64,000 nucleotides of DNA, taken from positions 5,518,001 to 5,582,000 of the forward strand of contig NZ_CP109090.1 of assembly GCF_035917575.1 (NCBI RefSeq), in the 5' to 3' direction. This DNA comes from Streptomyces sp. NBC_01788 (GTDB lineage: Bacteria > Actinomycetota > Actinomycetes > Streptomycetales > Streptomycetaceae). Of this stretch, positions 1 to 64,000 are shown one piece after another. The stretch's first letter is position 1; every line of letters starts with the position of its first letter. The notes under the pieces are model-generated. The model was not told the DNA's origin. It worked only from the letters and a program-made list of their open reading frames with translations, and ran no database searches. A program made the translations under genes and the position numbers.

Positions 1-137
1 CACGCCGAGACACAGATTGGACCCCAGCAGGATCGACACCAGATCGCGCGGACCACTGGTCCTCCCCCAAGCTCTTCGAGCAGGGGGGACCCCCACTCTT
101 CTGGGATGGTGTCGACTCCGCGCTGTTCTATCGGCAT
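1..137 (-). pseudogene. 5' end of an NCS1 purine/cytosine permease-like gene, frame interrupted by a repeat
   Basis: On the minus strand a good ribosome site (AAGGAG, 7 bases before ATG at 137) starts MPIEQRGVDTIPEE, but that frame then runs through a G/C-rich palindromic repeat. Beyond the repeat the plausible permease sequence (SGPRDLVSILLGSNLCLGV) lies in a different frame. I recognise this as the N-terminus of NCS1-type cytosine/purine permeases, which fits a nitrogen-compound transporter beside a urease-like operon. The insert I can delimit is about 32 bases, not a multiple of three. Either the gene is frameshifted, or translation now starts at the in-frame GTG at position 96 on the repeat's edge. 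The gene continues past the left window edge, so the remainder cannot be judged. Confidence 0.5.
63..95. repeat. interspersed palindromic repeat (C5-hairpin-G6 type), copy 1
   Basis: TCCCCCAA-GCTC-TTC-GAGC-A-GGGGGGA followed by CCCCCA folds into a hairpin. It matches a short repeat family common in Streptomyces intergenic regions (recalled, not searched). A related copy lies at 32178-32219 inside the start of gltX. Here it splits the first codons of the leftward permease gene. Confidence 0.7.
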
Positions 138-236
138 GGCAGGTCTCCTTCGACGGCCGCCCGGAAGTTAGAGCGACGTTCAATGTGACGGCTGAGTGGC
201 TTACCCGTCAACGGTTCCTTTCTGTGAATCTCACGT

Positions 237-253
237 TTAGAGTGTTGCTCTAA
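237..253 (+). promoter_or_regulatory. candidate operator / -10 region of the urease-like operon
   Basis: TTAGAG-N5-CTCTAA is a perfect inverted repeat 27 bases before the ureAB start. A further TTAGAG half-site lies at 168-173. The sequence TAGAGT (238-243) inside it matches a HrdB-type -10 hexamer, so a bound repressor would occlude the promoter; no convincing -35 was seen. The TetR gene at the operon's end (4243-4869) is the obvious candidate regulator, by inference only. Confidence 0.5.
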
Positions 254-279
254 TGTGACGAGCAAGGAGGTGCCGCGGC

Positions 280-963
280 GTGAGACTGACCCCCACCGAA
301 CGCGACCGGCTGCTGCTGTTCAGCGCCGCCGAACTGGCCCGCGCCCGCAGGGCCCGCGGCCTGAGGCTCAACGTCCCGGAGGCCACCGCGCTGATCGCCG
401 ACACGGTGTGCGAGGCCGCCCGCGACGGCGCCCGGCTCGCCGAGGCGATCGAGCGCGCCCGCACGGTGCTCGGCCCGGACGACGTTCTGCCCGGCGTCGC
501 GGACGTGGTCACCGAGGTGCATGTCGAGGCGGTCTTCGACGACGGCTCACGGCTCGCGGTGGTCTCCGACCCGATCGCCGGGGGCGGCCTGGGCGAGATG
601 GCTCCGGGCGCGCTGCTGCCGGGACCGGAGCACGCCGAGCCGGAGGCGGCCGTACGGCTCACCGTCACCAACACCGCGTCCGTGCCGGTCTCCGTCACCT
701 CGCACTTCCACTTCTTCGAGGCCAACCCGCGCCTCGACTTCCCGCGCGAGCGGGCCTACGGCATGCGCCTCTCGGTGCCCGCCGGATCGTCCGTGCGGTT
801 CGGACCGGGGGAGAGCGTCGAGGTCGGCCTCGTGCCGATCGGCGGCGAGCGGATCGCGATCGGCTTCGCGGGCCTCGTCGACGGGCCCCTGGACGCGCCG
901 GGGGCCAAGGAAGAGGCCCTGCGCCGGGCCGCCGCCTGCGGATATCTGGGAGCCGGCCGATGA
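280..963 (+). CDS. ureAB: urease-like gamma/beta fusion subunit
   Basis: Structural subunit of a urease-type amidohydrolase. Residues 1-101 align with UreA (gamma; MRLTPTERDRLLLF, LNVPEAxALI) and about 105-227 with UreB (beta; GEMxPG, SHFHFFEANPRLDF). Such UreA-UreB fusions are known in actinobacteria. The GTG start has AAGGAGG 9 bases upstream. The stop overlaps the ureC start (ATGA). No ureE, F, G or D accessory genes lie in the window, although nickel ureases normally need them for metallocentre assembly, so maturation would depend on genes elsewhere or not occur. Product 227 aa. Confidence 0.9.
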   Translation: MRLTPTERDRLLLFSAAELARARRARGLRLNVPEATALIADTVCEAARDGARLAEAIERARTVLGPDDVLPGVADVVTEVHVEAVFDDGSRLAVVSDPIAGGGLGEMAPGALLPGPEHAEPEAAVRLTVTNTASVPVSVTSHFHFFEANPRLDFPRERAYGMRLSVPAGSSVRFGPGESVEVGLVPIGGERIAIGFAGLVDGPLDAPGAKEEALRRAAACGYLGAGR

Positions 964-2648
964 GCATCGACCCGTACGCGTACGCAGCCACCCACGGCCC
1001 CCGGGCCGGCGACCGCGTCCGCCTCGGCGACTCCGGCCTCGTGATCCGGGTCGAGTCCGACGCGCAGCGGTACGGCGACGAGTTCCTCGCCGGCTTCGGC
1101 AAGACCGCCCGGGACGGACTGCACCTGAAGGCGGCGGCGGTCCGCGAGACCTGCGACGTGGTGATCAGCAACGTCGTCGTCATCGACGCCGTGCAGGGCA
1201 TCCGCAAGGTCTCCATAGGCATCCGCGAGGGGCGGATCCAGTCCATCGGGCGGGCCGGGAACCCCGACACCCTCGACGGCGTCGACGTCGTCGTCGGCAC
1301 GGGCACCACGATCGTGTCCGGCGAGGGCCTGATCGCCACCGCCGGCGCCGTCGACACCCATGTGCACCTGCTGTCGCCGCGCATCATGGAGGCCTCGCTC
1401 GCCTCCGGCGTGACCACCATCATCGGCCAGGAGTTCGGGCCGGTGTGGGGCGTGGGCGTCAACTCGCCCTGGGCGTTGCGGCACGCGTTCGGCGCCTTCG
1501 ACGCCTGGCCGGTCAACATCGGCTTCCTGGGCCGCGGTTCGTCCTCGCACTCCGCCCCGCTAGTGGAGGCGCTGGCCGAGGGCGGCGCCTCGGGCTTCAA
1601 GGTGCACGAGGACATGGGCGCCCACACCCGCGCCCTCGACACCGCACTGCGGGTCGCCGAGGAGCACGACGTACAAGTCGCCCTGCACAGCGACGGGCTG
1701 AACGAGTGCCTGTCGGTCGAGGACACCCTGCGGGTCCTGGAGGGCCGCACGATCCACGCCTTCCACATCGAGGGCTGCGGCGGCGGACACGTCCCCAACG
1801 TGCTGAAGATGGCCGGCGTCCCGAACGTCATCGGCTCCTCCACCAACCCCACCCTGCCCTTCGGCCGGGACGCGGTCGCCGAGCACTACGGCATGATCGT
1901 CTCCGTCCACGACCTCAAGACCGACCTGCCCGGCGACGCCGCCATGGCCCGCGACCGCATCCGCTCCGGGACCATGGGCGCCGAGGACGTGCTGCACGAC
2001 CTGGGCGCGATCGGCATCACCTCCTCCGACGCCCAGGGCATGGGCCGGGCCGGCGAGACCGTGCGCCGCACCTTCGCCATGGCCGGGAAGATGAAGGCCG
2101 AGCTGGGTCCGGTCGACGGGGACGGCCCGGACGACGACAACGCGCGCGTCCTGCGCTACATCGCCAAGCTGACGATCAACCCCGCCATCGCGCACGGCCT
2201 CTCCCACGAGGTCGGCTCGATCGAGACCGGCAAGCTGGCCGACATCGTGCTGTGGCGCCCCGAGTTCTTCGGCGCCAAGCCGCAACTGGTCCTCAAGTCG
2301 GGCTTCCCCGCGTACGGCGTGGTGGGCGACCCGAACGCGGCCACGGACACCTGCGAACCCCTGGTGTTGGGACCGCAGTTCGGCGCGCACGGCGCCACCC
2401 CGGCCGAGATCTCGGTCGCGTTCGTCGCCCAGGCCGCCGCGGACCAGGGCCACGACACGATGCCCACCCGGCGGCGCCGGGTCGCCGTGCGCGGCACCCG
2501 CGGTATCGGCCCCGCCGACCTGCGCCTCAACTCCCGTACCGGATCCGTCGACGTCGACCAGCGCACCGGCCTGGTCACCCTGGACGGCGACCCGGTCCGC
2601 TCGGAGCCCGCCGACTCCGTCTCCCTCAACCGCCTGTACTTCCTGTGA
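960..2648 (+). CDS. ureC: urease-like alpha subunit with altered active-site flap
   Basis: 562-aa amidohydrolase. Metal ligands known from Klebsiella urease are visible: H134 and H136 (DTHVH), K214 and H216 (FKVHEDMG), H243 (ALHSD), H269 (AFHIEG) and D357 (TSSDAQ). The catalytic flap differs: the usual MVCHHLD reads IVSVHDL, so by ungapped alignment the flap Cys319 becomes Val316 and His321 becomes Asp318, while His320 is kept as H317. The GGGTGP loop is also changed to GQEFGP. Translation is coupled to ureAB (ATGA overlap) and agmatine deiminase follows 29 bases downstream. It could be a second, divergent urease or a hydrolase for a related ureido compound. Confidence 0.85.
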   Translation: MSIDPYAYAATHGPRAGDRVRLGDSGLVIRVESDAQRYGDEFLAGFGKTARDGLHLKAAAVRETCDVVISNVVVIDAVQGIRKVSIGIREGRIQSIGRAGNPDTLDGVDVVVGTGTTIVSGEGLIATAGAVDTHVHLLSPRIMEASLASGVTTIIGQEFGPVWGVGVNSPWALRHAFGAFDAWPVNIGFLGRGSSSHSAPLVEALAEGGASGFKVHEDMGAHTRALDTALRVAEEHDVQVALHSDGLNECLSVEDTLRVLEGRTIHAFHIEGCGGGHVPNVLKMAGVPNVIGSSTNPTLPFGRDAVAEHYGMIVSVHDLKTDLPGDAAMARDRIRSGTMGAEDVLHDLGAIGITSSDAQGMGRAGETVRRTFAMAGKMKAELGPVDGDGPDDDNARVLRYIAKLTINPAIAHGLSHEVGSIETGKLADIVLWRPEFFGAKPQLVLKSGFPAYGVVGDPNAATDTCEPLVLGPQFGAHGATPAEISVAFVAQAAADQGHDTMPTRRRRVAVRGTRGIGPADLRLNSRTGSVDVDQRTGLVTLDGDPVRSEPADSVSLNRLYFL

Positions 2649-2677
2649 CCTCCGTGACCCCTGCGAGGACTCCCGAG

Positions 2678-3727
2678 ATGAACACCCCCGCCGCCGACGG
2701 CTTCCGCATGCCCGCCGAGTGGGCGCCGCACGAGCGCACCTGGATGGCGTGGCCGGGTCCCAACCCGACCTTCGACACCCCCGACGACGTCGCCGCCTCC
2801 CGTGCCGCCTGGGCGTCGGTGGCCCGTGCCGTACGCCGCTTCGAACCGGTGACGGTGGTCTGCGGCCCCGGCCAGTCGGCCGAGGCCCGCACCCTCCTGG
2901 GCGACGGCATCGACACCGTCGAACGCGATCTGGACGACGCGTGGATGCGCGACATCGGCCCCACCTTCCTGATCAGTGACGCGGGTGAACTCGCCGCCGT
3001 CGACTGGACGTTCAACGGCTGGGGAGCCCAGGACTGGGCCCGCTGGGAGCACGACGGGAAGATCGCCTCGTATGTCTCGGACCTCGCGGGCGCGAAGACG
3101 TACGCCTCCTCGCTCGTCAACGAGGGCGGCGGGATCCACGTCGACGGCGAGGGCACGGTCCTGCTGACCGAGACCGTACAGTTCGGCCCCGAGCGCAACC
3201 CGCACTGGACGAAGGAGCAGGTCGAGGCGGAGATCCACGCCCACCTCGGCACCCGCAAGGCGATCTGGCTGCCGCGCGGCCTGACCGGCGACTACCCGCC
3301 CTACGGCTACGGCACCCTCGGCCATGTCGACATCGTGGCCGCCTTCGCCCGCCCCGGTGTCGTCGTCGCCCACCACCAGCCGGACCCGGCCCACCCCGAC
3401 CACGAGGTGACCAAGGAGGTCATCGGCCTCCTGAAGTCGGCCACCGACGCCGAGGGCCGCCCCCTGGAGGTCGTCGAAGTCCCCGCCCCCACCGTCCTGG
3501 AGGCCGACGGGCACTGGGCCGACTACTCCTACATCAACCACTACCTCTGCAACGGCGGCGTCGTCCTGTGCGCCTTCGACGACCCGCGCGACGAGCAGGC
3601 GGCCGGCATCTTCAGCCGGCTCTTCCCCGACCGCACCGTGACCCCGGTCGACGCCCGCGCCATCTTCGCCGGCGGCGGAGGCATCCACTGCATCACCCAG
3701 CAGCAGCCGAAGCCGGTCGTCAGATAG
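2678..3727 (+). CDS. aguA: agmatine deiminase
   Basis: Porphyromonas-type peptidyl-arginine deiminase family (349 aa). It converts agmatine to N-carbamoylputrescine and ammonia. Visible signatures are the N-terminal MPAEWAPHERTWMAWP, the substrate-binding MRDIGPTF, NEGGGIHVDGEG, and the C-terminal catalytic cysteine block GGGGIHCITQQQPKP. A GAGGA sequence precedes the ATG. It sits in the same operon as the urease-like genes, which suggests polyamine or guanidino-compound catabolism. N-carbamoylputrescine amidase, the usual next enzyme, is absent from the window. Confidence 0.9.
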   Translation: MNTPAADGFRMPAEWAPHERTWMAWPGPNPTFDTPDDVAASRAAWASVARAVRRFEPVTVVCGPGQSAEARTLLGDGIDTVERDLDDAWMRDIGPTFLISDAGELAAVDWTFNGWGAQDWARWEHDGKIASYVSDLAGAKTYASSLVNEGGGIHVDGEGTVLLTETVQFGPERNPHWTKEQVEAEIHAHLGTRKAIWLPRGLTGDYPPYGYGTLGHVDIVAAFARPGVVVAHHQPDPAHPDHEVTKEVIGLLKSATDAEGRPLEVVEVPAPTVLEADGHWADYSYINHYLCNGGVVLCAFDDPRDEQAAGIFSRLFPDRTVTPVDARAIFAGGGGIHCITQQQPKPVVR

Positions 3728-3751
3728 CAGCCGGTCAGGTACAACGTACGA

Positions 3752-4246
3752 GTGAACGTACTGGTCTGCGCAGCCTGCGCCCGACACCTCACCCAACCGC
3801 TGCGTCCGCTGGCAGAACTGCCGCCCCGCCCGGAGTACGACGGCCGGAAGAACCCGGACAGCTCGCGGCACGCCCCGCCGACCGTCCCGCCGGGCACGTA
3901 CGTCGTGGATCCCGAGCCGAGCGGGGCGCCGTTCGTGCCGCACCCGGACCCGGAGTGGGCGGGGGCCGCCGTCCCCGGCGTGTGCGTGGGGAACCCCGAC
4001 GGCCCGGGATTCCTGATGTCGGCCGGGCCGCGCGACACCCTGGTGGTCGGCCCCGAGGACACGGCCGGATTCCTGTCGTACAACCCCGCCTGCCAGGAGT
4101 ACGGGTGCTGCGGGGTCACCGGCCGGGAGGGCCCGAACCAGGTGTGCGGCGGGTGCGGAGCGGTGGTGGCGACGCTGTTCGGCGAGTGCTACGGCCCCTA
4201 CGAGACCCACTTCCTGCCCGGCGCCGTACGGACGGTCCCGGCATGA
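3752..4246 (+). CDS. cysteine-rich hypothetical protein
   Basis: 164 aa, GTG start 24 bases after aguA. I do not recognise a family. Cysteines form paired motifs: CAAC near the N-terminus, then GCCGV and CGGCG...GEC near the C-terminus. The middle is Pro/Gly-rich. There is no signal peptide or membrane segment. The paired cysteines suggest a zinc-ribbon or metal-binding fold. The stop overlaps the TetR start (ATGA), so it belongs to the urease/agmatine deiminase operon. The function is unknown. Confidence 0.75.
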   Translation: MNVLVCAACARHLTQPLRPLAELPPRPEYDGRKNPDSSRHAPPTVPPGTYVVDPEPSGAPFVPHPDPEWAGAAVPGVCVGNPDGPGFLMSAGPRDTLVVGPEDTAGFLSYNPACQEYGCCGVTGREGPNQVCGGCGAVVATLFGECYGPYETHFLPGAVRTVPA

Positions 4247-4869
4247 GCACCACCCCGGCGCCCCGCAGGCGTACCCCCGCGCCGCCGCGTGAGGACGTGC
4301 TCGCCGCCGCCATGGAGATGATCGCCGAGCGCGGTCTCGAGCAGCTCACCATGGCGGCGCTCGGGCGCGAGGTCGGGATGAGCAGCGGCCATCTGCTCTA
4401 CTACTTCCGCTCCAAGGACGAGCTGCTGCTGCAGACCCTGGAGTGGAGCGAGAGCCGGCTCGGGGCCGAGCGCGGGCGGCTGCTGACCCGTGCCGCCCCG
4501 GTCCGCGAACGTCTCGACGCCTACGTGGACCTGTACGTGCCGGACGGTCACCGCGACCCGCACTGGACGCTGTGGCTGGAGGTCTGGAACCGCTCGCTGA
4601 ACGCCGGCGAGGACGCCCGAGACCGGCAGGCCGCCATCGAGGGCGCCTGGCACCGGGACCTGGCCGCGCTGGTCGCCGAGGGTGTCTCCCGCGGCGAGTT
4701 CCGGCCGGTCGACGCGGACCGCTTCGCCGCCCGGCTGCGCGCTCTCCTCGACGGCTTCTCCATCCACGTCGCGATCGGGCTGCGCGGTACGGACCGGCCC
4801 CAGGTCATGTGCCATGTGAGGGAGTTCCTCGACGACGCGCTGAACCGGCCCGGGCTCGCGGACGCCTGA
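4243..4869 (+). CDS. TetR-family transcriptional regulator
   Basis: 208 aa. The N-terminal helix-turn-helix (about residues 15-62) contains AAMEMIAERGLEQLTMAALG and SSGHLLYYFRSKDELL, typical of TetR. The C-terminal ligand-binding part resembles the BetI/RutR-like TetR_C group (WLEVWNRSL). ATG start, 4-base overlap with the preceding gene. As the last gene of the operon it is a likely autoregulator through the inverted repeat at 237-253. The effector is unknown; a polyamine, urea or pyrimidine-derived compound would fit the neighbours. Confidence 0.88.
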   Translation: MSTTPAPRRRTPAPPREDVLAAAMEMIAERGLEQLTMAALGREVGMSSGHLLYYFRSKDELLLQTLEWSESRLGAERGRLLTRAAPVRERLDAYVDLYVPDGHRDPHWTLWLEVWNRSLNAGEDARDRQAAIEGAWHRDLAALVAEGVSRGEFRPVDADRFAARLRALLDGFSIHVAIGLRGTDRPQVMCHVREFLDDALNRPGLADA

Positions 4870-4980
4870 TCAACCGCCGGGGTTGTACGTAAACCGGCGC
4901 ATTGCCGCGTACCGGCCGGTGCGTTTGAATCCGGAAAGTCCTCGGTGCGGGACCGGGGGAGGACCGGTTCGGGGGGAACC

Positions 4981-6072
4981 ATGGCCATGACCGCACACGT
5001 CCGCGCAGTCCTCGGCGCCGCGCCGGCAGCGGCACTGCTGCTCGCGCTCGGCCCGGCCGCCGTCGCCGCGCCCCCTCCGCCGCGCGTCGAGCGGATCAGC
5101 ACCGCCACCGACGGGAGCGAGCTGACCGCGGCCTCGGGCGGCGGCGTCATCAGCGGCGACGGCCGGTACGCCGTCTTCTCCTCGGCGGACCCCGAGGGTG
5201 GTTTCGACACCCGCCTGTACCTCAAGGACCTGCGCACCGGCAGACTCACCCAGGTCCCGGAGGACCTGCTCTACACCACGGGGCCGATGCTCAGCGGCGA
5301 CGGCCGCCGTCTCGCCTACTCCAACGGCAACCGGTACCCCAAGCCGTACGTGTACGACCGCGTCACGGGTCGCACGGAGGTGCTGTGGCCCGAGGGGCCG
5401 CCGCAGGACACCTCCTACGAACTGGGCACCGCGGCCGCGATCAGCGCCGACGGCCGGCACGTGGCGTACACCCTCGGCAACCGCCACGGCGACGACTACG
5501 CACGTGTGCTCTACGTCCGCGACCTGGACACCGGCACCGACCGGCAGATCTCGCCGTTGCCGGCCGAGGGCATGATCCTCAACGCCTGGTTCAGCGCCGA
5601 CGGCCGCACGGTCGCCTACAGCGTGGCGGCCCGCACGGACCACGGCACCGAGGGGCGGATCCACGTCGTCCGCGGCGGACACGAATCCGCCGTCGGCAGC
5701 GGATTCCCGGCCACGCTCGTCCGGCTCTCCGACGACGGCCGCAGCGCCCTGTTCAACGCCACGGCGGCCGACTGGACGACCACCGCGTACGTCCAGGACC
5801 TGCGCACCGGACGCGTCCGGCAGGTGGCCGGCATCGAGGCGGTCGCAGCCGACGGGTCGCTGCGGCACGTGCTGCTGTCCGGCGACGGCGGACTCGACCT
5901 GCTCACCCTGCCGTCCGGCAGGCGGCACCAGGTGGCCCCGGCGGGCGCCACCGCCTCGCCCCGCGCGATGGACCGCCGGGGCCACGCCGTCGTCTTCTCC
6001 TCCCCGGCCGCCGACCTGGTGCCGCACGACACCAACGGCGTCCCGGACGTCTTCGTACGACGCCTGAACTGA
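4981..6072 (+). CDS. secreted TolB/WD40-like beta-propeller protein
   Basis: 363 aa from the ATG at 4981, chosen over an upstream GTG (4945) because it gives a clean signal peptide (hydrophobic stretch ending AVAA) and has GGGGGG just upstream. The mature part contains about six repeats built around ISxDGRxVAYS and YVxDLxTGxxxQV, the blade pattern of TolB/PD40 propellers. No lipobox or catalytic domain is visible, so a binding or scaffold role outside the membrane is likely. Transcribed singly. Confidence 0.8.
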   Translation: MAMTAHVRAVLGAAPAAALLLALGPAAVAAPPPPRVERISTATDGSELTAASGGGVISGDGRYAVFSSADPEGGFDTRLYLKDLRTGRLTQVPEDLLYTTGPMLSGDGRRLAYSNGNRYPKPYVYDRVTGRTEVLWPEGPPQDTSYELGTAAAISADGRHVAYTLGNRHGDDYARVLYVRDLDTGTDRQISPLPAEGMILNAWFSADGRTVAYSVAARTDHGTEGRIHVVRGGHESAVGSGFPATLVRLSDDGRSALFNATAADWTTTAYVQDLRTGRVRQVAGIEAVAADGSLRHVLLSGDGGLDLLTLPSGRRHQVAPAGATASPRAMDRRGHAVVFSSPAADLVPHDTNGVPDVFVRRLN

Positions 6073-6196
6073 CGTACACCAGATACCCGACGAAGTGCCG
6101 AAGGCCGGGGAGGTGTCCAGGCTGACGCCCGCATCCTGAGACGCGCGTCCGTGAGTGACGGGATTGTGCCAGACTGCCCCCGTGCTCTCGTCCGCC

Positions 6197-6232
6197 ATGA
6201 TTATTGGCAGCAGGCGCGCCGGTCCGCAGTGA
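6197..6232 (+). CDS. putative leader peptide upstream of cimA
   Basis: An 11-codon frame (MIIGSRRAGPQ) carries two consecutive ATT isoleucine codons, rare in this GC-rich genome. It lies 54 bases before an intrinsic terminator and 190 bases before cimA. Isoleucine is the end product of the citramalate pathway, so ribosome stalling at ATT-ATT could control the terminator. No obvious ribosome site precedes the ATG; it could be leaderless. Inferred from layout only. Confidence 0.4.
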   Translation: MIIGSRRAGPQ

Positions 6233-6285
6233 CCGCCACGTACGACCAGGTACGGGCGGCCATCGTCGTCCTCGACCCGCGCGCA

Positions 6286-6318
6286 GACCTCTCGCACCCG
6301 CGAGGGGTCTTTCGTTTT
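6286..6318 (+). terminator. attenuator-type intrinsic terminator before cimA
   Basis: A 10-bp stem (6286-6295 with 6300-6309, one G-U pair), a 4-base ACCC loop and then TTTCGTTTT. It stands in the cimA 5' region, not after a gene, so it is most simply an attenuator. Just upstream, 6261-6275 contains an ATC GTC GTC CTC run (Ile-Val-Val-Leu) in the frame that continues without stop into cimA. No antiterminator pairing was worked out. Confidence 0.65.
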
Positions 6319-6423
6319 CCCGGCCCACCCACAGCCGGGAGCGCCGCGCGAGGGACCATTGGGGGAACGGTGGAGCCGGTCATTGACGGCAAGACCGAGA
6401 TTGCAAACAGGAGCCTTGAGACC

Positions 6424-8028
6424 ATGACCGCAACCAGCCAGCTCGACGATTCGTTCCACGTCTTCGACACCACCCTGCGCGACGGCGCCCAGCGTGAGGG
6501 GATCAACCTCACGGTCGCCGACAAGCTGGCCATCGCTCGGCACCTGGACGACTTCGGCGTGGGCTTCATCGAGGGTGGCTGGCCCGGCGCGAACCCGCGG
6601 GACACCGAGTTCTTCGCCCGCGCCAAGGAGGAGATCGACTTCCGGCACGCCCAGCTCGTCGCCTTCGGGGCGACCCGCCGGGCCGGTGCCAAGGCGGCGG
6701 ACGACCCCCAGGTCAGGGCGCTGCTGGAGTCCGGTGCCCAGGTGATCACCCTGGTCGCCAAGTCGCACGACCGGCATGTGGAGCTGGCGCTGCGCACCAC
6801 GCTGGAGGAGAACCTGGAGATGGTCCGCGACACCGTCTCCCACCTGCGCGCCGAGGGCCGCCGGGTCTTCGTCGACTGCGAGCACTTCTTCGACGGCTAC
6901 CGCGCCAACCCCCAGTACGCCAAGTCCGTCGTCCGCACCGCCGCGGAGGCCGGCGCGGACGTGGTGATCCTCTGCGACACCAACGGCGGCATGCTGCCCG
7001 CCCAGGTCCAGGCGGTCGTCTCCACCGTCCTCGCGGACACCGGCGCCCGCCTCGGCATCCACGCCCAGGACGACACCGGCTGCGCGGTCGCCAACACCCT
7101 CGCGGCCGTCGACGCCGGCGCCACCCACGTGCAGTGCACGGCCAACGGCTACGGCGAACGCGTCGGCAACGCCAACCTCTTCCCGGTGGTCGCGGCCCTG
7201 GAGCTGAAGTACGGCAAGCGGGTGCTGCCCGAGGACCGGCTGCGCGAGATGACCCGCATCTCCCACGCCATCGCCGAGGTCGTCAACCTCACGCCCTCCA
7301 CCCACCAGCCCTACGTGGGTGTTTCCGCCTTCGCCCACAAGGCGGGCCTGCACGCCTCCGCCATCAAGGTCGACCCGGACCTGTACCAGCACATCGACCC
7401 CGAGCAGGTCGGCAACACCATGCGCATGCTGGTCTCCGACATGGCGGGCCGCGCCTCCATCGAGCTCAAGGGCAAGGAACTCGGCATCGACCTCGGCGGC
7501 GACCGCGAACTGGTCGGCCGGGTGGTCGAGCGGGTCAAGGAGCGCGAGCTCAAGGGCTACACCTACGAGGCGGCCGACGCGAGCTTCGAACTGCTGCTGC
7601 GCGCCGAGGCCGAGGGCAGGCCGCTGAAGTACTTCGACGTGGAGTCCTGGCGGGCGATCGTCGAGGACCGCCCCGACGGCACCCACGCCAACGAGGCCAC
7701 GGTGAAGCTGTGGGCCAAGAGCGAGCGCATCGTCGCCACCGCCGAGGGCAACGGCCCGGTCAACGCCCTCGACCGCGCACTGCGGGTGGCCCTGGAGAAG
7801 ATCTACCCCGAGCTGGCCTCCCTCGGCCTGGTCGACTACAAGGTCCGCATCCTGGAGGGCAAGCACGGCACCTCCTCCACCACCCGCGTGCTGATCTCCA
7901 CCTCGGACGGCCGGGGCGAGTGGTCCACGGTGGGCGTGGCCGACAACGTGATCGCGGCCTCCTGGCAGGCCCTGGAGGACGCGTACACCTACGGTCTGCT
8001 GCGCGCCGGGGTGGAACCGGCGAAGTAG
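6424..8028 (+). CDS. cimA: (R)-citramalate synthase
   Basis: 534-aa member of the LeuA/HMG-CoA-lyase superfamily. It condenses pyruvate and acetyl-CoA to citramalate for threonine-independent isoleucine synthesis. The N-terminal TIM barrel carries FDTTLRDGAQREG, HAQDDTGCAVANTLAAVDAG and TANGYGERVGN; a C-terminal LeuA_dimer-type regulatory domain follows (about 410-534). The length and the long FDTTLRDGAQ form favour citramalate synthase over isopropylmalate synthase. The ATG has AGGAG 10 bases upstream; an upstream in-frame extension exists but covers the leader and terminator. LeuCD (36903-38933) catalyses the next steps of the same route. Confidence 0.9.
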   Translation: MTATSQLDDSFHVFDTTLRDGAQREGINLTVADKLAIARHLDDFGVGFIEGGWPGANPRDTEFFARAKEEIDFRHAQLVAFGATRRAGAKAADDPQVRALLESGAQVITLVAKSHDRHVELALRTTLEENLEMVRDTVSHLRAEGRRVFVDCEHFFDGYRANPQYAKSVVRTAAEAGADVVILCDTNGGMLPAQVQAVVSTVLADTGARLGIHAQDDTGCAVANTLAAVDAGATHVQCTANGYGERVGNANLFPVVAALELKYGKRVLPEDRLREMTRISHAIAEVVNLTPSTHQPYVGVSAFAHKAGLHASAIKVDPDLYQHIDPEQVGNTMRMLVSDMAGRASIELKGKELGIDLGGDRELVGRVVERVKERELKGYTYEAADASFELLLRAEAEGRPLKYFDVESWRAIVEDRPDGTHANEATVKLWAKSERIVATAEGNGPVNALDRALRVALEKIYPELASLGLVDYKVRILEGKHGTSSTTRVLISTSDGRGEWSTVGVADNVIAASWQALEDAYTYGLLRAGVEPAK

Positions 8029-8081
8029 CCGTACGGACGCCCGGGGCCGCCGTCCGCCGCCCGCCACGGCACAGTGGAGAC

Positions 8082-8537
8082 ATGGACGCGGACGACTCGG
8101 GCTCTCCGGACACCGGCTCTCCGGACATCGGCTTCCTGGCGAGGGGGCGTGTGACGACCCGGCTGCCGGCCCGGGACCTGGACCGGGCCCGGCGCTTCTA
8201 CGCCGACAGACTGGGGCTGCGGCCCGCCGAGGAGCGGCCGGGCGGGCTGCTGTACCGGTGCGGAGGGACCAGCTTCGTGGTCTTCCTCTCCACCGGGGCC
8301 TCGCCCGGCACGTTCACCCAGATGGCGTGGGAGGTCGACGACATCGAGGCGGCCGTGTCGGAGCTGCGGCGCCGCGGCGTCGTCCTCGAGGAGGTCGACA
8401 GGCCCAGGTTCCGCACGCGGGACGGCATCGCCGAGGTCGAGGGCAACTACCCGAGCAAGGGCGCGCGCGGAGAGCGCGGCGCCTGGTTCCGCGACAGCGA
8501 GGGAAACCTGCTGGGCATCGGCCAGCCCATGCACTAG
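8082..8537 (+). CDS. VOC-family (glyoxalase-like) protein
   Basis: 151 aa with one full vicinal-oxygen-chelate module: VTTRLPARDLDRARRFYADRLGL, a central GGTSFVVFLS strand, QMAWEVDDIEAAVSELRRRG and a C-terminal WFRDSEGNLLGI. Metal-binding positions of glyoxalase I are not clearly all present, so enzyme activity cannot be assigned. It follows cimA by 53 bases on the same strand. The substrate is unknown. Confidence 0.8.
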   Translation: MDADDSGSPDTGSPDIGFLARGRVTTRLPARDLDRARRFYADRLGLRPAEERPGGLLYRCGGTSFVVFLSTGASPGTFTQMAWEVDDIEAAVSELRRRGVVLEEVDRPRFRTRDGIAEVEGNYPSKGARGERGAWFRDSEGNLLGIGQPMH

Positions 8538-8549
8538 CCACCCCCCTCC

Positions 8550-9155
8550 TCAGGGAGCGCGCCAGATGTTGTCGAAGGCCGCGTTCTCGATGCGCCGCCG
8601 CTGCCGCACGGCCTCCAGCTCCGTCACCGCGTCGTTGACGGTGGCCAGAACGGTGACCAGGGCGTCGTCGTCCGGCGCGGTGAGCGGGGCGCCCGATTTC
8701 GCCTCGATGCCCACGGCGGCCGCGAGTCCGGCGATGACCGGGTCGCGGGAGGCCCAGCGCTCGGCCGCCGCGTGCCGCGCCGGTGTGTCGGCGGGCGTCT
8801 TCCGGTCGCCGCGCGCGGGCATCCAGCGGTGCCGCGGACCGGTGAGCTGCCCCTCCGCGTCCAGGGCGTCGATGTAGGCCACGGCCAGGCCCTCGCCGCG
8901 GCGCCACAGCCAGTCCTCGACGGACTCGTGCGGCGGCCGCTCCTTCAGCGACGCCGCCGCCCGGTCCAGCAAGGGGTCCCCGGTGTCACGCCGGGGGAGC
9001 GGCACGATGCGGTCGCCGTCCAGCCCGGCGGCCCCGGCGGCGAGCAGGTCGGCCAGTTCGGCGCCCGCCAGCGCGAGCGACAGATCGCCCTGCTCGACGG
9101 GGCGCTCGGACGGCACGTCCATGCTGATCAACAACAGGTCCCGAGGTGTGGTCAT
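8550..9155 (-). CDS. GPP34 (GOLPH3/Vps74-like) phosphoprotein
   Basis: 201 aa. The N-terminus MTTPRDLLLISMDVP and the pattern LSLALAGAELADLLAAG match the GPP34 family, whose eukaryotic members bind phosphatidylinositol-4-phosphate at the Golgi; actinobacterial homologues have no clear role. The start at 9155 is chosen because AGGAG lies 7 bases upstream, better than in-frame codons further out. Convergent with the VOC gene. Confidence 0.8.
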   Translation of the reverse strand: MTTPRDLLLISMDVPSERPVEQGDLSLALAGAELADLLAAGAAGLDGDRIVPLPRRDTGDPLLDRAAASLKERPPHESVEDWLWRRGEGLAVAYIDALDAEGQLTGPRHRWMPARGDRKTPADTPARHAAAERWASRDPVIAGLAAAVGIEAKSGAPLTAPDDDALVTVLATVNDAVTELEAVRQRRRIENAAFDNIWRAP

Positions 9156-9288
9156 GCCGGCGCTCCTGGTCGGGGTGGTCATGTCGGGCACGGGAACACC
9201 CTCGACCATACGTCCGCACCGGGCCGCCGGCCCGGTGCCGCGACCGGTGTCCGGCCGGCCGGAGGGGATTCCGGCCGGCCGGGCGGCA

Positions 9289-11169
9289 CTACTGCAACCG
9301 CCACTTCTGGTTGGCCGCTCCGGTGCACGACCAGATCTGCGCGCGGGCCCCGTTGGCCGAGGAGTTGTCGGTCACGTCCAGGCACTTGTCCGCGGCGAGG
9401 TTCACCACGTCACCGGTCGAGGCGTTGTACGACCACTGCTGGGCCTTGGTGCCGTTGCAGTCGTAGAGCTGCACCTTCGCCCCGTTGGCGGTCGACGCCG
9501 ACGTCACGTCGAGGCACTTGCCCAGCGCCCGTACCGACCCGTCCGGCTGGACCGTCCACTGCTGGGCCGTGCTGGAGTTGCAGTCGTAGAGCTGCACCGC
9601 CGTGCCGTTCGCCGACGAACCGCCCGCCACGTCCAGGCACCTGCCCGCGAGCCCGACGAACGCGCCCGACTTGCTGCCGCCGCCCGACTGCGTCCCGGAC
9701 CAGGTGAAGGTCGCCGAGGTCCGGCCCGGCAGCGAGTAGGTGGCGTGCTGTGAGCCCCAGTTGACGGTGACGGTCTTCGCGGTGGTGGCGTCGTTGTAGG
9801 CGATCAGGGCCTTGCCGCCGTCCGGGTTGCGCCAGGCGACGTTCGGCACCGCCGAGGATGCGGTGGACGCGATCCGCTGCGCACCCGGCCGTACGAACTT
9901 CGTCAGGTGCCCCATGTCGTAGTACTCGACCGTGTAGTCGACCTGTCCCGACCGTCCCTCGCCGTTCTGCACGGTGATCAGCCCGCTGCAGGTGCCGCAA
10001 CCGCCGTTGTGCGGGCCCCCCTTCTGGTCCACCGCCAGCGACCACTTGGTCACCGACTTCGCCCAGTTCCGGGTGTAGTCGACGATGTTGAGCATGTCCT
10101 CGCGCTGCTGGTGGCCGATCCAGGCGCCGCCCGAGTGCTCGGTGCCGAAGGCGTCCAGCTGCGGGTACCGGTTGTGCACGGTGGTCTGCATGGCGACGTT
10201 GCCGCCGTAACCGTGCCAGGCGATGCCGCCGAAGTTCGGGTGCGAGCGGACGGCCGCGTCGTCCACCGTCTGGGCGGCGTAGGAGTCGTAGGTGTCCCAG
10301 TTCCAGTCGTGCGCCAGCACCTTGGTGGACAGGCCCGCGGACTGGAGCTTGGGCAGCAGCTCGCTCTTGGTGAAGTAGGCGAGCCCACTGGCGTTCCAGC
10401 TCATCGAGGGGTAGCCGGAGCAGCAGGTGGGCTCGTTCTGGACGGTTACGTAGGACACCGGGATGCCCTGGTCCCGGTAGGCCTGGAGGTACTTCACGAA
10501 GTACGTGGCGTACGCCCCGTAGTCCTCCGCCTTCAGCCAGCCGCCGTTGAGCTGCCCGCTGTCCTTCATCCAGGCGGGCGCGGTCCAGGGCGAGGCCATC
10601 ACCGTGAGCGCCGGGTTGAGCTGGAGCGCCTGCCGGGTCAGCGGCACCACGTCGGCCAGATCGTGGGCGATGGAGAACTTCGTGAGCGACGGGTCGCTCT
10701 GCCCGGCCGGCACGTCGTCGTAGGTGTAGCCGTTGCGCGCCAGGTCGGAGGCGCCCATCGGGTTGCGCAGGAAGGAGAGCCCGATCCCGTCCGCGGGCGA
10801 GAACAGCTTCCGCATGGTCGCGTCCCGGGTCGACTGCGACAGCGCGCCGCTGCTGTTCATCAGCCAGGCCGCGGTGTCGGTGAAGGAGGCCCCGCCGCCG
10901 GTGAAGGTCTGGTAGCGGGTGTTCTCGTCGACGGTGATGTTCTCACCGCCGCCTCCGGTGCCGGACTGGAAGGCGAACGGCGTCTGCGGTTCGAGGCCGC
11001 GGACCACGTGCCGCCCGTCGGAGTCGTCGGTCGTGGTCAGCCAGGCGGTGACGGGCTCGCCCGCCGCGTGCGCGGCCGGGGCGCCCAGGGCCGTCAGGCC
11101 CGCCGTGGACAGCAGTCCGGCGAGCAGCAGCCGCAGCGCGCGACCGCGTCTGTCGAGAAAGGGGTGCAT
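9289..11169 (-). CDS. secreted GH30 glycoside hydrolase with ricin-type lectin domain
   Basis: 626 aa. A signal peptide (1-36, ending AHA) is followed by a GH30 barrel, then a ricin-B/CBM13 trefoil with three Q-x-W repeats (QQWTV, QQWSY, QKWRL) and three CLDV motifs. The likely acid/base is E246 (VQNEPT) and the nucleophile E344 (FGTEHSGG). GH30 members act on glucosylceramide, beta-1,6-glucan, beta-1,6-galactan or xylan; the substrate here is not decided by sequence. It is divergent from the secreted GH3 enzyme, with which it may share control. Confidence 0.87.
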   Translation of the reverse strand: MHPFLDRRGRALRLLLAGLLSTAGLTALGAPAAHAAGEPVTAWLTTTDDSDGRHVVRGLEPQTPFAFQSGTGGGGENITVDENTRYQTFTGGGASFTDTAAWLMNSSGALSQSTRDATMRKLFSPADGIGLSFLRNPMGASDLARNGYTYDDVPAGQSDPSLTKFSIAHDLADVVPLTRQALQLNPALTVMASPWTAPAWMKDSGQLNGGWLKAEDYGAYATYFVKYLQAYRDQGIPVSYVTVQNEPTCCSGYPSMSWNASGLAYFTKSELLPKLQSAGLSTKVLAHDWNWDTYDSYAAQTVDDAAVRSHPNFGGIAWHGYGGNVAMQTTVHNRYPQLDAFGTEHSGGAWIGHQQREDMLNIVDYTRNWAKSVTKWSLAVDQKGGPHNGGCGTCSGLITVQNGEGRSGQVDYTVEYYDMGHLTKFVRPGAQRIASTASSAVPNVAWRNPDGGKALIAYNDATTAKTVTVNWGSQHATYSLPGRTSATFTWSGTQSGGGSKSGAFVGLAGRCLDVAGGSSANGTAVQLYDCNSSTAQQWTVQPDGSVRALGKCLDVTSASTANGAKVQLYDCNGTKAQQWSYNASTGDVVNLAADKCLDVTDNSSANGARAQIWSCTGAANQKWRLQ

Positions 11170-11326
11170 CGGGTGCCGCCCTTCGTGAGGTGGGGGATGG
11201 GGCGTGCGAGCGGTGAGTAAATGACGGCTTCGGGGCCGAGTCAAGAGGGTGCGCGTTCAGGAGCCGAAGCGACAACCCCCTTGATCCGGCCGTGAGTTGG
11301 CTATCCCCGCAGTCCGGCGTGAAGTC

Positions 11327-11383
11327 TTGACGACAGTGGCAGGACACTAGTTCACTCAAGCCGTGATCTAAGTCGTGAGTGAA
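11327..11383 (+). promoter_or_regulatory. candidate promoter and operator before the GH3 gene
   Basis: TTGACG (11327-11332) and TAGTTC (11348-11353), 15 bases apart, resemble a vegetative promoter with short spacing. An inverted repeat TTCACTC (11351-11357) / GAGTGAA (11377-11383) overlaps the -10 and the expected start. A second near-palindrome, CTGGGGAATTCCCAG, lies at 11391-11405. Both sit in the 257-bp region between the divergent GH30 and GH3 genes. Confidence 0.45.
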
Positions 11384-11426
11384 TCATGAGCCTGGGGAAT
11401 TCCCAGAGCCGAGGGAAGGTCCGTCC

Positions 11427-14400
11427 ATGCGAAGAACCGCCCTGCTCGTCTCCGCCGGCCTGCTCGCCGCGCTGATCCCGCTGACGTCGGCACACGCGGC
11501 CGGCGACCCGGGGCCCGCCCCCGTGTCCATCGACCGCTTCGAGGGCGAGGTGCCCTTCGCCGCACAGCCCGCGGAGGGCATCTTCACCTGGGGCGGCGAC
11601 AGCGACGATCCGCCCACGCTGCAGTTCGCCGACCGCTCCGACGCGCCCGAGGGCGCCAAGGTCCTCTCCGGTACGTACGACATCAGCGGCTACGGCGGCT
11701 TCACCCACGACTTCGCGGCCGCCCTGCCGGCCCACGACTGGTCCGCCCACCAGGGCATCCGGTTCTGGTGGGAGGGCCAGAACAACGGCAGGAAGATCGC
11801 CTTCGAGATCAAGGACGGCGGTGCGCACGGCGAGGCGTCCGAGCTGTGGACGACCTCCTTCACCGACGACTTCACCGGCTGGAAGCAGATCGAGCTGCCC
11901 TTCGGTGACTTCACCTATCGCACGGACTACCAGCCGGTCGGCGGCATCGACCACGTCCTCGGCCTCACCGCGATGTGGGGGTACGCCGTCACCCTGCCGA
12001 CCGGCGTCAAGGGCCGGTTCGCCATGGACGACGTGCAGTTGTACGGCAGGGCCGACCAGTCGGCGCGCGCCTCCGTCACCACCGACGCCCCGGTCTACCC
12101 GGTCACCGCGGGCGGCACGGCGGCGGTGAAGGTCACTGTCGCCACCACCGGCTCCGCCCCGCTCGACGAGCCGGTGACGGTCGCCTACCGCACCGGCACC
12201 GGCACCGCCGAGTCCGGCAAGGACTACACCCCGGCCTCCGGCACCCTCACCTTCCCCGCGGGCACCGCCTCCGGCACCTCCCGCACCCTGAAGGTCGCCA
12301 CCCTCAAGGCCAAGGCCGCGAAGGGCGCCGGGACGATCCCGCTGCAGCTCGCCGTCACCGGCGCCAAGGCCCCCGCCGAGAACCCGCAGATCGTCGTCGA
12401 CGCGCACGGACTGCCGTACCTCGACAGCAAGCTGTCGGTGCGCAAGCGGGTCGCGGACCTGATCTCCCGGATGTCCCTGGAGGAGAAGGCCGGGCAGATG
12501 ACCCAGGCCGAGCGCGGGGCGATGACCGCGCCTGGCGACATCGCCGCCTACGACCTCGGCTCCCTGCTGTCCGGCGGCGGCTCGACCCCGACGCCCAACA
12601 CGCCGCAGGCCTGGGCGAAGATGATCGACGACTTCCAGCTGCGCACCCGGGCCACCCGCTTCCAGATCCCGCTGATCTACGGGGTGGACGCGGTGCACGG
12701 GCACAACAACCTGGCCGGTGCCACGGTCATGCCGCACAACATCGGCATCGGCGCCTCCCGCGACCCCCGGCTGGCCGAGAAGACCGGCGCGGTGACGGCG
12801 AGCGAGGTCCGCGCCACCGGGATCCAGTGGGACTTCGCGCCCTGCCTGTGCGTCACCCGCGACGAACGCTGGGGCCGCTCCTACGAGTCCTTCGGCGAGG
12901 ACCCGGCGCTGGTGGACTCCATGGAGACCGTCATCCAGGGCCTTCAGGGACGCGCTGACGGGCGTGACCTGAGCCGCGGTGACAAGGTGCTGGCCACCGC
13001 CAAGCACTTCGTCGGCGACGGCGGCACCCTGTACGGCTCCTCCACCACCGGCTCCTACCCGATCGACCAGGGCGTCACCAAGGTCACCCGGCAGCAGTTG
13101 GAGGACATCCACCTGGCGCCGTACCGGACGGCCGTGGCCCGGGGCATCGGCTCGGTCATGCCGTCGTACTCCTCGCTGGACATCGCCGGTGACGGGCAGG
13201 GCCCGGTGAAGATGCACGCCCGCGGCGACATGATCAACGGCGTGCTCAAGGACCGCATGGGCTTCGACGGCTTCGTCATCAGCGACTGGGCCGCCATCGA
13301 CCAGCTCCCCGGCGACGCCGCCACGCAGGTCCGCACGTCGGTCAACGCCGGCCTGGACATGATCATGGTGCCGTACGCGTACCAGGCCTTCCGGGCGAAC
13401 CTGGTCGCCGAGGTGAAGGCGGGCCGGATCAGCGTCGAGCGGATCGACGACGCGGTCTCCCGGATCCTCACCAAGAAGTTCGAGCTGGGCCTGTTCGAGC
13501 ACCCCTACTCCGACACCGCCGGCGCCTCCCGGATCGGCTCCGCCGACCACCGCGCCGTCGCCCGGCAGGCAGCCGCCGAGTCCCAGGTGCTGCTGAAGAA
13601 CAAGGGCGGCCTGCTGCCGCTGAAGAAGAAGGCCAAGGTCTACGTGGCCGGGTCCAACGCCGACGACCTCGGCAACCAGACCGGTGGCTGGACCATCACC
13701 TGGCAGGGCGAGTCCGGCACCCACACCCAGGGCACGACGATCCTCCAGGCCATGCGCAAGGCGAGCGGGAACGTCACCTACTCCAAGGACGCCTCGGCGC
13801 CCACGTCCGGTCACGACGTGGGGGTGGTCGTCGTCGGCGAGACCCCGTACGCCGAGGGCGTGGGCGACGTCGGCAACGGCCACGACCTCCAGCTCTCGGC
13901 CGCCGACCGGGCCGCCGTGGACAAGGTGTGCGGGGCCATGAAGTGCGCGGTGCTGGTCGTCTCCGGGCGTCCGCAGCTCATCGGCGACCGGCTCGGGAAG
14001 ATCGATGCCCTCGTCGCCTCCTGGCTGCCGGGAACCGAGGGCGACGGCGTGGCCGACGTGCTCTACGGCACCCGGCCCTTCACCGGGCAGCTCCCGGTGA
14101 CCTGGCCGAAGTCGCAGGAGCAGCTCCCGATCAACGTGGGCGACACGGCGTACGACCCGCAGTTCCCGTACGGCTGGGGCCTGACCACGCTCAGCGGCGT
14201 CCCGGCGGGCGGCACGGCGACGCTCAAGGCGCTGGGCCTGGCGGCGCGGGCGGCCGAGCGGGTGGGCGCCGACACGGTGGGCCGCGAGCTGGTCACCAAG
14301 GCCCGGCTGATCGTTCAGCAGAAGGCGGACGGGCGGATGAGCGCGGCGATGGCGAAGCCCTTCGCCGACGCGGATCATCTGCTGCTGACGGGACGGTACG

Positions 14401-14444
14401 GAGCGGCGGTGGATCAGCTCACGAAGGCCTACTCGGCCGCGTGA
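11427..14444 (+). CDS. secreted multidomain GH3 beta-glucosidase-type hydrolase
   Basis: 1005 aa from the ATG at 11427 (GAGGGAAGG upstream). Order: signal peptide (ends AHA); a CBM11-like jelly-roll domain (about 35-210; FTHDFAAAL, GIRFWWEGQNNGRKIAFEIKD); a Calx-beta motif (about 215-320; GKDYTPASGTLTFPAG); then the GH3 N- and C-domains (about 335-1005). The catalytic nucleophile is probably D620 (VISDWAAID); the K526-H527 pair (KHFVGDGG) is conserved. The substrate is most likely a beta-glucan or cello-oligosaccharide. Its divergent arrangement with the GH30 gene suggests joint polysaccharide breakdown. Confidence 0.9.
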   Translation: MRRTALLVSAGLLAALIPLTSAHAAGDPGPAPVSIDRFEGEVPFAAQPAEGIFTWGGDSDDPPTLQFADRSDAPEGAKVLSGTYDISGYGGFTHDFAAALPAHDWSAHQGIRFWWEGQNNGRKIAFEIKDGGAHGEASELWTTSFTDDFTGWKQIELPFGDFTYRTDYQPVGGIDHVLGLTAMWGYAVTLPTGVKGRFAMDDVQLYGRADQSARASVTTDAPVYPVTAGGTAAVKVTVATTGSAPLDEPVTVAYRTGTGTAESGKDYTPASGTLTFPAGTASGTSRTLKVATLKAKAAKGAGTIPLQLAVTGAKAPAENPQIVVDAHGLPYLDSKLSVRKRVADLISRMSLEEKAGQMTQAERGAMTAPGDIAAYDLGSLLSGGGSTPTPNTPQAWAKMIDDFQLRTRATRFQIPLIYGVDAVHGHNNLAGATVMPHNIGIGASRDPRLAEKTGAVTASEVRATGIQWDFAPCLCVTRDERWGRSYESFGEDPALVDSMETVIQGLQGRADGRDLSRGDKVLATAKHFVGDGGTLYGSSTTGSYPIDQGVTKVTRQQLEDIHLAPYRTAVARGIGSVMPSYSSLDIAGDGQGPVKMHARGDMINGVLKDRMGFDGFVISDWAAIDQLPGDAATQVRTSVNAGLDMIMVPYAYQAFRANLVAEVKAGRISVERIDDAVSRILTKKFELGLFEHPYSDTAGASRIGSADHRAVARQAAAESQVLLKNKGGLLPLKKKAKVYVAGSNADDLGNQTGGWTITWQGESGTHTQGTTILQAMRKASGNVTYSKDASAPTSGHDVGVVVVGETPYAEGVGDVGNGHDLQLSAADRAAVDKVCGAMKCAVLVVSGRPQLIGDRLGKIDALVASWLPGTEGDGVADVLYGTRPFTGQLPVTWPKSQEQLPINVGDTAYDPQFPYGWGLTTLSGVPAGGTATLKALGLAARAAERVGADTVGRELVTKARLIVQQKADGRMSAAMAKPFADADHLLLTGRYGAAVDQLTKAYSAA

Positions 14445-14454
14445 GTCGAAAGCA

Positions 14455-14491
14455 GGGGGCGTCCCGCGCGGCTGCGCGGGACGCCCCCTTT
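14455..14491 (+). terminator. intrinsic terminator after the GH3 gene
   Basis: Perfect 15-bp stem (14455-14469 with 14474-14488), a GGCT loop, then TTT. It begins 10 bases after the stop codon. Confidence 0.85.
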
Positions 14492-14534
14492 GCTCACGAC
14501 GGCCGGTTTGTCCGTATTCCGGTAACTTCGAAGC

Positions 14535-16022
14535 ATGAAGGCCGCCGCCCCGACCCGAGCCCTTCTCCGCCCTCTTCTCGCCCTCGCGGCCGCCGTGATG
14601 GTCGCGGCCCCGGCCTCCGTCGCGGCGGAGGTCCCGACGAGCGCGAGGACGACGCCCGCTGCCGCCGTGCCCATGGCGGCCCCGGTCGTGAACGTCCGGC
14701 CCGACGCGGTCGCGCTGCCGGGCGGTGTGCCGCGGGTCGCGGCGGTGACCAGTGTCTCCGCGATCGCCCAGGCGCTCCGCAGGAGTCCGGTCTACGTCGA
14801 TCCGGCCGCGTCCGCACAGCTCTCGCGCGCCGACGCCGCCGCGCTCACCCGGCGGATCAAGGACGCCGGAAAACCCCTGTTCATCGCGGTACTGCCGGCG
14901 GACTACCCGACGCGGAACCTGTTCACCGAGCTGCGCACGGCCACCGGCATCACCGGCGCCTACGCCGTCCGCCTCGGCGACAGGTTCGACGCCCGCGCCG
15001 ACTCCTCGGTGCTGTCGCGCACGGCCGTGGGCAACCTGGTCACCAGCGTCCAGGGGGAGAGCGCCAGGACCCAGCTCACCGACTTCACCGACCGTGCCCT
15101 GGCCGGCATGGGCGGCTCGGCGCCCCGCACCTGGGGTGACACCGGGCACCGCGGCACGGTCCCGAACACGGCGCTGATCACCGCCGCCGCGGTCCTGGTG
15201 GCGGGCGGCGTGGGAGCGTACGCCCTGGTCAGGCGCGGCAGGAGTCGCCGGGAGGCGGAGCAGCGGGCCGCGCTGGAGAAGCTGCGGGTCGTGGTCGACG
15301 AGGACATCACCGCCTTCGGTGAGGAGCTGGACCGCCTCGACTTCCATCCGGCGGAGGCCGGCGCGGACGACGCCATGCGCGCCGACTACGAGCGTGCGCT
15401 GGACGCCTACGAACAGGCCAAGCAGTACATGGCCGCCGCCGACAGGCCGGAGGATGTGCGGGCGGTGACCCAGGCCCTGGAGGACGGGCGGTTCTCGCTC
15501 GCCCAGCTCGCCGCGCGCCGCGAGGGCCGTCCGCTGCCCGAGCGCCGTCCGCCCTGCTTCTTCGACCCGCGCCACGGCCCGTCGGTCACCGACGCCACCT
15601 GGACGCCCCCGGGCGGCTCACCCCGCGAGGTCCCGGTGTGTGCGGCCGACCAGGCCCGCCTGGCCGACGGGCGCGACCCGCGTGTGCGCGAGGTCGACAC
15701 CGAATGGGGCCGCCGCCCCTACTGGGACGCCGGCCCCGCGTACGGCCCCTGGGCGGGCGGCTACTTCGGCGGCGGCCTCCTGCCCGGCCTTCTGGTCGGC
15801 ACGCTGCTCGGCAGCATGATGGCCACCCCGTCGTACGCGGCCGACTACGGCACCGGCTACGGCGACTTCGGCGCGTACGGCGGCCCCCAGGGCGGCGACC
15901 TGTCGGGCGCGGACTTCGACCCCGGTGACTTCAGCGGTGGCTTCGGCGACGGCGGGGGAGGCGACTTCGGCGGCGGGGGCGACTTCGGTGGGGGAGGCGG
16001 TGACTTCGGGGGCGGGTTCTGA
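14535..16022 (+). CDS. membrane protein with Gly-Asp-Phe-rich tail
   Basis: 495 aa. Signal or first membrane segment at 1-31; an extracytoplasmic domain (about 60-200); a transmembrane helix at about 211-232 followed by RRGRSRRE; a cytoplasmic helical part (240-340); a conserved CFFDPRHGPS block; and a C-terminal tail of GDFGGG repeats. The N-terminal part resembles TPM-like envelope proteins in layout (LSRADAAALTRRIKDAGKPLFIAVLP), but catalytic function is not evident. Transcribed alone between the GH3 gene and the convergent yceI. Confidence 0.75.
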   Translation: MKAAAPTRALLRPLLALAAAVMVAAPASVAAEVPTSARTTPAAAVPMAAPVVNVRPDAVALPGGVPRVAAVTSVSAIAQALRRSPVYVDPAASAQLSRADAAALTRRIKDAGKPLFIAVLPADYPTRNLFTELRTATGITGAYAVRLGDRFDARADSSVLSRTAVGNLVTSVQGESARTQLTDFTDRALAGMGGSAPRTWGDTGHRGTVPNTALITAAAVLVAGGVGAYALVRRGRSRREAEQRAALEKLRVVVDEDITAFGEELDRLDFHPAEAGADDAMRADYERALDAYEQAKQYMAAADRPEDVRAVTQALEDGRFSLAQLAARREGRPLPERRPPCFFDPRHGPSVTDATWTPPGGSPREVPVCAADQARLADGRDPRVREVDTEWGRRPYWDAGPAYGPWAGGYFGGGLLPGLLVGTLLGSMMATPSYAADYGTGYGDFGAYGGPQGGDLSGADFDPGDFSGGFGDGGGGDFGGGGDFGGGGGDFGGGF

Positions 16023-16029
16023 GCCCGGC

Positions 16030-16641
16030 TCAGGCGTTCTTGACGGCCGAGATGTCGAAGCTCAGCTTGATCTTGTCGGACACCAGGACACCGCCGGTCT
16101 CCAGGGCCGCGTTCCAGGTCAGGCCCCACTCCGAGCGCAGGATCTCGGCCTTGCCCTCGAAGCCGACGCGCTCGTTGCCGAACGGGTCCTTCGCGGCGCC
16201 GTTGAACTCGAGGTCGATGGTGAGCGGCTTGGTGACACCGAGGATGGTCAGGTCACCGGTGATGCGGTAGTCGTCGCCGCCCAGGGCCTCCGCCTTGGTG
16301 GAGCGGAAGGTCATCTGCGGGAACTCCTCGGTCCTGAAGAAGTCCGCGCTCTTCAGGTGGCCGTCGCGGTCCGCGGAGCCCGTGTCGATGCTGTCCATCC
16401 TGACGTCGATGGACGCGGTCGAGGCGGCCGGGTCGGTGCCGTCCAGGTGCAGGGCACCGGTGAAGTCGTTGAACTTGCCCTTGACGTTCGTGACCATGGC
16501 GTGCCGCGCGACGAAGCCGAGCGTGGAGTGCGACGGGTCGATCGTGTACTCGCCGGTGAGCGCGGCCAGAGCCGGGTTCACGGCGGCGGGGGCGGCGCTG
16601 GTGGTGCCGGTGGTGACGTTCTTGCGGCCGAAGATGCCCAT
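16030..16641 (-). CDS. YceI-family lipid-binding protein
   Basis: 203 aa. YceI lipocalin-like beta-barrel features: YTIDPSHSTLGFVARHAMVTNVKG, a central ALHLDGTDPAASTASIDVRM, DGHLKSADFF and a C-terminal LSFDISAVK. The family binds polyisoprenoid lipids; physiological roles are poorly defined. The start MGIFGRK at 16641 is set by AGGAG 7 bases upstream. There is no signal peptide, so it is probably cytoplasmic. The palindrome at 16698-16711 upstream suggests MarR-type control. Confidence 0.87.
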   Translation of the reverse strand: MGIFGRKNVTTGTTSAAPAAVNPALAALTGEYTIDPSHSTLGFVARHAMVTNVKGKFNDFTGALHLDGTDPAASTASIDVRMDSIDTGSADRDGHLKSADFFRTEEFPQMTFRSTKAEALGGDDYRITGDLTILGVTKPLTIDLEFNGAAKDPFGNERVGFEGKAEILRSEWGLTWNAALETGGVLVSDKIKLSFDISAVKNA

Positions 16642-16697
16642 GAGGTGCTCCTTAGGGACGGTGGGTTCGCTCGGTGCCGAGGCGGAGCGCCCAGTAA

Positions 16698-16711
16698 GTT
16701 GAAGATTCAAC
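16698..16711 (-). promoter_or_regulatory. palindromic operator upstream of yceI (MarR-like)
   Basis: GTTGAA-GA-TTCAAC is a perfect 6-bp-arm palindrome 57 bases before the yceI start. A degenerate second copy (GTTCGA-CT-TTCAAC) lies at 16743-16756, 45 bases away. Short palindromes of this form are typical MarR-family sites. No marR gene lies adjacent in the window, so the regulator must be encoded elsewhere. Confidence 0.55.
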
Positions 16712-16910
16712 GAGGTGAACGGTTACGACCGTAGACCTATTCCGTTCGACTTTCAACATCATCCGGTACGTGTTCGCGGGATGGCGGACAGTAATCGCTT
16801 ACGCCCTCTGGCGGACGCGCGTAGACCTCGGGCACTATCTCCCTGCACCACCTGCACCACCTGCACAGCCGCCCCACAGGACGCACGGCCGACAGCAGGA
16901 AGGTTCCCCC

Positions 16911-17435
16911 ATGAAGATCACGAAGGTCGGCAAGCTCACCAAGGCCCGCGCCGCGGTCACCGCTCTCGCCCTCGTCGTCGCCCCCGGTGTCGCGGTCATC
17001 GGCACGGCCACCGAGGCCTCCGCCGCCACCAAGATCAGCCACGCCACCGCCACTCAGATGTTCCGCGACGTGGGCGTCACCTGGTCCTCCTCCGGCAACT
17101 GCTCCGACCGCAACGTCTCCACCTGTACGTCCTTCGACCAGCTCAACCTGGACACCGCGAAGGGGGCGCAGACCCTCAAGAAGGCCAGCGGCTGCGCCCT
17201 CAACATCACCGGCGGCACGGAGACCGGCCACGCCTCCGGCACCTACTCCCACTGGAACGGCTACAAGCTCGACTACGGCAAGAACACCTGCGTGACCAAC
17301 TACATCAAGAACTACTTCGCCTACATCGGCCTGCGCGGCGACGGCGCCCCCCAGTACCAGTCGGGCTCCGGCAACATCTACGCCGACGAGGGCAACCACT
17401 GGGACGTCCTGTACTACAACTGCGGCGGCTGCTGA
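16911..17435 (+). CDS. small secreted protein with M15-peptidase-like motifs
   Basis: 174 aa. A signal peptide (about 1-40, ending ASA) precedes a compact domain with six cysteines (CSDR, CTSF, GCAL, TCVT, CGGC), implying disulphides. GHASGTYSHWNGYKLD followed near the end by EGNHWDV resembles the HxxGxxxD ... WH/HW metal-binding signature of D-Ala-D-Ala peptidases (M15 type), so a zinc cell-wall peptidase or relative is possible. This is motif reading only. A GC-rich hairpin follows (17452-17494). Confidence 0.75.
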   Translation: MKITKVGKLTKARAAVTALALVVAPGVAVIGTATEASAATKISHATATQMFRDVGVTWSSSGNCSDRNVSTCTSFDQLNLDTAKGAQTLKKASGCALNITGGTETGHASGTYSHWNGYKLDYGKNTCVTNYIKNYFAYIGLRGDGAPQYQSGSGNIYADEGNHWDVLYYNCGGC

Positions 17436-17451
17436 CCCGGCGCCGCCCTAC

Positions 17452-17494
17452 CCCGGACGGCGGCTACGCTCTGTGTGAGCCGCCGCCGTCCGGG
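17452..17494 (+). terminator. hairpin after the small secreted protein gene
   Basis: 13-bp GC stem with a 3-base bulge in the right arm and a 12-base loop, 17 bases after the stop. There is no T-run, as is common for Streptomyces terminators. The rest of the gap to 17709 holds no gene that I can support. Confidence 0.5.
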
Positions 17495-17709
17495 TCTGCG
17501 CGTCACTCCAGTGAGGGCATGTGCCGCATCCGAATGTGAGCAGGCTCGCACGTCCTGACTTTGTGACATCTCCACAACGCGGAAGCCCTCTGAGCAGTTG
17601 GAAGGGCTGCAAGCCGCCAAGGTTCTGTTCAGTGGCACCAGGAAAACGGGTCGGAGACTGTACGGAGTCAACGGCCCGCTTTCCCAGGTGTCCTTCGTAA
17701 GGTCGCTAC

Positions 17710-19293
17710 ATGACCGTTTTGGAAGAGACGACGGGTGAGCCGGCGGACGCGCGCGGCCGGGTCGCCGAACTGCACGGGATCCGTGCGCAGGCGGTGGCGG
17801 GCCCCAGCGAGAAGGCGACCGCGGCACAGCACGCCAAGGGCAAGCTGACCGCGCGGGAGCGGATCGAACTGCTCCTGGACCCGGGCTCCTTCCAGGAGGT
17901 CGAGCAGCTGCGCCGGCACCGGGCGAGCGGATTCGGCCTCGAGGCCAAGAAGCCGTACACCGACGGTGTCATCACCGGCTGGGGCACGGTGGAGGGCAGG
18001 ACGGTCTTCGTCTACGCCCACGACTTCCGCATCTTCGGCGGCGCGCTGGGCGAGGCCCACGCCACGAAGATCCACAAGATCATGGACATGGCCATCGCGG
18101 CCGGTGCCCCGCTGGTCTCCCTCAACGACGGCGCCGGCGCCCGCATCCAGGAGGGCGTCTCCGCCCTCGCCGGCTACGGCGGCATCTTCCAGCGCAACAC
18201 CAAGGCGTCCGGGGTCATCCCGCAGATCAGCGTGATGCTGGGCCCGTGCGCCGGCGGCGCCGCCTACAGCCCGGCGCTCACGGACTTCGTGTTCATGGTC
18301 CGCGAGACCTCGCAGATGTTCATCACCGGCCCGGACGTGGTCAAGGCGGTCACCGGCGAGGAGATCACCCAGAACGGCCTGGGCGGCGCGGACGTGCATG
18401 CCGAGACCTCCGGTGTGTGCCACTTCGCCTACGACGACGAGGAGACGTGCATCGCCGAGGTGCGCTACCTCCTGTCCCTGCTCCCGCAGAACAACCGGGA
18501 GAACCCGCCGCGGGCGGAGTCGGCCGACCCGGTCGACCGCCGCTCCGACGTCCTGCTCGACCTGGTCCCGGCCGACGGCAACCGGCCCTACGACATGACC
18601 AAGGTCATCGAGGAGATCGTCGACGACGGCGAGTACCTGGAGATCCACGAGCGCTGGGCGCGGAACATCATCTGCGCGATGGCCCGCCTGGACGGCCAGG
18701 TCGTCGGCATCATCGCCAACCAGCCGCAGGTCCTGGCCGGTGTCCTGGACATCGAGGCCAGCGAGAAGGCCGCGCGCTTCGTACAGATGTGCGACGCCTT
18801 CAACATCCCGATCGTCACTCTTCTGGACGTACCCGGCTTCCTGCCCGGCGTCGACCAGGAGCACGGTGGAATCATCCGGCACGGCGCCAAGCTGCTCTAC
18901 GCCTACTGCAACGCCACCGTGCCGAGGATCTCGCTGATCCTGCGCAAGGCGTACGGAGGTGCCTACATCGTCATGGACAGCCAGTCGATCGGCGCCGACC
19001 TCACCTACGCCTGGCCGACGAACGAGATCGCCGTGATGGGCGCCGAGGGCGCGGCCAACGTCATCTTCCGCCGCCAGATCGCCGGGGCCGAGGACCCCGA
19101 GGCCATGCGGCAGAAGATGGTCAAGGAGTACAAGGCCGAGCTGATGCACCCCTACTACGCCGCCGAGCGCGGCCTGGTCGACGACGTCATCGACCCGGCG
19201 GAAACCCGCGAGGTCCTGGCCAAGTCCCTGGCGATGCTGCACTCCAAGCACGCCGACCTGCCCTCCCGCAAGCACGGCAACCCCCCGCAGTAA
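17710..19293 (+). CDS. pccB: acyl-CoA (propionyl-CoA) carboxylase beta subunit
   Basis: 527-aa carboxyltransferase that moves CO2 from biotin to propionyl- or acetyl-CoA, supplying methylmalonyl-CoA or malonyl-CoA. N- and C-terminal crotonase-like halves are evident (KLTARERIELLLDPGSFQE; DFRIFGGALGEAHATKI; GGAAYSPALTDFVFMV; NQPQVLAGVLDIEASEKAARF; VPGFLPGVDQEHGGIIRHG; RKAYGGAYIVM). The glycine pairs forming the acyl-CoA oxyanion holes are present. The biotinylated alpha subunit is not in this window. The small epsilon gene follows directly. Confidence 0.93.
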   Translation: MTVLEETTGEPADARGRVAELHGIRAQAVAGPSEKATAAQHAKGKLTARERIELLLDPGSFQEVEQLRRHRASGFGLEAKKPYTDGVITGWGTVEGRTVFVYAHDFRIFGGALGEAHATKIHKIMDMAIAAGAPLVSLNDGAGARIQEGVSALAGYGGIFQRNTKASGVIPQISVMLGPCAGGAAYSPALTDFVFMVRETSQMFITGPDVVKAVTGEEITQNGLGGADVHAETSGVCHFAYDDEETCIAEVRYLLSLLPQNNRENPPRAESADPVDRRSDVLLDLVPADGNRPYDMTKVIEEIVDDGEYLEIHERWARNIICAMARLDGQVVGIIANQPQVLAGVLDIEASEKAARFVQMCDAFNIPIVTLLDVPGFLPGVDQEHGGIIRHGAKLLYAYCNATVPRISLILRKAYGGAYIVMDSQSIGADLTYAWPTNEIAVMGAEGAANVIFRRQIAGAEDPEAMRQKMVKEYKAELMHPYYAAERGLVDDVIDPAETREVLAKSLAMLHSKHADLPSRKHGNPPQ

Positions 19294-19350
19294 CCCAGCG
19301 GACGTGCCGCGGCCACCCCGCGGACCCCTCAGCCACGGAGACTGACACCC

Positions 19351-19548
19351 ATGGACCACGTTGACATCCGCGTAGAGAAGGGCCACGCCGAGCCCGAGGA
19401 AGTGGCCGCCATCACGGCCCTCCTCCTGGCCCGCGCCGCGGCTCGCCCCGCCGACACGACCCCGGCCCACCGCGGCCGCCCCAAGGCCGGCTGGCGCCGC
19501 CTGGAGCGCGAGAACGGCTTCCGCGCCCCGCACAGCTGGCACGGCTAG
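19351..19548 (+). CDS. accE: acyl-CoA carboxylase epsilon subunit
   Basis: 65 aa. Family pattern: an N-terminal strand and helix (IRVEKGHAEPEEVAAITALLLA) and a C-terminal W-R ... G-F-R-x-P-x-S-W block (AGWRRLERENGFRAPHSW). These small actinobacterial subunits bridge alpha and beta subunits and raise carboxylase activity. It lies 57 bases after pccB in the same operon. Confidence 0.9.
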   Translation: MDHVDIRVEKGHAEPEEVAAITALLLARAAARPADTTPAHRGRPKAGWRRLERENGFRAPHSWHG

Positions 19549-19577
19549 GCAGACCGCCGGCCGGACTGGCCGCGTAT

Positions 19578-19620
19578 GACGGAAGAGGGCCCCTCCCAGT
19601 GGGAGGGGCCCTCTTCCGTC
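19578..19620 (+). terminator. 20-bp perfect stem terminator after accE
   Basis: Inverted repeat 19578-19597 / 19601-19620 with an AGT loop and no mismatch. It lies between convergent accE and cvnD and can act in both directions. Confidence 0.8.
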
Positions 19621-19643
19621 GTCCTCGTGCCCGCCGGGCAGAA

Positions 19644-19680
19644 AGCAGGCGGCCCTTCCCTTGCGGGAGGGCCGCCTGCT
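19644..19680. terminator. second hairpin between accE and cvnD
   Basis: GCAGGCGGCCC..CCC pairs with GGGAGGGCCGCCTGC (15 bp, one bulged T, small loop). It lies 16 bases before the cvnD stop and probably terminates the leftward conservon transcript. Confidence 0.7.
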
Positions 19681-19695
19681 CGTTCGTCCCGAGTG

Positions 19696-20277
19696 CTAGC
19701 GGAGCCGGGCCATGAGGGCGTGTTCCACCAGGGTGATGAGGGCGGATTTGGCGTCGGCGCGGTGGCGGGCGTCGGTGGTGATGATGGGGGCGTCGGGGCC
19801 GATCTGGAGGGCTTCGCGGACTTCGTCGGGGTTGTAGGGCTGCTGTCCGTCGAAGCCGTTGAGGGCGATGACGAAGGGCAGTCCGCTGTTCTCGAAGTAG
19901 TCGACGGCGGGGAAGCAGTCGGCGAGCCTGCGGGTGTCGACGAGGACGATGGCGCCGATGGCGCCGCGGACGAGGTCGTCCCACATGAACCAGAAGCGGT
20001 CCTGGCCGGGGGTGCCGAACAGGTAGAGGATCAGGTCCTGGTCGAGTGTGATGCGGCCGAAGTCCATGGCCACCGTGGTGGTGGTCTTGTCCCCGGTGTG
20101 GGTGAGGTCGTCGATGCCCGCCGAAGCGGACGTCATCACGGCCTCCGTGCGCAGCGGGTTGATCTCCGAGACGGCGCCGACGAACGTGGTTTTGCCCACG
20201 CCGAAGCCGCCCGCCACCACGATCTTCGCTGAGGTGGTGGAGCGGGAAGGACCGCCGCTAGAGCTTGCGAAGTCCAC
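19696..20277 (-). CDS. cvnD: conservon GTPase CvnD (left copy)
   Basis: 193-aa small Ras-like GTPase. Visible: G1 P-loop GGFGVGKTT, TTTVAMDFGR, a G3 region GTPGQDRFWFMW (Gly in place of the usual Asp of DxxG), and a NKxD-like NGFDG. The family acts with a CvnA sensor, CvnB roadblock protein and CvnC in a complex resembling G-protein signalling. GTG start; it overlaps cvnC by 20 bases. From codon ~18 to the stop region the DNA is identical to the other cvnD (25009-25532). Confidence 0.92.
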   Translation of the reverse strand: MDFASSSGGPSRSTTSAKIVVAGGFGVGKTTFVGAVSEINPLRTEAVMTSASAGIDDLTHTGDKTTTTVAMDFGRITLDQDLILYLFGTPGQDRFWFMWDDLVRGAIGAIVLVDTRRLADCFPAVDYFENSGLPFVIALNGFDGQQPYNPDEVREALQIGPDAPIITTDARHRADAKSALITLVEHALMARLR

Positions 20278-20830
20278 TGAGCACCCTTTCGAGCAGTGTC
20301 ACGTCTGGCTGGCCACCGGCGTTCTCGTCGCCGCCGGGCTGATGGATGGCGACCAGGCCCGCCTCCGCCAAGTCGGCGACGAGGATCCTGGCCACGCCGA
20401 GAGGGATCGAAAGCAGGGCCGAGACCTCGGCCACCGATTTGATCTCGCGGCACAGATGGCAGATCCGCTGATGTTCGGGCAACTGGCCCTGCATCTGGTG
20501 CGGCTGCGCGGTGGTGTGCACCAGTGCCTCTATGGCGAGCTGGTACCGCGGCCTGGTGCGGCCGCCCGTCATGGCGTACGGGCGCACCAGGGGGTTGTTC
20601 GACGCCCCCGCGGGCGCCGGTTCAGGGGTGCGTGGCTGCGGCTGCACCGGCTGGATACGCGGCGCGGACGGCTGGTCGTACGGAGACGGACCAGGGCCCT
20701 GCGGCGTGTATGGCTGCCGGTGGTGGGGGGTGGAGGGAAAACCGTACCGGTTCGCCGAACCGTCGCCCGCGCCCTGTGCGGGGCCGTACGACCAGTTGCC
20801 CGAAGACGAACCGCCTGGGAGTGTTGCCAC
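20258..20830 (-). CDS. cvnC: conservon DUF742 protein CvnC (left copy)
   Basis: 190 aa. A Pro/Gln-rich N-terminal half (1-85) precedes the DUF742 winged-helix-like domain (VRPYAMTGGRTRPRYQLAIEAL; ICHLCREIKSVAEVSALL; LGVARILVADLAEAGLV). It is thought to be a partner of CvnD and CvnB. It overlaps cvnD by 20 bases. The N-terminal extension is about 58 residues longer than in its neighbour at 25558-25956. Confidence 0.9.
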   Translation of the reverse strand: MATLPGGSSSGNWSYGPAQGAGDGSANRYGFPSTPHHRQPYTPQGPGPSPYDQPSAPRIQPVQPQPRTPEPAPAGASNNPLVRPYAMTGGRTRPRYQLAIEALVHTTAQPHQMQGQLPEHQRICHLCREIKSVAEVSALLSIPLGVARILVADLAEAGLVAIHQPGGDENAGGQPDVTLLERVLSGLRKL

Positions 20831-20926
20831 GTTCTCTCCTCCTCCGACTGTGCCGGGCCCCCACGGGGTGGGAGCCGCGTCCCGAAACCTTACGGCCCCG
20901 GGACGCCAAAAAGCACCGTCTGTCTG

Positions 20927-21349
20927 TTAGTTGAGAAGGCTCCCCTGGAGTTCCGCCCGGAGATCCGGCGTCAGGACAGTGCCCGCGCGGTCCACCAGAA
21001 GGGCCATCTCGTACCCGACGAGGCCGATGTCCGCATCGGGGTGTGCGAGAACCGCGAGCGACGAACCGTCGGAGATGGACATGATGAACATGAATCCCCG
21101 CTCCATCTCCACAACCGTCTGGTTCACGCTGCCGCCCTCGAAGATGCGCGAGGCACCGGCGGTCAGCGAGGTCAGACCGGAGGCAACGGCCGCGAGCTGG
21201 TCGGCGCGGTCGCGGGGGAAGCCTTCGGACATCGCCAGAAGGAGTCCGTCGGCGGAGACCACCACGGTGTGGGACACCCCAGGGGTGTTGTCCACGAAGT
21301 TGGTGATCAACCAGTTCAGGTTCTGTGCCGCCTGGCTCATCGGGCTCAC
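20927..21349 (-). CDS. cvnB: conservon roadblock/LC7 protein CvnB (left copy)
   Basis: 140 aa. Roadblock/LC7 fold: NLNWLITNFVDNTPGVSHTVVVSADGLLLA, a GLTSLTAGASRIF helix and IGLVGYEMALLVDR. It likely serves as GTPase-activating or docking partner for CvnD. The start is taken as GTG 21349, because AGGAG lies 7 bases upstream within the cvnA end and the paralogue at 26494 has the equivalent layout (TTG). An internal ATG nine bases on (MSQAAQ) is the alternative. Confidence 0.9.
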   Translation of the reverse strand: MSPMSQAAQNLNWLITNFVDNTPGVSHTVVVSADGLLLAMSEGFPRDRADQLAAVASGLTSLTAGASRIFEGGSVNQTVVEMERGFMFIMSISDGSSLAVLAHPDADIGLVGYEMALLVDRAGTVLTPDLRAELQGSLLN

Positions 21350-21350
21350 A

Positions 21351-24300
21351 CTAACGCTCCTGGTTGTAGGTGCTGTCAGGACCACTGGGTTCATTTCTTG
21401 TGGCCTGACCGTTCTTGTCAATTCCTGCACTGCGTCCTCGTTGGACGCCCTGGCGCAGGTTGCTCAGCCTGCCCCGGATGTCCTCGGGGGCGCGGGAGAC
21501 CTGTGGGCCTCCCTGCGGGGTTGATTCCGCGGTGCCCTCGACCAGGTTGGCCTTGGGCACGCGCCGTGGCAGTCCGGAGGAGGTCACCCCGCCTGCCTTG
21601 GGCTTGCGAACCTGCGAAGCCTGCTGCCAGCGTTTGTCGTTCGCTGAATGCCAGCCGTCGCCGTTCGGAGCTTCCTGGTCCACGGGCCCCGCGCCGTTCG
21701 AACCGCTCGCGACGGGTCCCCGACGGGGCAGCCCGGCGTCGGTCAGCTCGTGGGCGGCGGAAGGGGCCGGTCCCGGACGGTCGAAGCCTACGCGGTCCGC
21801 CGCGCCCGCGTCAGCGGCCTGCGCGGATTCCGCTTCCGGAGCGTACTCGTCCGGGTGGCCGTTCTGGTACCCGGCCTGCTGCGGCCAGCCGTCCTGGTAG
21901 GACTGCTCCTGGAAGCCGGCGTACGTCTCCGGCGCCGCGGCGTGCGCGGACGTGTGCTCCTGCTGTCCGGCTTCCGCATAGCCGGGGCCGGGGTAGCCGC
22001 CGTTGGACGAGTAGGCATCGCCCTGCGGCAGGCCGGCGTCCGGCGCGTAGTACCCCTCGTCGTACGCCGGCCGGCCCTGCTCGTCGTAGGCCGCCTGCTG
22101 CTGGTCGTACGCCGTGTGCTGCGGTTCCTCGTACGGCGTCTGCTGGTCGTACCCGCCCTGCTCCGGGAAGGGAGCCTGGCCGGTGTCGTACAGCGGCTGC
22201 TGACCGGTGTGCTCGTCGGGGTACCCGGAGGGCTCGGCCGTCTCCGGGCCCGCCGTCCCGTCGTGCGTCTGGGCCTCCAGGGCGGCGCGGCGCTCCTCGC
22301 GCTTGAGGGAGCGGCCGACGGGGTCCAGTTCCCGGGAGTCGTCGGAGGCGTCGGTGTAGCGGCTGTCGTCGAAGCCGAGCTCCGCGGCGGTGCGCATCGG
22401 CTGGGAAGCGCCGAAGTCCTCGCCCTGCAACCCCTGCTCGGGGATGATCTGCGAGACGGTGAAGTCGTCGCGGTCCAGCGCCTGCTCGCCGCCACCGCCG
22501 TGGGTGATCGCGTCCGGCAGCATGACCAGCGAGGTGGTGCCGGCCTGCTCGCCGGAGGGGCGCAGCTGCACGCGGACGCCGTGCCGGTCGGCGAGGCGGC
22601 CGACCACGAACAGGCCCATGCGCTGGGAGATCGCCGCGTCCACGGTGGGCGGGTTGGCCAGCTTGTGGTTGATGTCCGCGAAGTCCTCGGCGGTCAGGCC
22701 GATGCCCTTGTCGTGGATCTCGATCATGACCCGGCCGTCGGGCAGCCGGGTCGCGGTGACCCGGACCTTGGTCTGCGGCGAGGAGAACGTGGTGGCGTTC
22801 TCCAGCAGCTCGGCCAGCAGGTGCACGAGGTCGGTCACCGCGCGGCCGTGGATCTCGGCCTCGGGCACGCCGGACAGCTCGACGCGCTCGTACTGCTCCA
22901 CCTCGGAGGAGGCGGCGCGCAGCACGTCGACCAGCGGGACCGGCTGGTCCCAGCGGCGGCCGGGCTCCTCGCCGGCGAGGACCAGGAGGTTCTCGCCGTT
23001 GCGGCGCATACGGGTCGCCAGGTGGTCCAGGCGGAAGAGGTTCTCCAACTGGTCGGGGTCTGCCTCGTGGTTCTCCAGGTCGGTGATCAGTGTCAGCTGA
23101 CCCTCGATCAGCGACTGGTTGCGTCGCGAGAGGTTGGTGAAGATCGCGTTGATGTTGCCCCGCAGCAGGGCCTGTTCGGAGGCGAGCCGGACGGCCTCGC
23201 GGTGCACCTGGTCGAAGGCGCGGGCGACTTCGCCGATCTCGTCGGTCGAGGTGATCGGGATCGGCGCGACCCGGGTGTCGACACGGCCGGGGTCGGTGCG
23301 CGAGAGCTGGTCGACCAGCATCGGCAGGCGCTGCTCGGCGATACCGAAGGCGGCGTTGCGCAGCCGGCGCATGGAGCGGCTCATCTGGCGGGCCACCAGA
23401 CCGGCCAGGATGAACGCGGCGAGCAGGGCGACCACGACGATCGCGCCGGTGATGAACGTCGACTTCTTGGCGTTGTCGGCGATCGCGGCGGCCTCGTTCA
23501 CCGCGGTGTCGGCCATGTCCGACTCGATCTGGCGGTAGGCGTCGAACTTGAGGGTGTTGACGGCCCACCAGTTCTCGGGCGTGATGCCCTGCTGCGCCAG
23601 GGCCGTGCGCGCCGCCGGGTCCGTGCTGCTCAGCGTGGCCAGCGCGGTGACCATCCGGGTCGGGTCCTGGGGCGGGGCCACGTAGTTCGGGTCCTTGGCC
23701 TTGGCCTGCTCGGCCATCGCCGCGGCCTTGTCCTGGATCTCCTTCTTCAGCGCGTCCAGCTTGTCCGCGTCCTCCTGGGTGCCACCGCCGATGTACTCCT
23801 CGACGGCGATGCCCTCCAGGTAGGCGTAGGACGACAGGGCGACGCGCTGACTGGCCAGGTCCGTGGCGTCCGGGCCGGGCTTGATCAGCAGGTGCATGCC
23901 GAGCGAGCGCTCCAGGGAGAGCGCGGCCTTGGTCAGCGAGATGGCGTAGACGGTACGGCCGTAGGAGGTGATGTTGCCGGTGCCCAGGCCGAGTTCGTTG
24001 GCGAACTCCATCAGCGGGTGGGCGACCTTGACGTAGGCCTCCTCGGTCTGCGCGCCGGGCAGCTTGGAGGTGAACGCCGCGGCCCGCAGCTTCTGCAGCT
24101 CGGGCTCGGTGTCGCGGAACAGCTTGAGCCGGCGCTCAAGACCGGCCTTGTGCGGCATGGACTGCGCGGCCTCGTTGAAGACGCCGGCCGCCTTGTCGGT
24201 CTGCCGGCGGGCCTCGGTGACGTCCGGGTCGTCCTGGCCCTTGCCCTGGAGCAGGGGGGCCGCGCTGACATCGCGCTCGTGGTAGAGGGCGTCGGCGTAG

Positions 24301-24596
24301 CCCAGCGAGGCCTGCACCAGGCGGGCGGTGTGCTCGGCGTCCTGGGCGTCCTGCCAGGTGTTGATGGAGCTGTTGACCTGGAAGCCGCCCATGACGAGGC
24401 CGACCAGAACGGGCAGGAGCAGGATCGCGTTCAGCCGGGTCCGCACCCGCCAGTTGCGCGGGGAGAAGCGGCCGCCGCTCGCGGTGGCCGCCGCCGTCGG
24501 TTGCGAACCGGGCACGTGCGCGGGCGCCGCAGCACGCGGCGGCGGGGTGAAATTGCCCCGGGCCGACGGCTCGGGGCCGTTCTTGCTTCGCCTCAC
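21351..24596 (-). CDS. cvnA: conservon sensor kinase-like protein CvnA (left copy)
   Basis: 1081 aa from GTG 24596 (GAGAGG upstream; MRRSKNGPEP). A transmembrane helix at about 55-75, an extracytoplasmic helical sensor domain (to about 380), a second helix (IVVVALLAAFILAGLVA), HAMP, then a HATPase_c domain (LLAELLENATTFSSP, EIHDKGIGLT, GLFVVGRLADRHG). No phosphoacceptor histidine box is apparent. A long disordered Gln/Tyr/Gly/Pro-rich region follows (about 750-1020), ending in GLPRRVPKANLVEG and QVSRAPEDIRGRLSNLRQG, a tail shared with the other CvnA. Confidence 0.9.
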   Translation of the reverse strand: MRRSKNGPEPSARGNFTPPPRAAAPAHVPGSQPTAAATASGGRFSPRNWRVRTRLNAILLLPVLVGLVMGGFQVNSSINTWQDAQDAEHTARLVQASLGYADALYHERDVSAAPLLQGKGQDDPDVTEARRQTDKAAGVFNEAAQSMPHKAGLERRLKLFRDTEPELQKLRAAAFTSKLPGAQTEEAYVKVAHPLMEFANELGLGTGNITSYGRTVYAISLTKAALSLERSLGMHLLIKPGPDATDLASQRVALSSYAYLEGIAVEEYIGGGTQEDADKLDALKKEIQDKAAAMAEQAKAKDPNYVAPPQDPTRMVTALATLSSTDPAARTALAQQGITPENWWAVNTLKFDAYRQIESDMADTAVNEAAAIADNAKKSTFITGAIVVVALLAAFILAGLVARQMSRSMRRLRNAAFGIAEQRLPMLVDQLSRTDPGRVDTRVAPIPITSTDEIGEVARAFDQVHREAVRLASEQALLRGNINAIFTNLSRRNQSLIEGQLTLITDLENHEADPDQLENLFRLDHLATRMRRNGENLLVLAGEEPGRRWDQPVPLVDVLRAASSEVEQYERVELSGVPEAEIHGRAVTDLVHLLAELLENATTFSSPQTKVRVTATRLPDGRVMIEIHDKGIGLTAEDFADINHKLANPPTVDAAISQRMGLFVVGRLADRHGVRVQLRPSGEQAGTTSLVMLPDAITHGGGGEQALDRDDFTVSQIIPEQGLQGEDFGASQPMRTAAELGFDDSRYTDASDDSRELDPVGRSLKREERRAALEAQTHDGTAGPETAEPSGYPDEHTGQQPLYDTGQAPFPEQGGYDQQTPYEEPQHTAYDQQQAAYDEQGRPAYDEGYYAPDAGLPQGDAYSSNGGYPGPGYAEAGQQEHTSAHAAAPETYAGFQEQSYQDGWPQQAGYQNGHPDEYAPEAESAQAADAGAADRVGFDRPGPAPSAAHELTDAGLPRRGPVASGSNGAGPVDQEAPNGDGWHSANDKRWQQASQVRKPKAGGVTSSGLPRRVPKANLVEGTAESTPQGGPQVSRAPEDIRGRLSNLRQGVQRGRSAGIDKNGQATRNEPSGPDSTYNQER

Positions 24597-25001
24597 TCGA
24601 CCAACAACCTCTCGGCGGGTCGGCACCTAGGTCGTGCCGCTGTGTCTCAGAACCTTGTCCGCCATCGACGGACCACTACCGGTGAGTACGTCTGTGGCCA
24701 TGGGGTAGTTCAGGCATTCCAGCACGTCGACATGCGCACTTCCAAACAGCGGAAACGGGTGGTTCCGCGTGACGCACGTCCCACATAAATCGGTCATAAA
24801 CAACTAGCCGCCGCAAAAGTCCGGGGGGTTGTGCGCACAGCGGCATCGCATGTGCGCGACGCGTGGCCATACCACGCGATTCCTCTGCCGAAACGTTATG
24901 AACACCGGGGCCGACCGTGTCAATGGACCCGGCCGGCCCCGGTGTGTCTACGACAACTGCCGTATGGCGCTCCCGACTTGGGGGCTGTATCTAGGCCCCT
25001 G
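24597..25001. other. 405-bp gap between the two conservons
   Basis: It contains the upstream region of the left cvnA and, at 24902-24945, a hairpin acting as terminator of the right conservon. I found no supportable gene, RNA or clear promoter hexamers in the remainder. Confidence 0.6.
24902..24945 (-). terminator. terminator hairpin downstream of the right conservon
   Basis: ACACCGGGGCCG pairs perfectly with CGGCCCCGGTGT (12 bp) around a 20-base loop. On the minus strand it is followed by TTCATAA. It lies 57 bases after the cvnD stop at 25002. Confidence 0.65.
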
Positions 25002-25577
25002 TCACCGCAGCCGGGCCATGAGGGCGTGTTCCACCAGGGTGATGAGGGCGGATTTGGCGTCGGCGCGGTGGCGGGCGTCGGTGGTGATGATGGGGGCGTC
25101 GGGGCCGATCTGGAGGGCTTCGCGGACTTCGTCGGGGTTGTAGGGCTGCTGTCCGTCGAAGCCGTTGAGGGCGATGACGAAGGGCAGTCCGCTGTTCTCG
25201 AAGTAGTCGACGGCGGGGAAGCAGTCGGCGAGCCTGCGGGTGTCGACGAGGACGATGGCGCCGATGGCGCCGCGGACGAGGTCGTCCCACATGAACCAGA
25301 AGCGGTCCTGGCCGGGGGTGCCGAACAGGTAGAGGATCAGGTCCTGGTCGAGTGTGATGCGGCCGAAGTCCATGGCCACCGTGGTGGTGGTCTTGTCCCC
25401 GGTGTGGGTGAGGTCGTCGATGCCCGCCGAAGCGGACGTCATCACGGCCTCCGTGCGCAGCGGGTTGATCTCCGAGACGGCGCCGACGAACGTGGTTTTG
25501 CCCACGCCGAAGCCGCCCGCCACCACGATCTTGGCGGAGGTGGTCGCCCGACCCCCGTCAGAGCTTGCGAAGTCCAC
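25002..25577 (-). CDS. cvnD: conservon GTPase CvnD (right copy)
   Basis: 191 aa. The protein is identical to the left CvnD from SAKIVVAGG onward; only the first ~17 residues differ (MDFASSDGGRATT). P-loop GGFGVGKTT, GTPGQDRFWFMW and NGFDG are as in the other copy. Start GTG, overlapping cvnC by 20 bases. The identity extends to DNA (25009-25532 equals 19703-20226), although adjacent cvnC and cvnB genes have diverged. Confidence 0.92.
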   Translation of the reverse strand: MDFASSDGGRATTSAKIVVAGGFGVGKTTFVGAVSEINPLRTEAVMTSASAGIDDLTHTGDKTTTTVAMDFGRITLDQDLILYLFGTPGQDRFWFMWDDLVRGAIGAIVLVDTRRLADCFPAVDYFENSGLPFVIALNGFDGQQPYNPDEVREALQIGPDAPIITTDARHRADAKSALITLVEHALMARLR

Positions 25578-25956
25578 TGAGCACCCTTTCGAGCAGCGTC
25601 ACAGCCGGTGCGCCACCGTTGTTCTCGTCCCCGCCCGGCTGGTGGATGGCCACCAGGCCGGCCTCAGCAAGGTCCGCGACAAGGATCCTGGCCACACCGA
25701 GCGGCATGGACAGAAGCGCCGAGACCTCCGCCACGGATTTCACCTCGCGGCACAGATGGCAGATCCGCTGGTGCTCCGGGAGCAGTCCCATCAGCGCTGC
25801 CGGGTCGGCCGTGGTGCTGATCAGCGCCTCGATGGCGAGCTGGTAGCGCGGCCGGGTCCGGCCGCCGGTCATCGCATAGGGACGTACCAGCGGCTGGTCG
25901 CCCTCATCCCCGTACGGCTCAGCGTACGGATCATGAGAGGCGGGGGGCGGGGTCAT
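25558..25956 (-). CDS. cvnC: conservon DUF742 protein CvnC (right copy)
   Basis: 132 aa, start ATG 25956 with GGAGG 4 bases upstream. A short N-terminus (MTPPPASHDPYAEP) precedes the DUF742 domain (VRPYAMTGGRTRPRYQLAIEAL; ICHLCREVKSVAEVSALL). Clearly homologous to, but diverged from, the left CvnC (for example ISTTADPAALMGLL against VHTTAQPHQMQGQL). Third gene of the operon. Confidence 0.9.
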   Translation of the reverse strand: MTPPPASHDPYAEPYGDEGDQPLVRPYAMTGGRTRPRYQLAIEALISTTADPAALMGLLPEHQRICHLCREVKSVAEVSALLSMPLGVARILVADLAEAGLVAIHQPGGDENNGGAPAVTLLERVLSGLRKL

Positions 25957-26071
25957 GAATCCTCCGGGCGGGCGGGACAGCAAGTCGGTCAGTCAAGCCG
26001 TCTGACGGGGCCGGTGGGGGGATTGTGGCGGCCGGACGGTGATTTGGTGAGTTGGATGGTGCCGGAGCCGG

Positions 26072-26494
26072 TCAGTGCAGCAGACTGCCCTGTAGTTCGG
26101 CGCGCAGATCTGGCGTCAGGACCGCCCCCGCGCGGTCGACGAGCAGCGCCATCTCGTAGCCGACGAGGCCGATGTCGCACTCGGGGTGGGCCAGGACCGC
26201 CAGGGACGACCCGTCCGACACGGACATCAGGAAGAGGAAGCCGCGCTCCATCTCGACGACCGTCTGCGACACACTGCCGCCCTCGAAGATCCGGGAGGCC
26301 CCGGCGGTCAGCGAGGTGAGACCCGAGGCGACGGCCGCGAGCTGGTCGGCGCGGTCCCGGGGAAAACCTTCGGACATCGCCAGTAGGAGTCCGTCGGCGG
26401 ACACCACGACGGTGTGGGACACCCCGGGGGTGTTGTCCACGAAGTTGGTGATCAACCAGTTGAGGTTCTGTGCCGCCTGGCTCATCGGGCTCAA
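26072..26494 (-). CDS. cvnB: conservon roadblock/LC7 protein CvnB (right copy)
   Basis: 140 aa, close to the left CvnB (NLNWLITNFVDN, DRADQLAAVASGLTSLTAG, IGLVGYEMALLVDR). The likely start is TTG 26494, immediately after the cvnA stop (TAG-TTG) with AGGAG 7-8 bases upstream; an internal ATG at codon 4 is possible. The 115-bp gap to cvnC holds nothing recognisable. Confidence 0.9.
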   Translation of the reverse strand: MSPMSQAAQNLNWLITNFVDNTPGVSHTVVVSADGLLLAMSEGFPRDRADQLAAVASGLTSLTAGASRIFEGGSVSQTVVEMERGFLFLMSVSDGSSLAVLAHPECDIGLVGYEMALLVDRAGAVLTPDLRAELQGSLLH

Positions 26495-29400
26495 CTAACG
26501 CTCCTGCTGGTGAGTGGGGCTGGGGAAACTGCCCGTCTGACCGTTACCGGCCTGACGGCCCTGTGCGATGCCCCGACGGAGATTGGTCAGCCGGCCGCGT
26601 ACGTCGTCAGGCGCACGCGAGACCTGCGGACCGCTCTGGTGCTGTTGCTGCTGAGCCGTGCCCGGGACGAGATTGGCCCGGGGCACCCGGCGCGGCAGGC
26701 CGGAGGTGGTGACTCCGCCCGCAGCCGGCTGCCTGACACGTTCGGCCTGCCGTACGAGTTCGTCGTTCGGCGAGGTGCGCCAGGCGGAGGCGGCGGGACG
26801 CTGGGGGGCCGCAGGAGTCTGCGGCTGTTGCGGCTGCGGCCGCTGAGGCTGCTGCGGCTGCTGGGGAGCCGCCGGAGCGGGAGCCGCTTCGCCGCCCTGC
26901 TGCTGCCGCTGTTCACCGTGGAACCAGTTGGTCTCCAGGGTGTCGAACAGCGGCGTACGGCCGTCGCCGGGACCCGGGGCCGGCGGCAGGGCCCAGGCGT
27001 CGTCCGGCCGCTGCTGCTGCGGGGCACCCTGGTTGCCCGGCTCCGGGCGGGCGGGGCGCTGCTGCGGCCGCTGGGCGGCCGGGCCGCGCAGCCCGCCGAA
27101 GTCGGCGGGACCACCCGGGTGGGCGTTCCGGCCGGGTGCGGCGTTGTCGTGGCCGGGCTGTGCGAACTGGCCCGTGGAACCGTTGTCGTACTGCTGCTGT
27201 GCGGCGAACTGCCCGGTGGAGCCGTTGTCGTACTGCTGCTGTGCGGGGAACTGGCCCGTGTTGCCGTTGTCGTAGCCCTGCTGGGCCGCGAACTGGCCGG
27301 TGGAGCCGTTGTCGTACTGCTGCTGTGCGGGGAACTGGCCCGTGTTGCCGTTGTCGTAGCCCTGCTGGGCCGCGAACCGGCCCGTGTCGGCCGGGTTGTG
27401 CTGCCCGGACTGACCGTAGACGTCCGAGCGGACGAACTGGCCCGTGTTCTGGGAGCCGTCCGTGCCCTGCTGCGGCGCGTCGAAGTCGGGGCGGGGGAAC
27501 GCCGAGGTGTCCGCGGCGGAGCCCGGGCCCTGCCGCTCGTCGAAGCGGGGTATCTCGGCCGTCGCGCCGGGTCCCTGCCGGTCGTCGATCCGCGGCATCT
27601 GCGAGGTCTGCGCCGGGTCCTGCTCGTCGTGGCCGCGCGGTGCGTCCAGAGCGGCCCGGTGCTGAGCGTTCTCGTCGGCCCAACCCTGCGTATGGGACGG
27701 CCCGTTGCCGCCCGGCAGCTCGGCACGCGGGCCGCCGCGCGGCGGCAGTTGAGGCTGTCGGCCGGGCTCGCCGCCGTTCCCGCGCTGCGGGGGAACACCG
27801 CCGCGCGCGCCGCCGAAGGCGTCCTGACGGCGTCCGTCGCCGAAGCCCTGCGACTGCTGCTGGGCACCCGGGTGCCGGCCGTCGCCGAAGCCCTGCTGAC
27901 CGCCCGCGCCGGGACCCTGCTGGCCCTGCGGCCCGCCGGGCGCCTGGCCGAAGGCGCCCGCCATGCCCGACGCGCCCGGACGGCCCTGCTGCGGCTGCCC
28001 CGGACCCTGCTGTCCGCGCGCTCCGCCCTGGCGGCCGGCGCCGGGCAGCGCGGCCCGCGGGCCCTGGCCGCCACCGACCTGTCCGCGCGGAGCGGCTCCG
28101 GCACCGAGCCGGCCCGCCCCGCCCTGCTGACCGCCCGCGCCCAGCGCTCCACCGCCCTGCTGACCGCCCTGACGGCGGGCCGCGGCGGCACCGGCGGCGG
28201 CAGCCGCGGCGGCCGGACCGCCCGCGCCCGGACCGCCGGGCTTGCCCCCGCCCGGCTTCTTGCCGCCCTGGGCGACATCGACGGGCAGCATGACGAGAGC
28301 CGTCGTACCACCGGAGTCGGAGGGGCGCAGCTGGATGCGGATGCCGTGACGCTGGGACAGACGACCGACCACGAACAGACCCATGCGGCGGGAGACCGAG
28401 ACGTCCACGGTGGGCGGCGCGGCGAGCCGCTCGTTGATCGCGGCCAGGTCCTCCGGGGACAGACCGATACCGGTGTCGTGGATCTCGATCAGTACCCGGC
28501 CGTCCGGCAGCGCGTGACCGGTGACCTTGACCTTGGTCTGCGGGGAGGAGAACGAGGTGGCGTTCTCCAGCAGCTCGGCCAGCAGGTGCACGAGGTCGTT
28601 GACCACGCGGCCGGCGACCTCGGTGCCGGGCACCGAGGCCAGTTCGATGCGCTCGTACTGCTCCACCTCGGACGCGGCGGCGCGGAGCACGTCGACCAGC
28701 GGGACCGGACGGGTCCAGCGGCGGCCGGGCTCCTCACCGGCGAGGACGAGGAGGTTCTCACCGTTACGGCGCATGCGCGTGGCGAGGTGGTCGAGCTTGA
28801 ACAGCGAGGACAGCTGGTCCGGGTCGGCCTCGCGGGACTCGAGTTCGGAGATCAGCGAGAGCTGGCGCTGGATCAGACCCTGGGAGCGGCGCGAGAGGTT
28901 GGTGAACATCGCGTTGACGTTGCCCCGCAGCAGGGCCTGCTCGGCGGCGAGACGGACCGCCTCGCGGTGCACCTCGTCGAAGGCCGTGGCCACCTGGCCG
29001 ATCTCGTCCCGGGAGTGCACACCGACCGACTCCACGGACGTGTCGACGTCCTGCGGGTCGGTCTCCGAGAGCTGGCGGACCAGCTCGGGCAGGCGTTCCT
29101 GGGCGACCCTGGTGGCCGTCTCCTGGAGCCGGTGCAGCGAGCGGATCATGGAGCGGGCCACGACGAAGGCGCCGACCAGCGACACGCCGAGGACGAGCAG
29201 GATCAGCACACCGGAGACGATGGCGTCGTACTCGGTGGCGCTGCGCAGCTCGCGGGCCTTCTGCTCCATCTCCTCGAGCAGCGTGTGCTCGATCTTCTTC
29301 ATCTGCTCGATCTTGGTCGAGCTGTCGTCCACCCAGTCGCGGTAGGAGCGCTTGTTGGCCGCCTTGACGCCGTCGGGGTTGTCCAGGACGCGCTTGGCGT

Positions 29401-30424
29401 AGGTGTCCGCGGACAGAATCGTCGGGTTGCCCTCCGAGATGGGCTTGATGAGCTCCTCGGAGCCCTCCCCGTAGATGTTGCGGAAGCTGTTGAGGTCGGA
29501 GGTCTGACTCTCCAGCGCCTGCTGGGCGTAGAGGCGGTCGTTGTCCGAGAGATTGCCGACGTTGATGTTGTTGGCCGGCAGGGCGGCGGCGATGACGGCG
29601 CGCTGGACGGACGCGTACTCCTTGGCGGAGGAGAAGGCGGACAGGGCACGCGTCCGCTGGATCATCTGCGGGTTGCTGGTCGCCTCGGCCATGTCCTGGG
29701 AGAGGGCGAGCAGCTCGGTGATGAGCCGGTGGTAGCTCTCGACCGTGCGGGCCGAGTTCTCCTTGGACTGGTACGCGTCCTTGCGGATCTTGCCGAGGCC
29801 GTTGAGGTCACTGGCCAGGCCGACCAGGGTGTCGCGGACACCGAGGAGGTTGCCGCCCTTGCTGGCGGCGTCGATCTCCTCGGACGCGGTCAGGAAGTTG
29901 GAGCGGGCGCGGTCGGTACGGTCCCGGTAGCCCTGGATGGTGATGGCGCTCGCGGGCGAGGGGTTGGTCAGCGGGCCCGCGGACTGGTCGCGCTCCTCCT
30001 GGAGCGCGGCGGCCAGTTCGGTGGCCTGCTTGGTCATGACCGTCAGCAGCTTCATGTTGTCGAGCTGCTGGATGTCGTCCATGCTCTCGCTGATACGCAG
30101 CCCACCGAGCGTGGTGGCGGCCGCCACGGGCAGCGTGAGCAGCGCCACCAGACGGGTGGAGATGCGCCAGTTGCGCAGTGCCATGCGCGAACCGGTGCCC
30201 ACCGGAGTCTGGTTCCCGGACTGCGTGGCCGCCGAGGCCGGGCCCGACGCCGGCGCACCGGCCGGGCCGGTCGTGCCCGAGCGTCCGGTTCGCTCCGCGC
30301 CGTCGCCGCCCGAAGCCGGATTCTGGGCGTGCTGGGGCGAGGAGCTGACGGCCATGGGGCCAGTCCCGCCGTGCGGCTCCGGCTCCGCCGAAGCGCTGCC
30401 ATCCCTCTTGAAACGTCCCTGCAC
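26495..30424 (-). CDS. cvnA: conservon sensor kinase-like protein CvnA (right copy)
   Basis: 1309 aa from GTG 30424 (MQGRFKRDGS; AGAGG upstream). A transmembrane helix near 80-100 (LVALLTLPVAAATTLGG), a nitrate/nitrite-sensing-like helical extracytoplasmic domain, a second helix (VSGVLILLVLGVSLVGAFVVA), HAMP, and HATPase_c (LLAELLENATSFSSP, EIHDTGIGLS, GLFVVGRLSQRHG). No H-box histidine is evident. The C-terminal ~530 residues are low-complexity: Gly/Gln-rich, then YDNG-N/S-TGQF repeats, then the conserved tail GLPRRVPRANLVPG and QVSRAPDDVRGRLTNLRRG. Distal gene order A-B-C-D; no P450 gene follows. Confidence 0.9.
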   Translation of the reverse strand: MQGRFKRDGSASAEPEPHGGTGPMAVSSSPQHAQNPASGGDGAERTGRSGTTGPAGAPASGPASAATQSGNQTPVGTGSRMALRNWRISTRLVALLTLPVAAATTLGGLRISESMDDIQQLDNMKLLTVMTKQATELAAALQEERDQSAGPLTNPSPASAITIQGYRDRTDRARSNFLTASEEIDAASKGGNLLGVRDTLVGLASDLNGLGKIRKDAYQSKENSARTVESYHRLITELLALSQDMAEATSNPQMIQRTRALSAFSSAKEYASVQRAVIAAALPANNINVGNLSDNDRLYAQQALESQTSDLNSFRNIYGEGSEELIKPISEGNPTILSADTYAKRVLDNPDGVKAANKRSYRDWVDDSSTKIEQMKKIEHTLLEEMEQKARELRSATEYDAIVSGVLILLVLGVSLVGAFVVARSMIRSLHRLQETATRVAQERLPELVRQLSETDPQDVDTSVESVGVHSRDEIGQVATAFDEVHREAVRLAAEQALLRGNVNAMFTNLSRRSQGLIQRQLSLISELESREADPDQLSSLFKLDHLATRMRRNGENLLVLAGEEPGRRWTRPVPLVDVLRAAASEVEQYERIELASVPGTEVAGRVVNDLVHLLAELLENATSFSSPQTKVKVTGHALPDGRVLIEIHDTGIGLSPEDLAAINERLAAPPTVDVSVSRRMGLFVVGRLSQRHGIRIQLRPSDSGGTTALVMLPVDVAQGGKKPGGGKPGGPGAGGPAAAAAAAGAAAARRQGGQQGGGALGAGGQQGGAGRLGAGAAPRGQVGGGQGPRAALPGAGRQGGARGQQGPGQPQQGRPGASGMAGAFGQAPGGPQGQQGPGAGGQQGFGDGRHPGAQQQSQGFGDGRRQDAFGGARGGVPPQRGNGGEPGRQPQLPPRGGPRAELPGGNGPSHTQGWADENAQHRAALDAPRGHDEQDPAQTSQMPRIDDRQGPGATAEIPRFDERQGPGSAADTSAFPRPDFDAPQQGTDGSQNTGQFVRSDVYGQSGQHNPADTGRFAAQQGYDNGNTGQFPAQQQYDNGSTGQFAAQQGYDNGNTGQFPAQQQYDNGSTGQFAAQQQYDNGSTGQFAQPGHDNAAPGRNAHPGGPADFGGLRGPAAQRPQQRPARPEPGNQGAPQQQRPDDAWALPPAPGPGDGRTPLFDTLETNWFHGEQRQQQGGEAAPAPAAPQQPQQPQRPQPQQPQTPAAPQRPAASAWRTSPNDELVRQAERVRQPAAGGVTTSGLPRRVPRANLVPGTAQQQQHQSGPQVSRAPDDVRGRLTNLRRGIAQGRQAGNGQTGSFPSPTHQQER
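27167..27376 (-). repeat. in-frame 42-bp tandem repeats in cvnA
   Basis: About five units of 42 bp (14 codons) encode QQxYDNGN/STGQFxA-type repeats in the disordered region of the right CvnA. Alternating units are near identical, so copy number is likely to vary between strains. Confidence 0.8.
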
Positions 30425-31027
30425 TAGCGTCGCAACCTCTGGACCAGGCGTCCCCCCGCGCGAACGGAAGGACGGTGTCGGCGTTGTGGGAAGAGCCCTG
30501 AGACGCACTTCCCTGATGGTCGTGAGTGACCGGCGCTGGCTCCCCCTTCTCACCGCCACTCGGCGCTGCGTTGCGCCCCCTGCGCGCCGGCTCGATCCTG
30601 CGGCGGTCCGTGGCATTCCAGCACAGTGGCGGATCTCCAACAAGGCATGTGGGCCAGGCTGTGACCTCCGTGACAGCGCGTGAGTGACGGATTACCTGCC
30701 GTGGAAAGTGATCTCCCGTATAGGGGACATTTCGCTACCTACCTGTGAGTCACTTCAGGTGTCCTGGTCGGCATGATCGGGAGCGGAATGATGGCTTCAG
30801 TGGGTCAATGTCCGATTCGGCAATCACGGGCGCGTCTGCGAATCGCCCGGATTGTCCATGGCTTCGTGAGCAAACTCACACCGGCATCACGGGCTCTTCA
30901 CGCCTTCGGCCGGGAATTGAATGTTTAGCCTGACGCTTTACAGGGATGGCAAATCCGACAACCGGCGCCCGAATGTGGGGTCATGCGGCCCTCCCGGTGC
31001 CCGTAGACGACAAGGTCTCGTACAACC
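30425..31027. other. 600-bp intergenic region upstream of the right conservon
   Basis: It separates divergent cvnA (minus) and the 62-aa peptide gene (plus). AT content is locally higher around 30700-30950. GGACA/TGTCC arms at about 30724 and 30758 are noted. I see no gene supported by codon pattern plus ribosome site. Confidence 0.5.
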
Positions 31028-31216
31028 GTGAAGACGACGATGATGTTCCGCAACATAGCCAACCCCCGGCGCACGACGCTGACGCACCTCGAGGGAACCG
31101 AGACGTTGCAGACGCCGGAGCAGCCGGAGCACTCCGTCTCCCTTCCCGAGCAGACCGCCAACCCCCGGCGCACCATTCTCATGGAGGCACCCGTCGCGGC
31201 CGTCGCCGCGGAGTAG
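31028..31216 (+). CDS. 62-aa peptide with duplicated ANPRRT motif
   Basis: GTG start (ATG codons at 31040 or 31043 are alternatives), weak AAGG upstream. The product has two near-copies of a short motif: NIANPRRTTL near the N-terminus and QTANPRRTIL near residue 47, separated by an acidic, Glu/Pro-rich spacer (TPEQPEHSVSLPEQ), and ends APVAAVAAE. No signal peptide or membrane segment. I do not recognise a family. It has codon bias typical of real genes and is followed by a hairpin. It could be a small regulatory or adaptor protein, or a RiPP precursor; no modification enzyme is adjacent. Confidence 0.65.
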   Translation: MKTTMMFRNIANPRRTTLTHLEGTETLQTPEQPEHSVSLPEQTANPRRTILMEAPVAAVAAE

Positions 31217-31246
31217 CACGCGGTCCGGACACGGACGAAGGGCCAC

Positions 31247-31272
31247 GGGGCGTCCCGAGCGCGGGACACCCC
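31247..31272 (+). terminator. terminator after the 62-aa peptide
   Basis: GTCCCG-AGCG-CGGGAC extended by GGGG/CCCC across one mismatch, 31 bases after the stop codon. There is no T-run. Confidence 0.55.
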
Positions 31273-31375
31273 GCTCTCATGCCCCGCACGCCGTAATCGC
31301 GCGAGGTCCGGGGCCCGGCCGCGTTAGCCTGGAGCGTCAGACTCCAGCCGTTTCAGTCAAGGGGCCAAGCAACCC

Positions 31376-32161
31376 GTGCGCATCGCCAGGTTCTCCATCG
31401 ACGGGAACGTCGCCTTCGGCGCGGTCGAGGGCGACAAGCCGGACGAACTCGTCCTCGACATCATCAAGGGCATCCCGTTCGCGGACTTCGAGCTCTCCGG
31501 CACCCGGGTGCCGCTGAGCAAGGTACGGCTGCTGCCGCCGGTGCTCCCCAACAAGGTCGTCGCCTTCGGCCGCAACTACGCCGAGCACGCACGCGAGCTC
31601 GGCAACGAGGTGCCCGACGCCCCGTTCGCCTTCTTCAAGCCGTCCACCTCGGTGATCGGCCCCGGCGACCCGATCCAGTACCCCTCCTTCTCCCAGGAGC
31701 TGCACCACGAGGCCGAGCTGGCCGTGGTCATCGGCCGCATGTGCCGCGAGGTCCCGCGCGAGCGCGTCAAGGACGTGATCCTCGGCTACACCTGCGCCAA
31801 CGACGTCACCGCCCGCGACGTGCAGCGGCGCGAGAAGCAGTGGGCCAGGGCCAAGGGCTTCGACACCTCCTGCCCGCTCGGCCCCTGGGTGGAGACGGAC
31901 ATCGACCTCACCGCCGCGGCCGACCTGACCATCCAGCTCACCGTCAACGGCGAGCAGCGGCAGCTCGGCCGCACCAGCGAGATGATCCACCCGATCGAGG
32001 ATCTGATCGTCAACATCTCCGAGGCCATGACGCTGCTCCCCGGCGACGTGATCCTCACGGGCACCCCGGCAGGGGTCGGCCCCCTCAACGTCGGCGACGA
32101 GGTCGCCGTCACCATCGAAGGCATCGGCACTCTCACCAACAAGGTTGTCAAGCGTGGCTAG
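31376..32161 (+). CDS. fumarylacetoacetate hydrolase (FAH) family protein
   Basis: 261 aa, GTG start. FAH fold: [17 protein letters not shown], an acidic metal site [26 protein letters not shown], and the C-terminal [14 protein letters not shown]. Family members cleave C-C bonds or isomerise hydroxymuconate-type diketo acids using Mg2+; the substrate here is unknown. It overlaps gltX by 8 bases, implying cotranscription. Confidence 0.88.
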
Positions 32162-33680
32162 CGCACCCGGCTCTCCTTCCCCCAAGTCCTCGGCTCCGCT
32201 CGGACAGGGGGTACCCCCACGCGTCCGTTTCTGCCCGTCCCCCACCGGTAACCCCCACGTGGGCCTGGTCCGCACCGCCCTGTTCAACTGGGCGTTCGCC
32301 CGGCACCACCAGGGCACGCTGGTCTTCCGCATCGAGGACACCGACGCGGCCCGCGACTCCGAGGAGTCCTACAACCAGCTCCTCGACGCGATGCGCTGGC
32401 TGGGCTTCGACTGGGACGAGGGCCCCGAGGTCGGCGGCCCGCACGCGCCGTACCGGCAGTCGCAGCGCATGGACATCTACGCCGACGTCGCCCGCAAGCT
32501 GCTCGACGCCGGCCACGCCTACCACTGCTACTGCTCGCAGGAGGAGCTGGACAGCCGCCGCGAGGCCGCCCGCGCGGCCGGCAAGCCGTCCGGCTACGAC
32601 GGCCACTGCCGCGACCTGAGCACCGCGCAGGTCGAGGAGTACAAGGCACAGGGCCGGGCGCCGATCGTCCGCTTCCGGATGCCCGACGAGACGATCACCT
32701 TCACGGACCTGGTCCGCGGCGAGATCACGTACCTCCCGGAGAACGTCCCGGACTACGGCATCGTCCGCGCCAACGGCGCCCCGCTGTACACCCTGGTCAA
32801 CCCGGTCGACGACGCGCTCATGGAGATCACCCACATCCTGCGCGGCGAGGACCTGCTCTCCTCCACCCCGCGGCAGATCGCCCTGTACAAGGCGCTGATC
32901 GAACTGGGCGTCGCCAAGGACATCCCGGCCTTCGGCCACCTGCCGTACGTGATGGGCGAGGGCAACAAGAAGCTCTCCAAGCGCGACCCGCAGTCGTCGC
33001 TGAACCTCTACCGCGAGCGCGGCTTCCTGCCCGAGGGCCTGCTCAACTACCTCTCGCTGCTGGGCTGGTCGCTCTCGGCCGACCGGGACATCTTCTCCGT
33101 CGAGGAGATGGTCGCGGCCTTCGACATCGCGGACGTGAACCCCAACCCGGCCCGCTTCGACCTGAAGAAGTGCGAGGCGATCAACGCCGACCACATCCGC
33201 CTGCTCGATGTGAAGGACTTCACCGAGCGCTGCGCCCCCTGGCTCAAGGCCCCCGTCGCGCCGTGGGCGCCGGAGGACTTCGACGAGGCCAAGTGGCAGG
33301 CGATCGCCCCGCAGGCGCAGACGCGTCTGAAGGTCCTGTCCGAGATCACGGACAACGTGGACTTCCTGTTCCTGCCCGAGCCGGTCTTCGACGAGCCGAG
33401 CTGGACCAAGGCGATGAAGGAGGGCTCCGACGCCCTGCTCCGCACCGCCCGGGAGAAGCTGGAGTCGGCCGACTGGTCCTCCCCCGACTCCCTGAAGGAG
33501 GCCGTCCTGACCGCCGGCGAGGCCCACGGCCTCAAGCTCGGCAAGGCCCAGGCCCCGGTCCGCGTCGCCGTCACGGGCCGCACGGTCGGCCTGCCCCTCT
33601 TCGAGTCCCTGGAGGTCCTGGGCAAGGAGAAGACGCTGGCACGGATCGACGCGGCGCTCACCAGGCTCGCGTCCGTATAA
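32154..33680 (+). CDS. gltX: glutamyl-tRNA synthetase
   Basis: 508-aa class I synthetase: [16 protein letters not shown] (HIGH-type motif), [14 protein letters not shown], and KLSKRDP (KMSKS-type). Actinobacteria generally use a non-discriminating GluRS that charges tRNA-Glu and also tRNA-Gln, later amidated by GatCAB. Start GTG 32154, overlapping the FAH gene. Unusually, between the start (MASAPG) and the first conserved strand lies a Pro/Ser-rich insertion encoded by a palindromic repeat (32178-32219; 14 codons, in frame). The catalytic body is intact. Confidence 0.95.
32178..32219. repeat. interspersed palindromic repeat, copy 2, inside gltX
   Basis: TCCCCCAA-GTCC-N12-GGAC-A-GGGGG-TA-CCCCCA, the same architecture as 63-95. 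Being 42 bp it keeps the gltX frame and adds about [14 protein letters not shown] to the N-terminus. Confidence 0.7.
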
Positions 33681-33699
33681 GCACCGTGTGACACGCACT

Positions 33700-33726
33700 G
33701 GGCGGCAGTCGACTCGGCTGCCGCCC
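33700..33726 (+). terminator. terminator after gltX
   Basis: GGGCGGCAG pairs with CTGCCGCCC (9 bp, 9-base loop), followed by TGTCATAT, 19 bases after the gltX stop. Confidence 0.7.
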
Positions 33727-33812
33727 TGTCATATGAGGACGGCCGCGGGCAGGTGGTGCCTGGTGCGCGAAGGCCTCCGGAACCCCGCCCGCCTTGGCGT
33801 ACCGTCGGTGTC

Positions 33813-34547
33813 ATGTCGATCAAAGCCGTGCTCTGGGACGTCGACGACACGCTCTTCGACTACACCACCGCCGACCGCGCCGGTATGCGCCTGCACCTGG
33901 CCGCCGAGGGACTGCTCGACCGGTACGCGACGGTGGAGGACGCCCTGGCGCACTGGCGGCGGACCACCGACGCGCAGTGGGCGCGGTTCTCGGCGGGGGA
34001 GGCGACCTTCGAGGAGCAGCGGCGGGACCGGGTGCGGGTCTTCCTCGCCCGGCCGGAGCTGGCCGACGCCGAGAGCGACGCGTGGTTCGCGCGCTACCTG
34101 GGGCACTACGAGGCCGCCTGGGCGCTCTTCCCGGACGTGCTGCCCGTCCTCGACGCGCTCGCCGCCAGCCACCGGCACGCCGTGCTGTCCAACTCCAGCA
34201 TCCACGTCCAGGAACGCAAGCTGCGCGCCCTCGGCGTGCGCGACCGCTTCGAGACCGTGCTGTGCGCCGCGGAACTCGGTGTGTCCAAGCCGGAGCCGCG
34301 GGCGTTCCACGCGGCCTGCGAGGCGCTGGAACTCGGCCCGCACGAAGTGGCCTACGTCGGCGACCATCCGGACATCGACGCGCGGGGCGCCGCCGAGGCC
34401 GGGCTGCTGTCGGTCTGGATCGACCGCGCCGGCGTGCACGCCGGCGGCCGGGACGGCGCCGGTTGGCGCCGGATCGCCTCGCTCGCCGAACTGCCCGCGA
34501 TCCTCCGCGCCGATACTCGTTTTGGAGCCCCGTCCACCTTCAGGTAA
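33813..34547 (+). CDS. HAD-superfamily hydrolase
   Basis: 244 aa. Motif I DVDDTLFDY (nucleophile Asp), motif II LSNSS, motif III KPEPRAF (Lys), motif IV GDHPDID, with a helical cap at about 20-95: subfamily IA phosphatase layout like phosphoglycolate phosphatase or YjjG. The substrate cannot be assigned. Its 3' end overlaps the putative tRNA promoter. Confidence 0.88.
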   Translation: MSIKAVLWDVDDTLFDYTTADRAGMRLHLAAEGLLDRYATVEDALAHWRRTTDAQWARFSAGEATFEEQRRDRVRVFLARPELADAESDAWFARYLGHYEAAWALFPDVLPVLDALAASHRHAVLSNSSIHVQERKLRALGVRDRFETVLCAAELGVSKPEPRAFHAACEALELGPHEVAYVGDHPDIDARGAAEAGLLSVWIDRAGVHAGGRDGAGWRRIASLAELPAILRADTRFGAPSTFR

Positions 34548-34550
34548 TGT
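34522..34550 (+). promoter_or_regulatory. putative promoter of the tRNA cluster
   Basis: TTGGAG (34522-34527) and TAATGT (34545-34550) with 17-base spacing, about 85 bases before the first tRNA. It overlaps the end of the HAD gene. Confidence 0.45.
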
Positions 34551-34635
34551 TCTTCCTGCGCCGCGGGGCGGACCGAAGGTTCGGAGCCGCGGATGCAACA
34601 CTAGAAGAGGATCCCGACGGGATCTTTCCTTCCAG

Positions 34636-34707
34636 TGGCCTATGGTGTAATTGGCAGCACGACTGATTCTGGTTCAGTTAGTCTTGGTTCGAGTCCAGGT
34701 AGGCCAG
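34636..34707 (+). tRNA. tRNA-Gln (anticodon CTG)
   Basis: 72-nt cloverleaf: acceptor TGGCCTA/TAGGCCA, anticodon loop ATTCTGGT, T-arm GGTTCGAGTCC. CCA is not encoded. Confidence 0.95.
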
Positions 34708-34745
34708 CTCGCAGAGCTCATCTGCATCGCGGATCTCATCCGCAG

Positions 34746-34818
34746 GCCCCCGTTGTGTAGCGGCCTAGCACGCCGCCCTCTCAAGGCGGTAGCGCCGGTT
34801 CGAATCCGGTCGGGGGTA
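34746..34818 (+). tRNA. tRNA-Glu (anticodon CTC), first copy
   Basis: 73 nt: acceptor GCCCCCG/CGGGGGT, anticodon stem CCGCC/GGCGG with CTC, T-arm GGTTCGAATCC, no encoded CCA. Confidence 0.95.
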
Positions 34819-34847
34819 CGGATCTCAGGAGCTTTCCAGGGATCAAG

Positions 34848-34920
34848 GCCCCCGTTGTGTAGCGGCCTAGCACGCCGCCCTCTCAAGGCGGTAGCGCCGG
34901 TTCGAATCCGGTCGGGGGTA
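34848..34920 (+). tRNA. tRNA-Glu (anticodon CTC), second copy
   Basis: Identical in sequence to the copy at 34746-34818, 29 bases downstream. Confidence 0.95.
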
Positions 34921-34940
34921 CGACTGGTCTAAACCATCAT

Positions 34941-35012
34941 TGGTCTATGGTGTAATTGGCAGCACGACTGATTCTGGTTCAGTTAGTCTTGGTTCGAGTC
35001 CAGGTAGACCAG
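34941..35012 (+). tRNA. tRNA-Gln (anticodon CTG), second copy
   Basis: As the first tRNA-Gln except for the compensated acceptor pair (TGGTCTA/TAGACCA). Confidence 0.95.
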
Positions 35013-35040
35013 CTCGGGCCTGCGGAAACGCAGTGTCCAC

Positions 35041-35113
35041 GCCCCCGTTGTGTAGCGGCCTAGCACGCCGCCCTCTCAAGGCGGTAGCGCCGGTTCGAAT
35101 CCGGTCGGGGGTA
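35041..35113 (+). tRNA. tRNA-Glu (anticodon CTC), third copy
   Basis: Identical to the other two tRNA-Glu genes; last member of the Gln-Glu-Glu-Gln-Glu cluster. Confidence 0.95.
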
Positions 35114-35123
35114 CGCATTTCGG

Positions 35124-35153
35124 AAGGGCCCTCCCTTAGGGGAGGGCCCTTTT
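35124..35153 (+). terminator. terminator of the tRNA cluster
   Basis: AAGGGCCCTCCC-TTAG-GGGAGGGCCCTT followed by TT, starting 10 bases after the last tRNA. Confidence 0.85.
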
Positions 35154-35266
35154 GCGTGTTTCCCTTGCGCGCCGCACATGGAGAGTGCCACTATCCAAGT
35201 ATGGGTAGCGGGGCTATCCATGACGCTGTCTGTGCCTGACCAGGTGCGAGGGGATGGGGGAACGGG

Positions 35267-35752
35267 ATGGGTGTCCAGCCGATCGAGGGGCGCATGACCG
35301 CAGGGCACGAGAGCGAGGTGGTCGTCTTCCATATCGGGGTGCGCATCAACAGCTTCGCCGCGGTGCGTAGTTGGTGGCCGGTGGTCAAGGCGATGGGGCC
35401 GATGCTCGCGGAACTCCACCGCGACCGTGACGGCGGACTCCTCGGAGCCAGGCAACTGCTGGCAGGACCGCGCGAGGTGCACGTCGTGCAGTACTGGGAG
35501 TCCAAGGAGAAGCTTCTCGCCTACGCCGCCGCGCCCGACCGGAGCCACCGCCCGGCCTGGTCCGCGTTCAACCGCCGGCTGCGCGAGGGAAGGGGCAAGG
35601 TCGGCTTCTGGCACGAGACCTACGTGGTCCCGGCCGGCGCCCACGAGGCCATCTACATGAACATGCCGCCCACCGGACTCGCCAAGGCCACGGACGTGGT
35701 CCCGGTGGCCCGCCGCGGAGACCGGGCGGCGGCCAGGCTGCGCCTCTCCTGA
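35267..35752 (+). CDS. DUF4188 protein (monooxygenase-like fold)
   Basis: 161 aa. VVVFHIGVRINSFAAVRSWWPVVKAMGPMLAEL, a central VHVVQYWESKEKLLAYAAAPDRSHRPAW and the C-terminal HETYVVPAGAHEAIYMNMPPTGLAKA are typical of DUF4188, which is related to ABM-type dimeric alpha/beta barrels. It may bind haem or an aromatic compound; the function is unproven. No signal peptide. Transcribed alone, with a strong hairpin downstream. Confidence 0.85.
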   Translation: MGVQPIEGRMTAGHESEVVVFHIGVRINSFAAVRSWWPVVKAMGPMLAELHRDRDGGLLGARQLLAGPREVHVVQYWESKEKLLAYAAAPDRSHRPAWSAFNRRLREGRGKVGFWHETYVVPAGAHEAIYMNMPPTGLAKATDVVPVARRGDRAAARLRLS

Positions 35753-35882
35753 CCGACCCGGTGCCGCCTTCGCGGTGCCCGTGGTTCGTGGGGACGGAGT
35801 GTGCTGTGTCCCCAGTCCATGTGTGTGGCGTCTGTGACGTCTGTGTCCGCGGCGCCGTGGCGCACAGGGAGGTGGACAACGG

Positions 35883-35919
35883 CCCGACCCCGGCCGAGCG
35901 TCGCTCGACCGGGGTCGGG
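35883..35919. terminator. bidirectional terminator between DUF4188 and ndgR
   Basis: Stem of up to 17-18 bp with one mismatch (CCCGACCCCGG...CCGGGGTCGGG). It lies between convergent genes; no other element was recognised in the 243-bp gap. Confidence 0.7.
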
Positions 35920-35995
35920 TGGTCAGATGTGGGTGTCGGTGTCCCGTGCGCGGGGCCTGCCGCGGCGTTGAGGCCGGCCCTGCGGGGCGCGGGGG

Positions 35996-36712
35996 TCAGC
36001 CGGAGCGGCGCAGGGCCTCGGACAGGCGTGCGGCGGAGTCGATGACCGCCTGGGCGTGCATGCGCCCGGGGTGGCGGGTGAGGCGCTCGATGGGTCCGGA
36101 GACCGAGACGGCGGCCACCACGCGGTTGGAGGGGCCGCGCACCGGCGCGGAGACGGACGCGACGCCCGGCTCGCGCTCGCCGATCGACTGGGCCCAGCCC
36201 CGGCGCCGTACGCCCGACAGGGCCGTCGCCGTGAAGCGGGCGCCCTGGAGGCCGCGGTGGAGCCGCTCCGGCTCCTCCCAGGCCATCAGAACCTGCGCCG
36301 AGGAGCCCGCCTTCATCGTGAGCGTGGAGCCGACCGGGACCGTGTCCCGGAGGCCGGACAGGCGCTCGGCCGCGGCGACGCAGATGCGCATGTCGCCCTG
36401 GCGGCGGTAGAGCTGCGCGCTCTCGCCCGTCACGTCCCGCAGATGCGTGAGCACCGGCCCGGCGGTGGCCAGCAGGCGGTCCTCGCCCGCGGCCGCGGCC
36501 AGCTCTGCCAGGCGCGGGCCGAGGATGAACCGGCCCTGCATGTCGCGCGCCACCATGCGGTGGTGTTCCAGCGCCACGGCCAGCCGGTGGGCCGTGGGTC
36601 GTGCCAGTCCGGTGGCCGCGACCAGACCCGCGAGGGTGGCCGGACCGGACTCCAGAGCGCTCAGGACAAGGGCTGCCTTGTCCAGAACGCCGACGCCGCT
36701 ACTGTTGTCCAT
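35996..36712 (-). CDS. ndgR: IclR-family regulator NdgR
   Basis: 238 aa. An N-terminal winged HTH (VLDKAALVLSALESGPATLAGLVAATGLARPTAHR, split over residues 8-45) and a C-terminal IclR effector domain. The position, divergent from leuCD, and the sequence match NdgR, reported in Streptomyces to control leuCD and other amino-acid genes. Start ATG 36712 (MDNSSGVGV). The inverted repeats at 36721-36765 lie in the shared promoter region and are likely its binding sites. Confidence 0.9.
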   Translation of the reverse strand: MDNSSGVGVLDKAALVLSALESGPATLAGLVAATGLARPTAHRLAVALEHHRMVARDMQGRFILGPRLAELAAAAGEDRLLATAGPVLTHLRDVTGESAQLYRRQGDMRICVAAAERLSGLRDTVPVGSTLTMKAGSSAQVLMAWEEPERLHRGLQGARFTATALSGVRRRGWAQSIGEREPGVASVSAPVRGPSNRVVAAVSVSGPIERLTRHPGRMHAQAVIDSAARLSEALRRSG

Positions 36713-36720
36713 GCAACGAT

Positions 36721-36765
36721 ACTTGCGTCTCACTCTGTGAAACGCAAGTTCAATTTTCCGTGGAA
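36721..36765. promoter_or_regulatory. palindromic operators between ndgR and leuC
   Basis: ACTTGCGT (36721-36728) is perfectly inverted as ACGCAAGT (36742-36749). TTCC-GT-GGAA follows at 36756-36765 and resembles IclR-type sites. They lie 9-53 bases from the ndgR start, suited to autoregulation and to control of leuCD. Confidence 0.6.
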
Positions 36766-36902
36766 CACGCCACTCTGGTAGTCACAGCGGCCCGCGTCGA
36801 CCGGCGGGCTCTGCGGCGGACGCCCGAAGGGGGGCGCGGGTGCCGCATCCTCAAGATCTCTAGTTGGGCCGACGCGCTTTGCGTCCGGCCGGAGGGAAAG
36901 CG

Positions 36903-38333
36903 ATGGGTAGGACACTCGCGGAGAAGGTCTGGGACGACCACGTCGTCCGGCGCGCCGAGGGCGAGCCCGACCTCCTCTTCATCGATCTGCACCTGCTGCA
37001 CGAGGTGACCAGCCCCCAGGCCTTCGACGGCCTGCGCAAGAGCGGCCGCGGTGTGCGCCGGCTCGACCTGACCATCGCGACCGAGGATCACAACACCCCG
37101 ACCCTCGACATCGACAAGCCCATCGCGGACCCCGTCTCCCGCGTCCAGCTGGAGACACTGCGCAAGAACTGCGCCGACTTCGGGGTCCGGCTGCACCCGC
37201 TGGGCGACGTCGAGCAGGGCGTCGTCCACGTGGTGGGACCGCAGCTCGGTCTGACCCAGCCGGGCACCACCGTCGTCTGCGGTGACTCCCACACCTCCAC
37301 GCACGGCGCCTTCGGCGCGCTGGCGTTCGGCATCGGCACCTCCCAGGTCGAGCACGTGCTCGCCACCCAGACCCTGCCGATGGCCCGCCCGAAGACCATG
37401 GCGATCACCATCGAGGGCGAACTGCCCGAGGGCGTCACGGCCAAGGACCTGATCCTGGCGATCATCGCGAGGATCGGCACCGGCGGCGGCCAGGGCTACA
37501 TCCTGGAGTACCGCGGCTCCGCCATCGAGAAGCTCTCGATGGAGGCCCGCATGACCATCTGCAACATGTCGATCGAGGCCGGCGCCCGCGCGGGCATGAT
37601 CGCCCCCGACGAGACCACCTTCGCCTACCTCCAGGGCCGCCCGCACGCCCCCGAGGGCGCCGACTGGGACGCCGCGGTCGCGTACTGGAAGACCCTGCGC
37701 ACCGACGACGACGCCGTCTTCGACGCCGAGGTCGTCATCGACGCCGCCGAACTGTCCCCGTTCGTCACCTGGGGCACCAACCCCGGCCAGGGCGCGCCGC
37801 TTTCGGCCGACGTCCCCGACCCCGCTTCGTACGAAGACGCTTCGGAGCGCCTGGCCGCCGAAAAGGCCCTGGAATACATGGGGTTGGAGGCCGGACAGCC
37901 GCTGCGCTCCATCGGCGTGGACACCGTCTTCGTAGGCTCCTGCACCAACGGCCGCATCGAGGACCTGCGGGCCGCCGCCGGCATCGTGCGGGGCCGCAAA
38001 GTCGCCGACGGCGTACGGATGCTGGTCGTCCCCGGCTCCGCGCGCGTGGGTCTCCAGGCCGTCTCCGAGGGCCTGGACGTGGTCTTCAAGGAGGCCGGCG
38101 CCGAATGGCGGCACGCGGGCTGCTCGATGTGCCTGGGCATGAACCCCGACCAGCTCGCCCCCGGCGAGCGTTCCGCCTCCACCTCCAACCGCAACTTCGA
38201 GGGCAGGCAGGGCAAGGGCGGCCGCACCCACCTGGTCTCCCCGCAGGTCGCCGCGGCCACCGCGGTCCTCGGCCACCTGGCCTCCCCGGCCGACCTGTCC
38301 GACGCCGCCGCCCCCACGCCCGCTGGAGTCTGA
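36903..38333 (+). CDS. leuC: 3-isopropylmalate dehydratase large subunit
   Basis: 476-aa aconitase-family enzyme. With LeuD it isomerises 2- to 3-isopropylmalate (leucine) and citramalate to 3-methylmalate (isoleucine via CimA). The [4Fe-4S] cysteines are in [10 protein letters not shown] and [12 protein letters not shown]. Conserved [11 protein letters not shown] and [32 protein letters not shown] (noted as adjacent blocks) are present. The ATG has GGAGG upstream. Confidence 0.95.
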
Positions 38334-38339
38334 GAGATC

Positions 38340-38933
38340 ATGGAAGCCTTCACCACCCACACCGGCCGGGCCGTCCCGCTGCGCCGCAGCAACGTCGACA
38401 CCGACCAGATCATCCCCGCCCACTGGCTCAAGAAGGTCACCCGCGACGGATTCGAGGACGGACTCTTCGAGGCCTGGCGCAAGGACCCCGACTTCGTGCT
38501 CAACCGCCCGGAGCGCGACGGCGCCACGGTCCTGGTCGCCGGCCCCGACTTCGGTACCGGCTCCTCCCGTGAGCACGCCGTCTGGGCGCTGCAGAACTAC
38601 GGCTTCAAGACCGTGATCTCCTCCCGCTTCGCCGACATCTTCCGGGGTAACTCGCTGAAGAACGGCCTGCTCACGGTGGTCCTGGACCAGAAGGTCGTGG
38701 ACGCCCTGTGGGAGCTCACGGAGAAGGACCCCCAGGCCGAGGTGACCGTCGACCTGGTCGCCCGCGAGGTGCGCGCCGAGGGGATCACCGCCTCCTTCGA
38801 GCTGGACGAGAACTCCCGCTGGCGGCTGCTGAACGGGCTGGACGACATCTCCATCACCCTCCAGAACGAGACCGACATCGCCGCGTACGAGGCGAAGCGC
38901 CCGGCCTTCAAGCCGCGCACCCTGCCGGTCTGA
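38340..38933 (+). CDS. leuD: 3-isopropylmalate dehydratase small subunit
   Basis: 197 aa, 6 bases after leuC. The swivel domain has [34 protein letters not shown] and [18 protein letters not shown]. Partner of LeuC in the cytosol. The operon ends at a strong terminator (39021). Confidence 0.95.
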
Positions 38934-39020
38934 TCCCCGGTCCCGGCCGATGACCGACCGCCGAGCCGGAAACCCCTCTCCGGCGCCTTGGCAAGTCGAC
39001 TTTCGGCCACCGTACGACCC

Positions 39021-39063
39021 GGCTGTACCCCCGATCGAGGCGATCGGGGGTACAGCCTTTTTT
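39021..39063 (+). terminator. strong intrinsic terminator after leuCD
   Basis: 17-bp perfect stem (39021-39037 with 39041-39057), AGG loop, then six T. One of the few classical T-run terminators in the window. Confidence 0.92.
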
Positions 39064-39241
39064 GCGTCCGTGCCACCCGGCGCGCCGCCGTCGAGGCCCT
39101 CAACTTCCCACGTTAAACGGGTTGTTGCCGGGGTAGACGAGGCTCCGGAGCCTGCCCGGCGCAGTCGCCCGGATGGTCGCCGCAGGCGCCAGTTGCCCCC
39201 CAGCGCAGGCGACAACTCGCCCCAGATGGCACAATCTGTGC

Positions 39242-39472
39242 ATGGACAACGACGGCCAACTCGAGCTCTATACGGCGGTCGCGGCCCAGCTCAAGGAAGC
39301 GCACGAGAGGGTGCGCGCACTGCAAGTCCCGGAGAGCGTACGGATGGCGCTGACCCGGAAGCTGCTGGTCATTACGGCCGCGGCCAAGCACGATCTCGCC
39401 GGTGCGACAAGGCGTCTGGAGCGGTTCATGGCAGACCTCGACCAGGGGCGAATCCCCGGCGAGGAAGGCTGA
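39242..39472 (+). CDS. small conserved helical protein
   Basis: 76 aa (MDNDGQLELYTAVAAQLKEA...). Predicted almost wholly helical, heptad-like (LKEAHERVRALQV; LTRKLLVITAAAKHDLAGATRRLERFMADL); no cysteines or membrane segments. I recognise it only as a conserved actinobacterial hypothetical upstream of hupS. Start ATG 39242. Confidence 0.75.
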   Translation: MDNDGQLELYTAVAAQLKEAHERVRALQVPESVRMALTRKLLVITAAAKHDLAGATRRLERFMADLDQGRIPGEEG

Positions 39473-39528
39473 ACAGCCCGAGGCCGTCGAGTCCGTTGCG
39501 GCACAAGGGTGATTAGCCCGTTTCGTGT

Positions 39529-39557
39529 TTGATTTGCGGTATATATCTGCCTAACGT
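39529..39557 (+). promoter_or_regulatory. putative hupS promoter
   Basis: TTGATT and TAACGT with 17-base spacing in an AT-rich stretch, ending about 50 bases before the hupS GTG. Confidence 0.5.
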
Positions 39558-39608
39558 GCGAAAACGCTTGAACACTTTCGTTCCGGCAAGGTCTCCGAAG
39601 GGGAAGAC

Positions 39609-40244
39609 GTGAACAAGGCGCAGCTCGTAGAAGCGATTGCCGACAAGATGGGCGGCCGCCAGCAGGCCGCCGATGCGGTGGACGCGGTACTGGACGCCGT
39701 GGTCCGCGCGGTCGTCGCGGGAGACCGGGTCTCGGTCACCGGCTTCGGATCCTTCGAGAAGGTCGACCGTCCCGCCCGTTACGCGCGCAACCCGCAGACG
39801 GGTGAGCGGGTGCGGGTCAAGAAGACCTCCGTTCCCCGCTTCCGGGCCGGCCAGGGCTTCAAGGACCTGGTGAGCGGCTCGAAGAAGCTCCCGAAGCACG
39901 ACATCGCGGTCAAGAAGGCGCCCAAGGGCAGCCTCTCCGGCCCGCCCGCCACCATTGCCAAGGCCGTCGGCAAGAAGGCCGCGGCGAAGAAGACCACCGC
40001 GGCCGCGAAGAAGACGGCCGCGAAGAAGGCCGCCCCGGCGGCCAAGAAGACCACGGCCAAGAAGGCCACCACGGCCAAGAAGGCCACGGCGGCCGCCAAG
40101 AAGACGACGGCCACGAAGGCCGCCGCCAAGAAGACCACCGCCAAGAAGGCGCCGGCGAAGAAGGCCGCGGCCAAGAAGGCCCCCGCCAAGAAGTCGACCG
40201 CCCGCAAGACCACCGCCAAGAAGACCGCCGCCCGCGGCAAGTAG
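39609..40244 (+). CDS. hupS: HU-family DNA-binding protein with histone H1-like tail (HupS)
   Basis: 211 aa, GTG start. Residues 1-95 are an HU domain ([44 protein letters not shown] split here as neighbouring blocks). Residues ~120-211 consist of KKTAAKK/KKAPAKK repeats like eukaryotic H1. HupS is one of two Streptomyces HU proteins and is associated with sporulation nucleoid compaction. The tail is encoded by low-complexity AAG-rich DNA. Confidence 0.94.
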
Positions 40245-40264
40245 CGGCGCAGGGGCACTCACGC

Positions 40265-40298
40265 GCCGGGCCGGACTCCCGAGGGAGCCCGGCCCGCG
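40265..40298. terminator. hairpin between hupS and the convergent gene
   Basis: CGGGCCGG / CCGGCCCG with inner CTCCC / GGGAG, 21 bases after the hupS stop. It can serve both directions. Confidence 0.65.
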
Positions 40299-40365
40299 GT
40301 GTGTTCGGACTCCGCCGGCGCGGTCTCCGGGTCCCGTGCGCCGGGTGGACGGTCCTCCCGCCTGC

Positions 40366-40569
40366 TCAGAAGGTCTGCAGCGTCACCAGGGTGATCCGCA
40401 GGCCGTTCCCCTCGCCCTCGGTCTCGATCCGCACCCGTTGTCCCGGCCGCAGTAGCCGCAGACCGCCCGCGTCGAACGCCGGCGCGTCGAAGGACACCGG
40501 GGTGCCGTCGTCCAGCAGCACCTGTCCGCTGCGGCTTTCGGGGTCGTACGTGTATGCGGTCGCCTGCAT
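40366..40569 (-). CDS. small cold-shock-like/OB-fold hypothetical protein
   Basis: 67 aa (MQATAYTYDPESRSGQVLLDDGTPVSFDAPAFDAGGL...). The pattern of short strands with RPGQRVRIETEG resembles a cold-shock/OB barrel, but the nucleic-acid-binding aromatic motifs are missing. Nine bases after cofC on the same strand. The function is unknown. Confidence 0.75.
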   Translation of the reverse strand: MQATAYTYDPESRSGQVLLDDGTPVSFDAPAFDAGGLRLLRPGQRVRIETEGEGNGLRITLVTLQTF

Positions 40570-40578
40570 GACGGCAGC

Positions 40579-41217
40579 CTACTGCCCCCGGGCCGGCAGC
40601 CGCGCCGCCACCGCGGCCGTCCGCGGCCCCACGCCGAGGGCCAGCGCCGCCCGCAGATCGTCCCCGGTGTCCACGTCCTGGCGCACGGATTCCACCGCGT
40701 CCAGGAACAGTTCCACCGCGCCGGACGCCCGGTGACGGGCCCGGGAATCGGTACCGAAGGAAGGGAGCAGTGGATGTCCGGGGGAGGCCGCCAGCAAAGT
40801 CGTGCCGACGGCCGCGGAATCCGCGAGAAATGCCCGCGGGAATTGTCCGGCCGCCGCCAGGACCCGGGCCAATTCCATGGGCCGCAACGCGGGAAGATCG
40901 GCGTTCAGGGCCGCCACCGGAGTCCGGGGGCGCGCGGCCCGCACCACCGCCGCTCCGTGCGCGACGGCGGCGTTCAGACCGGCCCGCGGATCGTCCGCGA
41001 CGATCCGGGCGCCCAGCGCCGCCAGCTCCCGCGCGGCCTCGGTGTCGTCCGTGACGACCGCCACATCCGCGACCGCCGGGCAGGCCAGCGCGGCCGCCAC
41101 GGTGTCCACGGCGAAGGCCAGGGCCAAGCCGGGACGCACCCCGTCGCCAGCGGTGTCCGACAGCCTGCTCTTGGCCCGGTTCAGGGGCTTCAGGGGAATG
41201 ACCAAGGTCCACTGCAC
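40579..41217 (-). CDS. cofC: 2-phospho-L-lactate / phosphoenolpyruvate guanylyltransferase
   Basis: 212-aa CofC/FbiD nucleotidyltransferase of coenzyme F420 synthesis. MQWTLVIPLKPLNRAKSRLS, ADDPRAGLNAAVAHG, ALNADLPALRPMEL and a C-terminal FGTDSRARHRASGA are diagnostic. In actinobacteria it activates 2-phospholactate or PEP with GTP before CofD transfer to Fo. GTG start. Other F420 genes are not in the window. Confidence 0.92.
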   Translation of the reverse strand: MQWTLVIPLKPLNRAKSRLSDTAGDGVRPGLALAFAVDTVAAALACPAVADVAVVTDDTEAARELAALGARIVADDPRAGLNAAVAHGAAVVRAARPRTPVAALNADLPALRPMELARVLAAAGQFPRAFLADSAAVGTTLLAASPGHPLLPSFGTDSRARHRASGAVELFLDAVESVRQDVDTGDDLRAALALGVGPRTAAVAARLPARGQ

Positions 41218-41404
41218 CGGCGTTCCGCCCCTCTCGTGTGGTCCTCATTGTCCCCCGGACCGTCCGGCTGACCGGGAAAGGAAGGGGCGGGGAGCCCCTT
41301 CCAAAGACGCTCCCCGTGACGTGCGGGCGTACGGTGTTCTCGACAGACAGGCGGCCTGGGGCGACACTTGTGCGGCCCCCCAGGCCCTAGAGGAAGGTGT
41401 CCGC

Positions 41405-42220
41405 GTGCCCCGCCGCAGAATCGGCTTTTGGTATCGCTTCGCAGCGGCGATCTGCAAACCGCCACTGGTGGTTCTGATGAAGCGGGACTGGCGCGGAATG
41501 GAGCACATTCCGGCCGACGGCGGATTTATCACCGTGGTGAACCACAATTCGCACGTCGACCCCTTCGCGTACGCCCACTATCAGTACAACACCGGGCGCG
41601 TTCCGCGATTCCTGGCGAAGAGCGGGCTTTTCAGGAAGGGATTGGTGGGCGCCACGATGCGCGGCAGCGGGCAGATCCCCGTCTACCGCGAGAGCACGGA
41701 CGCGCTGAGCGCGTTCCGCGCCGCCATCGACGCCGTGGAGCGCGGCGAGTGCGTCGCCTTCTATCCCGAGGGCACTCTCACCCGCGACCCCGACGGCTGG
41801 CCGATGACGGGCAAGACCGGCGCCGCCCGGGTCGCCCTCCAGACCAAGTGCCCGGTGATTCCGGTCGCCCAGTGGGGCGCCAACGAACTGCTGCCGCCCT
41901 ACGCCAAGAAGCCCGAGCTGCTGCCCCGCAAGACCCACCACGTGCTCGCCGGGCCGCCCGTGGACCTCTCCCGCTTCTACGACCAGGAGATGACTCCGGA
42001 GCTCCTCAAGGAGGCCACCGAGGTCATCATGGCGGCCATCACCCGCCAGCTGGAGCAGATCCGGGGGGAGAAGGCGCCCGCCGAGCCGTACGATCCCCGC
42101 CGGGAGCGGATCGAGCAGCGCCGCCGCACCGAGGTGCAGACACAGGGCAGGACCGTGCCGGCCGCGCAGCGCGGGCCGGACGTGCGGGAGTCCGTACAGG
42201 AAGAGGGGCAGGGCGCGTGA
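41405..42220 (+). CDS. plsC: 1-acyl-sn-glycerol-3-phosphate acyltransferase
   Basis: 271 aa, GTG start with AGGAAGG upstream. Catalytic NHNSHVDPFAYAHY (HX4D) and FYPEGTLTRDPDGWPMTGKTGAA (blocks II-III) are clear; VIPVAQWGANELL follows. It makes phosphatidic acid at the membrane. A charged Arg/Glu-rich tail (about 225-271) is additional to the core. Its stop overlaps gpsA, so phospholipid backbone and acylation genes are translationally coupled. Confidence 0.92.
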   Translation: MPRRRIGFWYRFAAAICKPPLVVLMKRDWRGMEHIPADGGFITVVNHNSHVDPFAYAHYQYNTGRVPRFLAKSGLFRKGLVGATMRGSGQIPVYRESTDALSAFRAAIDAVERGECVAFYPEGTLTRDPDGWPMTGKTGAARVALQTKCPVIPVAQWGANELLPPYAKKPELLPRKTHHVLAGPPVDLSRFYDQEMTPELLKEATEVIMAAITRQLEQIRGEKAPAEPYDPRRERIEQRRRTEVQTQGRTVPAAQRGPDVRESVQEEGQGA

Positions 42221-43227
42221 GCAAGCCGGTCAAGGCGGCCGTCTTCGGTACCGGATCGTGGGGCACCGCCTTCGGTATGGTCCTCGCCGACGCCGGTTGC
42301 GAGGTGACCCTGTGGGCCCGCCGCGCCAAACTCGCCGACGCGGTCAACTCCACCCGGACCAACCCCGACTACCTGCCCGGAGTCGAACTCCCGGAGAACC
42401 TGCGGGCCACGGCCGACGCCGCCGAGGCCGCCCGCGACGCCGACTTCACGGTGCTCGCCATCCCCTCGCAGACCATGCGGGCGAACCTCGCCGAATGGGC
42501 GCCGCTGCTCGCCCCCGACACCGTCCTCGTCTCCCTGATGAAGGGCGTCGAACTCGGCTCGGCCATGCGGATGAGCGAGGTGATCGAGGACGTCGGCAAG
42601 GTGGGCGCCGACCGCATCGCCGTCGTCACCGGGCCCAACCTGGCCCGGGAGATCGCCGCCCGCATGCCGGCCGCCGGCGTGGTCGCGTGCACCGACGAGG
42701 AGGTGGCCCGCCGGCTGCAGGCCGTCTGCCACACCCCGTACTTCCGGCCCTACACCAACACCGACGTGGTCGGCTGCGAACTCGGCGGCGCCGTCAAGAA
42801 CGTGATCGGTCTGGCCGTCGGCATCGCGGACGGCATGGGGCTCGGCGACAACGCCAAGGGCTCGCTCATCACCCGCGGCCTGGCCGAGACCACCCGGCTC
42901 GGCATGGCCCTGGGCGCCGACCCGCTCACGTTCTCCGGACTCGCCGGCCTGGGCGACCTGGTGGCCACCTGCTCCTCGCCGCTGTCGCGCAACCACACCT
43001 TCGGTACCAACCTCGGCAAGGGCATGACCCTCCAGGAGACCATCGCGGTCACCAAGCAGACCGCCGAGGGCGTCAAGTCCTGCGAGTCGGTGCTGGATCT
43101 GGCCCGCCGGCACGGCGTCGACATGCCCATCACGGAGACCGTCGTCGGCATCGTGCACGAGGCCAAGCCGCCCGTGGTGGCCCTCAGGGAGCTGATGTCG
43201 CGCAGCGCCAAGCCCGAACGCCGCTGA
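42217..43227 (+). CDS. gpsA: glycerol-3-phosphate dehydrogenase [NAD(P)+]
   Basis: 336 aa. Rossmann motif AAVFGTGSWGTAFGMVLADAG, VVTGPNLAREI, catalytic ELGGAVKNVIGLAVGIADGMG, and GLAGLGDLVATCSSPLSRN. It forms sn-glycerol-3-phosphate for phospholipids. The GTGA overlap with plsC sets the start. Confidence 0.95.
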   Translation: MSKPVKAAVFGTGSWGTAFGMVLADAGCEVTLWARRAKLADAVNSTRTNPDYLPGVELPENLRATADAAEAARDADFTVLAIPSQTMRANLAEWAPLLAPDTVLVSLMKGVELGSAMRMSEVIEDVGKVGADRIAVVTGPNLAREIAARMPAAGVVACTDEEVARRLQAVCHTPYFRPYTNTDVVGCELGGAVKNVIGLAVGIADGMGLGDNAKGSLITRGLAETTRLGMALGADPLTFSGLAGLGDLVATCSSPLSRNHTFGTNLGKGMTLQETIAVTKQTAEGVKSCESVLDLARRHGVDMPITETVVGIVHEAKPPVVALRELMSRSAKPERR

Positions 43228-43343
43228 AACCCGCCCCGTTCGGCCGTCCGCATCACGTTGCGCGACCGTCCGTGCGACGCTGAGCGACGGGCCCCGGGGC
43301 AGGCGCTGACGCCACGGATACCAGCGGGTACTCTCATCGCGAT

Positions 43344-44501
43344 ATGAGCAGCGAGAACCTCCCCCAGAGCCCCGAGCAGCCGTCCCGCAAGCCCCGCGTG
43401 GCCGTCGTGTGCGGCGGCCGCAGCTCCGAACACGGGATCTCCGTGGTCACCGCGGGCGCGGTGCTGAGTGCCATCGACCGGACCAAGTACGAGGTCCTGC
43501 CGATCGGCATCACCCGCGACGGCCGCTGGGCCCTGACCGCCGACGAGCCGGAGCGCATGGCCATCACCGAGGGCCGCACCCCGAGCGTCGAGGAGCTCGC
43601 CGACTCCGCCGAGGGCGGCGTGGTGCTGCCCGTCGACCCGTCCAACCGCGAAGTCGTCTACAGCGAGCCCGGTTCGGTGCCCAAGGTGCTCGGCGAGGTC
43701 GACGTGGTCTTCCCGGTGCTGCACGGCCCCTACGGCGAGGACGGCACCCTCCAGGGCCTCCTGGAGCTGTCCGGCGTGCCGTACGTGGGCTCGGGCGTGC
43801 TTGCCTCGGCCGTCGGCCAGGACAAGGAGTACATGAAGCGGGTGTTCACCTCCTTCGGGCTCAAGGTCGGCCCGTACGTGGTGATCCGGCCGCGCGAGTG
43901 GGCGCAGGATCCGTCCGCCGCCCGCAAGAGGATCGTCGACTTCGCCGGCGAGCACGGCTGGCCGCTGTTCGTGAAGCCCGCGCGCGCCGGTTCGTCGATC
44001 GGCATCACCAAGGTCGACGACCTGTCCGGCCTCGACGAGGCGATCGAGGAGGCGCAGCGGCACGACCCGAAGGTGCTCGTGGAGGCTGCGCTGCGCGGCC
44101 GCGAGATCGAGTGCGGGGTGCTGGAGTTCGAGGACGGCCCGCGGGCCTCCGTACCGGCCGAGATCCCGCCGCCCGAGGCGCACGCGTACTACGACTTCGA
44201 GGCCAAGTACATCGACTCCACGCCCGGCATCGTGCCCGCTCCGCTGACCGACGGGGAGACCGCCGAGGTGCAGCGGCTCGCGGTGGACGCGTTCGAGGCG
44301 GCCTCGTGCGAGGGCCTGGTCCGCGCGGACTTCTTCCTCACCGAGGACGGCGAGTTCGTGATCAACGAGATCAACACCATGCCCGGCTTCACGCCCATCT
44401 CGATGTACCCGCAGATGTGGCAGGCGAGCGGGATCAGCTACCCGGAACTGGTGGACCGGCTGATCCAGGCGGCACTGCGCCGCTCCACGGGCCTGCGCTG
44501 A
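43344..44501 (+). CDS. ddl: D-alanine--D-alanine ligase
   Basis: 385-aa ATP-grasp enzyme making the D-Ala-D-Ala terminus of peptidoglycan. VVCGGRSSEHGISVVTAG, GPYGEDGTLQGLLELSG, KPARAGSSIGI, and EINTMPGFTPISMYPQMW are present. The Tyr-rich omega loop (YYDFEAKY) matches D-Ala-D-Ala rather than D-Ala-D-Lac ligases. Terminated by a 23-bp perfect hairpin. Confidence 0.95.
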   Translation: MSSENLPQSPEQPSRKPRVAVVCGGRSSEHGISVVTAGAVLSAIDRTKYEVLPIGITRDGRWALTADEPERMAITEGRTPSVEELADSAEGGVVLPVDPSNREVVYSEPGSVPKVLGEVDVVFPVLHGPYGEDGTLQGLLELSGVPYVGSGVLASAVGQDKEYMKRVFTSFGLKVGPYVVIRPREWAQDPSAARKRIVDFAGEHGWPLFVKPARAGSSIGITKVDDLSGLDEAIEEAQRHDPKVLVEAALRGREIECGVLEFEDGPRASVPAEIPPPEAHAYYDFEAKYIDSTPGIVPAPLTDGETAEVQRLAVDAFEAASCEGLVRADFFLTEDGEFVINEINTMPGFTPISMYPQMWQASGISYPELVDRLIQAALRRSTGLR

Positions 44502-44507
44502 CCCCGT

Positions 44508-44557
44508 ACGCCCAGGGGGCCCGGGACACCTTCCGGTGTCCCGGGCCCCCTGGGCGT
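44508..44557. terminator. 23-bp perfect hairpin after ddl
   Basis: Arms 44508-44530 and 44535-44557 with a TTCC tetraloop, between convergent ddl and the DUF3515 gene. Confidence 0.85.
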
Positions 44558-44568
44558 GTGTCAGGCGC

Positions 44569-45051
44569 TCAGTCGGCGATCCCCTTGGGGATCGCCTTCT
44601 TCACGGCCGGGGCCAGATCGACCAGCGGCGCGACCCCGTGGTCCGTCCGCCCCGCGGGGATCGTCACCTCCACATAGGCCAGGCGCAGTGCGGTGGTGAA
44701 GCGGAACGAACCGTCCCCCTGCTTCTGCAGCAGCCAGTTCACATCGTTCACCTCGGCGCCGTCGGACTCCGGATCGTCCATCGCGGCGGGCCGCGGGACA
44801 CCGCAGCGCAGTATGATCGCCGGGCTTCCCCAGCCCGCGGTCAGCGCGGAGGCGGGCCGGGGGTCCTCGCGGCTCAGTCCGTCCACTTTCCCAGGCAGTT
44901 CCCGGTCCAGATGGCGGCACAGTCCGGCCACCGACGGCCCGGGGGTGGGAACCGTCACGGAGGCGCTGTCGCCGCTCGGGGAACAGCCCGCGACGGTGAT
45001 CAGCGCGGCGAGGACGGGCAGGCCGAGAAGCCGGTGACGGAGGAAGCTCAC
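44569..45051 (-). CDS. DUF3515 lipoprotein
   Basis: 160 aa, GTG start. A lipoprotein signal peptide ends at LITVAGC (lipobox), so it is probably membrane-anchored on the outer face. DUF3515 features: LCRHLDRELPGKVDGL, PAIILRCGVPRP, VNDVNWLLQ. The function is unknown; it is conserved beside ddl and thiL in actinobacteria. Confidence 0.88.
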   Translation of the reverse strand: MSFLRHRLLGLPVLAALITVAGCSPSGDSASVTVPTPGPSVAGLCRHLDRELPGKVDGLSREDPRPASALTAGWGSPAIILRCGVPRPAAMDDPESDGAEVNDVNWLLQKQGDGSFRFTTALRLAYVEVTIPAGRTDHGVAPLVDLAPAVKKAIPKGIAD

Positions 45052-45071
45052 CGGCCAAGGGTAGACGGGGG

Positions 45072-45305
45072 CTACAGATGCACGACCGGGCAGGTCAGGG
45101 TTCGTGTGATGCCGTCCACCTGCTGGACCTTCGCGACCACCATGCGGCCCAGGTCGTCCACCGTGTCGGACTGGGCGCGCACGATGACGTCGTACGGCCC
45201 CGTCACGTCCTCGGCCTGGATCACTCCAGGGATCTTGCCGATCGTCTCTGCGACGGTCGACGCCTTGCCGACCTCCGTCTGGATCAGGATGTACGCCTGT
45301 ACCAC
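45072..45305 (-). CDS. stand-alone Lrp/AsnC ligand-binding (RAM) domain protein
   Basis: 77 aa from GTG 45305 (GGAGG 4 bases upstream). VQAYILIQTEVGKASTVAETIGKIPGV, DVTGPYDVIVRAQ and GITRTLTCPVV form the AsnC effector domain; there is no helix-turn-helix. Such SraA/DM-type proteins bind amino acids as oligomers and may modulate full-length Lrp regulators. Confidence 0.88.
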   Translation of the reverse strand: MVQAYILIQTEVGKASTVAETIGKIPGVIQAEDVTGPYDVIVRAQSDTVDDLGRMVVAKVQQVDGITRTLTCPVVHL

Positions 45306-45524
45306 GGAACCTCCAGGGCGGCCACGAGGATCATCTGGGGGAAAAGGAACGCCACGGTATCGCGTCGTCACACGCCGTGGGGAGACCCGGGAGAGCCGTG
45401 ACGTACGCGCCGGGGTGCAGGTAGGACAGAAGTTGACGGTCATCTCGACCGTAGCGAGGACCGCGTTGACGCGCGACCGGGAACGTAACCGGGAATATTC
45501 AGGGACAGAAGGGGCGAAAGGCCG

Positions 45525-46490
45525 ATGAAGGGCACTGTTGGTGAGCTCGGGGAGTTCGGGCTCATCAGGGAGCTCACCTCCCGTCTCACCACCACCCCGG
45601 CGGTCCGGGTCGGTCCCGGCGACGACGCCGCGGTGGTCGCCGCCCCCGACCGCAGGGTCGTGGCGAGCACCGACATACTCCTCGAGGGACGGCACTTCCG
45701 CCGGGACTGGTCCACGGCGTACGACGTGGGCCGCAAGGCGGCCGCCCAGAACCTCGCGGACATCGCCGCCATGGGCGCCGTGCCGACCGCGCTGCTGCTC
45801 GGCCTGGTCGTCCCCACCGAGCTGCCGGTCACCTGGCCCACCGAGCTGATGGACGGCCTGCGCGACGAGTGCCAGGTCGCCGGGGCCGCCGTCGTCGGCG
45901 GCGACGTGGTGCGCGGCGACACGATCATGGTGTCGATCACCGCGCTCGGTGATCTGCGCAACCACGAGCCGGTCACACGCGCCGGCGCACAGCCCGGCGA
46001 CCTGATCGCGGTGACCGGCTGGCTGGGCTGGTCCGCGGCCGGGTACGCGGTGCTCTCCCGGGGCTTCCGCTCGCCCCGCGCCTTCGTCGAGGCCCACCGC
46101 CGTCCCGAGCCGCCGTACCACGCGGGTCCCGCGGCCGCCGGGCTCGGCGCCACCGCGATGTGCGACGTCAGCGACGGACTGATCGCCGACCTCGGGCACA
46201 TCGCCGAGGCCAGCAAGGTCCACATCGACATCCGCTCGGGAGCCATAGACATCCCCTCGCAGATGCACGACATCGGGCAGGCCGTCGGCGTCGACCCGTT
46301 GCAGTGGGTGCTGACCGGGGGAGAGGACCACGCGATCGTGGCGGCCTTCCCGCCGGACGTGAAGCTGCCGGCCCGCTGGAAGGTGATCGGCGACGTGCAC
46401 AGCCCCTCGGCGCTGCCCCAGGTCACGGTCGACGGCGCGCCGTGGACCAGCAAGGGCGGCTGGGACCACTTCGGGGACATCGAGTCGTGA
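45525..46490 (+). CDS. thiL: thiamine-monophosphate kinase
   Basis: 321 aa. [45 protein letters not shown] and [14 protein letters not shown] match ThiL (AIRS-type ATP-binding fold). It phosphorylates TMP to thiamine pyrophosphate. GTGA overlap with thiD. Confidence 0.95.
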
Positions 46491-47308
46491 CCGCCGCCCC
46501 TCCCCGGGTGTTGACCGTCGCGGGCTCCGACTCCGGCGGCGGCGCCGGTATCCAGGCCGACCTGAAGACGATGCTCGCCCTCGGCGTGCACGGCATGAGC
46601 GTGATCACCGCGGTGACCGCGCAGAACTCCCTCGGCGTGCAGGGGGCCTGGGAACTGCCCGTGGAAGCGGTCCGGGCCCAGTACCGCAGCGTCGTGGACG
46701 ACATCGGCGTCCAGGCGGTGAAGACCGGGATGCTGGCCTCGGCGGAACTGGCCGGGGCGGTGGCCGAACTGATCGCCGGGACGGACGCGCCCGCGGTCGT
46801 CGACCCGGTCGGCGTCTCCAAGCACGGCGACCCGCTCCTCGCCGAGTCCGCGCTTCGGACCGTACGCGAAAGGCTGCTCCCGGTGGCGACCGTCGCCACG
46901 CCGAACCTCGACGAGGTGACCCAGCTCACCGGCATCCGGGTCCGGGCGGAGGAGCAGATGCGGGAGGCCGCGGCGGCGATGCTGGCGTTCGGGCCGGAGT
47001 GGGTGCTGATCAAGGGTGGCCACCTCGCCGGGCGGGAGGGCGGTGACCAGGCCGTGGACCTGCTCACCGACGGCGCCGAGGAGCACTGGCTGCGCGCCCC
47101 CCGGTACGACAACCGGCACACGCACGGCACCGGCTGCACCCTCGCCTCCGCGATCGCCTCGCACCTGGCGAAGGGGCGGTCGGTGCCGGAGGCCGTGACG
47201 GAGGCCAAGGCGTACGTCACCGGGGCGATCGCGGCGGGCTTCGCGCTCGGCGGGGGGATCGGGCCCGTGGACCACGGCTGGGCCCTGCGGAGGCCTGGGG
47301 CGGGGTAG
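46487..47308 (+). CDS. thiD: hydroxymethylpyrimidine/phosphomethylpyrimidine kinase
   Basis: 273-aa ribokinase-like enzyme. [52 protein letters not shown], and the anion hole [15 protein letters not shown]. It carries out both phosphorylations of HMP for thiamine synthesis. Translationally coupled to thiL; the rest of the thiamine pathway is elsewhere. Confidence 0.95.
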
Positions 47309-47376
47309 TCGCACGGCCCGCGCACCGGCCGGCCCACACGGCTCCCGGTGTGCGGGCACGCGTGTGCGGGCACGGC

Positions 47377-47406
47377 AAAAAGCCGGTCCACCGAAGTGGA
47401 CCGGCT
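47377..47406 (-). terminator. intrinsic terminator of rpmB
   Basis: Read leftward: AGCCGGTCCAC-TTCG-GTGGACCGGCT followed by TTTT, 48 bases after the rpmB stop. Confidence 0.88.
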
Positions 47407-47453
47407 CAGTGCAGCGAACCAGCAGTGGCCGCGCGCTTAGCTGTTGCTGTGCG

Positions 47454-47639
47454 TCAGCGCGAGACCTTGCCGGCCTTGATGCACGAGGTGCAGGCGTTCA
47501 CGCGCTTCGGCGTCCCGCCGACCACGGTACGCACGCGCTGGATGTTCGGGTTCCAGCGACGGGGCGTACGGCGGTGCGAGTGCGAGATGTTGTTGCCGAA
47601 GCCCGGCCCCTTGCCGCAGACGTCGCAGTTGGCAGCCAC
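47454..47639 (-). CDS. rpmB: ribosomal protein L28 (zinc-ribbon type)
   Basis: 61 aa: [45 protein letters not shown]. The CxxC pairs mark the zinc-binding (C+) form; Streptomyces usually carry a second, Cys-less L28 expressed under zinc limitation. Divergent from the FakA-like gene. Confidence 0.95.
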
Positions 47640-47906
47640 GGGTCACTCCAAAGACTTCAGATGCACTTACGGATGATCCCGGCATGCCGGGATCAAGATC
47701 TCAGGCTCGGAGAGCACTTCTTGAAATCTGAGTGGCGTTGCCAGGGGGTAAGCCCGATCAGGATCGGGCAACCGGAGCAGCATACAACGGCTGCGTCCGT
47801 AAGGCGAAACTACCACGGCGGCTCCGCTGCCCCCGCGGGCCCTCTTCCGTCGGGCACCGCCCCTGGGTCTACGCTGCGTCCAGTCCAGCAGCTCAGGGAG
47901 GCGCAG

Positions 47907-49625
47907 GTGGCGCAGGTGGCGCAGACGTTCGACGCGCCGGCGGTGCGCACCTGGTGCGGACTGGCGCTGCGGGCCCTGGGACGCGCGCGCGAGGAGATCG
48001 ACGCGATCAACGTCTACCCCGTGGCCGACGGGGACACCGGCACCAACCTGTATCTGACCGTGGAGTCCGCCGTCGCGGCGGTGGAGGCCGTGTTCGCCGC
48101 GCACGAGGTGGGCGACGGGACCGGTGTGGCCCTCCCCGGTCCCTCCCTGGCCGACGCCGCGCGGGCGATGGCGCACGGCGCGCTGATCGGGGCCCGCGGC
48201 AACTCCGGGACCATCCTCGCCCAGCTGCTGCGCGGCATGGCCCAGGTGTTCGCCGCCGACGGTGACCGAACCCACACCGACGGGCGCGAGCTCTGCCTGG
48301 CCCTGCGGCGCGCGGCGGACTCCGCCCGGCAGGCCGTGGCGCACCCGATGGAGGGCACGGTCCTGTCGGTGGCCTCGGCCGCCGCGGACGCGGCCACCGG
48401 GGCGGGCGGAGACTGCGGCGCCGTCGCCCTGGCCGCCTACGAGGGTGCCTGCGCGGCCCTCGCCGCGACCCCGGGCCAGCTGGCGGTCCTGGAGCGCGCC
48501 GGGGTGGTCGACGCGGGCGGGCGGGGACTCGTGGCGGTCCTCGCGGCCCTGGTGGAGACGTGCACGGGACGGGCGCCGGAGCAGGGTGCGTCCTCTTCGG
48601 CGGTGGCGGTGGCAGGTGACGGCGGCCCGACGGTGCCGCACGCGCGTGTGTGCTCCGCCGGGGACGACGGGCCCGGTGCCTGCGCGCCGCCCGCGAGCGG
48701 CCCCGCCTTCGAGGTGATCTACCTGCTGGACGCCGAGGACGCGGCCGTCGCCCGGCTGCGCGAGCGGCTCGACGGGCTCGGGGACTCCCTCGTCGTGGTC
48801 GGCGGCGACGGCCTGTGGAACGTGCACGTGCACGTCGACGACGCCGGCGCGGCCGTGGAGGCGGGCGTGGAGGCCGGGCGGCCGCACCGCATCCGGATCA
48901 CGCACTTCGCCGCCGATGACGCGCACACCGGCGGGCCCGGGCGGCCGCCGCAGCGGGAGCGGGCCCAGCGTGCCGTGGTGGCCGTCGTACCCGGCGAGGG
49001 CCTGGCCGGGCTCTACACCGAGGCCGGGGCGACCGCGGTGCTCGCCAGGCCCGGGGAGCAGCTCGCCAGCGGGGAGCTCGTCGACGCCGTACGGCGGGCA
49101 CACGCGCGCGAGGTGGTCCTGCTGCCCAACGACCCCGAGCTGCGCCACACCGCGTCCGCGGCGGCCGAGCAGGCCCGCGGGGACGGTGTCCGTGTGGCCC
49201 TGATCCCGACCCGCTCGGCGGTGCAGGGCATCGCCGCCCTCGCCGTGCACGAGCCGGGGCGCCGCTTCGACGAGGACGTCGTCGCCATGACCTCGGCGGC
49301 CGGTGCCACCCGGCACGCCGAGGTCATCGTCGCCGAACGCCAGTCGTGGACCACGGCCGGCATCTGCCAGGCCGGTGACGTCCTCGGTCTCATCGACGGG
49401 GACGTGGCCGTGATCGGCTCGGACGTCACGGCCACCGCCGAGACCGTCCTGGACCGCATGCTCGCAGCCGGCGGCGAACTGGTCACCCTCGTCCTCGGCG
49501 ACGAGGCCCCCGACACGATCGCCACCCGTCTCCAGACCCGGGTCCGCGAGTCCTACCTCGCCGTCGACACGGTCATCTACGAGGGCGGCCGCCAGGGAGC
49601 GCTGCTGCTCATCGGCGTGGAGTGA
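47907..49625 (+). CDS. DAK2-domain kinase-like protein (FakA/YloV family)
   Basis: 572 aa from GTG 47907 (GGAGG 5 bases upstream). The N-terminal DhaL/DAK2 nucleotide-binding domain has INVYPVADGDTGTNLYLT, GARGNSGTILAQLLRG and HPMEGTVLSVASA. The C-terminal DegV/FakA-like part has a GLAGLYTEAGA and RHAEVIVAERQ pattern. In Firmicutes FakA phosphorylates FakB-bound fatty acids; no fakB lies here. The position rpmB - this gene - recG is conserved in many Gram-positives. Confidence 0.85.
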   Translation: MAQVAQTFDAPAVRTWCGLALRALGRAREEIDAINVYPVADGDTGTNLYLTVESAVAAVEAVFAAHEVGDGTGVALPGPSLADAARAMAHGALIGARGNSGTILAQLLRGMAQVFAADGDRTHTDGRELCLALRRAADSARQAVAHPMEGTVLSVASAAADAATGAGGDCGAVALAAYEGACAALAATPGQLAVLERAGVVDAGGRGLVAVLAALVETCTGRAPEQGASSSAVAVAGDGGPTVPHARVCSAGDDGPGACAPPASGPAFEVIYLLDAEDAAVARLRERLDGLGDSLVVVGGDGLWNVHVHVDDAGAAVEAGVEAGRPHRIRITHFAADDAHTGGPGRPPQRERAQRAVVAVVPGEGLAGLYTEAGATAVLARPGEQLASGELVDAVRRAHAREVVLLPNDPELRHTASAAAEQARGDGVRVALIPTRSAVQGIAALAVHEPGRRFDEDVVAMTSAAGATRHAEVIVAERQSWTTAGICQAGDVLGLIDGDVAVIGSDVTATAETVLDRMLAAGGELVTLVLGDEAPDTIATRLQTRVRESYLAVDTVIYEGGRQGALLLIGVE

Positions 49626-49659
49626 GCCACACCTCCCCGGCCGGCCGCCGCCGGTCAGC

Positions 49660-50217
49660 CGCCCGGTCCCGTCTCCAGGGCGCGCGGGAGCCCTTCGGCT
49701 TCTGCGCGCCGGGAGTGCGTCCGGCCGTCCTCGGCGCGGGCTGGTAGGCCGTCGTCGCGGCAGGCACGCGTGTGGTGGCCTGGGCGGGGCGGCCTGGTGC
49801 CGTCGCGGGGCGTCCGGTGGTGGGTTCCGCTCCGGGGTCGCCGGTCGGTCGTCCGGTCCCGTCTCCAGGGCGCGCGGGAGTCCTTCGGCTTCTGCGCGCC
49901 GGGAGTGCGTCCGGCCGTCCTCGGCGCGGGCTGGTAGGCCGTCGCCGCGGCAGGCACGCGTGTGGTGGCCTGGGCGGGGCGGCCTGGTGCCGTCGCGGGG
50001 CGTCCGGTGGTCGGTTCCGCTCCGGGGTCGCCGGTCGGTCGTCCGGTCCCGTCTCCAGGGCGCGGGAGCCTTTCGGTTTCTGCGCGCCGGGAGTGCGTCG
50101 GGCCGTCCTCGGCGCGGGCTTGTGGGCCGTCGTCGCGGCACGCGCGTGCGTGGTGGCCTGGTGCCGTTGCCGGTCGTCCGGTGGTGAGTTCCGCTGCGGG
50201 GTCGCCGGTCAGTCGTC
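49660..50217. repeat. 190-bp tandem repeat, three copies
   Basis: The block beginning CGGTCCC at 49664 recurs at 49854 and 50044 (period 190 bp, few differences). A fourth, diverged match starts at 50218, where the 3' end of the TPR gene lies. The units resemble the last ~130 bp of that gene. It fills the 583-bp space between convergent genes; no codon-supported gene is seen within. Confidence 0.85.
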
Positions 50218-53148
50218 CGGTCCCTGCTCCAGCGCGCGCAGGAGTCTTTCGGCTCGCGCGCGCGGGGGCGGTGCCTCGGTGTCTCCCTCGTCGGCGTCCT
50301 CGTAGGCCGCCAGCACGGCACGTGCGTGCGCCGTGGCTTCGGCGGAGCGGCCCAGGTCGGCTGCCAGACGGCACGCGGCGAGTTCCGCCGCGGTGCGGTC
50401 GTGCAGGGCGGCCGGACCCAGGAGGGCGAAGGCGGCGATCGCCTGCTCCAGCCTGGACAGGGCCTCCTCGGCCACGGCCTCGTCCGCCGCGCCGTCCGCG
50501 AGCAGGTCGCCGAACTGCTGGTGGGTCTGACCGAGTTCCGCGACCAGCCGCTGTCGCGCCGCCGCGTCGTCCACCGCCTCCAGCGCCGACTCGCACTCCG
50601 TGACCGCGGCCCCCATCAGCTCCCGCGCCGCGTCCGGGCCTGCCTCGGTGCCCGATGCCAGCCACGCGCGTGCGCGCAGGGCACGGACCAGGCCGTGCAC
50701 GTCGCCCAGGGACCGCCACAGGTCGCCCGCGCGCGTGTACGCACGCTCGGCCTCCTCGTGCAGCCCCGCGCGGCTCAGCGACTCGGCGGCCAGATGGGCG
50801 AGGGTCGCGTGGTCCTGCTGCTCGGGCCAGTGCCGAGCGATCTCGGCGGCCTGCAGCCGGCGTTCGGCCGCCGCACGGTGTTCCCCGAGCTCGCTCAGAC
50901 AGTCGCCCAGCCACCACTGCGTCTGCACGACGGCCCCGTCGCCGTGCGTGTCCGCGGACAGGTCGGGCAGCGCGGACTCCAGCACCTCCGCGGCCTCCGC
51001 CCACCGCCCCAGCCGCAGCAGCAGACCGCCGAGCTGCTGCCGGGCCCAGGCCCCGAGCGCCGGTCCCTCGCCCGCCTCGTCGGCCCAGTGCGCGGCCTCC
51101 AGGGCGTGTTCCGCCGCCTCCTCGGTCCGGTCGAGACCGCCGAGCACCTCGGCGAGCTGAAGGTGCAGCTGTGCCCGGCCCGGGGCCTCCAGATACGTCC
51201 CGCCGTGCTCAAGGGCCGCCCGCAGCGCCCGCTCGGCGCCCTCCGGGTCGTCCAGATGGTGCGCGAGCGCCGCGAGCCGTGCCTCGTACTCCACCGCGAA
51301 CCACGGAACACCCGCACCGGCGTACTCGGCCGCGGCCCGCTCGAACAGCTCCGCGGCGCCCCGCAGATCCCCGGCGCGCGCGGCGGTCTCGGCGAGCATC
51401 GCCCGCGCCTCGGCCGCCCGGGCCGCCAGCCGCACATCGTCCCCGGTGTGCCCCTCCACGAGGGCCAGGACCTCCTGCACGGCCTCCTCGGCGGCGGACA
51501 GCGCCCCCGGGTCCACGGGCCCCCCGGCCTCGTACACCGGCCGCATCAGGATCCGTGCCCGCCCCATCACCACGGATGCGGTCTGCCGAACGCCGGTGCC
51601 CTCCTGCGCGTACAGCGCGAGGACGCGCTCGTAGGGCTCGGCGACTGCGGCGAGCGCCCCGTCCACATCGCCGGTCAGCGCCCTCATGTACGCGGCACGC
51701 GAGCGTGCCGCCAGCGCCTCGCCCGGGTCGCCCGCCCGCGCGTACGACTCGGCGGCCCGCTCGAACAGCGCGGCACCCTCGGGGCCCCGGCTCATCGCCT
51801 CGTGCTCGGCGATCTCCGCCTGGTCGCGGGCCGCCAGCTCGACGCCCTCCGCGGCCCGCGCGACCGCCGCCCACGCCTCCGTGGCGTGCGGCCGCAGGGT
51901 GTCCGACAGCCGCCGCGCCTCGGCGATCAGCGCGGGCAGGCCTGCTTCTCCGGCCGCCGCTGCCGCAGTCGCCGCTTCAGCCGTCTCCACGGGGACCAGC
52001 GCGGCGGGAGCCGAAGCCGTGCCGGCGGGCCGCCGCGCCGTGCGCACGCCCAGCGGAAGCCGCTCCACCAGCGGGCGCCGCGTCATGCGCGCGCGTGCCC
52101 GCTCGCTCACCCGGGACGTGCCGTTGCGCTCGTCGAAGCGGACCGCCAGGGCCGCCGCCTCCGCGCGCGCGTGCGCGGCGAGTTCGCCGGCTGTCCAGGC
52201 CCGCCCCGCGGGACCGGGCACCGTCTGCCCGTCCCACCCCAGCTCGACCAGCCGCTCCATGAGCAGGGCCGTCACCGCCAGGAAGTCCAGCCTGCTGAGC
52301 GGGTTCCCGTCGTCCGCGAAGTACGCGGGCCGCTCGGCCAGCAGCTCCAGGGCCCGCGCCTCGTTGCCGGTCAGCGCGCAGAACGCCACATGGTCGGCGT
52401 AGGCGCCCCGCATGCTCTCCATCGGCCGCACCAGCCTCAGGCCCCGCAGATGGTGAGCGCGCGCCTCGTCGAGGCGGCCGAGCCGCAGCAGCGGCAGCAG
52501 CGAGGAGGCGAGGACACCGTGCGGCTCGTGGGCGCAGGAGAACTCGCCGTCCAGCACCGGCCGCCACAGCTCGACCGCCTCCGCGTCCCGGCCGCACTCG
52601 GCCTGCCACCGGCCCTGGTCGTGCAGCTCGCAGGCGTGGCAGTCGGCCATGCTGTCCCGGTCGGCGGCCAGCCACGCCGCGTACGCACGCTCCGCCCGCG
52701 CCAGGTCCCCGATGTGCCGGGCGACACTGAACTCGGCGCTGCGCACGGCACGTTCGGAGTGGCCGGCGAGCCGGTAGCGGTGCTCCATCTCGCCGAGCCA
52801 CTTCTCGATCGCGGCCAGCGGGATGTGCGGCTGCCCCAGCATGCCCGCCGACATCCACTTGAAGACCCAGTGCAGCGAGTGGGTCTCGTACTCGTCGAAG
52901 TCCTCGGGGCGGTCGTCCCACATGCGCAGCAGCCGCGCGAACGGGACGAACATCTTGTCCTTCTCGGAGCTGTAGTTGTAGACCTTCAGCTGGTGTCCGA
53001 GCGCCTCGATCACGGCGAGCGGGATGTTCAGCCGCTCGGCCTCGGCGAGCAGCAGCTCCGCGCGCGCGTTGCGGGCCGGACCCTCGGGCCGCTCCCCGTT
53101 GGCGGCCAACTCGCGGCGCAGCGAGTCGAAGTCGGTGATCTCACTCAT
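50209..53148 (-). CDS. large TPR-repeat protein coupled to the HSP90-like gene
   Basis: 979 aa from ATG 53148 (MSEITDFDSLRRELAANG). Largely alpha-helical. Residues ~40-330 contain tetratricopeptide-like pairs plus CHACELHDQGRW. From ~440 on, clear TPR units occur (AAESYARAGDPGEALAARSR, AAELFERAAAEYAGAGVPWF, AAERRLQAAEIARHWPEQ, ERAYTRAGDLWRSLG). No enzymatic domain was recognised. ATGA overlap with the HSP90 gene implies a stoichiometric partner; TPR proteins are classic HSP90 co-chaperones in eukaryotes. Its 3' end has been tandemly duplicated in the adjacent spacer. Confidence 0.85.
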   Translation of the reverse strand: MSEITDFDSLRRELAANGERPEGPARNARAELLLAEAERLNIPLAVIEALGHQLKVYNYSSEKDKMFVPFARLLRMWDDRPEDFDEYETHSLHWVFKWMSAGMLGQPHIPLAAIEKWLGEMEHRYRLAGHSERAVRSAEFSVARHIGDLARAERAYAAWLAADRDSMADCHACELHDQGRWQAECGRDAEAVELWRPVLDGEFSCAHEPHGVLASSLLPLLRLGRLDEARAHHLRGLRLVRPMESMRGAYADHVAFCALTGNEARALELLAERPAYFADDGNPLSRLDFLAVTALLMERLVELGWDGQTVPGPAGRAWTAGELAAHARAEAAALAVRFDERNGTSRVSERARARMTRRPLVERLPLGVRTARRPAGTASAPAALVPVETAEAATAAAAAGEAGLPALIAEARRLSDTLRPHATEAWAAVARAAEGVELAARDQAEIAEHEAMSRGPEGAALFERAAESYARAGDPGEALAARSRAAYMRALTGDVDGALAAVAEPYERVLALYAQEGTGVRQTASVVMGRARILMRPVYEAGGPVDPGALSAAEEAVQEVLALVEGHTGDDVRLAARAAEARAMLAETAARAGDLRGAAELFERAAAEYAGAGVPWFAVEYEARLAALAHHLDDPEGAERALRAALEHGGTYLEAPGRAQLHLQLAEVLGGLDRTEEAAEHALEAAHWADEAGEGPALGAWARQQLGGLLLRLGRWAEAAEVLESALPDLSADTHGDGAVVQTQWWLGDCLSELGEHRAAAERRLQAAEIARHWPEQQDHATLAHLAAESLSRAGLHEEAERAYTRAGDLWRSLGDVHGLVRALRARAWLASGTEAGPDAARELMGAAVTECESALEAVDDAAARQRLVAELGQTHQQFGDLLADGAADEAVAEEALSRLEQAIAAFALLGPAALHDRTAAELAACRLAADLGRSAEATAHARAVLAAYEDADEGDTEAPPPRARAERLLRALEQGPDD

Positions 53149-55016
53149 CGGTGGCCGTCCCCCGTCGCGTCGGTGTCGCTGTGCGTGGCCCACTCCAGCA
53201 GGCCGATGAACGCCCGGTTCAGCAGCGCCGAGTCCGCCGGCCGCAGCGGGCGCTGCGCCATCAGCAGCGCCTGCCCGTACAGCGACTCGGTCGCGGTGCC
53301 GATGAGTTCCGGGTCGCCGAGTGAACCGATGCGGCGGATCAGCGGGTTGAGGTGGTTGAGCACCAGACGCGCGCGTGGGGCGCCGCCGCGCAGCGAGCCG
53401 AGGATGCCCGCCCACAGGTCGTCGGCCTGCTCCTCGGCCTCGGCGCGGGCCTGCTCGTGCCGGGCCGACCGGTCGTCCAGGTGCAGCGCCGGAACGGACA
53501 GCGGGTGGAAGGCGCGCAGCACGACGTCGCAGCCCAGCGGGTCCAGCCGGGCCCGCGCGGCGGCCAGGAAGCCCGACAGGGCCAGTTCCTCGGCCGGGCC
53601 GACGGAGTCCAGGTGGGCGGTCACGGTGTCCGCGTCCAGCTCGGCGACCACCGTCCCCGGGCGCACCGACGGCAGCGCCTCGACCAGCTCGCTGTCGTAG
53701 GTGTAGCCGCCGTTGACGACGCCGACGCCCTGCGCGGAGGCGATCGGCGCGACCTGCCGGTACTCCTCGACCGTCCGCGTGAAGTGCACGACGGGGTGCC
53801 GTCGCGCGAACTCCTCCAGGGACAGCCGCCCGTCGGTCGTCTCGAAGGGCAGCCACGGCAGCATCGTGCGCAGCATCTCCGCGTCGTGCCGGGCCAGCGA
53901 CTTGACCCCCAGGAAGTGCACCGACAGGAACGTTTCCAAGCGCTCCGGATCGCCGGCCGCGAGAGAGGTCAGCCAGGACCGTATCCGCTCCCCGAGCGCC
54001 TCGCGCACGGCGGCCAGCGTCTCGTCCTCGTACAGCGACTCCCGCGAGGCGGTGGGCCGCAGACTGTCCGTGTCGAGCACGCAGCGCACGAAGAACGCCC
54101 AGTCGGGCAGCAGCTGTTCGGCCCGCTCGGTCAGCAGCATGCCCTTCAGGTGCACGCGGTGACCCGCCCGCTGCGCCGGGCTGACCGCCGACGGCAGCAC
54201 GTACGCCACCCCGCGGATCCCGGCCAGCGGCACGTCCAGGCCGATGGCGTCCAGCGGGGTGAACCCGAACACCTCGTGGCAGTGCCGGGCCAGGGCGACC
54301 CGGCGGGCCGCGGGGGAGGGGTACGCCCGGTCCCAGGGCGCCGGCAGGTCGGTGACCGCCTCCTCGCCCACCTGGACGTCGTAGGGCAGCAGCGACCCGA
54401 AGTCCCGTGCCAGCGCGAGCACACGCCGCTCGGTGAGCCACTCGCCCGCCCCGGCCCGGGCCTGGAGGTGCACGGTGGTGCCGGGTTCCGGGCGGGCGGA
54501 GTCCGGCAGGGTCCGCACGGTGTACGAGCCGTCGTCGCGCGCCGTCCACTCCACCGGAGGCGCCTCGGGCGTCCGGGCGCTGCGGCTGACCACCCGGATC
54601 CGCTCGGCCACCACGAAGCAGGCCAGCAGGCCGATGCCGAACTGGCCGAGGAAGTCCGAGCGCGCCTCCCGCAGGCCCTCGGCCCGCTTGGAGCTGCGGC
54701 CGATGGTGGCCAGCAGTTCGTGCACGTCGGACTCGGTGAGGCCGACGCCGGTGTCCTCCACCCGGAGGGTGCCGCCGTCCGCGAACAGCCGTACGCGCGC
54801 CGGGGCACCGGGCTCCTCCGCGCGCCGGGCGGTGATGGCGTCCACGGCGTTCTGGAGCAGTTCGCGCAGGTAGACCTTGGGGCTGGAGTACAGGTGGTGC
54901 GAGAGCAGGTCCACCAGTCCCCGCAGATCGACCTGGAACATATGGGCCGGGCGGGGCTCGCCGGACGACTGTGATGAGTGGGATGCCTGTGCTGACTGTG
55001 AGGTCTGGAAGTCCAT
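53145..55016 (-). CDS. HSP90/HtpG-family ATPase
   Basis: 623 aa, near the usual HtpG length. N-terminal GHKL ATPase: E52 and N56 in YLRELLQNAVDAI, D88 in VEDTGVG, GRSSK, GQFGIGLLACFVVAERI. The middle domain carries FVRCVLDTDSLRPTASRESLYED with the catalytic-loop Arg. The C-terminal third is divergent and lacks a recognisable MEEVD, as in bacteria generally. Residues 1-25 (Ser/Gln-rich) extend the N-terminus; a later start is possible. Transcribed away from recG, with the TPR gene overlapping its stop. Confidence 0.88.
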   Translation of the reverse strand: MDFQTSQSAQASHSSQSSGEPRPAHMFQVDLRGLVDLLSHHLYSSPKVYLRELLQNAVDAITARRAEEPGAPARVRLFADGGTLRVEDTGVGLTESDVHELLATIGRSSKRAEGLREARSDFLGQFGIGLLACFVVAERIRVVSRSARTPEAPPVEWTARDDGSYTVRTLPDSARPEPGTTVHLQARAGAGEWLTERRVLALARDFGSLLPYDVQVGEEAVTDLPAPWDRAYPSPAARRVALARHCHEVFGFTPLDAIGLDVPLAGIRGVAYVLPSAVSPAQRAGHRVHLKGMLLTERAEQLLPDWAFFVRCVLDTDSLRPTASRESLYEDETLAAVREALGERIRSWLTSLAAGDPERLETFLSVHFLGVKSLARHDAEMLRTMLPWLPFETTDGRLSLEEFARRHPVVHFTRTVEEYRQVAPIASAQGVGVVNGGYTYDSELVEALPSVRPGTVVAELDADTVTAHLDSVGPAEELALSGFLAAARARLDPLGCDVVLRAFHPLSVPALHLDDRSARHEQARAEAEEQADDLWAGILGSLRGGAPRARLVLNHLNPLIRRIGSLGDPELIGTATESLYGQALLMAQRPLRPADSALLNRAFIGLLEWATHSDTDATGDGHR

Positions 55017-55181
55017 CGTCGCAGCGCCGGTGGGGGGATCTCGGGTCGGCGCGGGGTAGGGCGGCACCTGTGAGGCGGCAGCCGCGGGGATGGCCGGAGC
55101 GCGTCATCCTAGGCCCTGCACGGACCGGCTGACCAGGGGTTTCCCCGGAGGTTTACGGCATTGTCGGTGCCGTGGTGTGCA

Positions 55182-57401
55182 ATGGATCTCGTGCCCGCAC
55201 TGCAAGAACCACTGAAACAGCCACTGAAGTCAGTGCTCGGCCCCGCCACCGCGAAGGTGATGGCCGAGCACCTCGGCCTGCACACCGTCGGCGACCTCCT
55301 GCACCACTACCCGCGCCGGTACGAGGAGCGCGGCCAGCTCACCCACCTCGCCGACCTGCCCATGGACGAGCACGTCACGGTGGTCGCCCAGGTCGCCGAC
55401 GCCCGCCTGCACACCTTCGCCTCCTCCCGCGCGCCCCGCGGCAAGGGCCAGCGCCTGGAGGTGACGATCACGGACGGCAGCGGCCGGCTCCAACTGGTCT
55501 TCTTCGGCAACGGCGTGCACAAGCCCCACAAGGAACTCCTGCCGGGCACCCGCGCGATGTTCGCGGGCAAGGTCTCGGTCTTCAACCGCCGATTGCAACT
55601 GGCCCACCCGGCGTACGAGTTGCTGAAGGGGGAGGACGGGGAGGCGGTCGAGAGCTGGGCCGGCGCGCTGATCCCGCTGTACTCGGCCACCGCCAAGCTG
55701 GAGTCCTGGAAGATCGGCAAGGCGGTACAGACCGTCCTGCCCAGCGCCCAGGAGGCGCTCGACCCGCTGCCCGAGTCGCTGCGCGCGGGCCGCGGCCTGG
55801 TCACCCTTCCCGAGGCCCTGCTCAAGGTCCACCGCCCGCACACCAAGGCGGACATCGCCGACGCCCACGCCCGGTTGAAGTGGGACGAGGCCTTCGTCCT
55901 CCAGGTCGCCCTCGCCCGCCGACGCCACGCGGACACCCAGCTCCCCGCCGTCGCCCGCGTACCCGGCCCGGACGGCCTCCTCGAGGCCTTCGACGACCGC
56001 CTCCCCTTCACCCTCACCGACGGTCAGCGGAAGGTCTCCCGCGAGATCTTCGCCGACCTGGCCACCGAGCACCCGATGCACCGTCTGCTCCAGGGAGAGG
56101 TCGGCAGCGGCAAGACACTCGTCGCCCTGCGCGCCATGCTCGCCGTCGTCGACGCGGGCGGGCAGGCCGCGATGCTCGCGCCCACCGAAGTGCTGGCCCA
56201 GCAGCACCACCGGTCGGTCACCGAGATGATGGGGGAGCTCGCCGAGTCGGGCATGCTGGGCGGCGCCGAGCACGCCACCAAGGTGGTGCTGCTCACCGGG
56301 TCCATGGGCGCCGCGGCCCGCCGGCAGGCCCTGCTCGACCTGGCCACCGGCGAGGCGGGCATCGTCATCGGCACGCACGCGCTGATCGAGGACAAGGTCC
56401 TGTTCGACGACCTGGGACTGGTCGTGGTGGACGAGCAGCACCGGTTCGGCGTCGAACAGCGCGACGCCCTGCGCGGAAAGGGCAAGCAGCCCCCGCACCT
56501 GCTGGTCATGACCGCCACGCCCATTCCGCGCACGGTCGCGATGACGGTCTTCGGCGACCTGGAGACCTCCGTCCTCGACCAGCTCCCGGCGGGGCGCTCG
56601 CCCATCGCCAGCCATGTCGTCCCGGCCGCCGACAAACCGCACTTCCTGGCCCGGGCCTGGGAGCGGGTGCGCGAGGAGGTGGCGAAGGGCCACCAGGCGT
56701 ACGTGGTCTGCCCGCGCATCGGGGACGAGGAGGACGATCCGAAGAAGGCCGCCGCGAAGAAGTCCGCCGAGGACGAGGCGGAGAAGCGCCCGCCGCTCGC
56801 CGTGATGGACATCGCCGACCAGCTCGCCAGGGGCCCGCTGCACGGCCTGAAGGTCGAGGTGCTGCACGGCCGCATGCAGCCCGACGACAAGGACGCGGTC
56901 ATGCGCCGCTTCGCCGCCGGCGAGACCGACGTCCTGGTCGCCACCACGGTCATCGAGGTCGGTGTGAACGTACCGAACGCCACGGTGATGGTGATCATGG
57001 ACGCCGACCGCTTCGGCGTCTCCCAGCTGCACCAGCTGCGCGGCCGCGTCGGCCGCGGCTCGGCGCCCGGCCTGTGCCTGCTGGTCACCGGGATGCCGGA
57101 GGCGAGCGCCGCCCGGCAGCGGCTGAACGCGGTGGCCTCCACCCTCGACGGCTTCGAGCTCTCCCGCATCGACCTCGAACAGCGCCGCGAGGGCGACGTC
57201 CTCGGCCAGGCCCAGTCCGGTGCCCGTTCCAGCCTGCGGGTGCTCGCCGTCATCGAGGACGAGGAGATCATCGCCGAGGCCCGCGAGGAGGCCGCCGCGG
57301 TGGTGGCCGCCGACCCCGAGCTGGAACGCCTGCCCGGGCTGCGCACGGCGCTGGACGCGTTGCTCGACGAGGAGCGGGAGCAATACCTGGAGAAGGGCTG
57401 A
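55182..57401 (+). CDS. recG: ATP-dependent DNA helicase RecG
   Basis: 739 aa. The wedge OB domain is N-terminal (YPRRYEERG; RLEVTITDGSGRLQLVFFGN). Helicase motifs: LLQGEVGSGKT (Walker A), VVDEQHRFGVEQR (Walker B, DEQH), TATPIPRT, TTVIEVGVNVPNAT, QLRGRVGRG. It rescues stalled replication forks by branch migration. A charged linker (DDPKKAAAKKSAEDEAEK) is inserted in the second RecA lobe. Start ATG 55182. Confidence 0.96.
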   Translation: MDLVPALQEPLKQPLKSVLGPATAKVMAEHLGLHTVGDLLHHYPRRYEERGQLTHLADLPMDEHVTVVAQVADARLHTFASSRAPRGKGQRLEVTITDGSGRLQLVFFGNGVHKPHKELLPGTRAMFAGKVSVFNRRLQLAHPAYELLKGEDGEAVESWAGALIPLYSATAKLESWKIGKAVQTVLPSAQEALDPLPESLRAGRGLVTLPEALLKVHRPHTKADIADAHARLKWDEAFVLQVALARRRHADTQLPAVARVPGPDGLLEAFDDRLPFTLTDGQRKVSREIFADLATEHPMHRLLQGEVGSGKTLVALRAMLAVVDAGGQAAMLAPTEVLAQQHHRSVTEMMGELAESGMLGGAEHATKVVLLTGSMGAAARRQALLDLATGEAGIVIGTHALIEDKVLFDDLGLVVVDEQHRFGVEQRDALRGKGKQPPHLLVMTATPIPRTVAMTVFGDLETSVLDQLPAGRSPIASHVVPAADKPHFLARAWERVREEVAKGHQAYVVCPRIGDEEDDPKKAAAKKSAEDEAEKRPPLAVMDIADQLARGPLHGLKVEVLHGRMQPDDKDAVMRRFAAGETDVLVATTVIEVGVNVPNATVMVIMDADRFGVSQLHQLRGRVGRGSAPGLCLLVTGMPEASAARQRLNAVASTLDGFELSRIDLEQRREGDVLGQAQSGARSSLRVLAVIEDEEIIAEAREEAAAVVAADPELERLPGLRTALDALLDEEREQYLEKG

Positions 57402-57483
57402 CAGACTGGGACCGGCCCGCACCCGAGCCGCCACCGCCACGGCCGCCACCGACCAGGCCGTTCCCGACAAGCAAGGACCAGAC

Positions 57484-58071
57484 ATGACCCGCGTGATCGC
57501 CGGCCGGGCCGGCGGACGCCGTCTCGCCGTACCGCCGGGCAGCGGAACCCGCCCCACCTCGGACCGGGCGCGCGAAGGCCTGTTCTCCACCTGGCAGTCC
57601 CTGCTCGGCGGCCCGCTGGACGGCGAGCGCGTCCTGGACCTGTACGCCGGCTCGGGCGCCGTCGGCCTGGAGGCGCTGTCGCGGGGCGCCGGGCACACCC
57701 TGCTCGTGGAGGCCGACCAGCGAGCGGTCCGCACCGTCCGGGAGAACGTGAAGGCGCTCGGCCTCCCCGGCGCCGACGTACGGGCGGGCAAAGCGGAGCA
57801 GATCGTCCACACGTCGCCCCCGGTGAAGCCGTACGACCTCGTCTTCCTCGACCCGCCGTACGCGGTCTCCGACGACGATCTCCGCGAGATCCTGCTCACA
57901 CTCCGCACCCAGGGGTGGCTCGCGGCCGACGCCCTCGTCACCGTGGAGCGCAGCACCAGGGGCGGGGAATTCACGTGGCCGCCGGGATTCGAAGCGATCC
58001 GGGCCCGTCGCTACGGCGAAGGGACGTTTTGGTACGGTCGCGCCGCCTCTACGTGCGAAGACGCACGATGA
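57484..58071 (+). CDS. rsmD: 16S rRNA (guanine(966)-N(2))-methyltransferase
   Basis: 195 aa. [35 protein letters not shown] motif [19 protein letters not shown], and catalytic FLDPPY. Methylates G966 of 16S rRNA. Its end lies close to coaD, which it precedes in most actinobacteria. Confidence 0.94.
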
Positions 58072-58097
58072 CCGAACCGGAGAGCGAGGGATTTCAA

Positions 58098-58577
58098 GTG
58101 CGCCGCGCCGTCTGCCCCGGGTCGTTCGACCCCGTCACCAACGGACACCTGGACATCATCGCCCGCGCCTCCCGTCTCTACGACGAGGTCTACGTCGCGG
58201 TGATGATCAACCAGTCGAAGAAGGGCCTGTTCGAGATCGACGAGCGGATCGACCTCATCCGGCAGGTCACCGCCGAGTACGGCAACGTCCGCGTCGAGGC
58301 CTTCCACGGCCTCCTCGTCGACTTCTGCAAGCAGCGCGACATCCCGGCCATCGTCAAGGGCCTGCGCGCCGTCAGCGACTTCGACTACGAACTGCAGATG
58401 GCCCAGATGAACAACGGCCTCTCCGGGGTCGAGACGCTGTTCGTGCCCACCAACCCCACCTACAGCTTCCTGTCGTCCTCCCTGGTCAAGGAGGTCGCGG
58501 CCTGGGGCGGCGACGTCTCCCACCTGGTGCCGCCGCAGGTCCTCGAAGCCCTCGCCGGGCGGCTGAAGAAGGACTGA
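58098..58577 (+). CDS. coaD: phosphopantetheine adenylyltransferase
   Basis: 159 aa from GTG 58098 (GAGGG upstream), the usual CoaD length. An ATG at 58068 overlapping rsmD (ATGA) would add 10 residues. [17 protein letters not shown] carries the T/HxGH nucleotidyltransferase motif; [18 protein letters not shown] is the ISSS-type loop. Penultimate-step enzyme of coenzyme A synthesis. Confidence 0.95.
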
Positions 58578-58693
58578 GGCTGCTGACGGCCCGTCACCCG
58601 GTGTCCGGCGATCACCTCATGGACGTACAGTCGTTCCGTCCGTCTCCGACACATCGGTAGTCCAACACACCTGTAGAGAGTGGCGAGCACACG

Positions 58694-59809
58694 GTGGACG
58701 TGCAGAAGAAGCTCGACGAGATCGTGTCCACGGTCTCCAGCGCCCGGTCCATGCCCATGTCGGCGTCGTGCGTGATCAACCGCGCCGACCTGCTCGCACT
58801 GCTCGACGAGGTGCGCCAGGCCCTGCCCGGCTCCCTCGCCCAGGCTCAGGAGCTGATCGGCGACCGCGACCAGATGGTGCAGGAGGCCCGGCACGAGGCC
58901 GAGCGGATCATCGAGACGGCGCACGCCGAGCGCGGCTCGCTGATCTCCGGCACCGAGGTCGCCCGTCGCTCCCAGACCGAGGCCGACCGGATCCTCGGCG
59001 AGGCCCGGCAGGAGGCCGAGGAGGTCCGCGCCGAGGCCGACGAATACGTCGACTCCAAGCTCGCCAACTTCGAGGTCGTCCTCACCAAGACCCTCGGCTC
59101 GGTCGGCCGCGGCCGCGAGAAGCTGCTCGGCACCGGCCCCGGCCTCGACGAGGACGGCTACGAGGACGAGGACGCCCCCGAGCGCAGCCACGACCCCGAG
59201 ACCCTGCGCCGCAACGCCGACGCGTACGTCGACGCCAAGCTCGGCGCCTTCGAGGCGGTCCTCGCCAAGACCCTGGAGGCCGTCGGCCGCGGCCGCCAGA
59301 AGCTGCACGGCCGCATCGCCACCGACGACCTCGGCGCCCTCGCCGACGACACCACCACCGTCCAGCACTCGAGCGACGCCGACTACCTCGCCGACCTCGC
59401 GGCCCTGGCCGACGCCCCGCTCACCCCGGCGGCACCGGCGGCCGCGCCGGCCGAGCAGCCCGCCCCGCCGCAGTACGAGCCGCAGCCGGCCTACGGCTAC
59501 CAGCAGCCCGGGCAGACCGATCCGTACGGCGGCTACCAGCAGGGCTACGGCCAGCAGGACCAGTACGGCTACCAGCAGCCCGACCCGTACGCCGCCACCG
59601 CGGACGCCACCGGCTACGCCCAGGCGCAGGGCGCCTCCTTCCAGGCCTACGACGCCCAGCCGGGCGCCTACGACCCGAACCAGGCCCAGCAGGACCCGCA
59701 CGGCTACGCACAGCCGCAGGCCCACGCCCTCGACGAGACCAGCCTCTTCGACACCGGCATGATCAGCGCCGAGCAGCTGCGCGCCTACGAACAGGGCCGA
59801 GGACTCTAG
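58694..59809 (+). CDS. DivIVA-like coiled-coil protein
   Basis: 371 aa, GTG start. A long acidic coiled coil (about 30-130; VQEARHEAERIIETAHAERG) of the cell-division-initiation/DivIVA relative type, then two internal copies of a ~30-residue unit (ADEYVDSKLANFEVVLTKTL at 115; ADAYVDAKLGAFEAVLAKTL at 176, each with VGRGR). A C-terminal Gln/Tyr/Pro-rich tail (GYQQPGQTDPYGGYQQ) follows. No signal or membrane segment. Probably polar-growth scaffold related, by family only. Confidence 0.85.
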   Translation: MDVQKKLDEIVSTVSSARSMPMSASCVINRADLLALLDEVRQALPGSLAQAQELIGDRDQMVQEARHEAERIIETAHAERGSLISGTEVARRSQTEADRILGEARQEAEEVRAEADEYVDSKLANFEVVLTKTLGSVGRGREKLLGTGPGLDEDGYEDEDAPERSHDPETLRRNADAYVDAKLGAFEAVLAKTLEAVGRGRQKLHGRIATDDLGALADDTTTVQHSSDADYLADLAALADAPLTPAAPAAAPAEQPAPPQYEPQPAYGYQQPGQTDPYGGYQQGYGQQDQYGYQQPDPYAATADATGYAQAQGASFQAYDAQPGAYDPNQAQQDPHGYAQPQAHALDETSLFDTGMISAEQLRAYEQGRGL

Positions 59810-59941
59810 GCAGGCCGCCGATTGGGCCGAGAGCGAAAGGTCAAGTATCCTGGTCCTTCGGTCGCGCATACGTCCGCGATCCGCGCTGCCCGGAACATCA
59901 CCGGGTAAGCGTCCCCCCGAGTTTGGAAACCGAAAGCAGGA

Positions 59942-60595
59942 ATGGCTCAGAACGCCCGCCTCGACCACCGCAACCCTCTCGTGTTCGACACGCATGAGCT
60001 GGGGCGGCGGCCCGGCGCGCTGCAGCGCCTGACCCGCACGGTCCCCGCCCCCAGGGACCTCGGTCTCCAGGGCGTCGTCGGAGTGCCGGAAGGCGCCCCG
60101 GTGGAGCTCGAACTCCGGCTCGAGTCGGTCATGGAAGGGGTGCTCGTCACAGGCACCGCCCGTGCACAGGCCGAGGGGGAGTGCGTAAGGTGTCTGGAGT
60201 CGCTCGAGTTCGATCTCGAAGCGGACTTCCAGGAGCTGTTCTCGTACCCTGACGCCGACGAGCGGGGCCGCGTGTCCGCGGAGCCCGACGCCGACGCCGA
60301 GGACGACGAGGACAGGCTCTTCCTCGAGGACGGACTCTTCGGCCTCGAACCTCTGCTGCGCGATGCGGTGGTGCTCGCACTGCCGATGCAGCCGGTGTGC
60401 CAGGAAGACTGCCCTGGGCTGTGCTCCGAGTGCGGTGCGCGGCTCCTGGACGACCCGGACCACCACCATGACGCCGTCGACATCCGTTGGGCGGCTTTGC
60501 AGGGACTCGCCGGCACCATGAAGGACGGCGAGAAGGACGAGATGAGCGGCGGCGCGCCTCGATCGGCACGCCCCGACGAGAAGCAGGAGAAGTAG
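59942..60595 (+). CDS. DUF177 (YceD) protein
   Basis: 217 aa. [39 protein letters not shown], and [19 protein letters not shown] with four Cys are typical of YceD. The family is linked to 23S rRNA maturation by genetics in plants and E. coli, and is almost always upstream of rpmF, as here (2-base gap). Confidence 0.92.
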
Positions 60596-60597
60596 CC

Positions 60598-60771
60598 GTG
60601 GCTGTTCCGAAGCGGAAGATGTCGCGCAGCAACACGCGCCACCGCCGGTCGCAGTGGAAGGCTGCGGTCCCCACCCTGGTTGCGTGCGAGCGCTGCCACG
60701 AGCCCAAGCAGCAGCACATCGCGTGCCCGTCGTGCGGCACCTACAACAAGCGCCAGGTCCTCGAGGTCTGA
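60598..60771 (+). CDS. rpmF: ribosomal protein L32
   Basis: 57 aa, GTG start. [20 protein letters not shown] plus zinc ribbon CERCHEP...CPSCG. Part of the yceD-rpmF-rnc unit. Confidence 0.96.
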
Positions 60772-60790
60772 GCGGCTGGTGAGAGGCACT

Positions 60791-61612
60791 GTGTCCACTG
60801 CCAAGAAGGCGGAAGGCGCCGAAGCGGGCAACCACCGCCGCCACGGAGCCGCTCCGTCGGACAACACGGCCTCGTCCCACACGCTTCTGGAAGGGCGGCT
60901 CGGCTACACGCTCGAGTCCGCCCTTCTGGTGCGCGCGCTGACCCACCGTTCCTACGCATACGAGAACGGCGGTCTGCCGACGAACGAGCGGCTGGAGTTC
61001 CTCGGTGACTCCGTCCTCGGCCTGGTCGTCACGGACACGCTGTACCGCACCCACCCCGACCTGCCCGAAGGCCAACTGGCCAAGCTGCGGGCCGCGGTGG
61101 TCAACTCGCGTGCGCTGGCGGAGGTCGGGCGCGGCCTCGACCTGGGCGCCTTCATCCGGCTCGGCCGCGGTGAAGAGGGCACGGGCGGCCGGGACAAGGC
61201 GTCCATCCTCGCTGACACCCTGGAAGCGGTGATCGGCGCGGTCTACCTCGACCAGGGCCTCGACGCGGCCTCCGAACTGGTGCACCGCCTGTTCGACCCG
61301 CTGATCGAGAAGTCCTCCAACCTCGGAGCCGGCCTGGACTGGAAGACCAGCCTCCAGGAGCTCACCGCGACCGAGGGGCTCGGCGTGCCCGAGTACCTGG
61401 TCACGGAGACCGGCCCCGACCATGAGAAGACCTTCACTGCTGCCGCCCGCGTCGGAGGCGTCTCGTACGGCACCGGCACCGGCCGCAGCAAGAAGGAGGC
61501 GGAGCAGCAGGCCGCGGAGTCCGCGTGGCGGGCCATCCGGGCCGCGGCGGACGAGCGCGCCAAGACGGTGGGATCCACCGACGGCGCCGGTGACGCGCCT
61601 GCCCCCGCCTGA
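60791..61612 (+). CDS. rnc: ribonuclease III
   Basis: 273 aa from GTG 60791 (GAGAGG 4 bases upstream; GTG 60779 would add four residues). RNase III signature [16 protein letters not shown], second acidic cluster [15 protein letters not shown], and a C-terminal dsRNA-binding domain ([29 protein letters not shown]). The Streptomyces orthologue, AbsB, globally affects antibiotic production and rRNA processing. Confidence 0.95.
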
Positions 61613-61678
61613 GAACCGGAAAACCGAGCGCGGCCGTCCGGCGGTACTCCGCCTGCGGGCCGCGCCCAGCAGAACGCG

Positions 61679-61714
61679 ACCGAGCGCCCGTCCCCGCCCC
61701 GGGGCGGGCGCTCG
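61679..61714 (+). terminator. hairpin between rnc and mutM
   Basis: CGAGCGCCCG / CGGGCGCTCG (10 bp) enclosing a partly paired GC loop, 67 bases after rnc. There is no T-run. Confidence 0.5.
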
Positions 61715-61758
61715 GCCCGTGACGGCCACAGCGGCCGTGACGTGTGAACGGGGGAGTC

Positions 61759-62643
61759 ATGCCCGAGCTGCCCGAGGTCGAGGTCGTACGACGCGGACTG
61801 GAACGGTGGGTCGCGCACCGCAGCGTCGCCGACGTCGAGGTGCTGCACCCGCGTGCCGTACGCCGTCACCCGGCCGGGGCCGAGGACTTCGCGCACCGCG
61901 TCCAGGGTCACCGGCTCGGCCTGCCCGGCCGTCGCGGAAAGTACCTGTGGCTGCCCCTGGAGGACAGCGGCCAGGCGGTCCTGGCCCACCTGGGCATGAG
62001 CGGCCAGCTACTGGTCCAGCCGGTCGGCGCGCCCACCGAGAAGCACCTGCGCATCCGCGTCCGCTTCGCCGACACGCTGACACCGGCCGCTTCCACGGCG
62101 GACGCGACCGAACTCCGCTTCGTCGACCAGCGCACCTTCGGCGGCCTGTCGCTGCACGACACCACTCCCGACGGGCTGCCCGACGTCATCGCGCACATCG
62201 CCCGCGACCCCCTCGACCCGCTGTTCGACGACGAGGCCTTCCACCAGGCCCTGCGCCGCAAGCGGACCACCATCAAACGGGCCCTGCTCGACCAGTCCCT
62301 GATCAGCGGCGTCGGCAACATCTACGCGGACGAGGCCCTGTGGCGCTCCCGCGTCCACTACGAACGCCCCACCGCGACCTTCACCCGCCCCGGCACGGCC
62401 GAACTCCTCACCCACGTCCGGGAGGTGATGAACGAGGCCCTCGCCGTCGGCGGCACCAGCTTCGACAGCCTCTACGTCAACGTCAACGGGGAGTCCGGCT
62501 ACTTCGACCGCTCCCTGGACGCCTACGGCCGCGAGGGCCTGCCCTGCCGCCGCTGCGCCACACTGCTGCGCCGCCGCCCGTGGATGAACCGCTCCAGCTA
62601 CTACTGCCCGAAGTGTCAGCGGGCGCCGCGCGCGGTGTCGTAA
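61759..62643 (+). CDS. mutM: formamidopyrimidine-DNA glycosylase
   Basis: 294 aa, ATG 61759 after GGGGGAG. Catalytic N-terminal [13 protein letters not shown] (Pro1/Glu2 after Met removal), the Lys loop RRGKYLWLP, helix-two-turn-helix [15 protein letters not shown], and C-terminal zinc finger CRRC-x16-CPKC. Removes 8-oxoguanine. The 3' end overlaps the convergent HxlR gene by 28 bases. Confidence 0.95.
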
Positions 62644-63005
62644 CGCTCGCGTGCCGCCAGGACGTCGTCCATGCGGCCCTCCACGCAGTGGATCAGGGCC
62701 AGCAGGCGTTCGGCGACCTCGCGGCCCAGCGCCGTGAGTTCGTAGTCCACCCGCGGCGGATTGGTCGGCTGGGCCTCCCGGTGCACCAGGCCGTCCCGCT
62801 CCAGCGCCTGGAGTGTCTGGGACAGCATCTTCTCGCTCACGCCGTCGACCCGGCGGCGCAGCTCGTTGAAGCGGAGCGAGCCCTCGTACAGGGCGCCCAG
62901 CGCCAGCCCGCCCCAGCGCCCCGTGACATGCTCCAGCGTCCCGCGCGAGGGACAGGCCCTGGCGAACACGCTGTATGGGAGGTCCTGGGTCTGCGGGGTG
63001 CTCAT
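62616..63005 (-). CDS. HxlR-family transcriptional regulator
   Basis: 129 aa from ATG 63005. HxlR winged helix: [56 protein letters not shown], and [12 protein letters not shown]. The N-terminal Cys is at the position used for thiol sensing in YodB/HypR-like members. Target genes are unknown; the PH-domain gene is divergent, 117 bases away. Confidence 0.88.
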
Positions 63006-63122
63006 GTCCTCCAGCGTACTGGCGCACAGCGCTGACCGTCGGGCGGCGCTAACCACGAGTCAGTGCCACCTCAGGGCACAGCCGAAGGGTGTGCCGGCCG
63101 TACCGCTGTTCCAGTTGTGCTC

Positions 63123-63827
63123 ATGTCAGGCGCAATCGCGCACATGCCGACACCCGACCCGCGGTCACCACGCCGCGCCGCGCAGCCCGTCTCCACCGAC
63201 CGTGTCTTACGGTCGCTCGTCGACATCGCCACAGGAGCGGTACTGCTTGTCGTCGTCCTGTGTCTGGGCATCGCCGCGGTCGTCACCACCGACGGCGGCA
63301 TGCCCTGGAAAGCGCTGGCGGCGATGCTACTGGTGACTCCGCTGCTGTTCGCCCTCACCTTGCGGCCCGCGGTCTTCGCCAACGACCACCGGCTGCGCAT
63401 CCGCAACCCGTTCCGCACCATCACACTGCCCTGGGGTGCCGTCTCCGGTCTGCGGTCCGGCCACTCCAATGAAGCCTTCGACCAGATCGGCACCAAGTAC
63501 CAGTTGTGGGCCATCCCGCTCTCCACGCGCCGCCTCAAGCGAGCCGGCCGCGCGCAGATCAGGATGTCCCACGCCTTGCAGAGTCCGGGTGGCCCCGGAC
63601 TGGACCGCCGCCTCTACGACCTGGGACGGCCCGACCGGCCGAGCACGGAGCTGGAACGCCTGCAGCCGCAACCCGACAGGACCATGGACAGCCTGCGTGC
63701 GCTCCAGGAGGCAGGTGCCATGACCAAGGAGGGCCAGGGTCAGCCCGAGGTGCGCTGGGCGTACGAGATCCTCGCCCCGGCGGCGGCCGGCCTGGTGCTG
63801 CTGGTGGTACTGCTCGCCGTGGCCTGA
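63123..63827 (+). CDS. PH-domain membrane protein
   Basis: 234 aa (ATG 63123; a second ATG at 63144). Two transmembrane helices (about 35-55 LVVVLCLGIAAVV and 60-80), then a bacterial PH domain (VFANDHRLRIRNPFRTITLPWGAVSGLRSG), a Pro/Arg-rich linker, and a C-terminal transmembrane helix (ILAPAAAGLVLLVVLLAVA). The function is not known. Confidence 0.8.
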   Translation: MSGAIAHMPTPDPRSPRRAAQPVSTDRVLRSLVDIATGAVLLVVVLCLGIAAVVTTDGGMPWKALAAMLLVTPLLFALTLRPAVFANDHRLRIRNPFRTITLPWGAVSGLRSGHSNEAFDQIGTKYQLWAIPLSTRRLKRAGRAQIRMSHALQSPGGPGLDRRLYDLGRPDRPSTELERLQPQPDRTMDSLRALQEAGAMTKEGQGQPEVRWAYEILAPAAAGLVLLVVLLAVA

Positions 63828-63918
63828 CCGCACGCGAAGACATGTGGCCCATGGGCGGCCGGCACGAGTGTCAGCAATCGAACTGTCCCCGACCCACCAC
63901 TTCCCCGGCTCCCAGAGG

Positions 63919-64000
63919 TCAGTACCCGAAGTCCTGCGTCCACCACGGACCGCCGGAGCCGAAGTGCACGCCGACGCCCAGGGTCTTGAAGTCGCAGTTC
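63919..64000 (-). CDS. C-terminus of a secreted CAP/SCP-domain protein (partial)
   Basis: Read leftward from the window edge, codons give NCDFKTLGVGVHFG and GGPWWTQDFGY before the stop at 63919-63921. This is the final motif of bacterial CAP (SCP/TAPS) domain proteins, usually secreted. The rest lies beyond the window. Nothing else was seen in 63828-63918. Confidence 0.7.
   Translation of the reverse strand, partial: NCDFKTLGVGVHFGSGGPWWTQDFGY

Follow-up and report, generated by a model that had tools for sequence, protein, structure and literature searches.

In eukaryotes, Hsp90 works with TPR co-chaperones (Hop/Sti1, FKBP51/52, PP5), and a pair of an Hsp90 plus a TPR protein is a works-like analogy to that arrangement. 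Passages in PMC7926864 state that bacterial Hsp90 has no identified co-chaperones, and passages in PMC7688965 that a Hop orthologue is missing from bacteria. For S. coelicolor, excerpts of Chen et al. 2006 (PMC1525184) give two HTPG copies, each from a different group; they also describe a divergent HtpG lineage, 'Group C', with members in Actinobacteria and Firmicutes. Judged by these excerpts, the Hsp90 studied here probably belongs to Group C; the string 'tpr' occurs nowhere in the text of that paper.

Excerpts of six further papers (PMC3710099, PMC3708813, PMC10490939, PMC3603443, PMC6901971, PMC3534079) hold nothing on an Hsp90-TPR pair. The search covered the open PMC literature; it gave a description of a divergent HtpG lineage and none of a TPR partner of such an Hsp90. 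Among protein family models, NF010683 (PRK14083, 'HSP90 family protein') includes our Hsp90 as a clear member; it covers Hsp90 alone, and the TPR partner falls outside it. Judged by two residues, the S. hygroscopicus HtpG of the geldanamycin literature is at most a candidate member of NF010683.

A divergent Hsp90 and its neighbour

The window is the whole stretch of 64,000 nucleotides of Streptomyces sp. NBC_01788 that was analysed. On its minus strand the ORF reading gives an Hsp90-type ATPase gene (53145..55016, 623 aa, ATG start at 55016) followed by the gene of a TPR partner (50209..53148, 979 aa). The Hsp90 stop TGA (53147-53145) and the partner start ATG (53148-53146) have four bases in common, an ATGA overlap at 53145..53148 (minus strand). 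On the plus strand the pair is flanked by an ORF containing a DAK2/fakA-type gene (47364..49625), whose true start lies further in, and by recG (55188..57401); both names come from the preliminary description and we assume them to be right. A 190-bp tandem repeat of 3.3 copies (49649-50266) fills the gap between fakA and the TPR gene and takes in the 3' end of the latter. In the related locus L045 no more than about 50 nt lie between the ends of the two genes, so the repeat looks like a strain-level duplication.

Against NF010683 the Hsp90 scores 860.9 bits (cut-off 455; protein residues 24-616, profile positions 5-601 of 604), which makes it a member. Against the HtpG equivalog NF003555 it reaches 173.1 bits (cut-off 371; profile positions 3-405 of 614) and stays outside, and against Pfam HSP90 24.1 bits, just below the cut-off of 24.4. 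The preliminary description had called the protein HtpG-like, which is correct broadly but not in the sense of canonical HtpG. Its other observations at the locus, the overlap of four bases and the intact catalytic residues, agree with ours. Among the residues that we take to be catalytic, Glu52, Asn56, Asp59, Asp88, Gly90, Gly92 and the Gly124-Gly129 motif are kept in 155 of 156 aligned rows (the window and 155 relatives) and the middle-domain Arg325 in all 156; Thr180 is present in 154. A GHKL ATP site with the catalytic Glu, together with the middle-domain Arg, places the protein in the Hsp90 superfamily.

In the AlphaFold model (m765a8089debd; pLDDT 90.0, pTM 0.84) a predicted N-M-C Hsp90 fold spans residues ~12-614, with N-terminal, middle and C-terminal (dimerisation) domains, over which it aligns with TRAP1, an HtpG model and eukaryotic Hsp90. 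According to this model, the gene is predicted to encode a complete Hsp90 fold. The tail ends in TGDGHR (residues 620-623 have pLDDT <50) and carries no MEEVD-type docking motif. Tails vary between clades (GEDGHR, EDQK, RKEL and RKDS are examples), and none was upheld as a protein motif; we claim no such motif because the tails seem, by eye, to match purine-rich coding sequence before the partner start. The Hsp90 tail lends no support to a eukaryotic MEEVD-type binding mode. The lack of MEEVD in the window Hsp90 separates the pair from the eukaryotic systems, and so does its partner, a long solenoid with a cysteine-bearing core.

A profile search of the source genome gave one NF010683 gene over the cut-off, one partner and no HtpG match over the equivalog cut-off. 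It also contains a second GHKL-type ATPase stretch (G000:C1:3658877-3659140) within a 1069-aa frame, with 29.7 bits to NF010683, and similar matches occur in other genomes of the genus.

A helical partner in two parts

The partner matches Pfam TPR_12 at 31.9 bits (cut-off 30.1) and has helical hairpins of the TPR type, while no NCBIfam model matches it at E up to 1. Its AlphaFold model (mc3f0e44442f2; pLDDT 95.5, pTM 0.92) is helical throughout, except for two strand marks of two residues each. Foldseek matches it to helical solenoids, those of TPR type included: the lowest E-values belong to IFT-A, Ctr9 and the Ski complex, long proteins of helical repeats, with a TM of about 0.2, and the TM by target is 0.6-0.75 for several short TPR superhelices (1w3b 0.63, 8chy 0.75).

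A low-confidence stretch (378-384) separates two parts in the model. The first is a conserved core (residues 1-356; 52081..53148, minus strand), recognised from alignment A2 and from HMM matches in whole genomes and loci. Trp94 and Lys97 are each found in 151 of the 156 rows, Pro209 in 152 and Arg341 in 150. When the core profile was run against PDB sequences at E up to 1, the one match was a designed protein (E 0.0062). The second part is a C-terminal TPR solenoid (residues 386-979; 50212..51993, minus strand), delimited by TPR_12, the AlphaFold model and partner lengths. It is present in most actinomycete partners and absent from the short partners outside the actinomycetes, which are typically 310-390 aa long and have the core in common with the long ones.

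Distribution within the genus

Where genomes of the same genus lack the pair at this place, fakA directly abuts recG in all 27 junctions that could be read, with an estimated gap of 36-426 nt. The survey comprised 30 genomes; three had no fakA in the short flank examined and were left out. The pair at fakA-recG is therefore an insertion, or it has been lost many times, and comparative synteny agrees with the 4.8-kb insertion into core synteny that had been suggested for this locus. The Hsp90 lies between fakA and recG in 41 of 74 same-genus Hsp90 loci and elsewhere in the other 33. One genome (G009) has at this site an Hsp90 gene broken in two, with an internal stop and the partner gene beside it; this is apparently a decaying copy.

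An NF010683 Hsp90 over the cut-off is found in 95 of 150 same-genus genomes, in two score classes (A and B, divided by bit score). The partner-core profile A2, to which four of the 150 genomes supplied rows, matches 97. Both are present in 95 genomes, the Hsp90 alone in none, the core alone in two (G085 and G135) and neither in 53 (Fisher p 1e-38, with shared ancestry uncorrected). In G027, one of the genomes counted as neither, a contig ends in a fragment of the Hsp90 that scores 230 bits, below the cut-off, and no core was found.

Canonical HtpG over its cut-off occurs in 65 of the 150 genomes, 38 with the pair and 27 without; 57 have the pair without HtpG and 28 have neither. HtpG and the pair are distributed independently (p=0.31); the pair thus does not stand in for HtpG. 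The preliminary description had named a universal Streptomyces pair with only ordinary htpG function as the finding that would speak against it; with 95 of 150 genomes and this independence, the data show otherwise.

Upstream of the Hsp90 gene we noticed, by eye, TGGTCA - 18 nt - TAGGAT (55106..55135, minus strand), a putative housekeeping promoter. Within 260 nt upstream there are no HAIR or CIRCE operators that would indicate HspR or HrcA; compared with their consensus strings, the best HAIR has six mismatches and the best CIRCE nine. A sigR-like pattern has two mismatches in the window, and among 40 class-A loci one is exact and 15 have one mismatch; it was rejected as too loose.

Occurrence in other phyla

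In a phylum-wide sample the Hsp90 is found in 22 of 396 genomes, 21 of them with a strong core (compared by eye). Two control genomes also score above the NF010683 cut-off. The exception among the 22, G411, has a borderline Hsp90 family member in a 4-base overlap with a 297-aa TPR gene that lacks the core (L122 8950-11651), a second type of Hsp90-TPR pair. In a sample of Bacillota, the phylum of locus L140, the Hsp90 is rare, since three of 199 genomes have it, one of them the centre genome. In two named Bacillota records the Hsp90 is followed by proteins of 322-353 aa with the DCxAC...C pattern of the first third of the window partner.

A GTDB scan by Hsp90 alone gave 568 confirmed relatives, and the best 80 of these, a choice biased towards the Paenibacillus query, were studied as loci. 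By titles and taxonomy, with many metagenome bins, these best 80 span nine phyla in all: Bacillota, Actinomycetota, Planctomycetota, Myxococcota, Acidobacteriota, Bacteroidota, Deinococcota, Thermodesulfobacteriota and Pseudomonadota. The core profile matches 75 of the best 80, and in 73 the core lies downstream of the Hsp90 on the same strand. This search for Hsp90-TPR pairs, as proposed in the preliminary description, reveals a lasting partnership far outside Streptomyces. In 70 of the 73 the core starts -20 to +30 nt from the Hsp90 stop, and in three within about 200 nt. The core is convergent to the Hsp90 in L160 and upstream of it in L201. Of the five loci without a core, L157 stops at a contig edge and the other four belong to genomes with a core elsewhere. 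A whole-genome core search was negative for the genomes of L157 and L183; L183 has a core within its locus, so absence by such a search is no proof.

In total the core is found in 157 of 163 loci chosen by their Hsp90 (L045-L208) and in none of 28 HtpG loci. Nine of the 163 supplied rows to the core profile, and eight of the 28 were assigned to HtpG from their score alone and have flanks of 1.5 kb. The count includes L125, L126 and L128, picked by Hsp90, and excludes L127, picked by its partner; with L127 it is 158 of 164. The two-gene Hsp90-TPR module has great phylogenetic depth, and its recurrence in distant bacteria suggests that certain Hsp90s of bacteria come with a helper protein of their own.

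Three loci (L126 7806-9774, L175, L200) have two cores in tandem after one Hsp90, followed in L126 by an SMI1/KNR4 gene. Among 643 script-called ORFs around the pairs no third gene recurs at a fixed place across phyla; the 14 clusters listed are scattered. One of them reads as second cores, and another family is found in eight loci (seven from Bacillota), in most cases immediately after the pair.

Some cores have no adjacent Hsp90. In L241 (8932-11006), L242 (8969-11019) and L127 (4166-8883) they are preceded by YbjN-domain (PF10722) proteins; in L241 the core and a YbjN domain form one protein, as seems to be so in L242, and the YbjN-linked cores retain the cysteine triad. Stand-alone cores of ~1070-1088 aa occur in same-genus genomes without the Hsp90 (L239 7302-10514, with weak TPR matches, and L240 9332-12598). 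Since both orphan (G085, G135) and YbjN-linked cores exist, the core is not exclusive to this Hsp90 and may be an adaptor that works with different partners. A WxxKW element (94, 97, 98) is missing from two YbjN-linked cores and kept in the A. oris core beside YbjN genes; the latter led us to reject it as an Hsp90-specific element.

Coinheritance and a possible mechanism

Trees of Hsp90 and partner from 51 pairs have 27 of 48 splits in common, and their pairwise distances correlate with r=0.86. None of 2000 permutations reaches this value (the highest is 0.22), with shared ancestry uncorrected; the L183 partner was left out of alignments A4 and A6. Both trees recover two clades of Streptomyces paralogues, L085+L091 (with Embleya) and L087+L094+L196, and each clade has a partner of its own. 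The agreement of the trees stems partly from common species history.

Further, the genes overlap (<20 nt) in 102 of 156 catalogued pairs, and the partner starts -20 to +30 nt from the Hsp90 stop in 150, with script-chosen start codons of which a few are wrong (L084 and L126, for example). No gene fusion is found among these 156 pairs, so the operon 'fusing both roles' of the preliminary description does not hold if taken literally.

We consider it probable that the pair is a two-gene chaperone machine, formed by a divergent bacterial Hsp90 and a TPR protein dedicated to it as co-chaperone or client adaptor. The overlap of the genes would, through translational coupling, yield both proteins together and in matched amounts. 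The Hsp90, an ATP-driven dimeric clamp, should bind and hydrolyse ATP like other Hsp90s, given its residues and predicted fold. The core of about 350 residues would dock on the NF010683-type Hsp90 and not on canonical HtpG, as linkage, co-occurrence and tree agreement suggest, and the contact would not involve an MEEVD tail. The solenoid of the actinomycete partners might capture clients. Binding between the two proteins and a co-chaperone function are what we infer, as would be any control by the cysteines.

More tentatively, at least nine phyla may possess an Hsp90 whose TPR co-chaperone is obligate and encoded beside it, a machine in which a three-cysteine site of the partner core acts as the gate and to which actinomycetes have added a client-binding solenoid of about 600 residues; this extended proposal could well be wrong.

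Coinheritance would fit a dedicated client, too. In that case the Hsp90 would fold or assemble the giant solenoid for service as a scaffold in another place, in keeping with the one-to-one pairing, the chaperone-first gene order and the cores found without the Hsp90, which must have a job of their own somewhere. However, outside the actinomycetes the partner is a protein of ordinary size, for which an Hsp90 of its own should not be necessary, and G085 and G135 have cores without any Hsp90 of the NF010683 type. We regard the client as unlikely.

Mobility and defence

Both genes are adjacent on a 562-kb mobilizable plasmid of Streptomyces globosus, and two larger Streptomyces plasmid records match both. 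Two records labelled as Listeria plasmids (NZ_CP030101.1 and NZ_LR134399.1) have chromosome-scale length or housekeeping genes; they are probably mislabelled chromosomes and so provide no evidence for plasmid carriage. There are matches to PHROG 32952 and 34905. In INPHARED 17 records have an Hsp90 match, two of them covering 80%; most are short unannotated contigs and two are labelled Listeria phage. Most of these records were taken for host DNA, and a phage origin was rejected. A 6.6-kb human gut virome record ('Bacteriophage sp.', MT837560.1 1933-4340) has the Hsp90 (43% identity) followed by the partner core, so a phage may carry the pair.

Such mobility, the use of several genomic sites and the patchy occurrence in the genus would suit a stress or conflict (anti-phage) module, as would the two genes side by side in the virome record. 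The PADLOC matches of the Hsp90 point the same way at first sight. The best is to TmtA with 29.7 bits (residues 28-145, profile 23-128 of 1302) and another is to a type II enzyme; both are confined to the shared GHKL ATPase stretch. No PADLOC component is matched at full length by the Hsp90, and the partner matches no family (0). Apart from that ATPase stretch, the profile matches of either protein include no toxin or nuclease domain, no neighbour keeps a fixed place, the sequence is recognisable over nine phyla instead of diversifying, and the 46 pattern matches of an IMG/VR scan include no confirmed relative. A conflict module is thus highly unlikely. The preliminary description had left the choice between a dedicated chaperone and a stress or conflict system; the first is favoured, and defence is disfavoured by the PADLOC matches to the ATPase stretch alone and by the missing third gene.

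The cysteines of the core

Three cysteines of the core, Cys170 and Cys173 (in DCxAC) and Cys205 (52534..52641, minus strand), are each present in 151 of 156 rows and kept in five of five checked cores without an adjacent Hsp90. In the two-gene machine this triad might stabilise the core, for instance by holding a metal, or might render it redox-responsive. Their conservation would also suit a redox or metal sensor through which oxidative or metal stress turns the Hsp90 on or off. We find this very improbable, as the triad is retained also where the Hsp90 is absent and may for that reason be structural only.

Finally, ordinary HtpG function beside a neighbour of no functional importance can practically be dismissed: the fold and the catalytic residues are those of canonical HtpG (NF003555), but the window Hsp90 misses its score cut-off in a genome without HtpG over that cut-off, HtpG is distributed independently of the pair, and the co-occurrence in 95 of 95 genomes, the linkage in nine phyla, the 0 of 28 cores at HtpG loci and the agreeing trees all speak against it.

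Significance

The partner tracks one Hsp90 lineage in nine phyla and is absent at the HtpG loci examined, which makes it a concrete protein for purification. Canonical HtpG is a ready negative control, and the partners of about 350 residues are small versions suited to biochemistry. The pair makes the use of TPR co-chaperones by a bacterial Hsp90 directly testable, which would inform the origin of the eukaryotic system. If the proposal is true, TPR-dependent Hsp90 work was not invented by eukaryotes.
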